A stretch of 64,000 nt of DNA, taken from positions 1 to 64,000 of the forward strand of contig JAHBSJ010000014.1 of assembly GCA_019639155.1 (NCBI GenBank), read 5' to 3'. Origin of the DNA: Acidobacteriota bacterium (GTDB lineage: Bacteria; Acidobacteriota; Blastocatellia; Pyrinomonadales; Pyrinomonadaceae). Below, one piece after another: positions 1 to 64,000 of the stretch (positions are counted from its first letter, which is position 1; each line of letters begins with the position of its first letter). The notes beneath the pieces are model-generated. The model did no database searches. It was not told the origin of the DNA and saw nothing but the letters and a program-made list of their open reading frames with translations. The translations under genes and the position numbers were made by a program.

Positions 1-893
1 AATTCTCCCACTTTAATCTGATCGCTTTTGGCTCGCGGGTCGATGCACATTCTCGGCCATTTCGGGGTGAATGTAACATAATATTGAAAATATACCATTA
101 TTTGGCCTGATCCTGATCGTTCCGACGATCCGAAAAGATGCAGGCTGGCAGGCGCGCGGGTGGTCGGTTTAGGATCGCTTCAAACGCAGAGACCGCGGAG
201 ATGAAATAAGCGTGAACGCTCTCTGACGCGAGTGCGGCGGTTTGGTTTCGCTCCGTAGGAGCGTGATGTTTGTAGAAAGGGAAGCCCAAAGTCATTTAGC
301 TCCGTAGGAGCGGCATGCGGGGTTGCTGTGTCGCCCCTACGGAGCTAGGACGATGTCATGCATTACCCTTCTACAAAAATTTCGCCCCGATGGGGCTGCG
401 AAACGTTCTGAATTCCGTTTCTGCTCTCCGGCGGAATTGCCACGCTCTAAACTGCGGGGCTATTTTTACAACGAAGTTGCAGAAGCCCGCGCGTGAGCAA
501 GGGCGATATCCGGAGCGTGGTCATACGGAAAGAACGCGGGTAGAAGATACGTGCGGTTTTTTCGTTGGTGCCGGTCGTTCGCTATCGCCCTTGCTCACGC
601 GCGGGCTTCTGAAACATGTTCCTGCGGTCCGGCGGAATTGCCACGCTCTTGAGCATCGCCACGCTCTTTAGAGCGTGGAGCGCAGGGCAATAATGAATGT
701 TCGGGCTTTAGCCCAATTTGTGTGTTGGGCTGAAGCCCAATTCTCAAATGTGCATCTGAACCGTCGGCTGAAGCCGACGGCAATTCTAATGCAGGTAAGG
801 TGCAGGCAAGCTGCCTGCGGTCCGGCGAAGCTGCCAGCGGTCCGGCGTGTTTACCGCACGCTCACCGGAGTGTTTCTCGCTCAAGAAAGATCG
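1..893. repeat. Gene-free stretch filled with palindromic repeats
   Basis: I see no convincing gene. Short open frames here have no ribosome site and are made of repeat sequence. The repeats include copies of GCTCCGTAGGAGCG near 250 and GCTCCGTAGGAGCGG near 299, an inverse copy CCCCTACGGAGCTAG near 336, and TTGTAGAAAGGG near 269. Two imperfect copies of CGGCGGAATTGCCACGCTCT lie near 429 and 631. Hairpins TTGGGCTGAAGCCCAA (near 727) and CCGTCGGCTGAAGCCGACGG (near 761) follow. A 28-nt perfect inverted repeat is listed separately. The pattern resembles REP/BIME-type extragenic elements. Confidence 0.7.
481..610. repeat. Perfect 28-nt inverted repeat
   Basis: Arm 481-508 begins AGAAGCCCGCGCGTGAGCAA, and arm 583-610 is its exact reverse complement. 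The 74-nt spacer has no open frame of note. Transcribed RNA could fold into a long hairpin. It could be a recombination-prone palindrome or a remnant of a small mobile element. Confidence 0.8.
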
Positions 894-894
894 T

Positions 895-923
895 AAAAAA
901 AGGCTGCCCAAACGGGCAGCCTT
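895..923 (-). terminator. Rho-independent terminator of the M28 peptidase gene
   Basis: On the minus strand AAGGCTGCCC, loop GTTT and GGGCAGCC are followed by seven T. It lies 23 bp past the stop of the minus-strand peptidase gene. Confidence 0.85.
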
Positions 924-945
924 GAGAAACATTGTTTTCTAATCG

Positions 946-2817
946 CTATTCGCCGTGCGCTTGGGCGTGTGCCTGCCGCGTCGTGCTGAGCGTAAAGATC
1001 GACGGGAAGCCCGACGGGAGTTCGTCGTGGCCGAGGTCAAAACCGCAGATCTGGTGCCCAAGGCCGAGCGAACGAAATGTCGCTTCGTCGTTGAGTGCCA
1101 TTAGGTCATATTGCGACAGCATCTCGGCGACAGCGGTCGTAGCCGTGCCTTTCCGCGGCAGCTTTTCGTCCATCATCGCTGTCATATAGGCAAAGGTCGC
1201 CATGATGACGGCGGAACGTTTCAGGTCTTCCTCGATCGCACGGTCGGCGACGTCTTGCGTCGTATGCCAGGTGCGGCCGAAATATTCGATCGGGTCCTGT
1301 ATGAACTGGAAGCCCGGCAGCCCGATAGCGTCAAACGCCAGATGGTCGGTACCGCTGACCGACTGAATGCTCACGGTCGATGCGCCGAGGTCCGCGAACG
1401 GAGCCAAAATGTTGCGGAATATCGGACGCAATGCCTCATTGCCCTGCATATTGATGCCGCGGATCTGGCCCGTGCCGTTGTCGAGGTTGTAATAGGCAGA
1501 GAATTTATCGTAGCCGGGCTTTTTGTTCAGCGGAAGCTGCCCGCCGCCGCCGGCCATCGCCGCGAATGCCGCTGCGTCCGAACCGTCACCGCGCGTGGCG
1601 AGGTGTTTCGAAACCCAGCCGCGTGAGCCCAATAGGCCCTGTTCCTCGCCGGTCCAGAGTCCGATCTTGATCGTACGTCGGGGTTTCAGGCCCGAAGCGG
1701 CCAGAATTCGCATCGCCTCCATAGAAACGGTAACGCCGGCTCCGTTGTCGGTCGATCCGTTTCCGGCATGCCAAGTGTCCAGGTGGCCGCCGACCATCAC
1801 GACCTCGTCTTTCAGGTCAGTGCCCGGAATTTCGGCTATGGTGTTATGGCCCTGCAGATCGTCATCATAGAACTGAACTGCCAGATCGACCGTCATTTTG
1901 ACCGGAACGTTCTGCTTGACCAAACGGACGAGCCGATTGTATTGCTCGGTCTCGGCAACAAGCTGAGGAATGGTCGCGGGGGCGTTCTTTGAATATACGC
2001 GCATGCCGGCGAACGGGTTACCGCCGCCGGGTGCACCTTGGCCGCCCGCGGCAGGAGCCTGGGGCGGAAGGCTGGCGCCCATAACGCGGATCGTGCCGGA
2101 ATCAGTTCCCTGACTCGGCTCGACCAGCACCGCCGCACCTTCCTCATAATAGAAGCGGTTCTTGCGCTGACCGAACTGCATCGCGGCAACGTTCGAACCG
2201 CCGGCGGCAGCTTGGCGGCCGCGGTTCTGAGCCACATTGTCAGCCGGTTTGGCAGCATCAAGCGTCGCCAGCTCTTCGTCAGAAACGCGTGTCGCTATGG
2301 GCTTGAAGCCCGGCTCGACAGGGCGCACGTTCGAGGTCAGTACGATCGCACCTTTCAGTTTGCCTTTGTATTTCTCAAGACCTGCTTCGTCGGTCGCATC
2401 AACGTAAATGACATCGCCCGTTATCGCTCCGTTCGTCGAAGGCGACCACGCCTTTGGATACGCACGAAAAGCGACAAACTCATCACCCGCCATTACGGAT
2501 GTATTGAAACGCTTCAATTCCCAACCGCGGCCGAATTCGCCCCACGGCTCGACGATGGAGTTTTTCATGCCCCATTTTTCAAGCTGGTCGCGGGTCCATT
2601 TGTTCGCACGACGCTGGCCGGGCGAGTTGGTAAGGCGAGCGCCGATCACGTCGCTAAGGTATTTCATCGTCGCCATCGCCTGCGAGCGGTTCATTCCCTC
2701 GTCGCGAATAATGTCGGCAGGCGATCTTTCGACCGCAGGAACTGTTGAAGCCAGCGAGGCCGCCGGCGCAGCAAAACTTGCACAGATCACAAGTGCCGCA
2801 GCTTTTTTCTTGAACAT
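946..2817 (-). CDS. Secreted M28-family zinc aminopeptidase/carboxypeptidase (PA-domain type)
   Basis: Predicted exported metallopeptidase of 623 aa that would cleave peptides outside the cytoplasm. The start at 2817 is chosen because AGGAGAGG precedes it and the protein then opens with a signal peptide (MFKKKAAALVICASFAAPAASLAS). The M28 core is visible: GGHLDTWH near residues 343-350 and STDNGAG just after (zinc ligands His and Asp), WTGEEQGLLGS near 389 (catalytic Glu-Glu), then SGTDHLAF and RTWHTTQD with further ligand residues. An extended loop rich in Gly, Ala and Pro sits in the PA-like insert before the core. The overall plan resembles carboxypeptidase Q-like M28 enzymes, but substrate cannot be inferred. 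It is a single gene with its own terminator, divergent from the sugar-nucleotide operon. Confidence 0.88.
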   Translation of the reverse strand: MFKKKAAALVICASFAAPAASLASTVPAVERSPADIIRDEGMNRSQAMATMKYLSDVIGARLTNSPGQRRANKWTRDQLEKWGMKNSIVEPWGEFGRGWELKRFNTSVMAGDEFVAFRAYPKAWSPSTNGAITGDVIYVDATDEAGLEKYKGKLKGAIVLTSNVRPVEPGFKPIATRVSDEELATLDAAKPADNVAQNRGRQAAAGGSNVAAMQFGQRKNRFYYEEGAAVLVEPSQGTDSGTIRVMGASLPPQAPAAGGQGAPGGGNPFAGMRVYSKNAPATIPQLVAETEQYNRLVRLVKQNVPVKMTVDLAVQFYDDDLQGHNTIAEIPGTDLKDEVVMVGGHLDTWHAGNGSTDNGAGVTVSMEAMRILAASGLKPRRTIKIGLWTGEEQGLLGSRGWVSKHLATRGDGSDAAAFAAMAGGGGQLPLNKKPGYDKFSAYYNLDNGTGQIRGINMQGNEALRPIFRNILAPFADLGASTVSIQSVSGTDHLAFDAIGLPGFQFIQDPIEYFGRTWHTTQDVADRAIEEDLKRSAVIMATFAYMTAMMDEKLPRKGTATTAVAEMLSQYDLMALNDEATFRSLGLGHQICGFDLGHDELPSGFPSIFTLSTTRQAHAQAHGE

Positions 2818-2981
2818 CAAAATATTTCCTCTCCTAAGATGGTATGTAAGACGTAGTATGCCTGAAATTGGATGCCGAAATAAACCCGAGACAGCCAATA
2901 ATGTGCGCCTGAAAGTTGTTCTTACGCGCATTTCTGACCCAAGGTTTCAGATTGGTTTGCTGACGCGGTCAATTGTCTTGA

Positions 2982-3010
2982 TTGATTATGACCGATCAAT
3001 GTCGGATAAT
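2982..3010 (+). promoter_or_regulatory. Sigma-70-like promoter for the sugar-nucleotide operon
   Basis: TTGATT (2982-2987), a 17-nt spacer, then GATAAT (3005-3010). The predicted start site is about 35-40 nt before the ATG at 3054, which supports that start over upstream alternatives. Confidence 0.55.
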
Positions 3011-3053
3011 TTCGCTGTATTCTGCTGCGGCTTTCGATACAAGGGTTTATTTG

Positions 3054-4010
3054 ATGAGAATTCTGGTAACCGGCGGTGCCGGGTTCATAGGGTCGCATCT
3101 CTGCGAACGTCTGCTGAATGAGGGGAACGAGGTCATCTGCCTTGATAATTTCTTCACGGGCCGAAAGGCCAATATTGCGCATCTTCTCAACAATTCTCGT
3201 TTTGAGCTTGTTCGGCACGATGTAACCGAACCGGCGTTGTTCGAAGTGGATCAGATATACAATTTCGCATGCCCCGCGTCGCCCGTCCATTACCAATACA
3301 ATCCGGTAAAGACCGTAAAGACCAGCGTCATGGGAGCTGTAAATATGTTGGGGCTGGCAAAACGCGTGCGTGCCCGTATTTTGCAGGCTTCGACCAGCGA
3401 GGTTTACGGCGATCCGCTCGAACACCCGCAAACCGAAGCATATTGGGGAAATGTTAACCCGATCGGCCTTCGGGCTTGTTATGACGAAGGCAAACGTGTC
3501 GCCGAAACGCTGATGATGGATTATCACCGTCAGAACGGCGTCGATACGCGTATCGTGCGTATTTTCAACACTTACGGCGAGCGGATGCTCGAAAACGACG
3601 GCCGCGTAGTGTCGAATTTTGTTGTTCAGGCACTCAAAGGTGAAGATCTGACAATTTACGGCGACGGCACGCAGACACGGTCATTCTGCTATGTAAGTGA
3701 CCTGGTTGACGGTATTATTCGGCTAATGAACGCCGATGGCGACGACATTCATTTGCCGGTAAATCTCGGCAATCCGGGCGAATTCACGATGAACGAACTC
3801 GCCGACGAGGTCGGAAAAGCAACGGGCAAGGACATTAGGGTCAAATATATGCCGCTGCCGCAGGACGACCCCAAACAGCGCCGGCCGGATATCACGCGGG
3901 CGAAAACCTTGCTCAATTGGGAGCCTAAGATCGCACTCGCAGAAGGTTTGAAAAGAACGGTCGCTTACTTCGAAGGTGTGGTCGGCTCTACACAAAAAGC
4001 ATCATCATGA
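3054..4010 (+). CDS. UDP-glucuronate decarboxylase-like SDR (UDP-xylose synthase type)
   Basis: Extended short-chain dehydrogenase of 318 aa, most like UDP-glucuronic acid decarboxylase, which makes UDP-xylose for surface polysaccharide. The sequence shows the NAD-binding GGAGFIGSH at residues 7-15, CLDNFFTG after beta-2, [12 protein letters not shown] (typical of UXS), the catalytic region STSEVYGDP, and YDEGKR carrying the Tyr-x3-Lys pair. [10 protein letters not shown] differs from the usual GPRM by Glu for Pro. The start at 3054 follows the promoter at 2982-3010; the frame is open upstream, but that stretch covers the promoter. Its stop overlaps the next start as ATGA, so the two SDR genes are translationally coupled. 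Confidence 0.85.
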
Positions 4011-4999
4011 AGATCTTAATAACAGGCGGTGCCGGCTTTGTCGGCAGTCATTTGGCGGACAGATTGATCAGCGAAGGCCACGAGATCACGGTCATCGACG
4101 ACCTTTCTACGGGTCGATATTCCAATGTCGAACATCTCGAAGGTAACAGCAGTTTTCGGCTTATCATCGAAACTGTGCTGAACCAGACGCTGATGGAGGA
4201 ACTCATTCGCGAAGCGGACCGGGTTTACCATATGGCTTCCGCCGTCGGCGTCCGGCTGATCATGGAACAGCCGGTAAAGACGATTGAAACGATCTTTCAT
4301 GGAACCGACGTCGTCCTGAGTCGATGTGCCCGATACCGCAAGCGAGTGCTTATACCGAGTACCTCGGAGGTTTACGGCAAGGGCTATTCGGTTCCGTTTC
4401 GCGAAGAGGACGACCTGCTGACAGGTGCCACCGATAAACATCGCTGGGCGTATGCCTGCGCGAAAACGTTGGATGAATTCCTCGCTCTTGCACACTTCAA
4501 AGAAACGCGTCTGCCGGTAGTGGTCGCACGGCTCTTCAATACCGTCGGCCCGCGTCAAACTGGGCAGTACGGCATGGTCGTGCCGCGTTTTGTGCAGGCC
4601 GCGATGAAGAATGAGCCGATCGAGGTCCACGGCGACGGAACGCAGTCGCGATGCTTCGGACACGTAGCGGACGTGGTTGACGGGCTTGTCAAAACGCTTG
4701 AAACGCCCGCGTGCTTCGGTCAGGTCATTAACTTCGGCAGCGACACCGAAGTATCGATAAACGATCTTGCTAAACGTGCGATCGAACTGACGGGAAGCTC
4801 CAGCGAGATCAGGTATATCTCGTACGACGAAGTTTACGGCGAGGGCTTCGAAGATATGCAGCGTCGCGTTCCCAGCCTGGAAAAAGCCGGTCGCCTGCTG
4901 GGATACAAGCCAACCCGAACCCTCGACGACATCATCAATGATGTTGCGGAAGAATTCAGGGCCGAGGCACCCGCATCAAAGCATGCACAGAATCAGTAG
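4007..4999 (+). CDS. NAD-dependent epimerase/dehydratase (extended SDR)
   Basis: A 330-aa sugar-nucleotide epimerase or dehydratase that would act in surface-polysaccharide precursor synthesis. It has GGAGFVGSH near residues 7-15, [10 protein letters not shown] after beta-2, [11 protein letters not shown] and [10 protein letters not shown] (Tyr-x3-Lys), then [21 protein letters not shown] and [10 protein letters not shown], which contact the sugar nucleotide in this family. It overlaps the preceding UDP-glucuronate decarboxylase by 4 bp (ATGA). It is related to UDP-glucose/glucuronate 4-epimerases and GDP-mannose dehydratase-like proteins; the exact substrate cannot be set from sequence. Confidence 0.8.
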
Positions 5000-5630
5000 C
5001 ATCATAGCCGTCAGTATCGCGAAGTTCGCGGCGTTTCTTTTTCTTGTAGTTTTGGCTGTCGCCTCCGCCGGGGCACAGTCAACGGGCGGCGTGAAAGGCA
5101 AGGTCAAGAATATGAACGGCGACGGCATCGCCGGTGCCGAGGTCACTGCTCGCCAGGACGGTAAAGATGTCCGCTCAACGACCGCAGATCGGAAAGGCAG
5201 TTTCCGCCTCGACGGCCTGCCCGAAGGTACCTACAACATAATTTTCGAGGCTCCGGGCTACAGTTCGGGAGCTAAATTTGGGGTCGAGATCCAAAGCGGC
5301 AAGATCCGGGATCTTGGTGAAAGGCTCATCCTTACGGTCGATCGCGGCACGCTGGTCCTCGTACAGGGCAGCGTTTTCTATAAGGATGGGACGAGTGTCG
5401 CGGGAGCAAAGGTGCAGATCGATGAGATACGCTCTGACGGCTCAAAACGCTCGCTCGGATCCGCATCGACCTCGCTCAGCGGTGAATTCACCTTCCGTCG
5501 AAAAGAGGGCCCCGCACGCCTTCGCATCACCGCATCGTATAAGGGGACATCAGCGGTAAAAGAGGTCGAGGTCGATTCCGCCGCGATCTACCGCGTCGCT
5601 CTGACGCTCGACTCCACGCGAGAAAACTAA
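4983..5630 (+). CDS. Secreted carboxypeptidase-regulatory-like (beta-sandwich) protein
   Basis: A 215-aa exported protein of unknown role. The ATG at 4983 overlaps the end of the preceding SDR gene by 17 bp and gives a clean signal peptide ([32 protein letters not shown] cut after AQ, shown here only to define the start is residues 1-32). Two beta-sandwich units follow: the first, VKGKVKNMNGDGIAGAEV to GTYNIIFEAPGY, is a textbook carboxypeptidase-regulatory or CNA-B-like repeat; the second begins VQGSVFYKDGTSVAGAKV and ends with RITASYKG. It may be a periplasmic or surface binding protein. It is the last gene of the SDR operon; whether it works with the polysaccharide enzymes is inference. 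Confidence 0.72.
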   Translation: MHRISSIIAVSIAKFAAFLFLVVLAVASAGAQSTGGVKGKVKNMNGDGIAGAEVTARQDGKDVRSTTADRKGSFRLDGLPEGTYNIIFEAPGYSSGAKFGVEIQSGKIRDLGERLILTVDRGTLVLVQGSVFYKDGTSVAGAKVQIDEIRSDGSKRSLGSASTSLSGEFTFRRKEGPARLRITASYKGTSAVKEVEVDSAAIYRVALTLDSTREN

Positions 5631-6061
5631 TTGACCGTTTCAGAAATTTGATCGACGGGGCGCATCGCCTCGGCGCCGGCTTGGTCTGTGACCACGAGAG
5701 GCAATTCGTCTAGGACGACCGCATTCGCAACCGTCTGCACCCAATAGGTTCCAGCGGTCTGGAACATAATATTCACGAAAAAACTTATATTGTCCGTCTG
5801 GCCGCCCTCTGCCAAATTGATTCGTGTCGGCTGCGACGAAACCACAAGCGTCTGGCGGTCGGGAGCCATTATGCGGATCTCCGTATCATGCTCGCCAGCT
5901 CCCTCCCAATGATTGATCACGGCAAATTTTATCAGCGAGACGGGAAGCTGCTCGACCATCATATTCTGAAAAATACCCATGAATGACAGCTTATTGCCCA
6001 TTTCCACTCGGACGTCGTCGCACAAAAGTGTGTATTTGAGTTTTAGATTTGGTATGTTCAT
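5627..6061 (-). CDS. Conserved cytosolic protein of unknown function (DUF6941-like)
   Basis: 144 aa with no signal peptide or membrane segment. It opens MNIPNLKLKYTLLCDDVR, followed by MGNKLSFMGIFQNM, then beta-rich sequence with EIRIMAPD and TYWVQTVANAVVL. This pattern (short N-terminal strand, CDDVR, then beta-sandwich-like body) resembles a family of small uncharacterised proteins I know as DUF6941-like; the assignment is from memory and tentative. The start at 6061 is preferred over an upstream frame extension because GGAGG lies 13 nt upstream. The 3' end overlaps the convergent gene by 4 bp. Confidence 0.6.
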   Translation of the reverse strand: MNIPNLKLKYTLLCDDVRVEMGNKLSFMGIFQNMMVEQLPVSLIKFAVINHWEGAGEHDTEIRIMAPDRQTLVVSSQPTRINLAEGGQTDNISFFVNIMFQTAGTYWVQTVANAVVLDELPLVVTDQAGAEAMRPVDQISETVN

Positions 6062-6167
6062 TATCTTCTTTCTGCCTCCAAGGCCTCTTGGAACAAGTTT
6101 TACTTCCCCGCGGGGCAAGGTCAACTGTATAATCTGAAAACCTGTTAACGACGAAATAAATGCAGCT

Positions 6168-6428
6168 ATGATGATGTACGCGCTTATTTGTATCTCTTTG
6201 ATCCTGCTCGGGGTTGCGGGGCTTCAATTCACATATATGTTCTATGTGGAGCGCCTGTACAGCGAAAGGCGGAAATACCTGCAGGACCTTGAGTACCGTT
6301 ACGCACGTCTGACCGCGAGGCTGGAGTACGCCGAACGCAGGATAACGGAACAGCAGGATATGATCACGATGTTGACCGGTGAAGAATTCGTCGAGGAAGA
6401 CTGGGAGGACATCATCGAAGAGCACTAG
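6168..6428 (+). CDS. Small membrane-anchored coiled-coil protein
   Basis: 86 aa: one N-terminal transmembrane helix (MMYALICISLILLGVAGLQF), then a charged helix with heptad-like spacing (ERRKYLQDLEYRYARLTARL) and an acidic tail (EEFVEEDWEDIIEEH). No catalytic motif is visible. The gene sits alone on the plus strand between two minus-strand genes and overlaps the Smr gene by 4 bp at their 3' ends. Start may be 6168 or 6171. The layout suggests a small membrane scaffold or regulator, but the function is unknown. Confidence 0.65.
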   Translation: MMMYALICISLILLGVAGLQFTYMFYVERLYSERRKYLQDLEYRYARLTARLEYAERRITEQQDMITMLTGEEFVEEDWEDIIEEH

Positions 6429-6718
6429 TCCTCAAACTCGACGATCGTAGCTCCCCAACTGCCTGAAAACTCAGGTGCATTCTTGAATTTACAAACGAGA
6501 TCCGATTCTGACAGCACTTTTCTCACAATTTCCCGCTGCACGCCGACGCCTTTCCCGTGAATGATGCGAACCACCCGAAAGCCCTTTTTGTATGCCTCGG
6601 ACAAATAAGCTTCGGTGACAGCCCGAATATCCTTCGGGCTGAACGAATGAAGATCGAGCGAGTCAGTTATCTCGATCTCAAACGGCTCGTCGAACTGCTG
6701 TTCTGCGGTTTCGTTCAT
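6425..6718 (-). CDS. Smr-domain protein
   Basis: 97 aa, almost entirely one Smr domain (as in the C-terminus of MutS2). DLHSFSPKDIRAVTEAYL carries the conserved DLH, and RIIHGKGVGVQREIVRKVL is the HGKG signature; the C-terminus GSWGATIVEF ends the domain. Smr domains bind or nick structured nucleic acids. The start ATG overlaps the stop of the SH3 lipoprotein gene by 4 bp, so it is translationally coupled to that gene. Confidence 0.88.
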   Translation of the reverse strand: MNETAEQQFDEPFEIEITDSLDLHSFSPKDIRAVTEAYLSEAYKKGFRVVRIIHGKGVGVQREIVRKVLSESDLVCKFKNAPEFSGSWGATIVEFED

Positions 6719-7857
6719 CTTCTGCGAGAGGGTGCGGCGATCTTCGTTTCAAATTGAGCGATATCCTCCGGCGGCGTCAGGCGTATGCGGTTACGGTCCT
6801 TGTAAACCGTAAAACTCTTATCCTGCATTTCGCCCGACGGGCCTCTCAGCGACACCGTAAACACCTTATTGTCGGCCTTTCCGTCCATCTTCAGCGGAAG
6901 GCGGCCCCATAGCTCAGCATTCGGCGTAGTTCGGTAAACCGTGTAATACGACTGGTCGTACTTATCGAACGCCAAAACCAATATGCTGTCAAAATCGGGT
7001 TCGACGCCGTCTATCGGTTTCGAAAAGTTGCTGCGCGCCAGAATGACCCAATTCCCCGGTGCCAGCTGCTTGCCTTCTCCCGGCTTGCTTGCTGCATCTG
7101 TATCGAGCCGCTGCCAAGTTACGAACTTTCGGTTATTGTGCTGAAACGTAATGATGTCGTTCGGCACTTGAAGTTCGACCTGACGGCCGAAAAGCCAGCC
7201 GGCAGGAGCAGGCGATACCGATGGGTCGATCCGAACGAGATACCAGACGTCATACTTCTCGTCCATTTTTTCGGGCTCGCCGACCTCTTTCGCCGCCTCT
7301 ATCTCCTCGTTCTGCTCGCGGCGGCCGGTCTTTCGCTGCCCTTTCGGGGCGTCGTCAACGTCCGGAACTTCCTGCTTCGGCACAAACCGCCACGCCATGA
7401 TCTCGAAGGTCGAACCGGTCGCAAGCCTGAAAAGTACATTCTCGGGAGTCATGTCAGGTGCCGCGCGTAAATTTGAGGCGGCACGCAACAGCCCCGACGC
7501 CTGCGGCGTCTGATCCTTGAATTCCTCAGCGATCTCGCGGGAACGCTCCAACGTCTCGCTGGTGATCACGTTCTGGGCCTCGATCCAGCCTTCGGTCAGG
7601 GCCTCGTCGCGAGCCCGAACGCGATACCAAAGCACCTTTTCAAATTCGACCTGATCCAGCACGTCGAGCCTGTCGCCGCGTTTTACCTCAAGAAGGTCTG
7701 CGGCGACAACGGCATACGATGTGCGGATCTGAGCGGTCTTGGCGATGACCGTCGCCGTGTCGCTCGCTCCGAAGATATTCACGTCCAGAACATCGCAGCC
7801 GCTAACAAAAAGAGCTGCGCCGACTAGAAAAACACTTATAAATACTCGCTGTATCAT
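6715..7857 (-). CDS. SH3-domain lipoprotein
   Basis: 380 aa. The start at 7857 gives a lipoprotein signal peptide ending LFVSGC (lipobox, Cys at residue 21). Two bacterial SH3-like modules follow: TAQIRTSYAVVAADLLEVKRG to EGWIEAQNVI, and ASNLRAAPDMTPENVLFRL to PAGWLFGRQVE. The second is interrupted by a charged insert (KGQRKTGRREQNEEIEAAKE). A C-terminal beta-rich region (from about 250) has no match I recognise. It lies 5 bp after the stop of the HExxH gene and overlaps smr by 4 bp. A role in envelope or peptidoglycan binding is inferred from SH3 domains. Confidence 0.78.
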   Translation of the reverse strand: MIQRVFISVFLVGAALFVSGCDVLDVNIFGASDTATVIAKTAQIRTSYAVVAADLLEVKRGDRLDVLDQVEFEKVLWYRVRARDEALTEGWIEAQNVITSETLERSREIAEEFKDQTPQASGLLRAASNLRAAPDMTPENVLFRLATGSTFEIMAWRFVPKQEVPDVDDAPKGQRKTGRREQNEEIEAAKEVGEPEKMDEKYDVWYLVRIDPSVSPAPAGWLFGRQVELQVPNDIITFQHNNRKFVTWQRLDTDAASKPGEGKQLAPGNWVILARSNFSKPIDGVEPDFDSILVLAFDKYDQSYYTVYRTTPNAELWGRLPLKMDGKADNKVFTVSLRGPSGEMQDKSFTVYKDRNRIRLTPPEDIAQFETKIAAPSRRR

Positions 7858-7862
7858 TGCCC

Positions 7863-9323
7863 TTACGGTATAAACCTTCGCCAAGCATTATAACCCAATT
7901 TGTCGAGCAATGCTTTTTGCTTACCGTTATGGCGTTTGGCGACACGAAGATTGCCGTCAGCAAATTCGAGCCCCGCCTTGTTGAGCGAGACGCCCCATTC
8001 AAAAGGCCGGTCGCCTGTAATGAACGCCGTTACGATAGGCGAAAGCTCGGGGTATTTTGCGTATCGCTGCAAAACCGCTTCGGTCGCCGGAACCGGTTCC
8101 GCAGGCGGTTTATGTGCGACATATACGTCGAGCAATAACGTCTCAAAAGAGCGTTTCCCGCCCGACGCCGCAAGCATTTCGATATCGCAAAGGAACGCCG
8201 TCAACATTCCCCTCGCATAAAGACGAGATGCGGCACCCGCATTGCCCTGTTGCTGCATCGCCGTCAATGATAGCCGTTCAGACGATGCCTCGATCTGATA
8301 GGTGCGGGCCAACGTATCGAGCATATCGTCAAAACGTATCCGCCCGAGAAAAACTCCTGCCCTGAGCGACGCGTAAACCGCGGCACCTTCGTAAAACCAG
8401 GCGTAATAACCTTTTAACCAAACGTCGTTCGGCAGCCACAGGTGAAACAGCTCATGCCGCAATATCTCATGCAGCCGCTGTTTGGATTGCGTTGCGAACG
8501 CAGTGTCGGCCATCAAAATGTTCACCGTTTTGCCGCGCGTATCGGCTTCCCAGCTTCCGGCTCCGGCAGATGTTGGCGGCGGAGCGATAACGATCAGTCT
8601 TCTTCCCGCCGCCTGGCTGCCGAAAACCATTTCGTAATGGCCCAGTATCTGCAACGCAAAACTGGCCACATCGGCATCTGCAAAATGCCATTTCCCACGG
8701 ATCGCCAATGAAGGCGAAATACCGCTTCCCTGAATGAAACGCCAATCCTTTCCGATCGCCACAACGGAATTCTTCACATCGGAAATGAGAAACATCCCGC
8801 TTTGCCTTCTATTCTCGGTAGAATACATTTCCCAACCTGCAGGAACGCGGATCACAACCGCCGCGGACCGAACGTCGCCGACAAGCGGTAGCAGATCTTC
8901 CGGCATCAACACGCCCGAGGTTCCGTCCAAACGCGAAATATGCGCCGTGCCCGCACGCCTGCCCGCGGGCGAAAGATCGACCGAATACCGCCACGCATCA
9001 AACTCCTTCTCAGCAAGGAAAGCTCCGGCACCGATGCGGCGAAACTTCGTATTCTCGCCATTTGCGAGCAGCTCAAGCCCCGAGAACCTGTTCTCAAGCC
9101 CCGCAGCGCCGGCGTGTTCGTCGGTCACGAAAAATGTCTTCTTATCACTGCGTTTTGCAGATCGGGTGAACCTGCCCTCAACGTTCACAACGCCCGGCCG
9201 TTCGGCATCGACGGTTATCGTCGCCTCGATGACCTGCGCCGGAGCGCCCGCGGCAAGAAGCAGCAGGAATACAGCCATCAAAAGCGCAAGAACGCCCGCT
9301 TGACGGCTTCCCCGCATTGACAT
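7863..9323 (-). CDS. Secreted gluzincin-like protein with HExxH motif
   Basis: 486 aa. A signal peptide (GVLALLMAVFLLLLAAGAPAQ) precedes a beta-rich domain. Near the centre HELFHLWLPND gives HExxH, and WFYEGAAVYASL further on supplies the third zinc ligand Glu, as in M1/M61-type gluzincins. The protein is shorter than M61 glycyl aminopeptidases. The start is uncertain: ATG at 9323 or 9317, or a TTG at 9362, all lacking a strong ribosome site. It is the first gene of a minus-strand cluster with the SH3 lipoprotein and smr. Confidence 0.7.
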   Translation of the reverse strand: MSMRGSRQAGVLALLMAVFLLLLAAGAPAQVIEATITVDAERPGVVNVEGRFTRSAKRSDKKTFFVTDEHAGAAGLENRFSGLELLANGENTKFRRIGAGAFLAEKEFDAWRYSVDLSPAGRRAGTAHISRLDGTSGVLMPEDLLPLVGDVRSAAVVIRVPAGWEMYSTENRRQSGMFLISDVKNSVVAIGKDWRFIQGSGISPSLAIRGKWHFADADVASFALQILGHYEMVFGSQAAGRRLIVIAPPPTSAGAGSWEADTRGKTVNILMADTAFATQSKQRLHEILRHELFHLWLPNDVWLKGYYAWFYEGAAVYASLRAGVFLGRIRFDDMLDTLARTYQIEASSERLSLTAMQQQGNAGAASRLYARGMLTAFLCDIEMLAASGGKRSFETLLLDVYVAHKPPAEPVPATEAVLQRYAKYPELSPIVTAFITGDRPFEWGVSLNKAGLEFADGNLRVAKRHNGKQKALLDKLGYNAWRRFIP

Positions 9324-9392
9324 CAGCCACGATCCGCGAATACTATATTTTTTTATTCTCAAGGTGGTCAGATTCTCAGAATAGAGGATTTT

Positions 9393-9470
9393 ATGAGCCT
9401 AATCAAAGTTGTCATTTACGTGCTCGCCTTTGTGCTCAGCCTGCTGTTTTTGGGGCGGTTCTTCTTCTAA
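9393..9470 (+). CDS. 25-residue hydrophobic membrane peptide
   Basis: A short frame translating to a single transmembrane helix: MSLIKVVIYVLAFVLSLLF, then LGRFFF. GAGGA lies 5-6 nt before the ATG, which is good evidence of translation. It sits between the divergent HExxH gene and purH, upstream of a hairpin. It is too short for normal gene callers. Small membrane peptides of this kind can modulate membrane complexes or act as type I toxin-like peptides; neither role can be shown here. Confidence 0.5.
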   Translation: MSLIKVVIYVLAFVLSLLFLGRFFF

Positions 9471-9550
9471 GGCGTCGTGCAAACTGCCACTCGTAAGATG
9501 ATATCTCGCGGCATTTGGCAGTTTCCTGATCTTAAAATATATTTGTTTTT

Positions 9551-9573
9551 GGGCGGCTGACTTGCCGCCTTTT
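9551..9573 (+). terminator. Hairpin with short T-run just ahead of purH
   Basis: GGCGGC, loop TGACTT, GCCGCC, then TTTT. It lies 80 bp past the small membrane peptide and 10 bp before the purH ATG. It may terminate transcription from the peptide gene or attenuate purH; the stem is short. Confidence 0.5.
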
Positions 9574-9582
9574 CGTGTTTTT

Positions 9583-11232
9583 ATGAGCGAATTTCGAAAG
9601 ATAAAGCGTGCTCTGTTGAGCGTTTCGGATAAAGAAGGCCTCGCGGAACTCGCGGCCGCATTGAACGAATTCGGCGTTGAGATGATCTCGACAGGCGGCA
9701 CGGCAAAGGCTCTGCGCGACGCGGGCTTTTCGGTAACTGATGTTTCTGAAGTAACGGGCTTTCCCGAGATGATGGACGGCCGCGTCAAAACGCTCCACCC
9801 CAAAATTCACGGTGCTTTCCTCGCACTGCGTGAAAACGCCGAGCATATCGCCGCGATGAATGAACACGGCATCGAGCCCATCGACCTTGTCGTCGTCAAT
9901 CTCTATCCTTTCGAGCAGACGATAGCCAAAGACGGCGTCTCGCTCGAAGAAGCGGTCGAGAATATCGATATCGGCGGCCCGGCGATGATCCGCTCAGCGT
10001 CAAAGAATTGGCGCGACGTTGCGGTCGTTACCGACAGCCGTCTCTATGCTGAGATCATCGACGAAATGCGGGCGAATGACGGCTCGCTGTCGCCGGAAAC
10101 GCGTTCAAGGCTTGCGGCACTCGCGTACACGCGTACGGCGGCGTACGACCTGGCGATCTCGTCGTATCTCGCGTCGCAATTGCCGAATGACGACCTCGAG
10201 CGTCTTGAACCGCTCAATCCGCTCGGGCATCTTTCGTTTTTCGAGATCGCCGACGAAGCAGACGCAGACGATGACAATGAATTTTCTGAATATGTAAACA
10301 TCGAACTCGCGAAGGCCGCCGACCTTCGCTACGGCGAGAACCCGCACCAGAGAGCGGCTTTGTACACGGCCGACGGCGGCGGCATTGCAAACGCGGAACA
10401 GCTTCACGGCAAGGAGATGTCGTTCAACAATTACGTTGACGCGGACGCCGCTTGGGCGTTGGTCAACGATCTCGACGAGACCGCGGTCGCGATCATCAAA
10501 CACACGAATCCGTCCGGTGTCGGCACCGGCGATACGAATCTCGACGCCTACAAACGTGCCCTCGCGACCGATCCTGTCTCCGCATTCGGCGGCATCGTCG
10601 CATTCAACCGAAAAGTTGACGCCGCCGCCGCAAACGCGGTCATCGAGGTCTTTTCCGAGGTTATCGTCGCTCCCGATTACGACGACGAAGCTGTCGAGAT
10701 ATTCCGCTCCAAGAAGAACCTGCGCATCCTGAAATTGAGCGATCCCGCGATCCGCCATCCGCGATCCGCGATCGAGCATCGACAGATCTCCGGCGGATTT
10801 CTGATACAAGACGCCGACGTCCATCGTCTGAACGCCGACGATCTGAACATCGTCACCCAACGCCGGCCGACCGAAGACGAGCTTCGTTCTATGCTCTTTG
10901 CGTGGACGGTCTGCAAGCACGTAAGATCGAACGCCATCGTTTTCGCCAGAGATGGGCAGACGCTCGGCGTCGGTGCCGGACAGATGAACCGCGTCGATTC
11001 CATCCGCATCGCGGCGATGCGTGCGGAGCGTTTTGAACTCGGTCTGAAAGGTTCGGCTCTCGCGTCCGATGCGTTCTTTCCGTTCCGCGACAATGTTGAC
11101 GAAGCGGCAAAATTCGGCGTGACGGCGATCATTCAGCCCGGCGGTTCGGTGAAGGACGACGAATCGATCGCCGCCGCTAATGAGCACGGCATCGCGATGG
11201 CGTTCACGGGAATACGGCATTTCAAACACTGA
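9583..11232 (+). CDS. purH: Bifunctional AICAR formyltransferase / IMP cyclohydrolase
   Basis: 549 aa. It catalyses the last two steps of de novo purine synthesis: AICAR to FAICAR using 10-formyl-THF, then closure to IMP. The N-terminal MGS-like cyclohydrolase domain shows [12 protein letters not shown] and [14 protein letters not shown], then [21 protein letters not shown]. The AICAR transformylase part has [37 protein letters not shown] and [16 protein letters not shown]. The ATG at 9583 matches the family N-terminus. A linker between the domains is encoded by repeat-like DNA (see findings). Confidence 0.95.
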
Positions 11233-11248
11233 GTCGGTTAGAAAACGC

Positions 11249-11276
11249 TTGACAATATCTAGTGGCTGTGTTTAAA
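11249..11276 (+). promoter_or_regulatory. Sigma-70-like promoter for the DUF4440-like lipoprotein gene
   Basis: TTGACA at 11249-11254 and TTTAAA at 11271-11276, 16 nt apart. The conserved element at 11289-11309 would lie in the first bases of the transcript. Confidence 0.5.
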
Positions 11277-11288
11277 CTTAACGCAATT

Positions 11289-11309
11289 AGGACGACTGAG
11301 GAACGCTCG
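11289..11309 (+). other. Conserved leader element, copy 1
   Basis: AGGACGACTGAGGAACGCTC matches 25371-25392 at 20 of 22 aligned positions (one mismatch, one gap). It lies in the 5' leader of the lipoprotein gene, about 80 nt before the start codon. It could be a dispersed repeat or part of a structured RNA. Confidence 0.45.
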
Positions 11310-11387
11310 AGGGGTTTTGGGGATACAAGGCCGTCGGGCTTTATTTTTTTCGCTTAGAATACAACTAAGAAAAAAGGGAGAAGACCA

Positions 11388-12395
11388 ATGAAAAAATTAT
11401 TTACAGCAATGATGGCGGGCGCGCTCGCCATCTCGTTCGCGGCTTGCAACCAAACCGCTGACAAGCCCGCCAATACGACAAATACCAACGCCAACGCCGC
11501 GAAACCTGCGGCCGCCGCACCTACGGCCGCCTCTTTGCTCGAACAGGAAAAGAAGGCACACGCGGCTTATCTGGCGGGCGACACCGCTTGGTTCAATGAG
11601 AATCTTTCGGACAAGTTCGTCGCGTATCACAACGGACAGCGGTTTTCGAAATCTGACGAGATCAAGATGATCGCCGACGCAAAATGCGAAGCCAAAGATA
11701 CCAAGCTCGACGAAGAGCAGCTCGTCAAGATCAACGACGACACCTACGCCATCGTTTACCGCAGCACGCTGGATGCGGAATGCACCATGGGCGGACAAAA
11801 GATGAAGGTGCCCAGCCCGACGCGTGCCGCTACCATCTGGGTCCGCGACGGCGAAAAATGGAAAGCCGGCTATCACGGCGAGACACTGATCATCGATCCG
11901 AAGAATCCGCCGGCAGCACCGGCAGCTCCTACTGCTAAGAAGGAAGAGCCGAAGAAGGATGAGCCCGCCAAGGATCCTGAGCTCGCAAAGAAAGAAGAGA
12001 TCAACAAGCCGCAGCCCAGCGCCAACACCGAAGCGCTGACCAAGGCCCACAACGGCGGCTGGGAAGCTTTCGGCAAGAAGGACACCAAGTGGTTCAACGA
12101 CAACATGACCGAAGGCGTCGCGATCGTCGGACCGATGGGCGATTTCCACTCCGGCAAAGCGAACATTACCAAACTCTGGACCGAGACGATGAAGTGCGAA
12201 GGCATAACGAAAACGTCATTTACTGACACTTTCGCAAGCGCCTGGTCGCCGACCGTCGAGATCCTCACCGGCAAAGGCACCGCCGACGGCACCTGCGACG
12301 GACAAAAGAACGGCTCGCTCTATCAGACCGCCGTTTATGTCAAAGAAGGCGACACATGGAAGATGGCGTTCATGTTCGAATCGCCCGCAATGTAA
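11388..12395 (+). CDS. Lipoprotein with two NTF2-like (DUF4440/SnoaL) domains
   Basis: 335 aa. Lipoprotein signal ends ISFAAC (Cys at residue 20), followed by an Asn/Ala/Thr-rich linker. Two homologous NTF2-like halves follow: EKKAHAAYLAGDTAWFNENLSD to DGEKWKAGYHGE, and TKAHNGGWEAFGKKDTKWFNDN to EGDTWKMAFMFE. They are separated by a Lys/Glu/Pro-rich linker (KKEEPKKDEPAKDPE). NTF2-like domains are small-molecule binding or enzyme folds; no catalytic set is recognisable. GGGAGAAG precedes the ATG. The gene has its own promoter and terminator, so it is monocistronic. Confidence 0.8.
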   Translation: MKKLFTAMMAGALAISFAACNQTADKPANTTNTNANAAKPAAAAPTAASLLEQEKKAHAAYLAGDTAWFNENLSDKFVAYHNGQRFSKSDEIKMIADAKCEAKDTKLDEEQLVKINDDTYAIVYRSTLDAECTMGGQKMKVPSPTRAATIWVRDGEKWKAGYHGETLIIDPKNPPAAPAAPTAKKEEPKKDEPAKDPELAKKEEINKPQPSANTEALTKAHNGGWEAFGKKDTKWFNDNMTEGVAIVGPMGDFHSGKANITKLWTETMKCEGITKTSFTDTFASAWSPTVEILTGKGTADGTCDGQKNGSLYQTAVYVKEGDTWKMAFMFESPAM

Positions 12396-12420
12396 TTGCC
12401 CTTCGCAATACGACACTCGA

Positions 12421-12450
12421 AAAGGCTGCCCCGTGCAGCCTTTTCTTTTT
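12421..12450 (+). terminator. Terminator of the DUF4440-like lipoprotein gene
   Basis: AAAGGCTGC, loop CCC and GTGCAGCCTTTTC, with a T-rich tail, 25 bp after the stop codon. Confidence 0.85.
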
Positions 12451-12536
12451 GTGGATCGATCGCCGCGGCCTATATTGCCGTTGCGATCGGGCAACATTTA
12501 GAACCCACAGAACATCTCCGGCTCCATCCAAAATAT

Positions 12537-12606
12537 CTGCGTTTTCCTCGGCGGCCTCTGCGTTTTCCTTGGCGGCCCCTGCGTTTTCCTCGGCGGCCTC
12601 TGCGTT
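12537..12606. repeat. 21-bp tandem repeat, three units plus partial
   Basis: Units start at 12537, 12558 and 12579 (each CTGCGTTTTCCTCGGCGG with small changes), and a partial unit begins at 12600. Reverse-complement fragments (CGCAGAG, CCGCCGAGAACGC) follow to 12650. The sequence belongs to the dispersed CGCAGAGA-type repeat also seen near 185 and 25040. Confidence 0.8.
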
Positions 12607-12666
12607 GTTGTTTCGTAAACGCAGAGATAGCAGAGGTCCCCGCCGAGAACGCCGAGCTCTCGACGC

Positions 12667-12706
12667 CCCCTCTTCCCTCTTCCCTCTTCCCTCTTCCCTC
12701 TTCCCT
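12667..12706. repeat. 7-bp microsatellite CCCTCTT
   Basis: Five to six perfect copies of a 7-bp unit run up to the stop of the minus-strand MBL gene. Similar 7-bp arrays occur near 18887 and 18945. Confidence 0.85.
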
Positions 12707-12725
12707 CGCCCCTCTCCACTCTCCA

Positions 12726-13616
12726 CTACTTGTACGTTTCCACCCACACTTCCCTGCCGTCGGTGCGGAAAGTGATCATGCCGCGGTCCTGTGTTGAGAG
12801 TATTTCGGTACCGGCGGCGAGCCACGTTTCGACGACGTCGGGGTGCGGATGGCCGAAACGCGAGCGGCGGCCGGCGGAGACGACGGCGTAGCGGGCACGG
12901 ACGGCGTTGACGAATTCACGCGTCGAGGAAGTGCGGCTGCCGTGGTGCGGCACTTTGACGATGTCGTCGGCGGGCAGGCCGCCGGCTGTCAGAGCGGATT
13001 CGCCGCCGCGTTCGATATCGCCGGTCAGCAAAAAGCTGCGGCCGCCGAACGTCAGACGCAGGACGAGCGAATTGTCGTTATTGCGTGCGGCGGCGTCCTC
13101 GGCGGGGTGGAGCACCTCGATCTCGGCGCCGGCGGCGGCGAAACGCATACCGCGATGGATAATGACGACGGGGACGCGGCGTTCGGCGGCGAGAGCGGCG
13201 AGTTCGGCTGTTTCGGGTTCAAACGCCGTTCCGGGGCCGATCCACAGAGCACCGGCGGCAAAGTTCTTCAAAACGTCCGTCACGCCCTGTGTATGATCGG
13301 CATCGGCATGCGTCGCCGCGACGGCATCGACGCTGCGCAGGCCGCGATGCCACAATACTTTGGACACGACCGCCTCGCCGACGCCCAAACGGTCCGGAAC
13401 GAACTCCGCCGCCTCATCTTCCCGCCGCCGCATCGAACGAAAGTCCAACTGCCCGCCGCCATCGACGAGCAGCGTACTGCCGTCAGGAAAAGTAACAAGC
13501 GTCGCATCGCCCTGGCCGACGTCGATAAAATCAACACGCAGCGTCCCGTCGTGCGTCGGAAACGGCCCGATGATCGAAACGACACCGAAAACCGCGGCCG
13601 CGGCTGAGGCTGCCAT
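12726..13616 (-). CDS. ComEC/Rec2-type metallo-beta-lactamase domain, N-terminal membrane part absent
   Basis: 296 aa. After one hydrophobic segment (MAASAAAAVFGVVSIIGPF) comes the extracellular MBL domain typical of the C-terminus of the DNA-uptake channel ComEC: LRVDFIDVGQGDATLVTFPDG, then THADADHTQGV (metal-binding HxDxDH), GDIERGGESAL and VKVPHHGSRTSS. Full ComEC has an OB domain and about ten helices before this. The reading frame stays open only to an in-frame stop at 13659-13661, and A+T-rich island DNA begins there. It could be a stand-alone secreted MBL hydrolase or a ComEC truncated by the island. A ComEA-like gene lies 5 kb away. Confidence 0.75.
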   Translation of the reverse strand: MAASAAAAVFGVVSIIGPFPTHDGTLRVDFIDVGQGDATLVTFPDGSTLLVDGGGQLDFRSMRRREDEAAEFVPDRLGVGEAVVSKVLWHRGLRSVDAVAATHADADHTQGVTDVLKNFAAGALWIGPGTAFEPETAELAALAAERRVPVVIIHRGMRFAAAGAEIEVLHPAEDAAARNNDNSLVLRLTFGGRSFLLTGDIERGGESALTAGGLPADDIVKVPHHGSRTSSTREFVNAVRARYAVVSAGRRSRFGHPHPDVVETWLAAGTEILSTQDRGMITFRTDGREVWVETYK

Positions 13617-13736
13617 TAGATACTTGCCGGTTCTGGCTTTCTTCAGATCGAACGGCTTTTAAAAACACGTTTTTTCTAAATGTCAGGAAAAGGTATACTT
13701 AGCCAAGATACTCGATCATAATTGATGGTAATCACA

Positions 13737-14696
13737 ATGAAAAACGGAAATCTTTCTGATGCTCGTGATGTAAACGAAGTTGGCCAACGGCAACCTTCCC
13801 CGAAAAATACTTTGAACGATTTAACCGGTAGAGAGTGGGTATTTAATACGAACTCTATAGAAAGTTTTGAAAGCACGGAAGCCGAACGGGACCTGAACAA
13901 ATTTATAATAGAATTACTGGAAACTGGTTATTCAACTTCAGGAAAAGAGAGTTACGCTCACAAAATACGGAAAGTACATCCTTCTCCAAAGCCGCCACAA
14001 TTAATGGAACGGCTAATTAACTTTTTCAGCAAAAAGGGTGAGCTAATCTTTGATCCTTTCGTTGGCGTTGGCGGAACGTTATTAGGGGCGTCTCTGGCTG
14101 GCAGGAAAGCTATTGGTTTAGATATTAGCGAAAAATATCTGGATGTTTACCGTCAAGCAAATGACCAGCTACTTCTCAACGAACAACAGTTTATTGTCGA
14201 TGATGCAAGGAATCTTGATAACATCCCGGATCTTGATTCGGTTGAGTTTGACTTAATACTCACTGACCCGCCGTATGGCAATATGATGGCGAGGAAAAAA
14301 ACTGGCGAGGCGGTTAAAAAACGGCAGGATACGGCCCCCACGCCATTTACTGATCTTCGTGAGGATATTGGAAACTTAGATTTGGATGCATTCCTGCTGG
14401 AACTAAAAGATATTATTTCTAAATCAGTTGCGAGACTGAAAGACAAGCGATATCTAGTGCTGTTTACAAAGGATTTTCAACCGAAAGCGGATTATCACGG
14501 GATGTTACATTTCGACATTATGACCACTGTTTCTGGGATCGAAAATCTTGCGTATAAGGGAATGAAAATTTGGTACGACAAAACCGTGAACCTATATCCG
14601 TATGGATACCCATACGCTTATGTCGGTAATCAGCTTCATCAATACATCTTGATATTCCGTAAAGAATTACCGAAAGTTAAAAAAACGAAAAAATAA
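13737..14696 (+). CDS. DNA methyltransferase (amino-MTase, DPPY type)
   Basis: About 319 aa. It transfers methyl from S-adenosylmethionine to an exocyclic amino group of DNA. Motif order is X-like (HPSPKPPQLMERLINFF), then motif I (FDPFVGVGGTLLGASLAG), GLDISEKY, then motif IV DPPYG, so X-I-IV, a gamma-like order. DPPY indicates N6-adenine or N4-cytosine. Start is uncertain: ATG at 13725 or 13737. Its stop overlaps the start of the next methyltransferase (TAATG), so the two are coupled. The neighbouring endonuclease makes this part of a type II-like system. Confidence 0.85.
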   Translation: MKNGNLSDARDVNEVGQRQPSPKNTLNDLTGREWVFNTNSIESFESTEAERDLNKFIIELLETGYSTSGKESYAHKIRKVHPSPKPPQLMERLINFFSKKGELIFDPFVGVGGTLLGASLAGRKAIGLDISEKYLDVYRQANDQLLLNEQQFIVDDARNLDNIPDLDSVEFDLILTDPPYGNMMARKKTGEAVKKRQDTAPTPFTDLREDIGNLDLDAFLLELKDIISKSVARLKDKRYLVLFTKDFQPKADYHGMLHFDIMTTVSGIENLAYKGMKIWYDKTVNLYPYGYPYAYVGNQLHQYILIFRKELPKVKKTKK

Positions 14697-15775
14697 TGCG
14701 GTTTATTGGTAATAAAGAAAATCTTGTTGAGAATATCTACAACATTATAAAAACAAGGGAGATTAAAGGTAAGCGGTTTTTTGATGTATTCTCTGGCACG
14801 ACAAGCGTTGGGCGATATTTTAAGAAACGGGGCTACCAAACAATCTCATCGGATTTGTTGTATTTTTCATATTGCCTGCAACGTGCCTATTTAGTTAATA
14901 ATCAGCAGCCGATTTTTTCATCCCTCTTAAAGAAATATGATTTTCCTGCGAACACACTTTTCGCAGAACCTCTAAGTTTAGTTATTGAATTTCTCAATTC
15001 GCTGCCAGGAGTCGAAGGTTTCGTGTATAAAAACTACACGCCTGAGGGATCAGCAACTTTGCCAAGACCCCGCATGTTTTTCATTGGAGAAAATGGTAAG
15101 AAGATTGATGCAATTCGACAACAAATTGAAAATTGGAAAATCGAAAAGTTAATTTCAGAAGATGAATACTTTATTTTACTCGCATGTCTGATTGAGACTG
15201 TTCCCTTTTATGCAAACATTGCTGGGGTCTACGCAGCCTTTCAAAAAACTTGGGACCCCAGAGCTTTAAAATCTCTGCGTCTGCGCGAAATTGAAATCTT
15301 TGAAAGTCAAAATGAACACTTTGCATTTAGTGAAGACAGTGTTGGCCTAGTAGGACAATTTGCTACCGACATCCTTTATTTAGATCCGCCATACAACCAT
15401 AGACAATATGCGCCTAACTATCATTTACTCGAAACGGTGGCAAGATATGACGAGCCTGAAATTAGGGGGCTGGTTGGTATTCGGAGCTACGAAAACCAAA
15501 AATCGAAGTTTTGTAATGCAAGGACAGCGATTGAGGAACTTGATCGGGTGGCCAAAGAGGGAAAATTTAAGCACCTGATCTTAAGTTATAATTCCGAAGG
15601 TGTTATGCCACAAGAAGAGATATTGCAAACTTTGCGCAATTATGGACCAACAGAATTAGTGGAATTTGACTATCTAAGATTCAAAAGCAACAACAACGGC
15701 GAAGCAAAGCATAAGAAATATATAAAGGAACAACTTTATATATTAACTAGCTCCAATAATCTCGCAAATTCTTAA
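14696..15775 (+). CDS. D12-class N6-adenine DNA methyltransferase
   Basis: 359 aa. It begins MRFIGNKENLVENIYNII, the start signature of Dam/D12-class enzymes, with motif I FFDVFSGTTSVGRYF, and ends with motif IV ILYLDPPYNHRQYAPNYH. The long middle section is the presumed target-recognition region. D12-class enzymes methylate adenine N6. Two methyltransferases beside one endonuclease is the usual arrangement when the recognition site is asymmetric and each strand needs its own enzyme. The 3' end overlaps the convergent endonuclease gene by 29 bp. Confidence 0.88.
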   Translation: MRFIGNKENLVENIYNIIKTREIKGKRFFDVFSGTTSVGRYFKKRGYQTISSDLLYFSYCLQRAYLVNNQQPIFSSLLKKYDFPANTLFAEPLSLVIEFLNSLPGVEGFVYKNYTPEGSATLPRPRMFFIGENGKKIDAIRQQIENWKIEKLISEDEYFILLACLIETVPFYANIAGVYAAFQKTWDPRALKSLRLREIEIFESQNEHFAFSEDSVGLVGQFATDILYLDPPYNHRQYAPNYHLLETVARYDEPEIRGLVGIRSYENQKSKFCNARTAIEELDRVAKEGKFKHLILSYNSEGVMPQEEILQTLRNYGPTELVEFDYLRFKSNNNGEAKHKKYIKEQLYILTSSNNLANS

Positions 15776-17147
15776 TGGCCTCCTGGAATAGTTTTGGTGC
15801 CTGAATACTAAGTACCAAATCTCCGTGCTCGTTCAATAGGAAACTTACTTTAAGTTCAATAATCTTTCTTTCTTTGCTTCCATATAAAACTACCGTTCTT
15901 ATGATTTTGTATTGAGGGTAAAATTTTTTGATGTAAAATTCTTCGATGGCATCATAGTTTCCTAATTCCTCTATCCCTTTGAAACGGTTTTGATAGGTCT
16001 TCCCTTCCACATTGATTATTTCTGTCCTACCACAATCAATCATTATAAGATCGGGAATGTGAAAGATTTTTGTTTTGTCTCCGGCCTTGTATGCGTCTCG
16101 ATCGGAATATTTTTCGAGAGAGAGATATTGACCATCTGCGGTTTTGAAATAACCCTTTTCACAACCCGCATGGTTCTCAAAGATCGAAAACCCCTCGGTA
16201 AAGTTCTCGACCGCTAGATGAATAAAAATCGTGCCTAATTTTTCACCTTTCTTTTCATATTTCCAGTATTGATCTTTGAAACTAACCACAGGCACGTTCA
16301 GTCCTTGGAGTTTTAACTCTAGTTTATTTGCGATCGTCAAAAATTTAGCTCCTGTTGCCTTGTTACCGGACCCGAGCTGAGATTGCGATAACCCGTGCTG
16401 CGTTATAACAATATCCTTGTCCCAGCCCAATTTCCTAAGAGCTGAGCAAATCAAACTCAACGCGCCAATATTTGGATCATGAGCAAGCCGCCCGGATTTG
16501 TACAGCCTAGCAGATACCTCGATTCGTTCGTCATATTTAGTAAGTAGAATCGGGACATTACCTTTAGGGGCGCCTCTCATTTTAGATTTTAGAGCAATAA
16601 TTTCATCCACTGACTTAAAGGGCTTATATATTTTGTCGTCTAGATCCTTGCCCAATATTTCTACACCCAATGTCCTCAACAAACGGGTTCCGAATACATA
16701 AGTTGCAGTTGGGTTCTCTTTCTGACCCACACGCAGACTGTAAAGCATTATTTTTTGAACATTTGGGTAGTAATAATCAGCAAATACAAATTTTGAACAC
16801 CTTTGGTAAACACCAGTGTTCCGGCTCTCAGCATCGTCTGTTTTTGTTTCTTCAATCAGATATAAAGGCTTGTCTTTCAAAGTAGGTTCGTCATCTTGAA
16901 AGAAAATAATATAGTCAACAAAACTAGATGTTCCAGTAATTGTCTTCAGTAGAATTCTTTTAACTTTATTACTGTCAAATCCTATAACTTCATATGTAAA
17001 CGAGAATTTACCATTCTCAAGTATTGGTAAAATCCGAAGACCGCTGTAAAAGAATGAAATTTTATTGTCTGTTGCGAAACGATTTAATATCACCTCAAGA
17101 ACTTCCTTCTTCGGCCTTTCCTCAGTCAGAATCCACAAAGTTGACAT
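15747..17147 (-). CDS. Probable type II restriction endonuclease
   Basis: 466 aa, strongly A+T-rich. I do not recognise the family, but its place beside two methyltransferases makes it the likely nuclease. PLYLIEETKTDDAESRN contains an E-x-K arrangement after a strand that could be the core of a PD-(D/E)xK fold, with FVDYIIFFQDDEP upstream as a candidate for the Asp; residue roles are inference. The C-terminal part (IPDLIMIDCGRTEIINVEGK) has a second D...E-x-K-like pattern, and which is the active site is unclear. No signal peptide or membrane segment. The start lies beside an A+T-rich spacer. Confidence 0.65.
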   Translation of the reverse strand: MSTLWILTEERPKKEVLEVILNRFATDNKISFFYSGLRILPILENGKFSFTYEVIGFDSNKVKRILLKTITGTSSFVDYIIFFQDDEPTLKDKPLYLIEETKTDDAESRNTGVYQRCSKFVFADYYYPNVQKIMLYSLRVGQKENPTATYVFGTRLLRTLGVEILGKDLDDKIYKPFKSVDEIIALKSKMRGAPKGNVPILLTKYDERIEVSARLYKSGRLAHDPNIGALSLICSALRKLGWDKDIVITQHGLSQSQLGSGNKATGAKFLTIANKLELKLQGLNVPVVSFKDQYWKYEKKGEKLGTIFIHLAVENFTEGFSIFENHAGCEKGYFKTADGQYLSLEKYSDRDAYKAGDKTKIFHIPDLIMIDCGRTEIINVEGKTYQNRFKGIEELGNYDAIEEFYIKKFYPQYKIIRTVVLYGSKERKIIELKVSFLLNEHGDLVLSIQAPKLFQEAIKNLRDYWS

Positions 17148-17483
17148 AATGTTTATCTTGTAGTTAATGGGCTGTTTTTGTGAAGCATTATCACTTTAAC
17201 ATTTATGACGAAATTCTAAAATACTGACCACGAAACACTGTCCCTATCTGCAACCCACCGAAACTTCCCTCTGCTCACTTTCCTAACAGCGCGACGACCG
17301 AGTTTAGCAGATGAGAGAATCGGAACAACCCATGTGGGGTCGGATCACGGCCGGAAGAACCATTTTCCGAGCCGGTGTCGCAATAATATGGCGATAAGGC
17401 ACGGTGAAGCAGAGCTTCACCGCAAATAGACAGGCAAAGCCTGAAAAGCCAGTGTTTTCAGGCTTTTGTGTTTTTAGGATGGC
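17148..17483. other. Spacer with two strong hairpins
   Basis: No gene seen. GGTGAAGC-AGA-GCTTCACC (17403-17421) and AAAGCCTGAAAA-GCCAGTG-TTTTCAGGCTTT (17436-17466) are perfect hairpins. The second is followed by TTGTGTTTTT and could terminate plus-strand transcription before the tandem array. Confidence 0.65.
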
Positions 17484-17693
17484 CTCAGGAGAATGTTTCT
17501 TGACCTCAGGAGAATGTTTCTTGACCTCAGGAGAATGTTTCTTGACCTCAGGAGAATGTTTCTTGACCTCAGGAGAATGTTTCTTGACCTCAGGAGAATG
17601 TTTTTCGAGCTCAGGAGAATGTTTTTTGACCTCAGGAAAATGTTTTTTGACCTCAGGAAAATGTTTTTTGACCTCAGGAAAATGTTTTTTGAT
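17484..17693. repeat. 21-bp tandem array, ten units
   Basis: Ten units at exact 21-bp spacing (17484, 17505, 17526, 17547, 17568, 17589, 17610, 17631, 17652, 17673), each CTCAGGAGAATGTTTCTTGA or a near copy; the last three carry CTCAGGAAAATG. Mutations cluster in the distal units, as expected for an array growing from one side. At least three frames are open: plus-strand heptads SGECFLT and LRRMFLD, and minus-strand KKHSPEV. I doubt that any is a real protein. Confidence 0.92.
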
Positions 17694-17845
17694 TACAAAA
17701 GAAGCTTTTTTGGCACGAATGACGCAAGAAAGTTGTTGAAATCTCTGTCGTTTGATGGCAAAATCGCAGAACTTTGCACTATCTGGACTCGCGCACTGAA
17801 GTTTTTCGGGGTTTCAGATAAATTTTCGCAAAGCAGGAGATCAAC

Positions 17846-18502
17846 ATGGCAACTGATATTGGAACCTTATCTGATAGTGAACTTCTGGATGCGGCGGCGC
17901 ATGTGAAGGTAGAGTTGGACGCCAATTTGGCGAGATATGTAGGCGTTACGACCGATATGACGGATCTGCTGACGGACGCTATCGACGGAATGTCGGACGC
18001 GCTGACGGCTCATATTCACGCTCAGGCAGAGGCAAAGGCCAAAACGGCGGACAAAGAGGACGCTCGTGCCGTTTTGGAACAGATATTGCGGAATATAAGG
18101 AATGTGGCTAAGGCCGGCGGAACCACGCAAGGCGATATGAACGCTTTGGGATTGCCTTCGGGCTCGGTGACAGCGCCTGCAAATGCGACAGTACCGGACC
18201 TTGAGGTCGATACAAGTGAGCGTTTGAGGCATACGTTGCATTGGCGGGATGCGGCGTCACAGGACAACAAACGTAAGCCTCGCGGAACAATGGGAGCCGA
18301 GATCTGGGTGAAGATCGGCGGACCTCCGCCGTTGGACGAAAAGGACTGTATTTTCCTCACACTGGACGCTTTTACGCCGTATTTGGCCGAATATGAGGGC
18401 GGACAAGCCGGCCAGGTCGCACATTACATGGTCAGATGGCGTATGCGCGACGGTTCGGTTTCAGGTTGGAGCGAAACTGCAAGCGCAACAATCACAGCAT
18501 AA
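17846..18502 (+). CDS. Uncharacterised protein with fibronectin type III-like C-terminus
   Basis: 218 aa, no signal peptide. AGGAGA precedes the ATG. The N-terminal half is helical (LSDSELLDAAAHVKVELDAN, and AQAEAKAKTADKEDARAV), then a Gly/Ser/Pro linker. The C-terminal half (LRHTLHWRDAASQDNKRKPR, and ending VAHYMVRWRMRDGSVSGWSE) has the W/Y/SGWSE pattern of a FN3-like strand set. I do not recognise its function. It starts 150 bp after the 21-bp array and lies next to the R-M island; it could be part of the acquired segment, though its base use is like the host's. Confidence 0.6.
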   Translation: MATDIGTLSDSELLDAAAHVKVELDANLARYVGVTTDMTDLLTDAIDGMSDALTAHIHAQAEAKAKTADKEDARAVLEQILRNIRNVAKAGGTTQGDMNALGLPSGSVTAPANATVPDLEVDTSERLRHTLHWRDAASQDNKRKPRGTMGAEIWVKIGGPPPLDEKDCIFLTLDAFTPYLAEYEGGQAGQVAHYMVRWRMRDGSVSGWSETASATITA

Positions 18503-18603
18503 TTGCCTTTGACGACGAGTTTTATAATCCAATTCCAAAGACGAACGCTGCGAAAGACCAGATCGCGGCGTTCTTTTTGTGTGAAAGGGCGGGCATATCC
18601 GGT

Positions 18604-18879
18604 TCAGCGGGCGGCGGACGGGAACGCGGCACGATAACGGGCTTCGCTGACGCCGGGAACCAGAAGGATGTGTTCGCGGCGGCGGAAAGCTCCGTATTCG
18701 CTGCGATGGCCGATAACGGCGGCGGCGGTCCGCGCTCCGATGCCGGGCAGGCGTTCGAGATCGGCCGCGGCGGCGGTGTTGATGTCGGAAGGGTCCTCGG
18801 CGGCCGCGGGGCCGTATTCGACACGCGAGGTGCAGGAAACCAAGATCAGCGTTGATAGAATGACGGCCGCGATACGCAT
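18604..18879 (-). CDS. ComEA-like helix-hairpin-helix lipoprotein
   Basis: 91 aa. A short lipoprotein signal ends LILVSC (Cys at residue 16). The rest is one helix-hairpin-helix pair: DINTAAAADLERLPGIGARTAAAVI, then YGAFRRREHILLVPGVSEARY. This is the DNA-binding module of ComEA-type competence proteins, which present DNA to ComEC. Start chosen at the second ATG. The upstream region is a 7-bp repeat array. It ends 90 bp before the ftsK stop on the same strand. Confidence 0.8.
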   Translation of the reverse strand: MRIAAVILSTLILVSCTSRVEYGPAAAEDPSDINTAAAADLERLPGIGARTAAAVIGHRSEYGAFRRREHILLVPGVSEARYRAAFPSAAR

Positions 18880-18883
18880 TTTT

Positions 18884-18978
18884 GTCATTGATCATTGGTC
18901 ATTGGTCATTGGTCATTGGTCATTGGTCATTGATCATTCACCACTCTTCACTCTTCACTCTTCACTCTTCACTCTTCG
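18884..18978. repeat. Two adjacent 7-bp microsatellites
   Basis: ATTGGTC repeats five to six times between about 18893 and 18930, then CACTCTT repeats four to five times from about 18944 to 18977. The second array encodes the last codons and stop of ftsK on the minus strand. Confidence 0.85.
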
Positions 18979-21377
18979 TTATTCATCTCCTCGATGTCCT
19001 GCAGGTCTTCGTAGGCTTTGGGCAGGACGGGGCGGGCACGCGTGGAGCCGTCCATTTCGCCAATGTAGCCTTCGCGGACCATCGCGTCGAGAATGGCGGC
19101 CGCGCGTCCGTAGCCGATACGCAGATGCCGCTGCAGCAGGCTGGTCGAACCGCGTTTCGCCTGAACGACGCATTTGAGCGCCTCCATGAACAGCGGATCG
19201 CGGCGGCCCGGCAGATCGCCGTCGGACTCTGCTTCGTCGGGCGGTTTTGTGATGGTCTGGTCGTATTCGGGGCGGCCCTGTGCCTTGATGAATTCGACGA
19301 CCTTCTTTATCTCTTCTTCGTCGGCAAAGGCGCCGTGCACGCGGACGACGTTCGACTGGCCCGGCGGCAGAAACAGCATGTCGCCCTGGCCGAGCAGGCT
19401 CTCGGCACCGTTGGCGTCGATGATGGTGCGGCTGTCCACCTTTGACGACACGCGGAACGATATGCGCGAGGGGAAATTCGCCTTGATAAGGCCGGTGATG
19501 ACATCGACGGACGGCCGCTGCGTCGCCAATACGAGATGTATGCCGACCGCACGCGCCATCTGCGCAAGCCGCGTGATGGATTCTTCGACCTCTTTGCCGG
19601 CGACCATCATCAGATCGGCGAGCTCGTCGATGATGATGACGATGTAGGGCAGCAGTTTGTGCGGCTCGCCGTTGTCGTCCCATTGTTCGAGAGCGTTGCG
19701 GCGCTTCGCCTCGACGTTGTAGCCTGCGATGTTGCGGACGCTGTAGCCGGCGAGGTCCTTGTAACGCCGCTCCATCTCGGTGACGGCCCAGCGGAGCGCG
19801 TTGGCGGCACGTTTGGGGTCGGTGATGATCGGCACCGACAGATGCGGGATGTCCGCGTAGAGGCCGAGCTCGAGCCGCTTCGGATCGACCATGATGAACT
19901 TCACCTCGTCGGGACGCGCCTTGTAGAGGATCGACATCACCAGCGTGTTCACGCCGACGGATTTGCCGGCGCCGGTCGCACCCGCGATCAGCAAATGCGG
20001 CATTTTCGTCAGGTCGGCGACGCAGTTCATGCCGTCGATGGTCTTGCCCAAGGCGAGCGTCAGCAGGCCGTCGGACGAGCGGAATTTTTCGGATTCGATC
20101 ACCTCGCGAAGGTGAATGATCTCGCGGTTGACGTTCGGCACCTCGATGCCGACGTAGGCTTTGCCGGGAATGCGGTCGATGCGTATCGACGGGGCTTTGA
20201 GCGCCAGACAAAGGTCGTCCACGAGGCCCGTCACGCGGTTGTATTTCACGCCGGGATCGGGCTTGAATTCGTAAGTCGTCACCACGGGCCCGGGCAGAAT
20301 GTTCACGACCTTGCCCGCGACGTTCAGCTCACCGGATTTGCGTTCGATCTCCTGACTGAGCTCGATCAGCGCCTCGCGTTTCGCCTCGATGCGAGCCGAA
20401 GGCGGCGTGAGCATGTCGGGCGTCGGCAGGCGGTAATTAGCAAAATCCTGGCCCGCAGCTGGCGGCGTGTCGTCGATCTCTTCTTCGTCTTCTGCGTCGA
20501 TCGCTTCCGCGGGCTCTTCGAATACAAGTTCCGGCTGACGCATCGCGATAGCCGGCTCGTCAACGAGCGTCGGTGCGGGCGATGCGTCTTCGGCAGCGAT
20601 GACGGTCGGCAGCGAAGGCGGCGGCTCGTCGCCGACGATGGTCGGCGGAACGGCGTCGTCGGGCTCCTGGCGTTTTTTACGCCGCCGCTCGGCACGCTGC
20701 ACCGCAGCCTCCGTCTCGCCCATGTGCGATGAACGCCGGCGTGCGCGCCATTCTGTAAAACGCAGCCGCAGATTGCTCCACGCAAGCTCAAAATGGCTCA
20801 TAAAGCCTGCGACGGTGAAATTCGTCAGCAGGACGACCGAGCTTACAAAGACCGCCGCCAGCAGAATTATCGCCCCGATGCGGCCGATAAAATACGCCGT
20901 CCAGCCCGCCGACGCCTCGCCGACGATCGCTCCGTAACCGCCGAAAAGCGATATCAGGCCCGACAGAGCCACGACGAAAAACACGAAACCTGCGATACGC
21001 AGCGGCTTCGGCACGAGCGTATCCGCCTGATAAACACGCAACGCCGCAAGCGCGATCAGCATCGGGAAAAGGAACGACGTCCAGCCGAAGAGATTGATCA
21101 GGATCGACGCGATATTCGCCCCAAGCGGCCCGATCCAGTTCTTCGTCACGCCGGTCCCGTTGCCGGTCGAGAAAACGGCACGGTCGTTCGGGTCGTTCGT
21201 GATCAGCGAAAGAAAAACAAGCACCGCCAACGCCGCCAACACGATCGCCGCCACGTCGTTCCAACGCGAATGCTCCGCCGCCTTGCCTTTTTTGGCGATC
21301 AGCGTCGTCCCGTCCGCCAGACAATAATTGATATCGTCATCTCGGTAAACGGCCTTGCATGTCGGGCATGTTTTCAT
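18969..21377 (-). CDS. ftsK: FtsK/SpoIIIE DNA translocase with N-terminal Cys ribbon
   Basis: 802 aa. Septal DNA pump that clears chromosome dimers at division. Order: Cys ribbon (C4, C7, C19, D22), four transmembrane helices between about residues 41 and 190, an acidic/Pro-rich linker to 320, the alpha and beta motor domains with Walker A GATGAGKS at 466-473 and Walker B IIIDELADLM near 590, then the C-terminal gamma winged helix (KRGSTSLLQRHLRIGYGRAA) that reads KOPS-like sites. The CxxC...CxxDG start is not usual for FtsK and recurs in two kinases here. AGGATTGA precedes the ATG. The stop codon lies inside a microsatellite. Confidence 0.93.
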   Translation of the reverse strand: MKTCPTCKAVYRDDDINYCLADGTTLIAKKGKAAEHSRWNDVAAIVLAALAVLVFLSLITNDPNDRAVFSTGNGTGVTKNWIGPLGANIASILINLFGWTSFLFPMLIALAALRVYQADTLVPKPLRIAGFVFFVVALSGLISLFGGYGAIVGEASAGWTAYFIGRIGAIILLAAVFVSSVVLLTNFTVAGFMSHFELAWSNLRLRFTEWRARRRSSHMGETEAAVQRAERRRKKRQEPDDAVPPTIVGDEPPPSLPTVIAAEDASPAPTLVDEPAIAMRQPELVFEEPAEAIDAEDEEEIDDTPPAAGQDFANYRLPTPDMLTPPSARIEAKREALIELSQEIERKSGELNVAGKVVNILPGPVVTTYEFKPDPGVKYNRVTGLVDDLCLALKAPSIRIDRIPGKAYVGIEVPNVNREIIHLREVIESEKFRSSDGLLTLALGKTIDGMNCVADLTKMPHLLIAGATGAGKSVGVNTLVMSILYKARPDEVKFIMVDPKRLELGLYADIPHLSVPIITDPKRAANALRWAVTEMERRYKDLAGYSVRNIAGYNVEAKRRNALEQWDDNGEPHKLLPYIVIIIDELADLMMVAGKEVEESITRLAQMARAVGIHLVLATQRPSVDVITGLIKANFPSRISFRVSSKVDSRTIIDANGAESLLGQGDMLFLPPGQSNVVRVHGAFADEEEIKKVVEFIKAQGRPEYDQTITKPPDEAESDGDLPGRRDPLFMEALKCVVQAKRGSTSLLQRHLRIGYGRAAAILDAMVREGYIGEMDGSTRARPVLPKAYEDLQDIEEMNNEE

Positions 21378-21383
21378 TCAATC

Positions 21384-22033
21384 CTATTTGTCCGAATTTT
21401 CGCGATCGATTAATAAGATGTTTCTTTCTACCATTGGATAGAGATTTTCATTGGACATCTCGAAACGCAAACGAACAATGTTTGCCTCGGAATCTACTTT
21501 AAGCGCTCTAAGAATAGCCTTTCCATCGTCGCCAAGAAAACGCCTTTCTCGTGCCTCAACCATTTCGATTACCGAAATGAACGATCTGAGACTGATAGCG
21601 AACGACCTTGCTCGTTCTCGTGTCGATTGAGAGAGTCCTAGTTTCCAGCGAAACCACTCGCCATCTTGCACCAGCTCCATGTCAACCTCTTGAACATCCA
21701 AATCGCCCAAATAGACCAAAAGCCTGACTCATCGATCGCCAAAAGAGCTCGTTTGGCCAATTCGACCGCCTTGGGGTTTTCGCCTTCCTCCAATATCCAC
21801 CGAATACTCTTGGGGTCAAATCTCCCCTTCGGCGTAAATCTCGCAACCATCCTGACTCGGAATTTATCCTCAAAGCTGACTTGCTTTGCTACGATCAAAG
21901 ATCTGAGTTGATCTGCGAACGCGTCCAGCGGCTTTCGGTCGATCTGTACATCCTGCGCTCCAACCCCGGCGATCGACACAAATAGAAAGAGCAATATCAT
22001 TACCGGCCTGAGAAGATTCTTGGATTCGTACAT
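21384..22033 (-). pseudogene. Frameshifted secreted protein of unknown function
   Basis: One reading frame covers a signal peptide (LLRPVMILLFLFVSIAGVGAQ) and a domain up to AIDESGF. It then shifts by one base at the AAAA run at 21718-21721 into a second frame that continues LVYLGDLDVQEVDMELVQDGE and ends at 21384. Joined, the protein is about 215 aa. The join is seamless in sense (SGFLVYLG), so this is either a recent indel or a sequencing error in a homopolymer. The beta-rich centre resembles a TonB-C-like fold, but that is a guess. It ends 6 bp before ftsK on the same strand, in an apparent operon. Confidence 0.7.
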
Positions 22034-22052
22034 AGTTTCAACCTCACCTTTG

Positions 22053-22152
22053 CATCGCCGTTGGCGACGAATAAGGTTTCAATTTCCAAAATCGTTACAG
22101 CCAAAACGGCATTAACCCTACGCTTTAAAGGTTCGTCGCCGTTGGCGACGAA
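22053..22152. repeat. Two copies of a palindromic extragenic repeat
   Basis: TTCGTCGCC-GTT-GGCGACGAA at 22132-22152 and TCGCCGTTGGCGACGAATAA at 22055-22074. A related form GTCGCCAACGGTGAC occurs at 46611-46625. They lie between prfB and the frameshifted gene and look like a REP-type family. Confidence 0.75.
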
Positions 22153-22165
22153 CATCAAGCCTGCT

Positions 22166-23270
22166 TTAGCCTGTCGAGCCCTTCTTAAACAACAAAAACT
22201 CTTGAATGAACTCGTCTATTGCCCCGTCCAAAACTGCGTCAACATCGCTGGTCTCGTGTTTGGTTCTCGTGTCTTTTACCAAACGATAAGGATGCAGGAC
22301 GTAATTGCGTATCTGCGAGCCGAACGAGATGTCCATTTTGCCGGCTTCGAGTTCGGCGGCGCCTTCGCGGCGTTTTTCGAGCTCGAGTTCGTACAGCTTC
22401 GACCGCAGAACCTGCATCGCAACGGCACGATTCTGTATCTGCGACCGCTGATTTTGACAAGTTACCACAATTCCGGTCGGCAAATGCGTAATTCTGACGG
22501 CGGAATCCGTCACGTTGACGTGCTGGCCGCCCGCACCGCTCGAACGATACGTGTCGATTCGCAGGTCCTTGTCCTCGATCTTTACGTCGATATTTTCGTC
22601 GATCTCAGGCGAAACGAACATCGACGCGAACGACGTTTCGCGGCTGCCGCCGGAATTGAACGGCGAGATGCGCACCAAGCGATGCACGCCGGCTTCGGCA
22701 GCAAGCAGGCCGTATGCGTAATCGCCCTCGACGCGGAACGTCGCCGATTTCAGGCCCGCTTCCGCTCCGGGCTGCTCGTCCAATATATCGACCGAAAAGC
22801 CTTTCCGCTCTGCCCATCGCAGATACATCCTGAGCAGCATCTGGCAGAAATCCTGTGCGTCCGTGCCGCCCGCACCGGCCTGCAGCGAGCAGATGGCGTT
22901 GTTTGCATCCGTCTCGCCCGAGAGCAGCGACTGCACCTCCGCCGCAGCGACCTCGGCGTCGAGTTTCTTGATGAGCTGTTCGAGCTCTTTGCCCGAATCG
23001 GCGTCGGTTTCGGCAAATTCGAAAAGTACTTCGGCATCGGAAACGCCCGTTTCGAATGCTTTTTGCTGTTCAAGCTGCTTTTCGATGCGTGAACGAAGCT
23101 GCACGACCTTTTGAGCCGATGCCTGATCGTCCCAAAATCCTGCGGCGGATATCTGCTGTTCCAGTTCGTCTAACTGCTTTTGTTTCTGAGGCGCGTCAAA
23201 GAAACCTCCCAAGTTGGGCAACTTTGTCTTTGATCGCGTCGAATTTTTCTCGTAGGTCGGTGAGTTCCAT
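22166..23270 (-). CDS. prfB: Peptide chain release factor 2, with programmed +1 frameshift
   Basis: 367 aa after frameshifting; ends translation at UGA and UAA. The first frame is MELTDLREKFDAIKDKVAQL-GRFL followed by TGA (23196-23198). Reading must shift +1 at CTT-TGA-C (23196-23201) to continue DAPQKQKQLDELEQQ. A Shine-Dalgarno-like GGGAGG (23205-23210) sits just upstream, the classic autoregulatory arrangement in which low RF2 lets the shift occur. The SPF codon-recognition tripeptide (VRISPFNSGGS) and the GGQ motif (SSGAGGQHVN) are intact. A naive frame from 23284 would give a wrong N-terminus. Confidence 0.95.
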
Positions 23271-23278
23271 AACGTCGG

Positions 23279-23373
23279 AACCACCTGCGGTAGCGGGTGG
23301 TTTAAGATAATTTCTACTGATTACTTTGACAGAAAGCCCCGCCTCGTTCAACCACCCGCTACCGCAGGTGGTT
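23279..23373. repeat. Inverted pair of a dispersed repeat between prfB and lnt
   Basis: Arms 23279-23302 and 23350-23373 are exact reverse complements of 24 nt (AACCACCCGCTACCGCAGGT plus GGTT). A third copy is at 50510-50539, before fabI. The second arm overlaps the 3' end of lnt and encodes its last residues. Confidence 0.85.
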
Positions 23374-25006
23374 CTGACATTCGTCGTCGAAAACTTGCGA
23401 CAATACAGAGTAGTGTCACAATGCTACACAACCACGCGAACCAATCGCCGTATCGCACGTAGAACGTCTGCGAGCCGTCGCTTTTTGAGATCGTCCAGAC
23501 GCGTGTGTCTTCTTGATACACCGGAGCGGGATCGAGCACCTCGCCGCGTTCGTTTATATAAGCAGTAATGCCGACATTTGTGACGCGTAACACGGGCCGC
23601 TTTGTCTCGACGGCACGAAACACAGCGTTCGCTAGATGCTGCCGCAGAACGGGTGTCGGGCCTAGATAGCCGTCGTTCGTCATCTCGATCAGCACGTCGG
23701 CACCGCGGCTGACATATTCGCGGCCGAGTTGGCCGAAGTGCGATTCGAAACAGATCATTATGCCGCCGGCCGCATCGCCGAAGGGCAGCAGGTCGTATTC
23801 GCGGCCATACGAAAAATTCCCGACAAAAGCAGGCATCACGCTCTCAAACGGCACCGGTACGGCCTCGCCGAAAGGCAGCAGATAGATCTTGTCGTACTGA
23901 GCGGCCATTTTGCCGTCGGCCCCGATCATCACTGCGGAATTGAAATATTTGCCGTTCGTCGGGTCGGGCTCGGCAGAATTGAACAGCAGACTGACGTTGT
24001 TCCGCGTCGTAAAATTGCGAACGTATTCCTGAAACTCCCGATCGTCGTTGTACATAAAATTCATCGGCGATTCGGGAAGAATGACGGTGGTCGGCAGCCG
24101 GTTGTCGGTTAGTTTTCTCAGCTCAGCCTCTGCCACGTCAAACTGCCGCTGCCGCAGCTGCTGCCATTTGTCGTAATTGAGGCCGGACATGGGGACGTTG
24201 GGTTGTATGGCGATAATGGTAGCCGCGGTGCCGGAAGTTTTCGGAGCCTTTCCGCGGTCGCCGACAAGGTAAAGAGCATAACCAAGCGCAACGGCAAACA
24301 CCGATGCCAAAATCAAGAAGTATTTTGGCCACCCATCGGCTGTTGTTTCAGGCCAACGAGCATGCCGAAAACCCTTTGAAACCAATGCTCCAAATGCATC
24401 GCTAAACGCTCGGTTTGAACGAAGATGATTCCAGCTAAGCACCGACGGAAGTACAAATGCCGCGGGTAGAATGACCAAAAAGCTACAGAGCAGGACACCG
24501 CCGTATGCTGCCGGCTCCAATGATCGCCCGTTGAAAGCCTGAGAATACCCAACCGCATTCCAATTATTCCCCGTCAGCCAATACCGGAGGAATTCGGTAA
24601 AAACCCACACGAACGGAGCGGCGAGGAATGCCCACGAGCCGAAGCGTTTCAGCAGATGCGACAGTATTGCCGCAAATATACCCGGGAAAACACCGGCACC
24701 GATACAGGCGACCAGGATAAGCAAATACGCGACGGGCCACGGGATCGACGCGTAATGTATCGGCGCGTACGTTAGCCACCAACACGTCCCAAAAAAGAAG
24801 ACCGTACCGAACAGCCAACCGAGCAGAAAAGAACGCCCGACACTGCCTTCGCGCTCGACCGCGCACATCAGCGGCACAAGAGCGATCCACGCCATCCACC
24901 ACCAATCAAAATCAGGGAATGCAAGGATCAACATCCCCGCCGCAAGCAGCGAGAGCAAAGCGTTCTTCCAAGATGGCAGGATCTTTTTGGCGAGAGCCAA
25001 TAGCAT
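23348..25006 (-). CDS. lnt: Apolipoprotein N-acyltransferase
   Basis: 552 aa. Inner-membrane enzyme that adds the third acyl chain to lipoproteins. Around six transmembrane helices up to about residue 250 (LILAFPDFDWWWMAWIALVPL onward, split here for length), then the nitrilase-type domain. The catalytic residues can be seen: Glu in VILPESPMNF, Lys in QYDKIYLLPFGE and Cys in GIMICFESHFG. The last helix (WFAWLCSIVTLLCIVASF) is followed by RRRMSEPPAVAGG, coded by a dispersed repeat, so the natural C-terminus has been extended. Consistent with many lipoproteins in the window. Confidence 0.93.
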   Translation of the reverse strand: MLLALAKKILPSWKNALLSLLAAGMLILAFPDFDWWWMAWIALVPLMCAVEREGSVGRSFLLGWLFGTVFFFGTCWWLTYAPIHYASIPWPVAYLLILVACIGAGVFPGIFAAILSHLLKRFGSWAFLAAPFVWVFTEFLRYWLTGNNWNAVGYSQAFNGRSLEPAAYGGVLLCSFLVILPAAFVLPSVLSWNHLRSNRAFSDAFGALVSKGFRHARWPETTADGWPKYFLILASVFAVALGYALYLVGDRGKAPKTSGTAATIIAIQPNVPMSGLNYDKWQQLRQRQFDVAEAELRKLTDNRLPTTVILPESPMNFMYNDDREFQEYVRNFTTRNNVSLLFNSAEPDPTNGKYFNSAVMIGADGKMAAQYDKIYLLPFGEAVPVPFESVMPAFVGNFSYGREYDLLPFGDAAGGIMICFESHFGQLGREYVSRGADVLIEMTNDGYLGPTPVLRQHLANAVFRAVETKRPVLRVTNVGITAYINERGEVLDPAPVYQEDTRVWTISKSDGSQTFYVRYGDWFAWLCSIVTLLCIVASFRRRMSEPPAVAGG

Positions 25007-25370
25007 AGAAACATAATACCAACTATCGACAACTATTTAACGCAGAGACCGCAATGCTCGCAGAGAAGGCAACCCGGATCGGACCTCTGCAACCTTTGCG
25101 GTCTTTGTGTTCGTTCATGAGCTCGTTCAATCTGACCGATGACCGGTCAGGATGCGACAAATTTTGTCACATCTGAATGACGCGTTATGTCAGATTCCGG
25201 CCAGCGGAATCCACCTATTCCGTCATAATGACTCAAAACGATCCGGCCTTTTGGGAATGCGGAACAGACAATGAATCAAATTGAACGAAAACCCCGCAAT
25301 TACGCGAATCATCGGTAAATGTTGAATATAAAGAAGGCGAGCCCGGCCTTTGGGGCCGGGCTCGAATGGT

Positions 25371-25392
25371 AGGACAACTGAAGGAACGCTCG
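25371..25392 (+). other. Conserved leader element, copy 2
   Basis: AGGACAACTGAAGGAACGCT, then CG. It matches 11289-11309 at 20 of 22 aligned positions and follows the strong hairpin at 25338-25364. It has no plus-strand gene downstream. Confidence 0.45.
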
Positions 25393-25549
25393 GAAGGTTC
25401 AAGAGCACAGTGGCAAACCGCGCTCGGAGTAGTGATGGCGGCGGGGTCTTGATAAACATCATCAAGCTAGCCGCTGATTACTAAAGCACGTAGCGTGCCA
25501 GAACTTCCGAGTTTCGCGGAAAATACTTTTGTAAAAAAATGTATATGGA

Positions 25550-25574
25550 ATAAAAGCCCGAAAATACGGGCTCT
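25550..25574 (-). terminator. Terminator of the large TPR gene
   Basis: On the minus strand AGCCCG, loop TATTTT, CGGGCT then TTTA. It lies about 80 bp past the stop of the TPR gene. Confidence 0.7.
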
Positions 25575-25654
25575 TTCACGTGTCGGATAATTGGAATTTA
25601 CCTAACTTTACAACTAGCGATCAAGCGATAGGCGAGAGCCGAGAAACAACTACA

Positions 25655-27454
25655 CTATTTGGAACATCTTTCGGTCAAACGCTTCAGTCCGAGTGCGTCA
25701 GCATCCTCTGGATCGATCTCAAGCGCCGATGCCGAGTAGTTCTTCGCTTCAAGGCAATTACCGCGTTCAACAAAGATCTTGCCCAGCAGGACGTGGCTTT
25801 CGATCAGGCGGCTGTCCCAAAATATCGCCGTCTTTAGCGAACTGACAGCTTGATCGAGGTCGCGTCGGCGTATATGTATCTTGCCGAGCAACAGATAGCT
25901 TTCCGCACTCATCGGCTCACTCGCCAAAACGCTGCGAAGCGCGGTCATCGCCTCGTCGTCCTTTCCGTCCTTGACGAGCGTTCTTGCTCGTACGAGCAAT
26001 GCCTCCGTTTCGCTTATACGCGTTGTAATCGGCGTCGCAGCACGGCGACTCATAACTACGGTTAGAAAATCCTTCCTAGCCGGCTGATCGACACGCAGAT
26101 TGATCCCGGTGCCGTTCTTCGCCTTTGCCCATTCGCGTTCGAGCAATGCGTAGCGGTTTCCTTCGGTCAAGCTTCGCCGTGCCTGATCATCAACGTCCTT
26201 AGCGGTGGGGTCATTCAATGCTTCGAGCGTTTTTGCAAGCATGTAATACGATTCACCGTCACGCGGATTCAATGCAAGAGCCGCCCGAAACTGCGTTGCC
26301 GCCTCCGAAAAATTGCCGTTCAGGAACAAAGCGAATGCGTAATTGAAACGCACGGCGGAATTATCGTCGTCCGATTCGCTTGCCTGTTTCAGGAATTCGA
26401 TGCCCTCGTTGAGCAGCTTCGCCGCGTTGCCGGGATTCCGCTTTTCGGCACGCGACGCCTGAACCGATATTGAGCCAAGTGCATTGAAAACGGTCGTGAG
26501 CTTTAACTCCTCGGTCAGCGGCCGCATCGCCGCGAGTGCAGATTCGAAATTTCCCTGCTGCCAATAGATCACACCGATGTAGAATGACGCTTCGGCGAAT
26601 GCTTCATCGTTACAGTTCGACGGACGCTTTTCTGCACGAGCCGCTTCCCGGCATGTTTGCAATGCAGTTACGGTGCGCTCAAAAGCAGCGATAGCATCGG
26701 CAAGCTTCCTCTGACCAAGGTAATGATGGCCAAGTTCAAGAGCAGCCTCAGCGTAAATGCCACCCGATATACCATCCGCATAGAGCCTGCCCGCGTTGAT
26801 CAGAAAAACCTCGCGAGCCTGCGAGTCGTTGGTGATGAGGCCTTTGATATATGCTTCGAACGCTCGCCCGGGGATCTTGTTAGCAGATTCGATGAGTTGA
26901 TTCTGTGAGAACGGCAGAGATTTGTCGCGTTGATATAAGACCTGATAAGCTACCTGGCCCTGGATCGTTTGGAGATTCGCAAGTGCATCCGTTAGGTTGA
27001 TATCGCGGGTGATCTGGCGTCCATCGATAAGCTCGGTCATCAGTCGGCCTTCGTTGACACGTATTATGCGCGCGTTAACGTTGATCGTCGCTGCCACGTC
27101 CTTGTCCGCCGGTATTATGTTATAGCGGCCCGACACGAGAAGATTCGCGTTAGAGTCGCGGGCCATTTTCAAAGAAGCAGCAAGGCTCGGCAATGCGCTC
27201 AAAGGTATCCGCAGACGCTGCTGAACTATTTTTCGCTCATCGTTCGAGACGACATCGAGCCCGGGCACTTTCAGCAGTTCCGAAAGCGAGCCTGCGAACG
27301 ATTCGCCGACCCAATTAAACTCCGGCTTACCCGACGTATTCTCGAAGGGCAATATGATAACCCGGTCCGTCACCGTAGATTGCGCCGCAGCGGAAAATAC
27401 CGCAAACACAGCAACCACGGCCGCAACTAGTGATCTCTTCGCAAACTTTCTCAT
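25655..27454 (-). CDS. Secreted TPR-repeat protein with TolB-like N-terminal domain
   Basis: 599 aa. The ATG at 27454 gives the signal peptide FAKRSLVAAVVAVFAVFSAAAQ. A TolB/CsgG-like nucleotide-or-lipid-binding fold follows (RVIILPFENTSGKPEFNWVGES to TELIDGRQ). From about residue 200 to the end are TPR motifs, such as AEAALELGHHYLGQRKLADAI, AALALNPRDGESYYMLAKTL and ESYLLLGKIHIRRRDLDQAV. TPR arrays mediate protein-protein contacts; a role in envelope assembly or signalling is inference. The TTG start upstream (27499) was rejected because it would precede the signal peptide. Confidence 0.8.
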   Translation of the reverse strand: MRKFAKRSLVAAVVAVFAVFSAAAQSTVTDRVIILPFENTSGKPEFNWVGESFAGSLSELLKVPGLDVVSNDERKIVQQRLRIPLSALPSLAASLKMARDSNANLLVSGRYNIIPADKDVAATINVNARIIRVNEGRLMTELIDGRQITRDINLTDALANLQTIQGQVAYQVLYQRDKSLPFSQNQLIESANKIPGRAFEAYIKGLITNDSQAREVFLINAGRLYADGISGGIYAEAALELGHHYLGQRKLADAIAAFERTVTALQTCREAARAEKRPSNCNDEAFAEASFYIGVIYWQQGNFESALAAMRPLTEELKLTTVFNALGSISVQASRAEKRNPGNAAKLLNEGIEFLKQASESDDDNSAVRFNYAFALFLNGNFSEAATQFRAALALNPRDGESYYMLAKTLEALNDPTAKDVDDQARRSLTEGNRYALLEREWAKAKNGTGINLRVDQPARKDFLTVVMSRRAATPITTRISETEALLVRARTLVKDGKDDEAMTALRSVLASEPMSAESYLLLGKIHIRRRDLDQAVSSLKTAIFWDSRLIESHVLLGKIFVERGNCLEAKNYSASALEIDPEDADALGLKRLTERCSK

Positions 27455-27525
27455 CAAAAACACAAAAGATTCGCCCGAAGCGGAGCGAATCTCTGTCAAT
27501 TAAGATGCACTATCTATCAAAAAAG

Positions 27526-27600
27526 TGGTATCCGGTACGGGATTCGAACCCGTGTTGCCGCCGTGAAAGGGCGGTGTCCTAACCCCTAGACGAACCGGAC
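27526..27600 (-). tRNA. tRNA-Glu (anticodon UUC)
   Basis: On the minus strand the cloverleaf begins GTCCGGTTCGTCTAGGGG. The anticodon loop is CTTTCAC between CCGCC and GGCGG stems, so anticodon TTC. The T arm is CGGGTTCGAATCCCG. The acceptor ends ACCGGAT, discriminator A, and an encoded CCA. It follows the start region of the TPR gene. Confidence 0.95.
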
Positions 27601-27737
27601 ACAAAGCTCTTCGCCAAACAGCAGGCGAACAGATAGGCTATCGAAATCGTGCTTTTCTGTCAATTAGTCACACGCGAGTTCTGCTACGGCTGCCTGAATT
27701 AGCGGAAATTCAACTGATGGTTTAATGTATTCAGGAA

Positions 27738-30446
27738 ATGAAGCGCGTTTTTCTGATCGATTCGATGTCGCATATTTTTCGGGCGTTTTTCGCTCCGATG
27801 GGTATGCGCCAGGAGCCGATGCGTAACAGCAAAGGCCAGGTCACCCAAGCCGTTTTCGTATTTACGAATATGCTCCGCAAGCTGCTCAACGACGAGCGGC
27901 CCGAATATATTGCGGCTGTTTTTGACACGGCGGCACCGACTTTTAGGCACGACTCGTTTGAGGCGTACAAAGCAAATCGCGAGGAAATGCCCGACGAGCT
28001 CGCGCAGCAGCTACCGTTTATCGTTCGCGTCTGCGAGGCTTTCAATATTCCGATCCTGAAAATGGACGGCTACGAGGCTGACGACATTATCGGCACGCTC
28101 GCGAAAGAATGTGCAAAACGCAAGATGCAGGCCGTCATCGTTTCTAATGACAAGGACTTGTGCCAGCTTGTCCGCGACCCGTACGTGATCGCGATGCGGC
28201 AGAATTCCCAGAATCTAAAACGCAAAGTCCCCGTCCCGCCGGTCGAATGGTGCGACGAAGCGTGGGTAGTGAATAAGTTCGGCGTTCCGCCCGACAAGAT
28301 CATTGACCTGCTCGGCCTAATGGGCGATTCGGTCGATAACATTCCCGGTGCTCCCGGCATCGGCGAAAAAGGTGCGTTAAAACTCGTCCTCGAATACGGT
28401 TCGGCGATAGGTGCGATGGAAAATGCCGACAAGATATCGCACAAAACCTATCGCGAAAGCCTGCAGAACAATCGCGACATAATTCTGCAGTCACTTGAAC
28501 TCGCGACCGTACATTGCGAAGTGCCGATCAACGTCGATATCGAAGACCTCAAGCGGAAAGAACCAAACCGGGCAGCAGCATACGACCTCTTCCGTGAGCT
28601 CGAATTCAAGTCACTCACCAACGAATTTGCTGACGGTGCAGAAACCCCGACGGCTGAGAACGGCGGTCTTTTCGATGCGGTAGTTGGGCGTAGTGTCGAT
28701 ACTCATTACTCGGTGATTTCGAAGCGCGTCGATCTGGACAAGCTCGTCCGTCGGCTATTTGAAAATACGGACCTCTCCATTCACGTCAACGACGCGAACT
28801 CAAATGAAAAAGCGAGCGTTTACGACAAATTGCCGCCGCTCGGAGTTGCTTTTGCTCTCGGGAACGGCGAGTCGTTTTACGTCGATCTTGAGAATTTCGA
28901 CGGCGATGCCACAACGCCGATACATGACATTCTTACGAATCCGTATTTCTCTGTTTCAGCCCACGACGCAAAGCGCAATACAGGATCCCTGCTAAAGCTT
29001 GGTATACGGCCGACAAATTTTAAGAACGACATATTGATCGCTGCTTATCTGCTTGAATCGACGCGGTCGAGCTATCCTGTCGATTTTCTCGCTCAGATCT
29101 ACGGCGATATCGATGCCGCTCGTGCGATTCCTGACGGCTGGGACGAAAAACAGTTCCGCACCGCGGAAAGTGCCGATCTGATCGCTCGCACGCTGCCGGT
29201 GATGACCGCGAAACTCCGCGAGAACAAGCTCGAAAGTGTCTATCGCGATATCGAGATGCCGACGATCGATGTGTTGGTCGATATCGAGCTCGCAGGTATG
29301 AAGGTCGATGGCGACAATCTCATCGCCTTTTCCGAGACGATCTCGAAAGACCTCGACGAGATCAGTAAAAAGATCTATGGCATTGCCGGCCGCGAATTTA
29401 ACATCGGCTCGCCGAAGCAGGTTGGCGAGATATTCGGCGAACTTAATATAGAGACGGGCAAAAAGACCGCGACCGGCCAAATATCGACTAGCCATGACGT
29501 TCTCGTCGAACTCGCCCAGACTTACGAGATCGCACAGTTGATCATAGATTATCGCGAGATGGACAAGCTGAAGGCGACCTATGCCGACGCTCTGCCGAGA
29601 ATGATCCGCGCCGACGGTCGCGTTCACGGTTGTCTGAATCAAACGGTCGCCGCAACGGGCCGTCTCTCATCGACAGAGCCGAATTTGCAGAACATTCCCG
29701 TCCGCACCGAACTCGGCCAGCAGATCCGGCGTGCCTTCATTCCGGAGAAAGGCAATAAGCTCATTTCAGCGGATTATTCTCAGCTCGAACTTCGCATTCT
29801 CGCCCACATCACGCAGGATGAGCGGATGCTCGAAGCTTATAAAAACAATGAAGATATTCACGCGCAGACAGCTCGGCTAGTTTTCGGCGCTACTGACGAG
29901 AAAGACCTGAAAGAAAAACGCCGCCTCGCAAAGATCGTAAATTTCGGTATCGCATACGCAGTTGAAGCATACGGCCTGTCAACGCGTGTCGGTATCTCGA
30001 AACAGGAAGCCCGAAAGGTCATCGACGATTATTTCGCGACATACAAAGGGATCCGCGAATACATGGACCGCATTCCTCAAGAAGCGAAGAAGCAGGGCTT
30101 TATCACATCGCTTTTTGGCCGCCGACGCTATTTCCCGTCCATCAACGACCGCAATTTCGCCATCCGTTCGCGTGCTGAACGCGAAGCGATCAATATGCCG
30201 ATCCAAGGCACCGCAAGCGACATCGTTAAGATCGCGATGATACGCGTCGGAAGATCTCTTCGCGATGCAGGACTTGCGACAAAGATGATAATGCAGGTCC
30301 ACGACGAGCTGCTTTTCGAGGCTCCCGAAAACGAGGTGAAGCCCGCTACCGATATCATCGTTCGCGAAATGGAGAATGCCGCTACGCTGGACGTGCCGCT
30401 GGTTGTTGAGATCGGCTTTGGCGACAATTGGATGGATGCAAAATAG
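27738..30446 (+). CDS. polA: DNA polymerase I, apparently without active 3'-5' exonuclease
   Basis: 902 aa. Fills gaps in repair and replaces Okazaki primers. The 5'-nuclease domain (residues 1-290) shows FLIDSMSHIFRAFFAP, AVFDTAAPTFRH, KMDGYEADDIIGTLA and GDSVDNIPGAPGIGEKGA. The exonuclease-like middle (about 310-500) lacks the DxE motif, so proofreading is probably dead as in Taq. The polymerase part has GRLSSTEPNLQNIPVR, motif A DYSQLELRILAH, motif B KIVNFGIAYAVEAYGLS and motif C QVHDELLFEAP. In motif B the usual NFGxxYG reads NFGIAYA. The MFS gene start overlaps its 3' end. Confidence 0.93.
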   Translation: MKRVFLIDSMSHIFRAFFAPMGMRQEPMRNSKGQVTQAVFVFTNMLRKLLNDERPEYIAAVFDTAAPTFRHDSFEAYKANREEMPDELAQQLPFIVRVCEAFNIPILKMDGYEADDIIGTLAKECAKRKMQAVIVSNDKDLCQLVRDPYVIAMRQNSQNLKRKVPVPPVEWCDEAWVVNKFGVPPDKIIDLLGLMGDSVDNIPGAPGIGEKGALKLVLEYGSAIGAMENADKISHKTYRESLQNNRDIILQSLELATVHCEVPINVDIEDLKRKEPNRAAAYDLFRELEFKSLTNEFADGAETPTAENGGLFDAVVGRSVDTHYSVISKRVDLDKLVRRLFENTDLSIHVNDANSNEKASVYDKLPPLGVAFALGNGESFYVDLENFDGDATTPIHDILTNPYFSVSAHDAKRNTGSLLKLGIRPTNFKNDILIAAYLLESTRSSYPVDFLAQIYGDIDAARAIPDGWDEKQFRTAESADLIARTLPVMTAKLRENKLESVYRDIEMPTIDVLVDIELAGMKVDGDNLIAFSETISKDLDEISKKIYGIAGREFNIGSPKQVGEIFGELNIETGKKTATGQISTSHDVLVELAQTYEIAQLIIDYREMDKLKATYADALPRMIRADGRVHGCLNQTVAATGRLSSTEPNLQNIPVRTELGQQIRRAFIPEKGNKLISADYSQLELRILAHITQDERMLEAYKNNEDIHAQTARLVFGATDEKDLKEKRRLAKIVNFGIAYAVEAYGLSTRVGISKQEARKVIDDYFATYKGIREYMDRIPQEAKKQGFITSLFGRRRYFPSINDRNFAIRSRAEREAINMPIQGTASDIVKIAMIRVGRSLRDAGLATKMIMQVHDELLFEAPENEVKPATDIIVREMENAATLDVPLVVEIGFGDNWMDAK

Positions 30447-31695
30447 TTCATCCACAATTCCTGCATTTGCCTGGGCCATTCTCGCCGTGGCGACGTTCGC
30501 ATTACTCGTCAGCAATGGATTGTCGATCAGCGGCCTGCCGCCTTTTTACAAACCGATAAGAGAAGAGTTTGTCGCGACCGGTATTGTAAATGCCTCCGTC
30601 GCCGAAACTTTCATCGCAAACGGAGCCAACATCACGTTTCTGATGTCGGGACTTTTCTCTCTGGTCGGCGGCTGGCTAGTTACGCGATTTCGCTTGCGGC
30701 CGATGATGATGGTCGGCTGCGTAATGCTCGGAGCAGGAACGTTGCTGTTAAGCTTTGCGGATTCGGTCCCGGTTTTTTATATTTCGCGATTTCTGATGGG
30801 TGCATCGTTGGGTTTTGTCGGCGTCGCTCCTTGTATAGTTCTCGTGACGCGTTGGTTTTCGTCGCGTCGCGGACTTGCACTCGGCATTCTGCTCACAGGT
30901 ACAAGCCTAGGCGGTGCCGTCGTTCCGCTGCTCGCTCAACCTTTAATTGCGCAATACGGGTGGCGAACGGCTCTGATGATGTTGAGCCTGCTGGTGTGGG
31001 CGTTCTTATTGCCGCTGATCGTTTTTGTTGTACGCGATACTGCGGCGATCGGCGAGAAAGCGGCAGATGCGGCGGAGGAAATTTCAGGCGCAACACTCGG
31101 CCAGGCGCTAAGAACACCACTTTTCTGGGCAATTGCCGCTTGCGGTGCACTCGTTTTTTATCCGATCTTTGCTACGACTCAGCAGTTCATTCTTTACTTG
31201 CAGACGCCGCGGATCGGTATTTCTGCTGAGACCGCCGCTCTAGCTCAGTCACTGCTGTTCACAGTCGGCATCGGCGGACGGTTTCTCGCAGGATATCTAA
31301 GTGACAAGCTCGGAACTATCGCCGTAACAATATTCTGCGCGGGACTTATGTTCGCTGCATCGCTTGTGCTTTTGAACCTTACCGCATCGAACGCATTCCT
31401 CTTTTTACTGCCATTCGCCGTCGGTTATGGCGGGACGTTCGTTCTGCTGCAGCGTTTGACGGTTGACACGTTCGGCGAGCGTGAATCTGCGAAGATACTC
31501 GGAGCCCTTACGATGATCGAGGTCATTGGTGCCGCCATTGGCGGGCGTGTTACAGGCTATCTCGCTGACGCAAATGGCGGCGATTACACCACCGCATTCT
31601 ACGCGGTAACTGTCGTCTGTGCGGCTGCTTTCACCTCGACCATCGTTATTTTCCTGCTGAGAAAAAGACAAAGCCCGCTAGCGGCGGGCTTTTGA
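30436..31695 (+). CDS. Major facilitator superfamily transporter
   Basis: 419 aa with about 12 hydrophobic helices. [19 protein letters not shown] and the [13 protein letters not shown] loop are MFS-like; a second-half [13 protein letters not shown] matches the loop 8-9 signature. The ATG at 30436 overlaps the end of polA by 11 bp. The substrate cannot be told; the class looks like monocarboxylate/oxalate-type (MCT) carriers. The transcription terminator lies inside the last codons, so the C-terminal RQSPLAAGF is encoded by its stem. Confidence 0.8.
31671..31693 (+). terminator. Terminator embedded in the MFS coding end
   Basis: AAGCCCGC, loop TAGCG, GCGGGCTT, then TTT. The T-run holds the first base of the stop codon TGA at 31693-31695. 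Confidence 0.85.
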
Positions 31696-31699
31696 GATT

Positions 31700-31775
31700 T
31701 GGTGGAGATGAGGGGGATCGAACCCCTGACCTCAGCATTGCGAACGCTGCGCTCTCCCAGCTGAGCTACATCCCC
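31700..31775 (-). tRNA. tRNA-Ala (anticodon CGC)
   Basis: On the minus strand GGGGATGTAGCTCAGCTGGG starts the cloverleaf. The anticodon stem CAGCG/TGCTG holds loop TTCGCAA, anticodon CGC. The T arm is GGGGTTCGATCCCC. The acceptor ends CATCTCC, A, then CCA, so CCA is encoded. It decodes GCG. Confidence 0.93.
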
Positions 31776-31848
31776 AATAAACAGTTAAGAGTTTAGAGTT
31801 TGGAGTGGCGAGTTTCAAGAATGATAGCCCCTCTCCGCTCTCGTCTTT

Positions 31849-32103
31849 CTACTGAACACCGGCCGGCAAGAGTGAGCCCTTGGGGTCGGATGCAAACGCA
31901 TAGCCGTCCTCGATCTTGCCGACAATGCCGTGAAAATTGATCTCGCCGTCGTTCGTTACGACCACGACGACATCGCCCGGGCTATACTTATTCTCGTCGA
32001 TCGGGAATTTGATGACGGTCGCGTTTCCGTTCTCTTGCGAAACTACGTCATAATCAAAGGTATCCGCGTTAAAACTGATGGTCTGACAAAATGAAACTTC
32101 CAT
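31849..32103 (-). CDS. Small conserved-looking beta-rich protein
   Basis: 84 aa, no signal peptide. It looks like a small OB/SH3-like barrel: VIKFPIDENKYSPGDVVVVVTND, then INFHGIVGKIEDGYAFASD (each quoted only up to the family-like strands). I do not recognise the family. It precedes the EEP gene start by about 50 bp downstream on the same strand. No clear ribosome site was identified. It could bind nucleic acid or protein. Confidence 0.55.
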   Translation of the reverse strand: MEVSFCQTISFNADTFDYDVVSQENGNATVIKFPIDENKYSPGDVVVVVTNDGEINFHGIVGKIEDGYAFASDPKGSLLPAGVQ

Positions 32104-32152
32104 AAGAATAGTCTAAGGTCCAAAGCCAAAAGTCCAAAATCGAAACCATAGG

Positions 32153-33346
32153 CTAAGCAGACTTGAACTTAACCTCAACTGTTATCGGATCGTGATCAGA
32201 CAACGGTTCGCCAAGTCCACTGACAAGGCCGCCGATGGTTTGCGGCGATGTCTCGGGGGCAAGCTCAAGTTCCTTGGCCGCGAACCAATCGAGCCGCGTT
32301 GAAACCTTGCCTCCTACGCGTCCGGCCGCCCAGAAAATGAATGGGAAACACCATTCGGGTACCCAGTCTCGAAGATTGGTGTTCTTTTCGATGCTGGCGA
32401 CATCGTAATGCAGAGTCCCGACGCCTAGGTTGTTAAACTCACGAAAAGCGAACCCGCGGTTCTCCAGATCAGTGAAAAGAGGCTTTTCAAAAAATCGTTC
32501 GGGGTGCGGCAAATGGTTAAGAGCGACATTCTTCGGCCCCATAAAAACGCGTCGCCAATAGCCAATTATCGCCCGGGTCGAGCTCTGCGAATTAAAACCG
32601 GTCGTGTTCCAATCACCGCCGATCAGCGTCGGCATGGGCGGCAGAGTTTCTAGATGATCGAGGATCATCTGCATCTGTAGCCGGCGATGTGAACGGGAAC
32701 AATGCGCGTCCAGATGAACGGTGACCGCGCGAAATACGCTGCTCGGATGCTCGATGTCCGCCATCAGCGCACGCAGACGGCCGAGGCGTTTTTCCTTGCC
32801 CCACATCTTGTCCTTTCCGTTCGGTATCGGGATCGCGTGAATATTACGCATCCGCCATCGCGAGAACATCGCGACGCCGTGCAGCGAGACGGTATTCTCA
32901 CCTTCCATCTCCGCCTCAACACCGCTTCCCTTTTGAAGTGGAACGTAAACCGGCGCAAAGGCGTAATTCAGCCCAAGTTCTCGAGCGATCTCTTGAGCAA
33001 CAAAGCGATTCCCGCTTCGTGCCATGCCGTGATCGAGTTCCGAAAATAGCAAAACATCGCGGCCCTGCAGCCTTTCATCGGTTTTAAGAGCTTCAATAAT
33101 GCCGTCGAGCTCGATACCGCGTTCGAGGTTCCACGCGATCGCCCGGATCGCATCCACCGATTGATCGGCTGATGGTCTGCCCGCAAATTCTTCGCCGACG
33201 ACCAAATTGAGCAGCCTTTCAGCCTCTTCGCCAACCTTACGCCAGATCGCCGCAGCCTCAAGCTCCGCCGCCGACTCAAACTTGAGCAGCTCGGGAAAAT
33301 ATCGATTCAGGTCGTGATCGAAGGACTCAGGCGGGTGCGTCTGCAT
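32153..33346 (-). CDS. Endonuclease/exonuclease/phosphatase-family enzyme
   Basis: 397 aa. After a helical N-terminal region, the EEP fold is clear: AIAWNLERG (Asn), LLFSELDHG (catalytic Glu), VTVHLDAHCSRSHRRLQM, LIGGDWNTTG (GDxN) and LSDHDPITVEV (SDHxP). The metal and catalytic set is complete. The family includes nucleases, phosphodiesterases and sphingomyelinase-like enzymes; the substrate is unknown and there is no signal peptide. It lies 28 bp downstream of the ATP-grasp gene, probably in one operon. Confidence 0.85.
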   Translation of the reverse strand: MQTHPPESFDHDLNRYFPELLKFESAAELEAAAIWRKVGEEAERLLNLVVGEEFAGRPSADQSVDAIRAIAWNLERGIELDGIIEALKTDERLQGRDVLLFSELDHGMARSGNRFVAQEIARELGLNYAFAPVYVPLQKGSGVEAEMEGENTVSLHGVAMFSRWRMRNIHAIPIPNGKDKMWGKEKRLGRLRALMADIEHPSSVFRAVTVHLDAHCSRSHRRLQMQMILDHLETLPPMPTLIGGDWNTTGFNSQSSTRAIIGYWRRVFMGPKNVALNHLPHPERFFEKPLFTDLENRGFAFREFNNLGVGTLHYDVASIEKNTNLRDWVPEWCFPFIFWAAGRVGGKVSTRLDWFAAKELELAPETSPQTIGGLVSGLGEPLSDHDPITVEVKFKSA

Positions 33347-33374
33347 TCAATATTGGCGGGCAACAATTGAACGG

Positions 33375-34592
33375 TCAATCGTCATACCGTTCCTTAACCG
33401 GGGCTACTGCCAGGAAATCATTTGTTATCCGATCAGTATAGATATTCAAAAGTTCATCAATTCGTTCGCGGCTATTCGAGCGAAATATCAATCCGACATG
33501 CTTTGGCTTTTTCACGCGATATACGATCTCCTCATCAGTATAATTCGACGTGTCCGGTTCGTCAGTGTTCGCCAGTGCGAGAGCGATGCCGGCATACTCT
33601 TTGTGCAATTTAGGCAGTTTGTAGGGTTTCTCTTTGTCTGCGATCTCAAGTTTCGCCCATTCACGCCACAGATTGAAACCCGATGCGTGCTCCAAAACGT
33701 TCGCGATATATGCTCCGCCGACGCGGCACGCGACCTCAAGCAGATAGAATTCGCCAGTTTCGGCACACTGCAAGAATTCGGCGTGGGTTACGCCTTTCTC
33801 GAGATCGAAAGCCTTCAGCAACTGCTTATTCAGCTTCTCCAAATTCTTTCGCTCAGGAGCGTCGTATGGCACGATGGAGGACGTGAACACACCGCCGTAA
33901 TGCGACACTTTGAACGGCGTCGTACCGTACTGGCTGACGCCGGAGGCACGGACCTTCTTGTCTTCGACCACTGAATCTATATGAAAAACCTTGCCCTCGA
34001 TAAATCGCTCAATAACGAACTGGGACGGATGGTCGCGCCAATTGTTTCGGTTGTCGAGATCCGTTAGAACGTCCCAAACCTGCTGTTTTGTCTCGCATTT
34101 TCTGATGCCGAATGCAGATACCTCGTGTCGCGGTTTGACGATCCACGGAGCCGGGACGCGGTCGAGGAACTCATCGATCTCCGACATATTGAACGCGCCC
34201 ACGAACTCCGGACACGGAATATCCTTCGAAGAAGCGAGGTTACGCATCGTCAGCTTGTCGCGAAATCGACGAAGGTAGGAGCTGGTAACCCCGGGCAGCT
34301 GCAAATGCTCGCGTGTGAGCGCACCGGTGATAACGTCAAATTCATCGAGTCCGACGACATGGTCAATTTTCGCGGCCCCTGCGACGTTCGTGATCGCACG
34401 CACATAATCGACCGGCTGAGCGTTGTCTTCGACCGTCCTGACGTCGTTGATATTTGTCCAAACCCATGGGCTATCCAACAGGCTTTTCCGCGTTACCAGC
34501 GTAACCTGCCAGCCAGCCTCATGGGCTTCTTCGATGAATTCATTACCCTTGTGTTCGCTTGCTATGCAGACGATATGTTTTGACATACTCAT
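33375..34592 (-). CDS. ATP-grasp domain ligase
   Basis: 405 aa (403 if the second ATG at 34586 is used; neither has a clear ribosome site). The N-terminal Rossmann-like domain (HIVCIASEHKGNEFI) precedes the ATP-grasp core: WIVKPRHEVSAFGIRKC (phosphate-binding Lys), FVIERFIEGKVFHIDSV and GVTHAEFL to YLLEVACRVGGAYI (metal-binding Glu and Asn/Arg-type loop). The family makes C-N or C-S bonds by acyl phosphate. The substrate is unknown. First gene of a minus-strand operon with the EEP enzyme. Confidence 0.82.
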   Translation of the reverse strand: MSMSKHIVCIASEHKGNEFIEEAHEAGWQVTLVTRKSLLDSPWVWTNINDVRTVEDNAQPVDYVRAITNVAGAAKIDHVVGLDEFDVITGALTREHLQLPGVTSSYLRRFRDKLTMRNLASSKDIPCPEFVGAFNMSEIDEFLDRVPAPWIVKPRHEVSAFGIRKCETKQQVWDVLTDLDNRNNWRDHPSQFVIERFIEGKVFHIDSVVEDKKVRASGVSQYGTTPFKVSHYGGVFTSSIVPYDAPERKNLEKLNKQLLKAFDLEKGVTHAEFLQCAETGEFYLLEVACRVGGAYIANVLEHASGFNLWREWAKLEIADKEKPYKLPKLHKEYAGIALALANTDEPDTSNYTDEEIVYRVKKPKHVGLIFRSNSRERIDELLNIYTDRITNDFLAVAPVKERYDD

Positions 34593-34692
34593 TCGACACG
34601 GCTAAGAAAAAAACCGTGACCTCATCATTTCGACTACGGTTTTATTTTGCACTAAAAGAATGCAACAATCTAGGCATCGGTATTGACGTTTT

Positions 34693-35391
34693 ATGGGTGA
34701 GATCGATATTGCCAACCTGATCAGCCATTTGGTCATATTTCTCGTCGTTTTGCTCCTCGCCATCTCTGCACACGAGGCCGGGCATGCTTGGACATCCTGG
34801 AAATACGGGGACGATACCGCATATATGTTGGGCCGTGTAACGCTAAATCCGGTAGCACATACGGACCCCATTGGAACGCTCCTGATCCCGATCGCAGCAT
34901 TCATCTTCGGCTCGGTCGGCGGTGCATTGGCGTCGATCCCTTTGATCGGTTGGGGCAAACCGACGCCCGTAAACCCGAACAATTGGACGAAATACAAAGA
35001 AGCGAATGTAATGGTATCGATCGCGGGGATCGTTGCAAATATCATCATCGCAACCGTTGGCTTCTTCATTTTCAAGTTCATGATCGAATTCGGCGTTATA
35101 AACGCCGGCAATATTGATTCCGGACTGATCAAGCCGATCGTCATCTTTCTCAATTATCTCGTGATGCTGAACGTCTCGCTGGCGGTCTTCAACCTGCTGC
35201 CGTTTCCGCCGCTTGACGGAAGCAAAGTGCTCTCTACGTTCCTTCCGCCGAGTTTTCAGCCCGTTTTCGAGATGCTTGAGCAATACGGTTTTTTGATACT
35301 GATGCTCCTAGTCTATTTCGGCATCATCGGGCTGATAATCAGGCCGTTCTACCAATTGGTCCAATACCTTCTGCTGACGCCGTGGTTTTGA
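34693..35391 (+). CDS. Site-2 protease-type membrane metallopeptidase (M50)
   Basis: 232 aa with five or six helices. AISAHEAGHAW carries HExxH in the second helix and FNLLPFPPLDGSK holds the conserved Asp ligand (NxxPxPxxDG). Compact proteins of this type cleave substrates inside the membrane. The next gene, trpS, begins 7 bp later, as commonly seen in related genomes. The substrate is unknown. Confidence 0.9.
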   Translation: MGEIDIANLISHLVIFLVVLLLAISAHEAGHAWTSWKYGDDTAYMLGRVTLNPVAHTDPIGTLLIPIAAFIFGSVGGALASIPLIGWGKPTPVNPNNWTKYKEANVMVSIAGIVANIIIATVGFFIFKFMIEFGVINAGNIDSGLIKPIVIFLNYLVMLNVSLAVFNLLPFPPLDGSKVLSTFLPPSFQPVFEMLEQYGFLILMLLVYFGIIGLIIRPFYQLVQYLLLTPWF

Positions 35392-35398
35392 TTTGACG

Positions 35399-36376
35399 AT
35401 GAGTAAGAGAATTTTCAGCGGAGCACAGCCTACGGGGCAGCTTCACATCGGCAATTATTTGGGCGCACTCAAGAATTGGGTCGCGCTGCAGGATGCCTAT
35501 GAATGCTTCTATTGCATCGTAAACCTGCACGCTATCACGCTGCCGCAGGAGCCCGCGACGCTGAAAAAGGCGACGCTCGACCTCGCACGAATTTATCTCG
35601 CGGCCGGTGTCGATCCTGAACGCTCGACGATATTTATTCAATCCGACGTCCCGCAACACGCCGAGCTTGCGTGGGTACTTTCTTGCATCGCTCGCATGGG
35701 CGAGTTAGAACGGATGACGCAGTTCAAGGATAAGGGCAAAGGTAATGCCGAACGTGCGGGCGTCGGGCTTTTCACCTATCCGATACTGATGGCGTCCGAT
35801 ATTTTGCTGTATCAAACGGACCTCGTGCCGGTCGGGCAGGATCAGAAGCAGCATCTGGAACTCAGCCGCGATCTGGCGGAGCGTTTCAATCGCGACTACG
35901 GTGAGACTTTCAAAGTGCCGGAGCCGTACATTCCGAAGGCCGGTGCGAGCATCAAGTCTTTGCAGGATGCTGAAAAGAAAATGTCGAAATCCGACGAGAA
36001 TCCCGCCGGTTCGATCTTCCTGCTCGACGACGCCGACACCATCACCAAAAAGATAAAACGCGCCGTCACCGACAGCGGCGTTGGCGTAGAATTTGACGAA
36101 ACTCGGCCCGCGATCAACAACCTGCTGATCATTTATCAGCTAGTGACCGATAAAACGGCAGACGAATGCGTCGCACATTTCGAAGGAAAAATGTACGGCC
36201 AGTTCAAGACCGAACTAGCCGAAGCCGTCGTCGAATTCTTGCGTCCTTTCCAGGAACGCGTGAAACAATACGACGACACGACGCTCCGCGAGATACTCGA
36301 CCGCGGTGCCGAAAGAGCTCGTTCAGAAGCATCGCGGACCTTGAAGGACGTGTACTCACGGACGGGCATAAATTGA
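35399..36376 (+). CDS. trpS: Tryptophanyl-tRNA synthetase
   Basis: 325 aa, class I. The HIGH-like PTGQLHIGNYLGAL and KMSKS (EKKMSKSDENP) motifs are both present, with DLVPVGQDQKQHLEL for tryptophan and adenylate binding. The ATG at 35399 is preferred over TTG at 35393. Length fits the family. Confidence 0.96.
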   Translation: MSKRIFSGAQPTGQLHIGNYLGALKNWVALQDAYECFYCIVNLHAITLPQEPATLKKATLDLARIYLAAGVDPERSTIFIQSDVPQHAELAWVLSCIARMGELERMTQFKDKGKGNAERAGVGLFTYPILMASDILLYQTDLVPVGQDQKQHLELSRDLAERFNRDYGETFKVPEPYIPKAGASIKSLQDAEKKMSKSDENPAGSIFLLDDADTITKKIKRAVTDSGVGVEFDETRPAINNLLIIYQLVTDKTADECVAHFEGKMYGQFKTELAEAVVEFLRPFQERVKQYDDTTLREILDRGAERARSEASRTLKDVYSRTGIN

Positions 36377-36452
36377 CTTGTCACTTGCAACTTCAAACTA
36401 ACCACTGGATAGAATTCAGTGACAAGTGTTAAGTGTGCAGTGGATAGTTAGT

Positions 36453-36800
36453 ATGAACATCACAGTTTACGAAAAACCAACGTGTACGACGTGTCGGCAG
36501 TTGAATAAGTTGTTTGAGTCGAAAGGGATCGATTGGCGGAAGGTGAATTATTTCGTCGAGCCTTTTACTGAACGGAAATTGACGGCATTGCTCAAGAAAA
36601 CGGGGATGCGGCCGTGGGATGTTTTGCGGCGGAATGAGCCGGACTTCAAACTCGCCGGCATTGATAACGAGTCATCGGACAAGGAAGTGATCGCGGCGAT
36701 GGTAAAATATCCGTCGATCATTCAGCGTCCGATAGTCGAGGTCGGCGACAAGGCTGTTTTAGCGAGGCCGATCGAATTAGCGTTGGAGATCTTGAGATAA
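36453..36800 (+). CDS. ArsC/Spx-like thioredoxin-fold protein
   Basis: 115 aa. MNITVYEKPTCTTCRQLNKL has a CxxC at the redox position of ArsC-like proteins. RPIVEVGDKAVLARP is the conserved C-terminal loop with Arg residues. Members are arsenate reductases or Spx-like regulators; the CxxC and surroundings look like the YffB/ArsC-like group. It overlaps the next gene by TAATG. Confidence 0.82.
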   Translation: MNITVYEKPTCTTCRQLNKLFESKGIDWRKVNYFVEPFTERKLTALLKKTGMRPWDVLRRNEPDFKLAGIDNESSDKEVIAAMVKYPSIIQRPIVEVGDKAVLARPIELALEILR

Positions 36801-37282
36801 TGCGATCAGTTCTTACCGTCGTTTGTATTTCTGTGTTTGCGTTCGCTTCGTGCGACCTTCGCAATGAGACAGCAAAACGCAGCATGGAGCGGTTTTCGTC
36901 CAGCCCGACCCCTCAATATTCGCCCGTTCCGACCGAATCGCCTGTGGATCCTGCGGATATTGCCAAGGCGGACACATCTCTGGAAGGAGAGCCTATCTAT
37001 ATCGATGGCCCCGACATGAAACGAACAGTCAATTGCACGAAATTCAACAGCGTAAAGGTAAACGGCAATTCGAATGTCGTTACCATCACCGGAGTTTGTA
37101 AACAAGTGATGATAAACGGCGACCGAAACCGGATCACCGCAGATGCCGCGGTGGAGTATGTTTTCAACGGCAGCGAAAATGTGTTGAAATATTCGAGATT
37201 CGTTAACGGCAAGCGCCCGACTATCACACAAAACCGCGAGGGCAACTCCATCGAGAGGAAACCGACGGAAACAAAGAAATAA
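36800..37282 (+). CDS. DUF3060-type lipoprotein
   Basis: 160 aa. Lipoprotein signal ends AFASC (Cys at residue 18). A Ser/Pro/Thr-rich linker leads to a beta-helical repeat with Asn/Gly/Val spacing: VKVNGNSNVVTITGVCKQVMI and NGDRNRITADAAVEYVFNGS (repeats continue to about residue 130), as in DUF3060 proteins. The tail is Lys/Thr-rich. It starts inside the stop of the ArsC-like gene. Function unknown. Confidence 0.78.
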   Translation: MRSVLTVVCISVFAFASCDLRNETAKRSMERFSSSPTPQYSPVPTESPVDPADIAKADTSLEGEPIYIDGPDMKRTVNCTKFNSVKVNGNSNVVTITGVCKQVMINGDRNRITADAAVEYVFNGSENVLKYSRFVNGKRPTITQNREGNSIERKPTETKK

Positions 37283-37286
37283 CGGA

Positions 37287-37688
37287 ATGTATACAAACGG
37301 AAACGGAAACGGCCATTACCCCAAACCAAAGAACGTTCTCGGCGGCGAGCTGGAACTTTGCTGCTCCGATCCGATGACGGGTTTCTATCGCGACGGGTTT
37401 TGCCGAACAGGCGTCGATGACACCGGCAGGCACACCGTGTGCATCAGGGCGACTGACGAATTCCTGGCATTCTCAAAAGCGATGGGCAACGACCTGTCGA
37501 CGCCAATGCCGCAATACGCTTTTCCCGGGCTGAAAGACGGCGACAAATGGTGCCTCTGCATGCTCCGCTGGCGTGAGGCTTTTGAGAACGGAATGGCACC
37601 GCAGGTTTATCTGCGGGCGACGCACGAACATGCACTTACCGTCATAGATCTCGACGACCTGAAACGCTACGCCATCGACGACGAATAA
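37287..37688 (+). CDS. DUF2237 family protein
   Basis: 133 aa. The family signature is strong: NVLGGELELCCSDPMTGFYRDG, then HTVCIRATDEFLAFSKAMGND, FPGLKDGDKWCLCMLRW and ATHEHAL (each conserved). Conserved Cys pairs suggest metal or redox chemistry, but the function is unknown. It lies 4 bp after the DUF3060 gene and directly before scpA. Confidence 0.9.
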   Translation: MYTNGNGNGHYPKPKNVLGGELELCCSDPMTGFYRDGFCRTGVDDTGRHTVCIRATDEFLAFSKAMGNDLSTPMPQYAFPGLKDGDKWCLCMLRWREAFENGMAPQVYLRATHEHALTVIDLDDLKRYAIDDE

Positions 37689-37689
37689 A

Positions 37690-38457
37690 TTGACGCAGGA
37701 ACCCGAACAATACAGCTTCGATTTTCATAGCGAGACGGCAGAGATCGTCCGCGATTCTGAGGAGTTGAAGGTGAAGATCGGCGATTTCGCCGGTCCGCTC
37801 GATCTGCTTCTTTTTCTCATCCGGCAGGAAAAGGCGAACATTTTCGACATACCTATCGCCAAGATCACTGACGAATACCTGAATTACATCCGCCTGATGA
37901 AGCGGCTGGACATCGCCGTCGCGGCGGATTTTCTTGTGATGGCGGCACAGTTGATCGAGATAAAAACCAAGATGCTGCTGCCTCGCGATCCGCTTTCTCA
38001 AGAAGAAGACGAGTCAGAGGACCCGCGGCAGGAACTGGTCGATCGGCTGCTCGAACACGAAAAATTCAAGACCGCGGCAGGAATGCTCTACGAACGTTCG
38101 ACGCTTGAGCAGGCAGTTTTCACGCGTGGCCCGATCGAGACTGACGAGACAAATGCTGAGATCGACGCGACGGTCTTTGACCTGTTGGGCGTTTTTCAGA
38201 AAATACTCGCCCGCCACGCCGAAGAAGTGAAAATGGAGATCGAGCGCGAAGAGATATCGCTCAGCGACATGATACGCACTCTAAAAGACCGGATCGCGGC
38301 GTTTGGCGAGGTGAGTCTTTTGGTATTCTTCGATGAGATGCAAAACCGCCGTGAACTTGTAACCGCGTTCATCGCAGTTTTAGAGATAGTGAAGAACGGC
38401 GGTGTTTCGCTAAAGCAAAAAGGGACGTTCGGCGATATAATCCTGAAAAGTATCTAG
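37690..38457 (+). CDS. scpA: Segregation and condensation protein A
   Basis: 255 aa. Kleisin subunit that bridges SMC heads. KIGDFAGPLDLLLFLIRQEKAN and IAKITDEYLNYI are the N-terminal kleisin helix region; QLIEIKTKMLLPRDP and the C-terminal winged helix (LLVFFDEMQNRRELVTAFIA) complete it. A TTG start is inferred as no ATG lies near the conserved N-terminus. ScpB follows 11 bp later. Confidence 0.93.
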   Translation: MTQEPEQYSFDFHSETAEIVRDSEELKVKIGDFAGPLDLLLFLIRQEKANIFDIPIAKITDEYLNYIRLMKRLDIAVAADFLVMAAQLIEIKTKMLLPRDPLSQEEDESEDPRQELVDRLLEHEKFKTAAGMLYERSTLEQAVFTRGPIETDETNAEIDATVFDLLGVFQKILARHAEEVKMEIEREEISLSDMIRTLKDRIAAFGEVSLLVFFDEMQNRRELVTAFIAVLEIVKNGGVSLKQKGTFGDIILKSI

Positions 38458-38468
38458 TTCTGAAAACT

Positions 38469-39026
38469 ATGGAAGAGGCTGTTCAACAACAACCCGCACG
38501 CACTCCGGCCGAGCTTATGGCGTTGGCTGAGGCGTTGATATTCGTCGCCGATGAACCGATATCGACGCGACTGATAGCCGAAGTGTTGGGCGAAGACAAA
38601 GGAGTGATCGACGCCGCTATCGACGAACTTCGACGCGAATACGCCGAACGCGGCAGCGGGCTGCAGATACGCGAGATCGCCGGCGGCTGGCAACTGGCGA
38701 CACGCACCGAATTTCACGAAGAGATACGCACGTTCCTCAAAACACGGCCTTCGGCAAAGCTCTCGATCGCAGCTCTCGAGACGCTTGCGGTCATCGCCTA
38801 CAAGCAGCCTGTTACGGTTCCCGAAATACTAGAAATTCGCGGCGTCCAATCCGCATCGGCGATAAAAACCTTGCTCGACAAACGCCTCATCGTCGCGAAA
38901 GGTCGTAAAGAGACCGTCGGCCGCCCCATGATGTACGGCACTTCGAAAGAATTCCTGATCCAATTCGGGCTCAAAGACCTATCCGAACTGCCGAGCATCG
39001 AGGATTTCGAAGACTTGGTCCAGTAG
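38469..39026 (+). CDS. scpB: Segregation and condensation protein B
   Basis: 185 aa. Two winged-helix domains: ALIFVADEPISTRLIAEVLG, and SIAALETLAVIAYKQPVTVPEI, then GRKETVGRPMMYGTSKEFL. It dimerises and binds ScpA. With scpA it forms the usual scpA-scpB-rluB order. Confidence 0.94.
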   Translation: MEEAVQQQPARTPAELMALAEALIFVADEPISTRLIAEVLGEDKGVIDAAIDELRREYAERGSGLQIREIAGGWQLATRTEFHEEIRTFLKTRPSAKLSIAALETLAVIAYKQPVTVPEILEIRGVQSASAIKTLLDKRLIVAKGRKETVGRPMMYGTSKEFLIQFGLKDLSELPSIEDFEDLVQ

Positions 39027-39102
39027 CCACAGAGTTCACGGCGGCCATAGAAAGGGTCAGCCGCCTTGCCTCTGTGTTCTCTGAACTCTGTGGCAATTTC
39101 TT

Positions 39103-39819
39103 ATGCAGGAAAGACTTCAAAAACTCATCGCCCAAGCCGGTATCGCTTCTCGGCGTGCGGCGGAGCAGTTGATATTGAACGGCGAGGTCTCGGTCAACGG
39201 CGATATCGTAACCGAACTTGGGACCAAAGCGGACCCCAAAAAGGACCACATCAAGGTCCGCGGTAAGCTCATCAATGCCAAGCTGCAAAGCCGTTCGAAT
39301 ACTTACATTCTCTTAAACAAACCGAAAGGCTATCTTTCCAGCGCCGTCGACCCCGAGGGACGCAAACTGGTCACGGATCTTGTGAAAGGCAAAGGCAAGC
39401 TCCATCCCGTAGGCCGCCTCGATTATAACACCGAAGGCCTGATCATCCTGACGAACGACGGCGAATTCACTAACTTCGTTGCGTCGTCACGCAAGATACC
39501 AAAGGTTTACGAGGTAAAGGTGAAAGGCCTGCCGAATCGGAACGCGATAAACAAACTCCGCCGCGGCATTATGCTCGACGACGGTTTCAAGACCGCACCC
39601 GCGGACATTCGTGAATTGAAAACGACCGGAAACAACGCGTGGTTCGAGGTAACGCTGCACGAAGGCCACAACCAGCAGATCCGCAAGATGTTCGATGCGG
39701 TCGGTAATTCTGTTGTAAAACTCCGACGTATCCGCATCGGAAATGTCAGCGCACCGGAACTGCGCACGGGCCGCTGGCGTGACCTTACGAAAGAAGAGTT
39801 ACGCTCTCTTAAACCTTGA
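39103..39819 (+). CDS. rluB: rRNA pseudouridine synthase (RluB-type)
   Basis: 238 aa. N-terminal S4 RNA-binding domain (MQERLQKLIAQAGIASRRAAEQ) then the RsuA-type catalytic domain: LLNKPKGYLSS, VGRLDYNTEGLIIL with the catalytic Asp, and the C-terminal GHNQQIRKMFDAVG. It modifies 23S (or 16S) rRNA uridines. The spacer from scpB holds an inverted repeat CCACAGAGTTCA / TGAACTCTGTGG. Confidence 0.93.
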   Translation: MQERLQKLIAQAGIASRRAAEQLILNGEVSVNGDIVTELGTKADPKKDHIKVRGKLINAKLQSRSNTYILLNKPKGYLSSAVDPEGRKLVTDLVKGKGKLHPVGRLDYNTEGLIILTNDGEFTNFVASSRKIPKVYEVKVKGLPNRNAINKLRRGIMLDDGFKTAPADIRELKTTGNNAWFEVTLHEGHNQQIRKMFDAVGNSVVKLRRIRIGNVSAPELRTGRWRDLTKEELRSLKP

Positions 39820-39822
39820 GTT

Positions 39823-40263
39823 TTATTGTTTTAGGAGAGCCCGATGTTCAACCATCAAACAAAGGTCCTGCACCACCTTGATGCCGGCATCGGCGAGCCG
39901 TTCGGCAACATCATCATTCCTGATACCCAACTGAAACCACACTGCTTTCGGCTTTTTAGCGAGGATCTCGAAGGTATGCTTTGAAATGTCGCGCCCACGG
40001 CGGAAAACGTTCAGCAGGTCGATCTCGCCGGGAACCTGCATCAGGTCGCGATGAACGGGCTGGCACAAGATCTCAGTCACGTCGGGATAATAAACAGGCA
40101 CCGGAACTATCTCGTAACCATTCTCCTGCATGTATCTCGGGACGTAATGAGCAGGCTGCGCGGCATGGTCATCCGGCTTGATGCCCAAGACCGCAATGCG
40201 TTTCACAGAAGAAAGCAGCTCCCTGATCTCGTCGTCCGTTGTGAGATAGTTTGGGTGGTCCAT
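39823..40263 (-). CDS. CoA-binding domain protein (YccU-like)
   Basis: 146 aa, one Rossmann CoA-binding domain: SVKRIAVLGIKPDDHAAQPAHY, then VPVPVYYPDVTEILCQPVHRDL, and KAVWFQLGIRNDDVAERLADAG. The small family binds CoA; its role is unknown. It is convergent with rluB, 3 bp apart. Confidence 0.88.
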   Translation of the reverse strand: MDHPNYLTTDDEIRELLSSVKRIAVLGIKPDDHAAQPAHYVPRYMQENGYEIVPVPVYYPDVTEILCQPVHRDLMQVPGEIDLLNVFRRGRDISKHTFEILAKKPKAVWFQLGIRNDDVAERLADAGIKVVQDLCLMVEHRALLKQ

Positions 40264-40394
40264 AGGTCGATTTTAGGCTGAACGCGAAAAATTGACAATT
40301 GCCCTTCTCCCGATTCCCTGCCGCATCCGCCCGCCAAATTGCCACGAAACCTATCGATATGACAAGATAAACGCTTGTTTCCGCCGAACGCATT

Positions 40395-41540
40395 ATGAAT
40401 TTTGAACTTTCCGAAGAGCAGCTACAGATCAAGTACAGCATCCGCGAATTCGCTGAGAGCGAGATCCTTCCCAACGTAATGGAATGGGACGAAACGCAGC
40501 ATTTCCCTGAAGAACTGCGGCCCAAACTCGCTGAACTAGGTCTGATGGGCATCATTTTCCCTGATAATTACGGCGGTGCGGCGATGGGTTACGTGGAATA
40601 CGCGACCATTATCGAGGAACTCGGCCGCGTGTGCGGTTCGGTCGGCCTCTCGGTCGCAGCCCATAATTCGCTATGCTCGAACCACATTTTCATGTTCGGT
40701 TCCGAAGAACAGAAACAGAAATACCTATTACCGCTGACACAAGGCGAATCTTTCGGAGCGTGGGGGCTGACGGAATCGCAGGCAGGCTCAGACGCTTCGG
40801 GCACACGAACGAACGCGGTCCGCTCGAACGGCGGATGGAAGGTTAACGGGTCTAAGAACTTTATCACCCACGCCATCGCTTGCAACACCTTGGTTGCGGT
40901 CGCGGTTACCGACAAGGAAAAAGGCAACCGCGGCATTTCCGCGTTCATTTTCGACAAGTCGATGGAAGGTTTCCGATCGGATAAGAAAGAAAACAAACTT
41001 GGAATGCGTGCTTCCGAGACCGCATCGGTGGTTTTCGAAGACTGCTACGTTCCACAGGAAAATCTTCTCGGCAGCGAGGGCGAAGGCTTTTTGCAGGCAA
41101 TGCAGGTGCTCGACGGCGGGCGTATCTCTATTGCCGCATTGTCAGTGGGCATCGCTCAGGGAGCTTACGAAGCCGCGGTCAAATACGCGAAGGAACGTCA
41201 GCAATTCGGAAAGCCGATCGCCGAGTTTCAGGCAATCCAATTCAAGCTTGCCGACATGGCGACGCAGATCGAATGTGCCCGCCTTCTCACATTGCAAGCC
41301 GCAGCAACCAAAGACGGAGGCAAGCCTGTGACACAGATGTCCGCGATGGCAAAGCTCTACGCGTCGGAAACGGCAGTGCGTGTATCCGAAGAATCCGTTC
41401 AGATCCACGGCGGCTATGGTTATACCAAAGACTATCCGGCCGAGAAATTCTGGCGCGATTCTAAACTCTGTACCATTGGCGAGGGCACTAGCGAGATACA
41501 GCGGCTTGTGATAGCTAAGAATCTCCTGAAATCATTGTAA
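40395..41540 (+). CDS. Acyl-CoA dehydrogenase
   Basis: 381 aa, full family length. FAD enzyme that makes the trans-2-enoyl-CoA in beta-oxidation or branched-chain degradation. Seen: [37 protein letters not shown] (FAD site), [21 protein letters not shown], and [18 protein letters not shown] with the catalytic Glu in GEGTS. Length and motifs fit short-chain/isovaleryl-type enzymes; chain length is not known. Confidence 0.92.
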
Positions 41541-41603
41541 ACTCGCAAACATTTTACCTTTCCTCGGCGTAATCAAACCGAGGAATTGTTCTTTGTAGAT
41601 AGT

Positions 41604-41633
41604 TGTTGCATTTATGCAACAGTATGTTATTAT
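41604..41633 (+). promoter_or_regulatory. Promoter with palindromic operator for the DinB gene
   Basis: An 18-bp perfect palindrome TGTTGCAT-TT-ATGCAACA (41604-41621) overlaps a -35-like TTGCAT (41606-41611). TATTAT at 41628-41633 is 16 nt downstream of it. The palindrome is the kind of site a repressor dimer would use. Confidence 0.55.
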
Positions 41634-41668
41634 TGCATTCTAGTTTTTTTTTCAAAAGGAGATACATT

Positions 41669-42196
41669 ATGAGCGAAGGTACAGCAATGGCAGCCGGCCG
41701 CCTGGCGTCGGCATTTTTGGCGGAATTGGAGAACGAGGCAAAGGTTGCGCGGCAATGTTTGGAACGCGTACCGGCGGACAAATTCGATTGGACGCCCCAT
41801 GAGAAGTCGATGACATTCGGGCGTCTCGCGGTTCATGTCGCAGAGATGTTCGGTTGGACGAAAATGACGCTGACAAGCGATGTTCTCGATTTTGCAGAAG
41901 CCGATTGGAAGGCGTTCGAGCCCGCGACGACCGAGGAATTGCTTGCATATTTTGACGAACAGGTCGCATCAGCAAAGGAAGTGCTTGCCAATACATCGGA
42001 CGAAACATTCATGACCGATTGGACGATGCGAAACGGTGAGCAGGTCTATTTCACGATGCCGAAGGTTGCCGTGATGCGCACCTTCGTGATGAACCACATA
42101 ATTCACCATCGCGGCCAACTTTCGGTTTATCTGCGATTGAACGACATACCCGTGCCCTCTATTTATGGGCCATCGGCAGACGAAGGGCAGATGTAA
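41669..42196 (+). CDS. DinB-family four-helix protein
   Basis: 175 aa. Putative metal-dependent protein of the DinB/YfiT superfamily (Bacillus DinB, thiol transferases). RLAVHVAEMFGW and VMNHIIHHRGQLSVYLR supply the three His metal ligands typical of the fold. AAAAGGAGAT precedes ATG 41669, which rules out upstream starts. It has its own terminator, and the palindrome upstream suggests specific repression. Confidence 0.85.
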   Translation: MSEGTAMAAGRLASAFLAELENEAKVARQCLERVPADKFDWTPHEKSMTFGRLAVHVAEMFGWTKMTLTSDVLDFAEADWKAFEPATTEELLAYFDEQVASAKEVLANTSDETFMTDWTMRNGEQVYFTMPKVAVMRTFVMNHIIHHRGQLSVYLRLNDIPVPSIYGPSADEGQM

Positions 42197-42222
42197 ACTG
42201 TCCCGACATTTAACTTTTGGAG

Positions 42223-42247
42223 AGGCGGGCTTCGGCTCGCCTTTTTT
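42223..42247 (+). terminator. Terminator of the DinB gene
   Basis: AGGCGGGC, loop TTCG, GCTCGCCT, then TTTTT, about 27 bp after the stop. Confidence 0.85.
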
Positions 42248-42282
42248 GTTAGATCAAAGAATGAGAAACTATCCTTTTGACG

Positions 42283-43233
42283 ATGGCATCAGAATTGATC
42301 CAAAAGTTACTCTCCGGTGACGCGCGGTCCGTAGCTCGGGCGATATCCGTGGTCGAACAAGGCGGCGCGGCGGCGGCTGAGTTGATGCGCGCCGTTTTTC
42401 CGCATACAGGAAATGCAACCGTGGTAGGTATCACGGGTGCGCCCGGAGCGGGTAAATCGTCGCTCGTTGATAAACTCGCTCTTTTCTATAAGGAAAAGGG
42501 CGAAAAGGTCGGCATCGTTTGTATCGATCCGTCTTCGCCGTTCTCGGGCGGAGCGATACTTGGCGACCGCATTCGAATGTCGACGCTTGGGCTTGATAAG
42601 AATATCTTTATCCGGTCGATGGCGACGCGTGGGAATCTCGGTGGGCTTTCGCGGGCGACTGTCGATGCCGTTGCGATATTGGACGCCGCGGGCTACAACA
42701 AGGTCATCGTCGAAACGGTCGGCGTTGGCCAAGACGAGGTCGAGATCGTTAAAACCGCAGATGTGTCTGTCGTGGTGCTTGTCCCCGGCATGGGCGACGA
42801 CATTCAGGCGATAAAGGCCGGTATCATGGAGATCGGCGATGTATTTGTAATAAATAAAGCTGATCGCGAAGGTGTCCTGAGAACTCAAAAAGAGCTTGAA
42901 GCGCTGCTTTCACTTGCTCACCGGCCCGATATGTGGCATCCGCCGATCGTTCCGACCGTGGCTACCGAAAATAAGGGCCTCGAAGATCTTGCGGCCGCCA
43001 TCGAAAAGTATGTTGGCTATACGGCGATGGCATACGGCGAAGAAATAGCCGACCGAAAAGCTTCGATAGCGAAATGGCGGCTCTTGGAATTGCTGCGGGA
43101 GCGGTTGCTGAACGAACTGCTCAACAGGAACGGCACCGAGAAGAACCTTGAACGGCTCGCGGCGGACGTTGCAGCGAAACGTATCGATCCGTACTCAGCG
43201 ATCGAGGAGATACTGTCAGAACCGCGCACATAG
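42283..43233 (+). CDS. meaB: Methylmalonyl-CoA mutase-associated GTPase MeaB
   Basis: 316 aa. G-protein chaperone that loads and protects cobalamin in methylmalonyl-CoA mutase. Walker A GAPGAGKSSL near residue 54, then VCIDPSSPFSGGAILGDR, NIFIRSMATRGNLGGLSRA, VETVGVGQDEVE and VINKADRE (NKxD). No mutase gene lies in the window. The epimerase gene follows by 23 bp, so both serve propionate/methylmalonyl-CoA conversion. Confidence 0.94.
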   Translation: MASELIQKLLSGDARSVARAISVVEQGGAAAAELMRAVFPHTGNATVVGITGAPGAGKSSLVDKLALFYKEKGEKVGIVCIDPSSPFSGGAILGDRIRMSTLGLDKNIFIRSMATRGNLGGLSRATVDAVAILDAAGYNKVIVETVGVGQDEVEIVKTADVSVVVLVPGMGDDIQAIKAGIMEIGDVFVINKADREGVLRTQKELEALLSLAHRPDMWHPPIVPTVATENKGLEDLAAAIEKYVGYTAMAYGEEIADRKASIAKWRLLELLRERLLNELLNRNGTEKNLERLAADVAAKRIDPYSAIEEILSEPRT

Positions 43234-43256
43234 TCAGGCCGCAATACCATAAACCT

Positions 43257-43652
43257 ATGAAGATCAACCATTTAGGAATCGCGACAAAAGGTATCGACGA
43301 AGCTTTGAAATTTTGGGAAAACGCTCTTGGTTTGGAAAATGTCCACACTGAAACCGTCGAGGACCAAAAGGTCCGCGTGGCAATGCTGCCCATTGGCGAA
43401 AGCCGTGTCGAATTGCTGGAGCCAACGTCCGATGACTCACCTATATCAAAGTTTTTGGAAAAACGAGGCGGCGGGATCCATCACATCGCTGTTGAGGTCG
43501 ATGATATTGAAGCATCTCTTGAACGTTTGAAGAATAATGGAGCCCGTCTGATCGACGAATCTCCTCGCATCGGTGCCGAAGGCTGCCTGGTCGCATTTGT
43601 ACACCCGTCTTCGACGAACGGCGTCTTGCTCGAGTTGGTTCAGATCAAATAG
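43257..43652 (+). CDS. mce: Methylmalonyl-CoA epimerase
   Basis: 131 aa, VOC fold. MKINHLGIATKGIDEALKFW and VAMLPIGESRVELLEP, then GIHHIAVEVDDIEASL and NGVLLELVQIK contribute the metal ligands (His, Gln/Glu, His, Glu). It interconverts R- and S-methylmalonyl-CoA. In an operon with meaB. Confidence 0.92.
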   Translation: MKINHLGIATKGIDEALKFWENALGLENVHTETVEDQKVRVAMLPIGESRVELLEPTSDDSPISKFLEKRGGGIHHIAVEVDDIEASLERLKNNGARLIDESPRIGAEGCLVAFVHPSSTNGVLLELVQIK

Positions 43653-43664
43653 ACACGTTTTCTG

Positions 43665-43693
43665 TTGGTAAAGCTCCGCGCGTTTGTTATCAT
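43665..43693 (+). promoter_or_regulatory. Sigma-70-like promoter for the parvulin gene
   Basis: TTGGTA (43665-43670), 17 nt, TATCAT (43688-43693). It lies 48 bp before the TTG start. Confidence 0.5.
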
Positions 43694-43741
43694 TCTCGTT
43701 TGGCATTTTTGCGGACTTTTCGCTAGTGAGGAATATCAGTT

Positions 43742-45202
43742 TTGAGCAATTTAACTAAAGGAATCATTTTGATCGTGGCCATCGTCGCCATCGGTTTCGG
43801 TCTCGTAATTTGGAAGAAAGAGGTCGGTGGACAAGCCTCGGAATCGTTCAATCAGATCTCGCGTTCAGAGATCGAGCTGCTGCTTGCCGATCTGGCAAAG
43901 ACGAACCCAATGGCGGTCAAACGCCTTGCTGAAGATGAAGAACTCAAGAAGCAGCAGATGAAGAATCTGAAGCAGCTTCTTGCTTTTGCCAGCCAGGCAA
44001 AGAAAGAAGGAATGGCTGACGAGCCGTCCAACCGGCAAGAGCTGGATAGCATTCGCGCTGAAGTGATCGCGGTCGCCTACGACCGTGAATTGAATCAGGA
44101 CAAGGGCCCGATGCCGCCGTTCGGTTTCATTTCAGAGGAACAGATAAACGAATTTTGGGCACAGACCACGCCGCCGGCAGGACAGCAAAGCTGGTTCGCC
44201 AACCTGATGGGCTCGCTCGGCCTCGGCAAGCCTGCGAGTTTCAGGCTTCCGGAAGATGAGTTCAATGATTTCCTGAACGCGAAGATCGCGATAATGAAGG
44301 CCTCGAACCCGGAAATGGCGGACCGTGAGATCAGCGAGGAAGAACGAACGCAGGCTCGTGAGATGTTCGCAAAATCGCGTGTGTATCGCAACGAATTCGA
44401 TAGCAAGGCGGCAGCAGGCGAACTGAATCCGGAATTTGTATCGAAAACAAATCTTCAGGTTCGTCTCCAGCAGGCTCAGTTCCTTGCCCGGCTTTACTCG
44501 CAGACACTTACGGACAAAATGAAGGTGACCGACGAAGAGGTCGATGCCTATATCGCGGCCAACCCGCAGTTTGACCCGGCAGAGAAGCGTAACAAAGCGA
44601 ACGAGATACTGCAGCGGGCGAAAGCAGGCGAGGATTTTGCGGCACTTGCGAACGAATTCACGACCGATCCCGGTAATAAGGGCCCCGACGGCAAAGAGAA
44701 CGGCGGGCTTTACGCGGACGTGCCTAAAGGCCGCATGGTCGCTCCCTTTGAAGAGGCCGCTCTGAGCCTCGAAGCCGGTCAGGTAGCTCCGGAATTGGTC
44801 GAAACGGATTTCGGCTTTCACATCGTCAAACTCGAACGCAAACTCGGCAAGAAGGACGGAGCGGAACAGGAAACCTACGACGTTCGCCACATCCTGATCT
44901 CGACAGGGTTCAAAGATCCCGACAATCCAATGGCTCGTGAGATGCCTGTGAGGGATTTTGTTCGTAACAAACTTGAAACCGAAAAGGAAGAAAAGCTGAT
45001 CGAAGATATCGTGGCAAAGAACGGCGTTATTGTCCCTGAAGATTATACTGTTCCCGAAGTGACCGACGAGCAGATCCAGGAAATGCAGCAGAAGCAGCGT
45101 CAGCAGATGCCGATGCCGCCGCCCGGAGATGACGGACACGGCCATAATGGAGCCCCGCCAAAGGCCGACGATAAAAAGCCGGCGGCTCCTAAGAAGAAAT
45201 AA
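43742..45202 (+). CDS. Membrane-anchored parvulin-type peptidyl-prolyl isomerase (SurA/PrsA-like)
   Basis: 486 aa. One N-terminal anchor helix (GIILIVAIVAIGFGLVIW). A long helical SurA-N-like region leads to the parvulin core: EILQRAKAGEDFAALANEFT, GLYADVPKGRMVAPFEEAAL and FGFHIVKLERK. The C-terminus is a low-complexity Gln/Met/Pro/Lys tail (QKQRQQMPMPPPGDDGHG and on). It would fold exported proteins at the membrane. The start is TTG with GAGG upstream. Confidence 0.88.
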   Translation: MSNLTKGIILIVAIVAIGFGLVIWKKEVGGQASESFNQISRSEIELLLADLAKTNPMAVKRLAEDEELKKQQMKNLKQLLAFASQAKKEGMADEPSNRQELDSIRAEVIAVAYDRELNQDKGPMPPFGFISEEQINEFWAQTTPPAGQQSWFANLMGSLGLGKPASFRLPEDEFNDFLNAKIAIMKASNPEMADREISEEERTQAREMFAKSRVYRNEFDSKAAAGELNPEFVSKTNLQVRLQQAQFLARLYSQTLTDKMKVTDEEVDAYIAANPQFDPAEKRNKANEILQRAKAGEDFAALANEFTTDPGNKGPDGKENGGLYADVPKGRMVAPFEEAALSLEAGQVAPELVETDFGFHIVKLERKLGKKDGAEQETYDVRHILISTGFKDPDNPMAREMPVRDFVRNKLETEKEEKLIEDIVAKNGVIVPEDYTVPEVTDEQIQEMQQKQRQQMPMPPPGDDGHGHNGAPPKADDKKPAAPKKK

Positions 45203-45244
45203 CGGCACGCACTAGTTTATGTCCCAATAGGACAGAACATTTTG

Positions 45245-45265
45245 GGGCGATCTTTTCGGTCGCCC
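45245..45265 (+). terminator. Weak hairpin after the parvulin gene
   Basis: GGGCGA, loop TCTTTTCGG, TCGCCC. No long T-run follows, so terminator function is plausible, not certain. Confidence 0.5.
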
Positions 45266-45296
45266 TATATCTTTATGGGCAGGATCGATCAAGGTG

Positions 45297-45521
45297 ATGC
45301 CCGGCCGCTCGGACGCGAATATTCGTTTCAGTGACCTGATAAAGCTCTTGATCTCGTTGGGTTTTGTTGAGAGAATTCGCGGCAGTCACCACATATTTAC
45401 ACACCCGGAGGCCGAAGAGATAATAAATATCCAGCCGAAAGGCTCGATGGCAAAGCCCTATCAAGTCAAGCAAATTCGTAATATAATTTTGAAATATAGG
45501 TTGGATTTCGACGATGAGTAA
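45297..45521 (+). CDS. hicA: HicA-type mRNA interferase toxin
   Basis: 74 aa. HicA double-stranded RNA-binding-like fold: SDLIKLLISLGFVERIRGSHHIF (catalytic His in GSHHIF), then THPEAEEIINIQPKG and KPYQVKQIRNIILKYRLDF. It cleaves mRNA when freed from HicB. GTG at 45294 is also possible. The hicB gene overlaps by 8 bp, so toxin and antitoxin are coupled. Confidence 0.9.
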   Translation: MPGRSDANIRFSDLIKLLISLGFVERIRGSHHIFTHPEAEEIINIQPKGSMAKPYQVKQIRNIILKYRLDFDDE

Positions 45522-45723
45522 ATACGAGATCATTATTTATTGGAGCAAGGACGATGAGGCATTCATCGCCGAGGTTCCCGAATTACCCGGATGTATGGCA
45601 GACGGAGCGACCTATCAGGAAGCTCTGGCGAACGCCGAGGTGATCATAAAAGAATGGATCGAAACTGCTCGTGAGATCGGCAGGCCTGTACCGGAGCCAA
45701 AAGGGCGACTAGTATTCGCATAA
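45514..45723 (+). CDS. hicB: HicB-type antitoxin
   Basis: 69 aa. The short RNase H-like HicB domain: [28 protein letters not shown], quoted here as [14 protein letters not shown] and [10 protein letters not shown], then [17 protein letters not shown]. It has no C-terminal HTH or RHH DNA-binding domain, so it probably neutralises HicA but may need a partner to repress transcription. Order is hicA then hicB. Confidence 0.9.
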
Positions 45724-45727
45724 GCAA

Positions 45728-46600
45728 ATGGAAAATATTCAGATCGGAATCATCGGCGGCAGCGGTTTGTACCAGATGCCTGAATTGGAGAATGTACGCG
45801 AGATCAATGTAAACACGCCGTTCGGCTCACCTTCGGATGCATTTATCGTAGGCGAATTGAACGGCGTGACGGTGGCTTTTCTGCCGCGGCACGCTCGCGG
45901 GCATAAGTTCACCCCGAGCGAAGTTCCCTATCGAGCGAACATTTACGCGATGAAGCTGCTCGGCGTGGAATACATACTGTCCGTTTCGGCTGTCGGTTCG
46001 CTGCAGGAGCAGTACGCACCGACGGACATGGTCATCCCCGATCAGTTCTTTGACCGGACGCGTGCCCGTGCACAGGAATCGACGTTCTTCGGCGAAGGGA
46101 TCGTCGGCCACGTTACGTTCGCCCATCCTGTTTGTGATGAGCTTGGCGATATTCTTGAAGCGTCGTGCAAAGAGGTCGGCGTTAACGTCCATCGCGGCGG
46201 CACATATCTTTGTATGGAAGGGCCCGCGTTCTCGACCGTCGCCGAATCGAACGTCTATCGCCAATGGGGCATGGACATTATCGGGATGACGAACCTGCAG
46301 GAGGCGAAACTCGCCCGCGAGGCCGAGATCGCATACGCGACGCTCGCTCTCGTGACCGATTACGATTGCTGGCACGAGGGCCACGACGACGTCACGATCG
46401 ACATGATCGTTGAATACCTGAACAAGAATGTTCGCAACGCCCAATTGATCCTAAAAGACGCCGTAAAACGCGTCGAGGCAAAGGAAACGCCGAACCAATT
46501 CGCCGGCGCGACCAAAAACGCCATCTTCACCCAACCCGACCACTGGCCAACAGAGACGGCGAAGAAACTTGACGCGATCATCGGGAAGTATGCGATATAG
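45728..46600 (+). CDS. mtnP: S-methyl-5'-thioadenosine phosphorylase
   Basis: 290 aa. Splits methylthioadenosine to adenine and methylthioribose-1-phosphate in methionine salvage. [17 protein letters not shown], then [40 protein letters not shown] and [15 protein letters not shown] are diagnostic. It starts 4 bp after hicB. Confidence 0.94.
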
Positions 46601-46806
46601 AGCCGTTTAGGTCGCCAACGGTGACATACGCATAAAGCTTAGGGTGAAATGAGCGGAGCGAACGAAACCCTAGATATAAACAAATCATTTTTCTGCTCGC
46701 TGAAGGTGAGCAACGGTTTTGTTTGTCCCACACAGAGACGCAATTGTTCTGAACGCCAACTAAGGGCGGAAAACGTCTCACTCGGCTTTATCATCTGAAG
46801 TTAGTT
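46601..46806. repeat. Spacer with REP-like palindrome and hairpins
   Basis: GTCGCCAACGGTGAC (46611-46625) is related to the palindromes at 22055 and 22132. AGGGTGAAATGAGCGGAGCG and CGAACGAAACCCT follow near 46643 and resemble a second extragenic repeat. No gene seen. Confidence 0.55.
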
Positions 46807-47739
46807 ATGAAGAAAAGGCTTTTTGCGTTACTCTTCTTCCTCCTTGGCGTTCCGGTAAGTGTGGCGTTCTCACAACTTAATACACCCCCAACTGCAAACC
46901 GCTTTACAAATAACTTGGGAATGGAGTTCGTGAGTATTCCGTCAGGTGAATTTATGATGGGATCCGACGACTCTGATATCGACCTTGCATGCGCTGCGAC
47001 CAAGAACATTAAGGGTTGCAAGAGTTTTTGGACCGACGGTGAGAGACCGAAACATAAGGTGAATATAGGGTCCGGGATCCTGATGATGCGTTTTGAAGTA
47101 ACTCAAGCGCAGTGGAAAGAGGTAATGGGTAGCTCTATAGATCAGCAGCGTGATAAATGGGGAAGGTATTCTAGGTCGCTATTCTTCATAAAAATCGAAG
47201 GAAAATATAAGCTTAATGGCGTTGGACCTGATATCCCTATGTATTGGGTCAGCTGGAGTGAGGTCAATGAATTTGTCCGGCGGATGAATGATCGAAACGA
47301 CGGGTTGAACTATACGTTGCCAAGCGAAGCAGAGTGGGAATATGCATGTCGGGCTGGCAGTTCTGAAACGTTATATAGTTTTGGGAATATAATCACCCGG
47401 AAGGACGCCAATACTGTTTGGAACGATGGCCGGTATCTCGATACGATTGTCAAAGTTGGCTCGTATCGACCTAACGCATTTGGACTTTTTGACATGGTAG
47501 GAAATGTTGGCGAGTGGACAGCAGACATGTATTTCGACAATTATGAGGGGCATCCTTCCGACGGTAGCCCTAATCTGTCTAAACGAGGGAAAATGTTTGG
47601 AGAAAATGTTCGAGTTATAAGGGGCGGTGGTTATAGCTCCTCACCATTTAATGCGAGGTGTGCCAGACGAGTGTGGAATTTTGAGAATAAAGGATTTGCA
47701 GATACAGGATTTCGCTTAGTGGCCCGTCGAAAGAGCTGA
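46807..47739 (+). CDS. Secreted formylglycine-generating-enzyme-like (SUMF1) protein
   Basis: 310 aa. Signal peptide LFALLFFLLGVPVSVAFS. FGE-sulfatase domain: EFVSIPSGEFMMGSDDSD, then RFEVTQAQWKEVMG, YTLPSEAEWEYACRAGSSE, FGLFDMVGNVGEWTADMYF and RVIRGGGYSSSPFNARCARR. Most such proteins lack sulfatase-modifying activity and are thought to bind or modify other targets. The DNA is somewhat more A+T-rich than its neighbours. A kinase-FGE fusion lies at 58374-60611. Confidence 0.85.
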   Translation: MKKRLFALLFFLLGVPVSVAFSQLNTPPTANRFTNNLGMEFVSIPSGEFMMGSDDSDIDLACAATKNIKGCKSFWTDGERPKHKVNIGSGILMMRFEVTQAQWKEVMGSSIDQQRDKWGRYSRSLFFIKIEGKYKLNGVGPDIPMYWVSWSEVNEFVRRMNDRNDGLNYTLPSEAEWEYACRAGSSETLYSFGNIITRKDANTVWNDGRYLDTIVKVGSYRPNAFGLFDMVGNVGEWTADMYFDNYEGHPSDGSPNLSKRGKMFGENVRVIRGGGYSSSPFNARCARRVWNFENKGFADTGFRLVARRKS

Positions 47740-47780
47740 GATGATTCCGGTGCCTAGATTTTTTGTTTCTCCAGTTTATT

Positions 47781-48242
47781 ATGAAAAAGATATTTTTTCT
47801 TCTGTCCATCTTAAGCTTCGTATCTTTGGGAACCACAATCACAGTTTCCGGTCAGCGCAATGTTGTGCCGGCGTTGGAGCGTGATCCGTTGATGGAGGCG
47901 GACGCGAGGCACAATCTCGACGTTGCGTGGCAGGCGTTCGGTCCGGCTCGCAAGGCTTATAAGCAGGTTCTTTCGCGGTTCGAAGAGACTTTTGCCGCCT
48001 ATCCGACCTTTTCAAAGATCGACGAATTCCTCTATCTCGCCGGAATGTCGAGCTGGTATCTCTCCGAAAACAAAGGAAAGCAGAAAGTTGACCTTCGCAG
48101 CGAAAAGGAACGTGAGAAATACGCCCCCGAAAAGCTCCGCGACGACGCAAAGATGTATCTGACGCTGCTCGTGGAGAAGTTTCCCGACAGCAAATACCGC
48201 AGCGAAGCGGAAAAAACACTGCAAATTCTCAATAGACAATAA
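47781..48242 (+). CDS. Small secreted BamD-like TPR protein
   Basis: 153 aa. Signal peptide FFLLSILSFVSLGTTITVSG. The remainder has two TPR-like helical pairs: HNLDVAWQAFGPARKAYKQV and KLRDDAKMYLTLLVEKFPDSKYRSEAEKTL (quoted as KMYLTLLVEKFPDSKYRSEA). The KFPDSKY-S-A pattern is found in BamD/YbgF proteins, which help outer-membrane assembly. It is half the BamD length, so the label is tentative. Confidence 0.55.
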   Translation: MKKIFFLLSILSFVSLGTTITVSGQRNVVPALERDPLMEADARHNLDVAWQAFGPARKAYKQVLSRFEETFAAYPTFSKIDEFLYLAGMSSWYLSENKGKQKVDLRSEKEREKYAPEKLRDDAKMYLTLLVEKFPDSKYRSEAEKTLQILNRQ

Positions 48243-48261
48243 CAGATCGGCAATAAAACGT

Positions 48262-48546
48262 TTTTCCGCGCCGAATAATATTGCTTCCGCGCCGAATAAT
48301 ATTGCTTCCGCGCCGAATAATATTGCTTCCGCGCCGAATAATATTGCTTCCGCGCCGAATAATATTGCTTCCGCGCCGAATAATATTGCTTCCGCGCCGA
48401 ATAATATCGCTTCCGCGCTGAATATTATCGCTTCCGCGCCGAATAATATCGCTTCCGCGCCGAATATTATCGCTTCCGCGCCGAATATAATGGCTTCCGC
48501 GCCGAATATTATTGCCTCCGCGCCGAATATTATTGCTTCCGCGCCC
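48262..48546. repeat. 21-bp tandem array, 13 units plus partial
   Basis: Units start every 21 bp from 48262 to 48514, with a partial one at 48535. Each is GCTTCCGCGCCGAATAATA or close to it. Proximal units are identical; distal ones carry substitutions (AATATTATC, AATATAATG). Plus-strand frame ASAPNNI and minus-strand frame RRGSNII are open, but no ribosome site supports either. Confidence 0.93.
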
Positions 48547-48709
48547 GTATTCTTTCACTCTTGCAGTTCATCGCCGGGCTCACGACAACACCGGCGGCTT
48601 CCGTGAATCGCAAAAAATCGCGGTGAAGTGTAAAATAACCGTAGTCAGTCGTCGTTAGCCAGCGTTCCTTTTCTTTCTACTGCCTGCTGACTTCTGACTA
48701 CCGAATCTT
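48547..48709. other. Spacer after the 21-bp array
   Basis: I see no gene. GCAGTTCATCGCCGGGCTCA and GGCTTCCGTGAATCGC are unremarkable; AGTCAGTCGTCGTTAGCCAG and CTGCCTGCTGACTTCTGACT before the PfkB gene are simple sequence. Confidence 0.4.
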
Positions 48710-49645
48710 ATGTCACTTACAGTTGTTGGTTCGGTCGCGTTCGATGCGTTGGAGACGCCGTTTGGCAAACGCGACAAGGTTTTGGGCGGTGCGGCGACGC
48801 ACTTTGGGCTGTCGGCGAGTTTTTTCACGGAAGTGAATGCCGTCGGTGTGGTCGGCGGCGATTTCACCGACGCTGAATGGGACGTTTTTCGCCGTCACGA
48901 CATAAATACCGACGATGTCGAGGTCGTCGCGGACGGCAAGACCTTCTTTTGGCAGGGCCGCTACGACTACGACATGAACACGGCCCACACGCTCGACACG
49001 CAGTTGAATGTTTTCGAGACATTCGACCCGAAATTATCCGATCGGTCGCGTGGTTCAAAGCTGCTTTTCCTCGCGAACATCCTGCCGATGCTGCAAAAAC
49101 AGGTCCGCGAACAGTGTCCGGACGCTAAATTCGTCGCGATGGACACGATGAACTTTTGGATCTCGTCGATGAAGGACGCCGTGATCGAAACGATAAAGGT
49201 CGTGGACTGCATCATCATCAACGACGCCGAAGCGAGGCAACTCACCGACGAGCCCAGCATTTACAAGGCCGCGCAGGCGATAATGGACCTCGGCCTAAAG
49301 GCAGTCGTTATCAAACGCGGCGAGTACGGAGCGACGCTTTTCACAAGAGACGGCTACTTCGCTGTGCCTGCGTATCCGCTGGAAAGCGTTTTTGACCCGA
49401 CAGGTGCGGGCGATACGTTCGCGGGCGGGTTCATGGGCTATTTAGCTGCTCAAAATCAGATAAACGACGACACCATGCGGCGGGCCATGGTTTACGGCTC
49501 TGTAATGGCGTCGTTCAACGTGGAAAAATTCGGCACCGAACGCGTCGATTCGCTCGATTATCCTGAAATAAATCAGCGTTTTCGCGATTTCAAGCGAATG
49601 ACGCATTTTGACGACATTCCTTTCGAGCGTGTGGCCGCCGCGTAG
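48710..49645 (+). CDS. PfkB-family carbohydrate/nucleoside kinase
   Basis: 311 aa. Ribokinase fold: SLTVVGSVAFDALETPFG, GGAATHFGLSASFF, then IINDAEARQL and VFDPTGAGDTFAGGF with the catalytic Asp in GAGD. Sugar or nucleoside substrate cannot be determined; the sequence is close to what is called sugar kinase or adenosine kinase-like. Confidence 0.88.
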   Translation: MSLTVVGSVAFDALETPFGKRDKVLGGAATHFGLSASFFTEVNAVGVVGGDFTDAEWDVFRRHDINTDDVEVVADGKTFFWQGRYDYDMNTAHTLDTQLNVFETFDPKLSDRSRGSKLLFLANILPMLQKQVREQCPDAKFVAMDTMNFWISSMKDAVIETIKVVDCIIINDAEARQLTDEPSIYKAAQAIMDLGLKAVVIKRGEYGATLFTRDGYFAVPAYPLESVFDPTGAGDTFAGGFMGYLAAQNQINDDTMRRAMVYGSVMASFNVEKFGTERVDSLDYPEINQRFRDFKRMTHFDDIPFERVAAA

Positions 49646-49669
49646 AGTCCTTTTGACCTTATTGTTTCA

Positions 49670-50428
49670 ATGGCAAATGCCAACCCGATACCGCTTTCCC
49701 GCCTCAAACGCCCGCCGCAGAGCTGGGCGCTTTTCGGCTCGGTCTTGCTGCTGCTCACGATCGCGGTCATCGGTCTGATCATTTCTATCTCTTTGGGACA
49801 GATCGCGACGACGGTGATCTTTGCAGCAGTGATCGGCGGTGTCGGGCTTGTGCTTTTTGCTGCAAATGCCGAGAAAAAGCGGCTGGCATCGCTGGATGAG
49901 CGGAAATTCATCGATTGGGACGCCGCGATGCCCGAAGTCCAGCGTCAAAGCGTGAACATCGAGGTACGCGAGCTTTCGAAATTGCTTGGCGTAGGCGACG
50001 ACGGGCTATCGGACCTTCTATCAGCTTACGTGGTCGCGGAAGACCTTGCTCTGAGACAAATACAGCAGGAAGAGCAGCTTCCGCTGATGCGTCACGTCAG
50101 CATCGGCCGCGTTCCGTTTGACGGCATACTGATCGACAACGACCTTATAACATGCATCGAGGTCTCGTTTCTCGTCGTTCCCGACATTCGTCAGGACAAG
50201 GTCGAATCCGTGATCAAAAAGGTCTCGCAGGCCGCGAAAAATTTGGCTGAAATGAAGAGCAAACTGCGGTTGCGGTTGATGCTTGTGCTCGTCACCCAGC
50301 TTTTTGACGAAGAAGAGGACGAACTCCGCGGCGTCCTGACCGCACGGCGGTTTTCCGAGACACCGGTCGATATCGACATCAGAATGCTCGATTTCGAGAT
50401 GCTGCAGCGGGTTTATGTGAGTGAATAG
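49670..50428 (+). CDS. Membrane-anchored protein of unknown function, possible nuclease-like core
   Basis: 252 aa. Two N-terminal helices (WALFGSVLLLLTIAVIGLII and TTVIFAAVIGGVGLVLF) face a cytosolic domain. RVPFDGILIDNDLITCIEVSFL resembles the D...ExK strand pair of restriction-like folds, but the Lys position is Ser, so activity is doubtful. The rest (VESVIKKVSQAAKNLAEMKS) is helical. I do not recognise the family. Confidence 0.55.
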   Translation: MANANPIPLSRLKRPPQSWALFGSVLLLLTIAVIGLIISISLGQIATTVIFAAVIGGVGLVLFAANAEKKRLASLDERKFIDWDAAMPEVQRQSVNIEVRELSKLLGVGDDGLSDLLSAYVVAEDLALRQIQQEEQLPLMRHVSIGRVPFDGILIDNDLITCIEVSFLVVPDIRQDKVESVIKKVSQAAKNLAEMKSKLRLRLMLVLVTQLFDEEEDELRGVLTARRFSETPVDIDIRMLDFEMLQRVYVSE

Positions 50429-50509
50429 CGGATCGAAACTGCCTGCGGGAGCGGCTGATTCGAGACCGAGAGTTCTCAGGTTGGAAAGAAGTACGAAATA
50501 TTTATATTC

Positions 50510-50539
50510 AACCGCCGGCTACCGCAGGTGGTTCTGACA
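50510..50539. repeat. Third copy of the CCGCTACCGCAGGTGG repeat
   Basis: AACCGCCGGCTACCGCAGGT, then GGTTCTGACA, just before the fabI ribosome site region. Same family as the pair at 23279-23373. Confidence 0.8.
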
Positions 50540-50546
50540 GGGTCAT

Positions 50547-51308
50547 ATGCTGGAAAACAAAGTTGGAATGATATTCGGCGTCGCGAACAAGCGTTCGATC
50601 GCATGGGCGTGTGCGGCGGCGTGTGCTGAACAGGGTGCAAAACAGGCATTCACTTATCAAAGCGACCGACTGCGTGAGAATGTTGAGGAACTCGCAGCCA
50701 CGCTTCCTGATTCGCTCGTCGTACCATGCGACGTAATGGATCAGGTCACCGTTGACCGAGCATTCGACGCGGTCGCAAGAAAGTACGGCAAGCTCGATTT
50801 TCTGATACATTCGATCGCATTCGCTCCGAAAGAAGCACTCGAGGGCGAGTTTGTCACTACGACCCGCGAAGCCTTTCGCACAGCATTGGAAGTGAGCGCG
50901 TTTTCGCTGACTCAGGTTGCTCTCGCCGCATCACCGCTGATGACAGACGGCGGGTCGATCGTAACGATGTCGTATTACGGCGCCGAGAAAGTGGTTTCAA
51001 ATTACAACGTCATGGGCGTTGCGAAGGCAGCTCTTGAGGCTTCTACACGCTACCTGGCCGCCGACCTCGGAAAGAACAACATCCGAGTCAACGCAATTTC
51101 TGCGGGGCCGATCAATACACTTTCCGCACGCGGCGTCAAAAATATGGGCTCGCTTCTAGGCTACGTTGCCGAAAAGTCGCCGCTCAAACGCAACGTTACC
51201 GCCGACGAGGTCGGCAAGACAGCAATGTTCCTTGTCAGCGACCTTTCGTCGGGCATTACCGGTGAGACGATCTATGTCGATTGCGGATACAACATAATGG
51301 GGATCTAA
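50547..51308 (+). CDS. fabI: Enoyl-[acyl-carrier-protein] reductase (NADH), FabI
   Basis: 253 aa. Last step of each fatty-acid elongation cycle. GVANKRSIAWACAAACAEQ is the FabI-specific NADH site; SYYGAEKVVSNYNVMGVAKAAL holds the Tyr-x6-Lys pair; AISAGPINTLSARGV and DCGYNIMG are typical. The LOG-family gene starts directly after the stop. Confidence 0.95.
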   Translation: MLENKVGMIFGVANKRSIAWACAAACAEQGAKQAFTYQSDRLRENVEELAATLPDSLVVPCDVMDQVTVDRAFDAVARKYGKLDFLIHSIAFAPKEALEGEFVTTTREAFRTALEVSAFSLTQVALAASPLMTDGGSIVTMSYYGAEKVVSNYNVMGVAKAALEASTRYLAADLGKNNIRVNAISAGPINTLSARGVKNMGSLLGYVAEKSPLKRNVTADEVGKTAMFLVSDLSSGITGETIYVDCGYNIMGI

Positions 51309-52103
51309 ATGGCAAAAACTCCGCTATCAAAGCGTCCGAAACGAACAAAGACGGCAAATGCTAAAACAGTGGCTGAGGTCAAGAAACGCGAAGAGGAGCC
51401 CGGATATTGGCACTTGACCGATGACGAAGTTCTCTTGCGGTCACCGGAACCGGAAGACGAATACCGTACTTCGGACAGTTGGCGTGTATTCAGAATATTG
51501 AGCGAATTGGTCAGCGGGTTCGATTCTCTTGCTACCATCACGCGGGGCGTTTCCGTTTTCGGATCTGCGCGCACCCGCGAGGACGATCCTCTATACAAGG
51601 CTGCCCAGGAAACCGGATATCTTTTAGGAACTGCAGGATTCGAGATCATTACCGGCGGCGGCCCCGGAATAATGGAAGCTGCGAACCGCGGTGCATTCGA
51701 TGCAGGTGCACGCTCGGTGGGGTGCAACATTGAGCTTCCGTTCGAACAGGCCGCAAACCCATATCAGAACAAGTCGCTTTCTTTCAAGTATTTCTTTGTA
51801 AGAAAGACGATGTTCATTAAATACAGCAACGCGTATGTGATATTTCCCGGCGGCTTCGGAACGATGGATGAGCTTTTCGAAGCCTTGACCCTCATTCAGA
51901 CCAGGAAGATCCGTAATTTTCCGGTCGTACTCTTCGGATCGCAGTACTGGCGGGGGCTGCTGACTTGGCTTACCTCCACAATGCTCAACGAGAAGATGAT
52001 AAGCCCGGAAGACCTTTCACTGATTCACCTTACCGACTCACCGCGAGACGCGGTCGATTTCATCATTAAGACCTGCTACGCCGGCAACATCGAGGAAAAA
52101 TGA
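51309..52103 (+). CDS. LOG-family (TIGR00730-like) nucleotide 5'-monophosphate hydrolase
   Basis: 264 aa. Signature motifs GGGPGIMEAANRGA and PGGFGTMDELFE are both present, which in LOG proteins bind phosphate and nucleotide. Members release cytokinin-type bases from NMPs; others are annotated as lysine-decarboxylase-like by error. A basic 30-residue N-terminal extension (KRPKRTKTANAKTVAEVKKR) is unusual. It shares the fabI transcript. Confidence 0.9.
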   Translation: MAKTPLSKRPKRTKTANAKTVAEVKKREEEPGYWHLTDDEVLLRSPEPEDEYRTSDSWRVFRILSELVSGFDSLATITRGVSVFGSARTREDDPLYKAAQETGYLLGTAGFEIITGGGPGIMEAANRGAFDAGARSVGCNIELPFEQAANPYQNKSLSFKYFFVRKTMFIKYSNAYVIFPGGFGTMDELFEALTLIQTRKIRNFPVVLFGSQYWRGLLTWLTSTMLNEKMISPEDLSLIHLTDSPRDAVDFIIKTCYAGNIEEK

Positions 52104-52132
52104 ACCAATTCAGACAATCTCTCAAACTTATC

Positions 52133-52161
52133 TTGGCGAAGATATATTTTTAGAGTATACT
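52133..52161 (+). promoter_or_regulatory. Sigma-70-like promoter for the S8 protease
   Basis: TTGGCG (52133-52138), 17 nt, TATACT (52156-52161), 48 bp before the ATG. Confidence 0.65.
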
Positions 52162-52208
52162 CTTTTGAAAATCCCTCGATTAACATTGATCCACGGAAGT
52201 AACTAAAT

Positions 52209-54428
52209 ATGAAGATAAATATGCGTTTGGCGTCTGTTGCAGGTGTTTTTGTACTGGCATCGGTGTTTTTGGCCCTATTTGGAAAAAGTGAAAAGGCGGC
52301 GGCATCGACCGCAGCCGGGCTGACGGTAATTGAGGCAAACGGCGAATCGGTTCTCGTAGCTGAAGGCCTCGGCGAGATCTATCGATCCCCGGAAACCATC
52401 AGCGACGCCCAGGTGATCACTTTCGCAAAATCACCCGCTAAGGTTTTTACGTGGTATGCGGGCTTTGAACCGTTCTATGCAGTCAGCACCGACGGTAAGA
52501 GCGTGAAGCGCGTTAATTCTGCCGATCATCGCATGATGCTGCGTTACGGCAATTTTGATCCCCTCAGCGAAATCCCGCCGATCGCGGAGAACCTCACAGC
52601 AACTGCGAAATACAAAGGTTCGGAGCGTGCGTATATCGTGCAGTTCGTAACACAGCCGATCGACGAATACCGCCAGCAGCTTTCTGATGCAGGAGCAAAG
52701 ATACGTATCTATCTTCCTAACCATGCCTATTTGGTCTCGATGGCCGAAGAAGTGCGTGGAGCGGTTTCTGCTTTGCCTTATGTTCGCTGGGTAGGCCGAT
52801 ATGAGCCGGCATACAAACTTGAAGAGGTACTTATCGAGAGCCTTTCTGACGGCCCGGCAAAAATGGAGCCTGCTCGATATAACATCATGACCCTGGAACG
52901 AGGTGCTGCTGCCCAGTACGACATCAGTGCAATGGTCAGCCGAACCGGCGGAGTTGTAGAGAACATCATTCCTGAGGGTTTTCGCATGGAAGCTACGCTT
53001 ACCGGTGAACAGTTACTTCAGATAGCTCAGCACGAAAAGGTACTCTTTATTGACCGTTGGAGCCCGCCCGAGAACGACATGGATATAGTCCGCAGCGTCG
53101 GTGGAGCCAATTATGTAGAATCTGTCGCGGGCTATCGCGGGCAAGGCGTCAGGGCCGAGGTTATGGATAACGGTCTGCGGCAGACCCACAACGACTTTCA
53201 GCTCGGTGGCCCACCACTTATTCACAATTCGCCGAATACATCAGAGGGCTCGAATCATGGTACATCGACCTACGGGATCAATTTCGGCCGCGGTATTTCG
53301 AACCCCGCCGGCCGCGGGATGATGCCGGAAGCTACAGGGATCTTTGCTGACTACGATTTTCTCTCGAACCGCTATACACATACTGCGGAATTGAAGCAAG
53401 ATCCATACAAGGCCGTCTATCAGTCGAACAGCTGGGGCAATGCGACGACCACCGCATACACGACGATCTCAGCGGAAATGGACGACATCACTTTCATTAA
53501 TGATTTCGTTATCCTTAATTCGCAGAGCAATACCGGCAACCAGCTTTCCCGGCCGCAGGCATGGGCAAAGAATGTTGTGTCGATCGGCGGCATCAGACAT
53601 TACAACACCGCGTCGCTGACAGACGATCGCTGGGCTAACGGAGCCAGCGTCGGCCCGGCTGCTGATGGACGCTTGAAGCCGGATCTTGCCCATTTCTACG
53701 ACTCTATCTTTACGACGAGCAATTCAAGCGATGCCGGCTATACAACCGGCTTTGGCGGAACGAGCGCCGCGACGCCGATCACTGCAGGACACTTCGGCCT
53801 CTTTTTTCAAATGTGGCATAACGGCATCTTTGGAAATCCGACCGGACCAACTGTTTTTGACAGCCGCCCGAGAATGGCAACCGCCAAGGCTGTGATGATC
53901 AACACTGCGGTTCAATGGGACATGAATATCCCGGGAACCGACACAACCCGCGTCCGCCAAGGTTGGGGACGAGTCGATCTGCAGAATCTTTATAATCTTC
54001 GGACGAGGCTTTTTGTCGTCAATGAGGAAGTGAACCTGACGAACTTGCAGAGTCAACGCTACCGCGTACGTGTGGTGCCAAGCCAAAGAGAGCCGATGAA
54101 GATCACGCTCGTATACACGGATCCGATGGGAAGCCCGAGTGCTTCCAGAGCGCGTATCAACGATCTGACCCTTCGGGTGACCGCACCGGACGGAACCGTT
54201 TACTGGGGTAACAATGGTCTAGGTGTCGGCGGCGGTATGTGGTCGACGCCCGGAGGAACCGGCAACATTGTCGATACCGTGGAGAACGTGTTCATTTCGA
54301 ACCCGATGCTTGGTACGTGGTTTGTTGATATTTTTGCCAATGAGGTGGTGACCGACGCGGTTCCGAGTACGCCCGAAGTTGACGCGACCTTCTCATTGGT
54401 TGCCAGTGGTCCGATCTCATTGGTCTGA
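52209..54428 (+). CDS. Secreted S8-family (subtilisin-like) serine protease
   Basis: 739 aa. Signal peptide RLASVAGVFVLASVFLALFG. An N-terminal prodomain-like half (to about 290) contains two inhibitor-like repeats (VQFVTQPIDEYRQQLSDAGA and AMVSRTGGVVENIIPEGFRM). The catalytic triad is visible: D320 in AEVMDNGLRQTH, H350 in SNHGTSTYG and S519 in GFGGTSAATPITAG. A C-terminal beta domain (NLTNLQSQRYRVRVVPSQRE and FVDIFANEVV) looks like a P-domain. It is monocistronic and followed by convergent cutA. Confidence 0.93.
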   Translation: MKINMRLASVAGVFVLASVFLALFGKSEKAAASTAAGLTVIEANGESVLVAEGLGEIYRSPETISDAQVITFAKSPAKVFTWYAGFEPFYAVSTDGKSVKRVNSADHRMMLRYGNFDPLSEIPPIAENLTATAKYKGSERAYIVQFVTQPIDEYRQQLSDAGAKIRIYLPNHAYLVSMAEEVRGAVSALPYVRWVGRYEPAYKLEEVLIESLSDGPAKMEPARYNIMTLERGAAAQYDISAMVSRTGGVVENIIPEGFRMEATLTGEQLLQIAQHEKVLFIDRWSPPENDMDIVRSVGGANYVESVAGYRGQGVRAEVMDNGLRQTHNDFQLGGPPLIHNSPNTSEGSNHGTSTYGINFGRGISNPAGRGMMPEATGIFADYDFLSNRYTHTAELKQDPYKAVYQSNSWGNATTTAYTTISAEMDDITFINDFVILNSQSNTGNQLSRPQAWAKNVVSIGGIRHYNTASLTDDRWANGASVGPAADGRLKPDLAHFYDSIFTTSNSSDAGYTTGFGGTSAATPITAGHFGLFFQMWHNGIFGNPTGPTVFDSRPRMATAKAVMINTAVQWDMNIPGTDTTRVRQGWGRVDLQNLYNLRTRLFVVNEEVNLTNLQSQRYRVRVVPSQREPMKITLVYTDPMGSPSASRARINDLTLRVTAPDGTVYWGNNGLGVGGGMWSTPGGTGNIVDTVENVFISNPMLGTWFVDIFANEVVTDAVPSTPEVDATFSLVASGPISLV

Positions 54429-54435
54429 TCGCAGG

Positions 54436-54759
54436 TCAACCGGCAAGCTCGGCTCGAAGCCAATCCGCATAGTCATCCGATACTGCGGCGGCATCGAGGG
54501 CAACGATCTCGGGAACCGAATAGCTGTGGTTCTCGATAATGAACAACCTTAGATCGTTCCAACGAGAGGACAAGGTTTTTATCAGGAGGAGATTTTCGGT
54601 CTCCTCCTGAATTTTTTCATCCCATCGATACACAGAGGTAATCGGCGGCAGTATTTGAACGCACGCGGCCAATCGCTTTTCAACAATTCCGCGAGCCAGA
54701 GCCTCCCCTTCGTCCTTCCCACTGACGGTGGTTAGAACAATCACAAGTTTGTCTTCCAT
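54436..54759 (-). CDS. cutA: CutA1 divalent-cation tolerance protein
   Basis: 107 aa. Trimeric PII-like fold: IVLTTVSGKDEGEALARGIV, then RLAACVQILPPITSVYRW and NHSYSVPEIVALDAA. Last gene of the kinase operon, overlapping the stop of the pseudokinase by one base. Confidence 0.93.
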   Translation of the reverse strand: MEDKLVIVLTTVSGKDEGEALARGIVEKRLAACVQILPPITSVYRWDEKIQEETENLLLIKTLSSRWNDLRLFIIENHSYSVPEIVALDAAAVSDDYADWLRAELAG

Positions 54760-57002
54760 CAGAAATTTTGGCTCGGTTCGAAAGTGTAGAGGATCTTTGC
54801 CAACTCGCCTTTTGTTCCGACGTCATCTGCTCCCCTTACCTCGTCGGAAAAAGAGGTGGCAAGCATAGTGATCTCAAAGCCGGCACGAACACCGGGACGA
54901 GCGGCGGGAATGAAAAGACGCCTTCCCCAGACGGTGATGTTTTCCCCCGACGGCGAACGCCCGCCCGCTTGGAAAGTCAATTCGTAAGCTCGCCAATTGC
55001 CGTTGACCTGAGTTTCACCCTCCGATATCTGCTGATAACCGGGAAGTAGTTTCTTCAGCGTTTCGTTGGCTTCTTTTGCCAGCTGCGGGAATTTATCGAC
55101 GTCCTCTTTGAACGTTCCGCGGCTGGGGTAGTAGCTGATCAACATCTGCTCTTTCATCATCCCTTCAGGTGTTTCGTGGGAGATATCAAGGAACTTCCCT
55201 CGACTATTAACATTTTCACGGACCTGTGGGCCGTTTACCCTCCAGTCTTTCGGATAATAGACGGTAAAACCGACAAAATTGAGAAGCAGATCGCCTTTGA
55301 GGTTCTGTTTAGTGTTTTGGTAAAAACTTGTATTCGGCGGCTGCGGTATCGTACGCGGAAGCGGCGGAACCTCTATGTCAGAATTAACGTTCGGGACCGT
55401 CGTATCGAGACCGGTTGAACCTGGTTCGCCCGTCAGCGAATTAAGCGACGGGTCAACCGGTGTCTTGACCAATAGATACCAACCAACTCCTAGCAACATA
55501 AGAAGCACCGGAATGCCGATGGCCGCAATGATCTTTACCAGATGGCTCCCCTCTGACGGAGGTTCAGGCGAACGACGGGTCCACGCAGGGTCGTTCTCTA
55601 CGGAAACCGCCTTTGCCAGAGGCTTTAGAATGACCTCTTTCTTTTCTCCGTGGTCAGCGACATTACCGGAGGAAGGTAAAGCCGGGGTCGGTATAACGTC
55701 TGCAAGACTGTCCCGCCTCACCTTAGGAACCTCCGGAGCGCAATCAACAAGAGCATGGTGAAGGGCATCTCCAAACTCCCTTGCTTTCGCAAATCGAGTC
55801 GCCGGGTTAGGAGACATTGCCCGCATCAAGACGCTCTCGACGAGCGGAGAAATACTATTAGCGATCTCGGCGGGGATCGTCGGCCTCGAATTCCTCTGTG
55901 CGGCAATTAGTTCCTTAGGCGTATCGCCTGAAAAAGGCAGTTGTCCGGTCAGCATTTCAAATGCAGTCGCACCCAAAGCAAAAATATCGCTTGCGACTGT
56001 GGGAATCCTGCCTTCGAGCACCTCCGGAGCTCGGTAAAAAGCCGTATATTCGTCCGCATCGCCTTTTGACAGCCCCATTCCGATCAATATAGCCTGCTCA
56101 CTGCCATCATTACGCCTTTCGATCGCAATATTTGACGGTTCGATATCCCGATGGAGCAAGCCCTCTTGATGAGCATTGCTCAACCCGTATGCGATCTGTT
56201 TGATTATAGCGGCAGTGCGGTCAGAAGAAAGTCTGCCGTGAATGGCCATGATGTCCGACACAGACAAATGATCGTGATGTTCGACGACCACGTACCGACG
56301 TTGGTCAAGGAACTCGCCCGAGTCGATCATGCGGGCGACATTCGGGTGAGAGAAATGAAGTAGCGAGATCCTCTCCTCAGCTAAAATGCTGCTCATTATC
56401 TCGTCATCCTCATCATGGAATATTTGAATAACGACAGGCCGTTCGTCGTGAAGGTTGTCCTGGCCCACGTACAAATGCCCAACACCACTATCTCCCAAAT
56501 ATTCGCGTGCAAGAAAGCGTCCTTTCACGCTCCTCCCAACAAATGACTCAGGTGCCTCTTCGTCGAATAATGCCCCAAATCCTCGGACACGCTCATTGTT
56601 CTGAATTTCCGCGTGTCCCGGCGGTATATCCTCGGCCCTTATAAATCGCACGTTTTCGCCGCGGGCGGGCTCCAAGACATCGTCGTCGTGTGGACCATTG
56701 ATCTCCGTGTTAGCATCAGCCAATGAGTCGTCCCTCAGTTCAAAAACGATGTCTTCGTCAATATCAATATCGAGCTCTGAATGGTTCACGATCTCCTGAT
56801 GCGAAGATAGCGATGACTCGGCCGCAGCCTCAATATCTTTGCCGGCATCAATGGTGGCGTCCAATTTAGGCATTAGGTTCGAGAATATGCCCGGGCGCGT
56901 TCCCTGCGCAGCCGTTTCACTCGAGATGAGGCGCGCCCCGTCAACCGGGCAGAATCGCCTGGACCTTTCTTCAAAAACCTCTCCACACTTAGGACAATGC
57001 AT
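54759..57002 (-). CDS. Membrane pseudokinase with Cys ribbon and PsbP/Mog1-like C-terminus
   Basis: 747 aa. Cys ribbon C3, C6, C18, D21 (MHCPKCGEVF...RRFCPVDG). A kinase-like domain (about 155-430) follows, but the key residues are lost: the beta-3 Lys is Gln193 (VVIQIF), HRDLKP is HRDIEP (284-289), and DFG is GMG (308-310), with the Gly loop GDSGVG. It is therefore likely a pseudokinase. A transmembrane helix (IIAAIGIPVLLMLLGVGWYLL) near residue 490 separates it from an extracytoplasmic domain (FTVYYPKDWRVNG, ...KEQMLISYYP) like PsbP/Mog1. Operon with the TPR and kinase-FGE genes. Confidence 0.85.
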   Translation of the reverse strand: MHCPKCGEVFEERSRRFCPVDGARLISSETAAQGTRPGIFSNLMPKLDATIDAGKDIEAAAESSLSSHQEIVNHSELDIDIDEDIVFELRDDSLADANTEINGPHDDDVLEPARGENVRFIRAEDIPPGHAEIQNNERVRGFGALFDEEAPESFVGRSVKGRFLAREYLGDSGVGHLYVGQDNLHDERPVVIQIFHDEDDEIMSSILAEERISLLHFSHPNVARMIDSGEFLDQRRYVVVEHHDHLSVSDIMAIHGRLSSDRTAAIIKQIAYGLSNAHQEGLLHRDIEPSNIAIERRNDGSEQAILIGMGLSKGDADEYTAFYRAPEVLEGRIPTVASDIFALGATAFEMLTGQLPFSGDTPKELIAAQRNSRPTIPAEIANSISPLVESVLMRAMSPNPATRFAKAREFGDALHHALVDCAPEVPKVRRDSLADVIPTPALPSSGNVADHGEKKEVILKPLAKAVSVENDPAWTRRSPEPPSEGSHLVKIIAAIGIPVLLMLLGVGWYLLVKTPVDPSLNSLTGEPGSTGLDTTVPNVNSDIEVPPLPRTIPQPPNTSFYQNTKQNLKGDLLLNFVGFTVYYPKDWRVNGPQVRENVNSRGKFLDISHETPEGMMKEQMLISYYPSRGTFKEDVDKFPQLAKEANETLKKLLPGYQQISEGETQVNGNWRAYELTFQAGGRSPSGENITVWGRRLFIPAARPGVRAGFEITMLATSFSDEVRGADDVGTKGELAKILYTFEPSQNF

Positions 57003-57066
57003 TTCGAAACGTTAAGCACCTCAATCGCTTGAGGATAGCATATTCAACTTCTGAATTCTCTTGGGC

Positions 57067-58356
57067 CTAGTTTACCTTGCGGAGCTGACCGATCTTGGCC
57101 GCCGCAGTCGTCCGCTGACGATCAAGCGTCAGTGACTGTCTGAAGCATCGTTCCGCTTCTGCGGTTTTTCCCGACCTGTCGTAAGCATCTCCGACAGCCT
57201 CAAATTTCTGAGCGAGGATCGCTTTCTCGTTCGAAGGCACGTCTCGTAATGCCTGAAGAAGAGCATTCTCTGCCAATGGGACATTACCCTGACGTAGGTT
57301 AATGGAGGCCAGCAGCATATAGGTTCGGAAGCCGTTGGCACCTCTCTCCAAACTCTTTCTCAGCAGTGTCTCCGCCTCCGAATAGCGCTCGAGTGTCAAC
57401 AGTGCCTTGCTTAATAGCAGCAAGGCAGAATGATTGTAGGGATCGCGTTCTACCGCCTGCCGCAGCAGCCCTTCAGATTCACGAAAACGCTGTTCTGATT
57501 GCAGCACCTCAGCGACCAAGATCATCGTTGAGGTATGCGTCGCCTTACTGATAGCGGTGCGGTAAAAGCTTTGGGCCTGGGCTGACATTCCTCTTCGACG
57601 CATCAGCCGCCCGAGATGTGCATAGGCAGGAGCAAAACCGGGGTCAAGCTCTACCGCACGAAGGTATGCATCTTCAGTCTCGGAACCGATCAAACCTCGC
57701 AGTTCCATCGCCACGCCGAGGCGGTCAAAAGCAAGAGCATTTTTCGGAGCCAATTCTGTCGCGCGGCGGGCGAGACGCTCTGCCTCGGCATATCGGCCTG
57801 CCAGGTCATCGACAACAATAGGCTGTGACAGCACATAACTCAGCGCGATAAGAACCCACGGATCGACAGGGCTGAGACGCAATGCTGTCCGGTATTGCTG
57901 CTCCGCCTGATCCCAAAGCTGCCGATCGGAATAGATATTCCCAAGTCCGATCGCTGCTCGAGCATCTTGTGGCAGTAGAAGGCTGGCTTTTTCATATGCC
58001 GTCTGTGCAACAGTATATGAACGTGCATCGCGAGCAGCATTTCCTTCTGCCAAGAACGCTTCGAACCTCTGCAGGACGGCTGCGGTCGGCTTGACAGCGG
58101 CCTCGCTTGGCGGAGCTGCAAATTTTGAGCGGGAAACGCCGGAGGACGCAGATCGTTGATTTGGTATTCGAGTCTTGTTGGCAGAAACGGGCCGTTTAGG
58201 GCTGCTTTTTGACGGTGTTGGCTTTTTAGGGGCTTTTGCTGCTGATTCCTTCTTAGGGCCCCCGAATAACTTATTCGCGCTTCCTAGGTCCTGTGAGTAA
58301 ACTGCCGCCGGGAAGAGGAATGCGGCAAATGCGACAACTGAGAATACTGCTCTCAT
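57067..58356 (-). CDS. Secreted TPR-repeat protein
   Basis: 429 aa. ATG 58356 is 17 bp after the kinase-FGE stop. It gives the signal peptide RAVFSVVAFAAFLFPAAVYS, then a Pro/Lys/Ser-rich linker (PKKPTPSKSSPKRPVSANKT), then about nine TPR motifs, for example AIGLGNIYSDRQLWDQAEQQY and AYAHLGRLMRRRGMSAQAQS. The larger frame upstream (to 58686) lies inside the kinase gene and was rejected. TPR proteins here may receive signals from the kinase neighbours; this is inference. Confidence 0.85.
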   Translation of the reverse strand: MRAVFSVVAFAAFLFPAAVYSQDLGSANKLFGGPKKESAAKAPKKPTPSKSSPKRPVSANKTRIPNQRSASSGVSRSKFAAPPSEAAVKPTAAVLQRFEAFLAEGNAARDARSYTVAQTAYEKASLLLPQDARAAIGLGNIYSDRQLWDQAEQQYRTALRLSPVDPWVLIALSYVLSQPIVVDDLAGRYAEAERLARRATELAPKNALAFDRLGVAMELRGLIGSETEDAYLRAVELDPGFAPAYAHLGRLMRRRGMSAQAQSFYRTAISKATHTSTMILVAEVLQSEQRFRESEGLLRQAVERDPYNHSALLLLSKALLTLERYSEAETLLRKSLERGANGFRTYMLLASINLRQGNVPLAENALLQALRDVPSNEKAILAQKFEAVGDAYDRSGKTAEAERCFRQSLTLDRQRTTAAAKIGQLRKVN

Positions 58357-58373
58357 CGTAGTGCCTTGCCCGA

Positions 58374-60611
58374 CTATTTTGGTTTGCTTTGTGTTACCAG
58401 TCGAAATCCCAACTCTTTGTCCCGCTTGCTTGCTTCTACGTCGGCTCGAAAAGTGGAAGTTACCGCGAATTCGCCGGAAGACTTGTTCAGCGCGGCCCCG
58501 CCGCGGATCATGAAACGAGGTTCCTTCGTCTCTCGGATCGTTCCTTTGTTGCCCGGATAAAGCGCCGCCTTTGAACCCGTCCACTCGTAAACATTGCCGA
58601 TCAGGTCCACAACTCCCCATTCGTTCGGGCAGGACGCCGTCCCAACCGCTTCGGGTTCTGTGTTGTCCTTGTCGGTTACGGCACATTTCGGGTCAAAATC
58701 GTTCCCCCAGGGGAACATATAATTCTTAGCTCCGCTTCGTGCGGCGTATTCCCACTCTGCTTCGGTCGGCAATCTGTAAGTGGTTCCATCACGTTTTGAC
58801 CGCCACTCTGCGAACGCCTTGATATCGTCCTGATTGACGAATCTGACAGGCATCTTTTCCTGTTCGGGGACAGGCCGGTCGTTTACCCAATGGGCTGGAA
58901 CTGGACGATAACCGGTTTCGCGAATGAACTGGAAATATTCGCGGTTTGTGACCTCAGTCCTATCCATTTCAAAACCCTCGACCGTCACCTGATGAGCAGG
59001 CCTTTCGGGCTCGCGGCCGTCGTCGCGGCCCATCATGAACGTCCCGCCCGGGATGGAGACCAGATCCGCAACGATAGGCTCTTCAGGTGTCGGCGATGCG
59101 GCCGGTACAACCCTCACGTTCGAGTTCCCGCCTATGGCACCCGAAAAATAAGCGATGGCGACACCCAACGCCCCGACCAATAAGAGTGCGAATATACCTA
59201 CGATTCCCAAAAGTAGCCCTGACGTTTTCTTCTTAGGAACAAAGACGGTGCCGTCCGGAGTAATGATCGTCCCGGGTGACCAGTTCTGCTGAACTGTCTT
59301 AGCCATTTGGTCAGAGGCTCCTTTGGTGCTTACGACAGTGGCAAATTCACCGGCCTCACCGCCGGGTATCGATACACCCGGCTTAGGTATGGCAGTCTTC
59401 GAATCCTCGCCGGGCTTGCGCAATTCAGCAACGACCTCTTTCGGCGTCCCATCACAAACAATGTCGCCGAGCCAGTCCTGAAAGCCGTCGTGGCTAACGC
59501 GCAAATGATGGTTGCCGCTCTGCATGCCTTCCAGGAGCAGAATGCCGTTCTCCCTTGTTTCGCCTACTGAAACATTGTCGACAAACACACTGGCCTTCGG
59601 CGGCTTGGAAAGGATCTTGACGGACGAGACTGGCAAGGCTTGCGTTACCTTACCGATGGCCCCGGTACCACGGGGGCGAATAGCGCTGGTCAATTCATTA
59701 ACAAACGCCTCGACGGTCGGAGTGCGCTTCTTATAATCCTTTTGGAGTGCATGGGCTATCGCAGCCTCAAGATCCGGCGACGCAGGAACTCCACCCGCCG
59801 CAAGCGTCGGAGCCGGGTCGGAAATGTGCTTTTTCATAATCGCCGGGATCGACGAACCCTTGAACGGAACGTCGCCGGCCAACATCTGATAAAGCATTAC
59901 GCCCAGCGAATATATATCTGCACGCGAATCCGGCTCTTCGTCAGCCCACTGTTCCGGTGCCATATAATACGGCGAACCCATCAGGCCGGTGGTCTGCGCC
60001 TGAATGAATGAACCAAGAAGTTCACCGGATTTGATCTTTGCCAGGCCGAAATCGAGTATCTTGACCGCCTGCGTCATATTAGGCTTGTCGCTGCAGATCA
60101 TTATATTGAGCGGTTTGAGGTCGCGATGAACTATCCCTTGATGATGGGCCGCCCCTACACCGGCGCAGACAGCCGAAATAAGGTCAAGCGCTTGGTCAGG
60201 CTGAAGTTTGCCGACCCGTGCCAAAAGATCATGCAGAGACTCGCCCTCGACATATTCCATGACCAAGAATGGCACAGTCCCATCAATAACGCCGTAATCT
60301 GTCACGCTGACCACGTTTTGATGACGGATCGCCGCGGCAGCAAGCGCCTCCTGCCGAAAGCGCGTAACAAGCTGGGGGTCGTTGCCGACGAGGTCCGGTA
60401 AAATTACCTTAATAGCTAATTGGGTCTTTAGGTAAGCGTGTCGGGCTTTGTAGACTATGCCCATACCTCCCTGTCCGAGGCGGTACTCGATCTGATATTT
60501 GCCCTCAAGCACAGGTTCGCCGGGGAGCGTCTGCGTGGTCGCGCTCCCGTCCTTCGGACACGATGCAACATCGTCCGAATAGCATGATTTACAAACCTGA
60601 CACTCTTTCAT
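58374..60611 (-). CDS. Ser/Thr protein kinase fused to an FGE-sulfatase domain
   Basis: 745 aa. Cys ribbon C4, C7, C18, D21 at the N-terminus. The kinase domain (35-310) looks active: LGQGGMG (45-51), LAIK with K68, HRDLKP (162-167) and DFG (187-189). A PEGA-like beta domain (ILSKPPKASVFVDNVSVGET) precedes a transmembrane helix (LLGIVGIFALLLVGALGVAI) and an external FGE-sulfatase domain (DLVSIPGGTFMMGRDDGREP, YRLPTEAEWEYAARSG, IGNVYEWTGS, RFMIRGGAALNKS). First gene of the operon with the TPR protein, pseudokinase and cutA. The outside FGE domain may sense or modify an envelope target. Confidence 0.93.
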   Translation of the reverse strand: MKECQVCKSCYSDDVASCPKDGSATTQTLPGEPVLEGKYQIEYRLGQGGMGIVYKARHAYLKTQLAIKVILPDLVGNDPQLVTRFRQEALAAAAIRHQNVVSVTDYGVIDGTVPFLVMEYVEGESLHDLLARVGKLQPDQALDLISAVCAGVGAAHHQGIVHRDLKPLNIMICSDKPNMTQAVKILDFGLAKIKSGELLGSFIQAQTTGLMGSPYYMAPEQWADEEPDSRADIYSLGVMLYQMLAGDVPFKGSSIPAIMKKHISDPAPTLAAGGVPASPDLEAAIAHALQKDYKKRTPTVEAFVNELTSAIRPRGTGAIGKVTQALPVSSVKILSKPPKASVFVDNVSVGETRENGILLLEGMQSGNHHLRVSHDGFQDWLGDIVCDGTPKEVVAELRKPGEDSKTAIPKPGVSIPGGEAGEFATVVSTKGASDQMAKTVQQNWSPGTIITPDGTVFVPKKKTSGLLLGIVGIFALLLVGALGVAIAYFSGAIGGNSNVRVVPAASPTPEEPIVADLVSIPGGTFMMGRDDGREPERPAHQVTVEGFEMDRTEVTNREYFQFIRETGYRPVPAHWVNDRPVPEQEKMPVRFVNQDDIKAFAEWRSKRDGTTYRLPTEAEWEYAARSGAKNYMFPWGNDFDPKCAVTDKDNTEPEAVGTASCPNEWGVVDLIGNVYEWTGSKAALYPGNKGTIRETKEPRFMIRGGAALNKSSGEFAVTSTFRADVEASKRDKELGFRLVTQSKPK

Positions 60612-60759
60612 TCGAGAACCCGAGAAAACCGCGGGACGCTGCGGCAGTTCGAACTTTCCAGCCGAGGTTACTGCCGTTTGGGCGCACCGCCACCCGCCCT
60701 AATATTATGCTTTTTTTCAAATCGCTGGCAAGCAACAGCTCTGTTTAGCCGCCGTGCCA

Positions 60760-63456
60760 TTAACCTTTTACGACGATGTTTACGAGCCGGTTCGGAACAA
60801 CAATGACATTGACTATGTCCTTGCCCGACGTGTATTCCTGCACTTTGATGTCTGCTTGTGCCCTGGACCGAAGGTCATCGTCGGCCGATCCGGGCGGGGC
60901 GAAGATCTTTGAACGCAGCTTACCGTTGACCTGAACCGCAATTTCGATCTCATCAGCCTTCGCCAGATCCGGGTCGAATTCAGGGAACTGCACACCGCCT
61001 AGGACAAATCCGGTGTCGTTGCCGGTGATCTCCTCATATAGTTCCTCAGCTATATGGGGAGCGAAAGGCGTCAACATGACTGTCAACGCAAGTAGTGCCT
61101 CACGAACTGCAAAAATCACATCACCTGCTGCATCAGCCGGCTCGCCGGCAACATCGCCGACAGCATTTGAAAGCTCCATCAATGCCGCTACCGGTGTATT
61201 GAACTGCAGCGAATCGAGACTGTCGGAAACCCGCTTGATCGTCTGATGCGTTTTTCGCCTCAATTTGCGAGACTCGTCCGAAAACTCAAGTTCCGAATTC
61301 AGATCAACTTTTTGAATGGATTCATGCCACTTGAATGTCTGACGCCAAACACGTTGCAGGAATCGCACCGCTCCCTCGATACCCGCCTCGTGCCAGACGA
61401 GTTCATTTTCGATGGGTGCTGCGAAAAGCACAAAAAGACGTGCAGCATCGGCCCCGTAGGCTTCGACCATTTCGTCCGGATCGACACCGTTACCTTTTGA
61501 TTTCGACATTCGCTCAATTGCGAATTTCAGCGGCGTCCCGTCGGCCGATACCGCCGCTGTGATCTTTCCTTTTCCGTCTCGTTCGACCGTTACATCCGCG
61601 GGCGGATAGTAAATGCGTTTACCTGTCGAATCGTCAAAGAATGTCTCGCCGACGACCATCCCTTGCGTGAGCAGGCTCTTCACGGGTTCGTTGAACTTCA
61701 CCAGCCCGAGGTCGCGCATTACTTTCGTCCAGAAACGAGTGTAGATAAGGTGCATCACGGCGTGGTCATCGCCGCCGATATATTGATCGACGGGCGTCCA
61801 AAATGCCGCAGTTTCAGGGTCGAAAGGCAGTATCTCATTATTCGGATCGGTGTACCGGAAAAAGTACCAAGAGGAATCAACGAAGGTATCCATCGTGTCC
61901 GTCTCACGGCGCGCATCGTTACCGCATTTCGGACACGAAGTGTTCACAAATTCCGGTACTTTGGCGAGCGGTGATTCGCCCGTTCCCGTGATAACGATCT
62001 CGTCCGGCAGACAAACGGGCAAGTTTTCGTATTTTTCAGGAACGATGCCGCAGCCGTCGCAATAAACTATCGGTATCGGCGAACCCCAGAATCGTTGACG
62101 CGAAATTCCCCAATCCCGCAGACGATAGGTGACGGCGCCTTCACCAAAGCCATGTTTTTCGGCCCAATCGGTCATTTCCTCGATGGCCTGTTCACTCGTT
62201 TTACCGTTCCAATAATCCGAATGGACCAGCACACCGTAGGCAGGCATCGCCTGTTCGAGGGCGAGAGCATGCATTGAATGATGCTCATGCGCCAGATGCG
62301 GCTCCGAGATCACCTGACGCATCGGCAGTCCGAATTTCGTTGAAAATTCAAAATCACGTTCGTCGTGCGCCGGGACACTCATCAGGGCTCCCGTGCCGTA
62401 TTCCATCATCACGTAGTTCGCGACCCAGATCGGTATCGCATCGCCGCTGAAAGGGTTTATGGCCTCCAGACCGGTGTCGATGCCGTCCTTTTCGACCTCA
62501 ATTTCGTGGTCTTTAGGCTTGGCATTTTCAGCTCGAATGAATGCGATCTTTTCGGCAACCTCACCGGCGAAATTCTGCATATTCGCCTGAATGACAGGAT
62601 GTTCAGCGGCCAACACGAGAGCATTTACACCATAGATCGTGTCGATCCGTGTCGTAAAAACACGAATACGCCCATTGCCCGCATCCGACATGCTTGTCAG
62701 GCCGTCAACGATCGGGCACGCGAAGAGTTTGTCGCTCGCAGCTTTCACCTCAAAATCGACATACGCTCCCTTTGACCTGCCGATCCAGTCGCGCTGGCGT
62801 TTCAATACATTCTGCGGCCAGCCTGCCTCGACCTCTGCCATGTCGTCGAGCAGTGCATCGGAATACGCGGTCGTCTTCAAAAACCATTGCTCAAGCTCTT
62901 TCTTGATCACAGGATTCCCGCACCGCCAACAAAGCCCGCCGCTTGCCTGCTCGTTAGAAAGCGTCGCTTGGTCATTCGAACACCAATTGACCTGGGTGAC
63001 CTTTTTATACGCGAGTCCTTTCTCGTACATTTCAAGAAAGAACCATTGGTCGAATTTGTAATACTCAGGCCGATGAGCCGCGATCTCTCGCGACCAGTCA
63101 TAGCTGATGCCGAGGCGTTCAAGCTGGCCGCGCATCACGTTGATGTTTTCCTCGGTCCAATCGCGAGGGTTCACTCCGCGCTTTATTGCGGCATCCTCAG
63201 CAGGCTGTCCGAACGAGTCCCATCCGATCGGGTGCAGCACGTTAAAGCCGCGAAGCCGCTTGTACCACGCCAGCGCGTCGCCCGCTGAATAATTGCGAAC
63301 GTGCCCCATGTGCAGATTGCCCGAAGGATACGGCAGCATCTCAAGCGCGTAAAACTTCGGCCTCTCGGCGCCGATCTCCGCCTTAAATGCGCTCGTTTCG
63401 GCCCATTTTTTCTGCCATTTTCGCTCTATTTTCTTGGCAAAATACTTTTCGTCCAT
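60760..63456 (-). CDS. leuS: Leucyl-tRNA synthetase
   Basis: 898 aa, class I. The HIGH-like LPYPSGNLHMGHVRNYS and KMSKS-like ERMSKSKGNGVDP are intact. GLCWRCGNPVIKKELEQWFL is the zinc/insert region and AHDERDFEFSTKFGLPM is the editing domain with its catalytic Asp. PIGWDSFGQPAEDAA replaces the usual FGLPAENAA, with Gln for Leu. ATG 63456 (MDEKYFAKKIE) matches the family N-terminus. Confidence 0.95.
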   Translation of the reverse strand: MDEKYFAKKIERKWQKKWAETSAFKAEIGAERPKFYALEMLPYPSGNLHMGHVRNYSAGDALAWYKRLRGFNVLHPIGWDSFGQPAEDAAIKRGVNPRDWTEENINVMRGQLERLGISYDWSREIAAHRPEYYKFDQWFFLEMYEKGLAYKKVTQVNWCSNDQATLSNEQASGGLCWRCGNPVIKKELEQWFLKTTAYSDALLDDMAEVEAGWPQNVLKRQRDWIGRSKGAYVDFEVKAASDKLFACPIVDGLTSMSDAGNGRIRVFTTRIDTIYGVNALVLAAEHPVIQANMQNFAGEVAEKIAFIRAENAKPKDHEIEVEKDGIDTGLEAINPFSGDAIPIWVANYVMMEYGTGALMSVPAHDERDFEFSTKFGLPMRQVISEPHLAHEHHSMHALALEQAMPAYGVLVHSDYWNGKTSEQAIEEMTDWAEKHGFGEGAVTYRLRDWGISRQRFWGSPIPIVYCDGCGIVPEKYENLPVCLPDEIVITGTGESPLAKVPEFVNTSCPKCGNDARRETDTMDTFVDSSWYFFRYTDPNNEILPFDPETAAFWTPVDQYIGGDDHAVMHLIYTRFWTKVMRDLGLVKFNEPVKSLLTQGMVVGETFFDDSTGKRIYYPPADVTVERDGKGKITAAVSADGTPLKFAIERMSKSKGNGVDPDEMVEAYGADAARLFVLFAAPIENELVWHEAGIEGAVRFLQRVWRQTFKWHESIQKVDLNSELEFSDESRKLRRKTHQTIKRVSDSLDSLQFNTPVAALMELSNAVGDVAGEPADAAGDVIFAVREALLALTVMLTPFAPHIAEELYEEITGNDTGFVLGGVQFPEFDPDLAKADEIEIAVQVNGKLRSKIFAPPGSADDDLRSRAQADIKVQEYTSGKDIVNVIVVPNRLVNIVVKG

Positions 63457-63682
63457 ACGTAACCCGCGTAAAGCTCTAAGTTTACAGAATAAACGAATCG
63501 ACACCAATTATAGCGAGCCGAACAAATATCTCTTTGCCCGAGAATAAGGTCGTGTTAGAATTGGAAATAGTTCTTTAACGGGAGTTTTGCGTACGAAGAT
63601 ACTGATGCTCACAAATACATCCCCGCGATCGGCCTCCGACAATTGATCCGTTTTGGCCGGTCGCCTCTGAAAGGAGGTCGAA

Positions 63683-63889
63683 ATGGCCAACAGACAGCTT
63701 AATGGCGGGGCTCGCCCCGCCGACAAGAAAACAAGAATTCTCTCGACAGCAACCGGCAGACATTCCTCGAACACTAAAGCGTCATTTGACGAGATACTCG
63801 CATTCCTTTCGAGTTCCGTTGAAAATAGGCGGGCTCGACAAGTATGGGAATGGGAAAGGATGCGGCGGCAGACAGCACGCTCGGAATAG
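63683..63889 (+). CDS. Small 68-residue protein of unknown function
   Basis: A near-perfect Shine-Dalgarno (AAAGGAGGT) stands 5 nt before ATG 63683. The protein is basic and Asn/Ser-rich (MANRQLNGGARPADKKTRIL, then TKASFDEILAFLSSSVENRR and VWEWERMRRQTARSE). I see no known domain. The egtB start follows the stop by 3 bp, so they are translationally linked. Confidence 0.6.
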   Translation: MANRQLNGGARPADKKTRILSTATGRHSSNTKASFDEILAFLSSSVENRRARQVWEWERMRRQTARSE

Positions 63890-63892
63890 AAG

Positions 63893-64000
63893 ATGGTTCA
63901 GACAGTAGCGGCCGGTGAAACAAGGACCCTGCTTGACCGATACCGTGACGTTCGATCACGGACCGTTGAGCTATGCGAGCCGCTTGAGATCGAAGATTAT
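63893..64000 (+). CDS. egtB: EgtB N-terminus (partial): ergothioneine biosynthesis, DinB half
   Basis: 36 codons reach the edge of the window: MVQTVAAGETRTLLDRYRDVR, then SRTVELCEPLEIEDY, quoted in two pieces. This is the N-terminal DinB-like helix of EgtB (RYRxVRxxTxxLCxPLxxEDY), the iron enzyme that joins Cys to hercynine. The rest is outside the window, so the call rests on this short match. Confidence 0.7.
   Translation, partial: MVQTVAAGETRTLLDRYRDVRSRTVELCEPLEIEDY

Follow-up and report, generated by a model that had tools for sequence, protein, structure and literature searches.

In iteron and operator arrays, sites are evenly phased at two helical turns and lie on one helix face. Among tandem repeats in bacteria, repeats of constant size (20–21 or 52 nt) and variable sequence have been described by Subirana and Messeguer (PMC8161180 and its reference 3); in the part of PMC8161180 available to us, they are reported mainly in Bacillus, with other groups named, as several unrelated and mostly non-coding families per genome, their length is noted as two helical turns, their function is said not to be obvious, and the authors suggest either a protein polymerising on the DNA or a small RNA. 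The BrickBuilt minisatellite MITE of Porphyromonas gingivalis is scattered through intergenic regions as short tandem repeats that carry a leader and a tail; promoter activity has been reported for it, its 23-nt units form one family, it has terminal inverted repeats, and no one gene family is linked to it (PMC4596501). In type III toxin-antitoxin systems, e.g. ToxIN, longer pseudoknot RNA repeats are located directly 5' of one small protein gene, the product of which is an endoribonuclease (PMC8860590).

Here, we analysed a 64,000-nt stretch of acidobacterial DNA (the window) that contains a 21-bp tandem array, together with related loci in other genomes. The arrays fit the constant-size, variable-sequence class of Subirana and Messeguer as set out in the accessible part of their article: their period is fixed at 21, the unit varies by locus, and they are mostly non-coding. 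Unlike the mainly-Bacillus 20–21-nt repeats described there, they have units of exactly 21 bp, occur in Acidobacteria and Planctomycetes and accompany one protein family; that part of the article reports neither a linked gene nor the dyad symmetry or the predicted promoter placement found here. Sister copies with a leader and a tail recall BrickBuilt, from which the arrays differ in having 21-bp units of many sequences and a link to one protein family. Their position directly 5' of one small protein gene resembles that of type III toxin-antitoxin repeats; unlike in those systems, the repeat is 21 bp, there is no strand bias of the kind that a strand-specific RNA would leave, and the protein has a helix plus FN3 architecture. 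Unlike iteron and operator arrays, no replication or regulator gene adjoins the array: in the window, R-M genes and one FtsK-like ORF are found near it, and no replication-initiator gene. The units of the window array abut and are not separated by unique spacers as in CRISPR.

The array and its surroundings in the window

The features of the locus are as follows.

17436..17466, plus strand: terminator-like hairpin of 12 pairs, then TGTGTTTTT, just 5' of the array (recurrence at sister loci)
17483..17692, no strand assigned: ten exact 21-bp units, consensus CCTCAGGAGAATGTTTCTTGA (TRF)
17736..17764, plus strand: predicted sigma-70-like promoter, TTGAAA-17 bp-CAAAAT, with TG before the second hexamer (pattern match only)
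17834..17838 (approximate), plus strand: ribosome-binding site AGGAG (by eye)
17846..18502, plus strand: helix-FN3 family gene, 218 aa (fold and database searches)

TRF recovered the array with a period of 21, 10.0 copies, 96% matches and zero indels, confirming the ten-copy array of an earlier note on this DNA, in which the coordinates were off by one base. The exact unit spacing and the degradation toward the 3' end described there were also found: five identical CCTCAGGAGAATGTTTCTTGA units are followed by T-rich and GGAAAATG variants with few changes each. The ATG at 17846 begins 153 bp past the array end and is preceded by AGGAG (previously given as 150 bp and AGGAGA). Sites such as the hairpin at 17436-17466 are present in the region at a chance-level count, as judged by shuffling, and support for this hairpin comes from its recurrence at sister loci: on C3, C22 and C21 of the window's genome, a similar sequence lies 5' of the sister array.

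The R-M island previously noticed beside the array is genuine (13722-17147); it encodes two DNA methyltransferases, N6_N4 and D12, plus a restriction enzyme, and PADLOC classes it as type II. The idea that the array serves this island found no support, as any recurring Pfam or PADLOC family accounts for at most 2 of 112 neighbouring proteins, and we regard the adjacency of the R-M genes as incidental. A general link to defence islands was likewise rejected, R-M genes being near few loci only, as was a phage origin or decoy function, with no exact unit in viral contigs and no viral relatives of the protein in a pattern scan.

The window contains a second 21-bp array with a unit unrelated to that of the first (48264-48545; TTCCGCGCCGAATAATATTGC, 13.4 copies, 95%); no family gene lies beside it, and it is located 165 bp 5' of an ORF that by eye is sugar/nucleoside kinase-like. 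Heptamer tandem repeats of GTCATTG, CACTCTT and CCCTCTT are present at 18884-18938, 18942-18985 and 12667-12722, respectively, and are partly readable as 21-bp periods.

The helix-FN3 family and its linkage to 21-bp arrays

Searches of Pfam, NCBIfam, PHROGs and PADLOC assigned the 218-aa product to no family at the cut-offs used. In an AlphaFold2 model (mean pLDDT 80), long N-terminal helices precede a C-terminal beta-sandwich, and because the pTM is 0.48 the arrangement of the domains is uncertain. In structure comparisons this C-terminal part was matched to FN3 domains (Foldseek E about 1e-4; in VIA, Z 11.7 over 93 residues at 2.4 A), so that the product, previously called FN3-like, has an FN3 beta-sandwich by fold, though below the Pfam gathering score. 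Another 21-bp array of the window's genome led us to a second clade of proteins (clade B), the gene of which lies just after that array; its predicted architecture is likewise helices plus FN3. The clade-B protein was not found on the plasmids searched, and the clade-B profile had no match among 145 genomes from the class to which the cyanobacterium Hormoscilla belongs, which is weak evidence. The helix-FN3 family, present in Acidobacteria and Planctomycetes, comprises small bacterial proteins and has no existing name.

An upstream array was called where the lag-21 score passed 19 (shuffle maxima about 10–18). In a set dominated by Acidobacteria, a period-21 array was present upstream in 52/80 family loci as opposed to downstream in 6/83 and at control ORFs in 7/464 (odds ratio 121, Fisher p 4e-44, with related loci treated as independent), and no other lag among 10–40 passed upstream in more than 2 of the 80 loci. 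The smaller sample from Planctomycetes gave 8/24 upstream, 1/24 downstream and none for other periods, and 8 of the 15 distant clade-B members had a period-21 array upstream. TRF and lag scores place 21-bp arrays directly 5' of the gene for the majority of homologues from the same genus and family, and likewise in clade B; an upstream 21-bp array was also found at one locus each in a BRC1 bin and in Hormoscilla. We conclude that the array and the helix-FN3 gene form a real, strongly linked two-part unit. The prospect, raised earlier, that relatives might keep the gene and lack the array does not describe the majority: about two thirds retain an array, built from another unit, and about a third of family loci show no period-21 array. 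At L192 (Hormoscilla), L049 and L213, the tandem repeats upstream of the family gene have periods of 43, 8 and 61 bp, respectively.

Spacing, symmetry and predicted promoter position

Successive unit spacings were 21 bp in 353 cases, 20 bp in one case and 22 bp in none and, because this spacing is exactly two helical turns, all sites would lie on one side of the helix. Below about 55% protein identity, the consensus units of two loci resembled each other no better than shuffled units did. Dyad symmetry, by comparison, exceeded that of column-shuffled arrays, with a combined p of 5e-24 in the first 33 arrays and of 2.5e-7 and 4e-8 in further sets from Planctomycetes plus Hormoscilla and from clade B, respectively; taken individually, the window array (p 0.12) and about half of the clade-B arrays had no significant dyad symmetry.

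We detected no strand preference in folding (z -2.18 sense vs -2.03 antisense, p 0.36), and the strand difference in raw folding energy per base (p 0.03) is what composition would give. An array of RNA hairpins was considered and rejected: raw G.T vs A.C mismatches favoured the sense strand (pooled p 3e-4), and this preference was lost with distinct pairs or after composition control (p 0.39). Strict base-pairing was rejected as well, since the 113 compensatory changes (vs 1277 one-sided changes) exceed the permutation mean of 94.7 by only 2.5 sd. Unit variation carried no codon-phase signature (p 0.94). Because dyad excess is accompanied by no strand preference, no codon phase and little compensatory change, the data favour double-stranded DNA over RNA pairing or coding. 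Intrinsic curvature, calculated with wedge parameters, was higher in arrays than in background, yet column-shuffled arrays were nearly as curved, so that it follows mostly from periodicity, and it was not retained as an explanation. The arrays would also exemplify a cis-element that keeps its spacing and symmetry and not its letters.

Promoter-like sites, predicted by pattern match, are enriched in the spacer between array and gene (p 0.001, 53 loci), with the better -10 boxes mostly 57–104 bp before the gene start. A promoter in this predicted position would place the array upstream of it and outside the transcript of the gene. The proposal in the earlier note that the array is part of a leader is therefore disfavoured, given the terminator-like hairpin before the array, the predicted promoter after it and the lack of a strand-specific RNA signal. 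Partial copies of the unit lie in a locus's own spacer more than in those of other loci (23/53 in the top decile, 5 expected); this would speak for a role of the array as a DNA element, although the copies could be decayed array units.

A proposed mechanism and its alternatives

Our preferred reading, to which we assign a probability of about one half, is that the array is a double-stranded DNA cis-element of helically phased dyadic sites that is located upstream of the promoter of the helix-FN3 gene and sets transcription. Specifically, dyad-symmetric sites 21 bp, or two helical turns, apart would all face one side of the helix just 5' of the promoter, a putative dimeric or oligomeric protein would most likely coat the array cooperatively and, in its bound state, would set transcription of the helix-FN3 gene; spacing and symmetry would be kept, and the letters of the unit would be renewed quickly. 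Of what had been suggested for this locus, a protein-binding array for the gene is the best-supported reading, in view of the linkage across phyla, the dyads, the two-turn spacing and the predicted promoter between array and gene, from which we infer binding, cooperativity and transcriptional control. Because relatives do not share the letters of the unit, one binder of fixed sequence specificity cannot serve all loci. The helix-FN3 protein itself, which is acidic (pI 4.9; family median 5.7), is unlikely to be the binder; no binding protein was found, and no gene recurs among the neighbours.

More tentatively, and at somewhat less than even odds, the 21-bp phased dyad array and the helix-FN3 protein may constitute a two-part module in at least two phyla, in which the array works by geometry (two helical turns and symmetry) and not by a fixed sequence. 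In the available part of PMC8161180, such constant-size repeats are described in many bacteria and are given neither a function nor a gene partner. Their link to one protein family, on one side of the gene and in a pre-promoter position, makes a descriptive puzzle testable and raises the question of what protein recognises a constant 21-bp geometry in units of changing sequence; the module, if true, would be a functional context for bacterial constant-size repeats.

Several alternatives start from the repeats themselves. If the array were transcribed into a repeat RNA acting together with the protein, in the manner of type III toxin-antitoxin systems, this would account for tandem repeats just 5' of one small protein gene with units that vary between systems; satellite repeats of Bacillus coagulans are transcribed, according to the abstract of PMC8625621, and the window array folds well as RNA (z -4.3 vs dinucleotide shuffles). 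We nevertheless consider such an RNA unlikely, because against column-shuffled arrays the z is only -1.1, neither folding nor G.T/A.C mismatches show a strand preference, the terminator-like hairpin precedes the array and the predicted promoter follows it, and RNA has no reason to forbid a period of 20 or 22; in addition, there was no Rfam match at gathering score and, in a whole-protein Foldseek search dominated by the FN3 domain, the helix plus FN3 protein matched no RNase fold. Translation as a heptapeptide repeat (21 bp is seven codons) is very improbable. The spacing is divisible by three and several frames of the window array are open, including SGECFLT, LRRMFLD and, on the minus strand, KKHSPEV, as originally noted; because about 71% of random 7-codon units are open, this means little, and across 53 arrays there are 60 open sense frames where 50.5 are expected. 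Moreover, 13 of the 53 arrays lack any open sense frame, the variation has no codon phase, and unit sequences are unrelated between loci.

Two further alternatives turn on how arrays are distributed in genomes. Array and gene could be a selfish or dispersing module in which the array serves duplication, mobility, maintenance or nucleoid organisation and gene regulation is secondary. This fits with the sister copies that other contigs of the window's genome carry, which have a related leader or tail and in some of which the gene is broken or missing, with a common leader that precedes an array of unrelated unit on C21 (L126, where the leader shares 86-96% identity with the one at the C3 sister copy), with the lack of fixed neighbours, and with a density of 21-type arrays of 17.4 per Mb in the window's genome as opposed to 2.5 per Mb in a genome of the same genus in which no homologues were detected. 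However, we observed no transposase, recombinase or helicase as part of the unit, and the array stays on one side of the gene across phyla; the window's genome may also be unusual in its orphan arrays, because none occurs in 327 kb surrounding the family genes in other genomes, the sole array away from the immediate gene being at another family gene. We therefore regard this possibility as doubtful. Neutral minisatellites that lie near these genes by chance, with 21 reflecting a slippage or repair preference of the lineages, would explain why, in the portion of the window's genome that was sampled, tandem repeats most often have a period of 21 and why orphan 21-bp arrays without a family gene occur there, and constant-size 20–21-nt repeats are known in many bacteria (PMC8161180, the part available to us). 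Such neutrality is hard to reconcile with the upstream excess over downstream positions and its replication in Planctomycetes, with a planctomycete background of 400 kb in which the one clear non-coding 21-type array is sited at a family gene, and with the excess dyad symmetry, and we consider it quite improbable.

At L126 (8200-9447), the C3-like leader and its array of unrelated unit lie about 200 bp before an ORF that by eye resembles asparaginyl-tRNA synthetase. The distant loci L108 (15652-16017) and L128 (18154-18501) have a unit family in common, with a helix-FN3 gene at only one of them. In the sister arrays L009 (4060-4620) and L010 (4670-5140), three successive unit types (CCTCAGGAGAATG.., CCTCCCGAAAATG.. 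and GAAAAGGTTTC..) follow one another with almost unchanged spacing, which may capture units in the course of being replaced.
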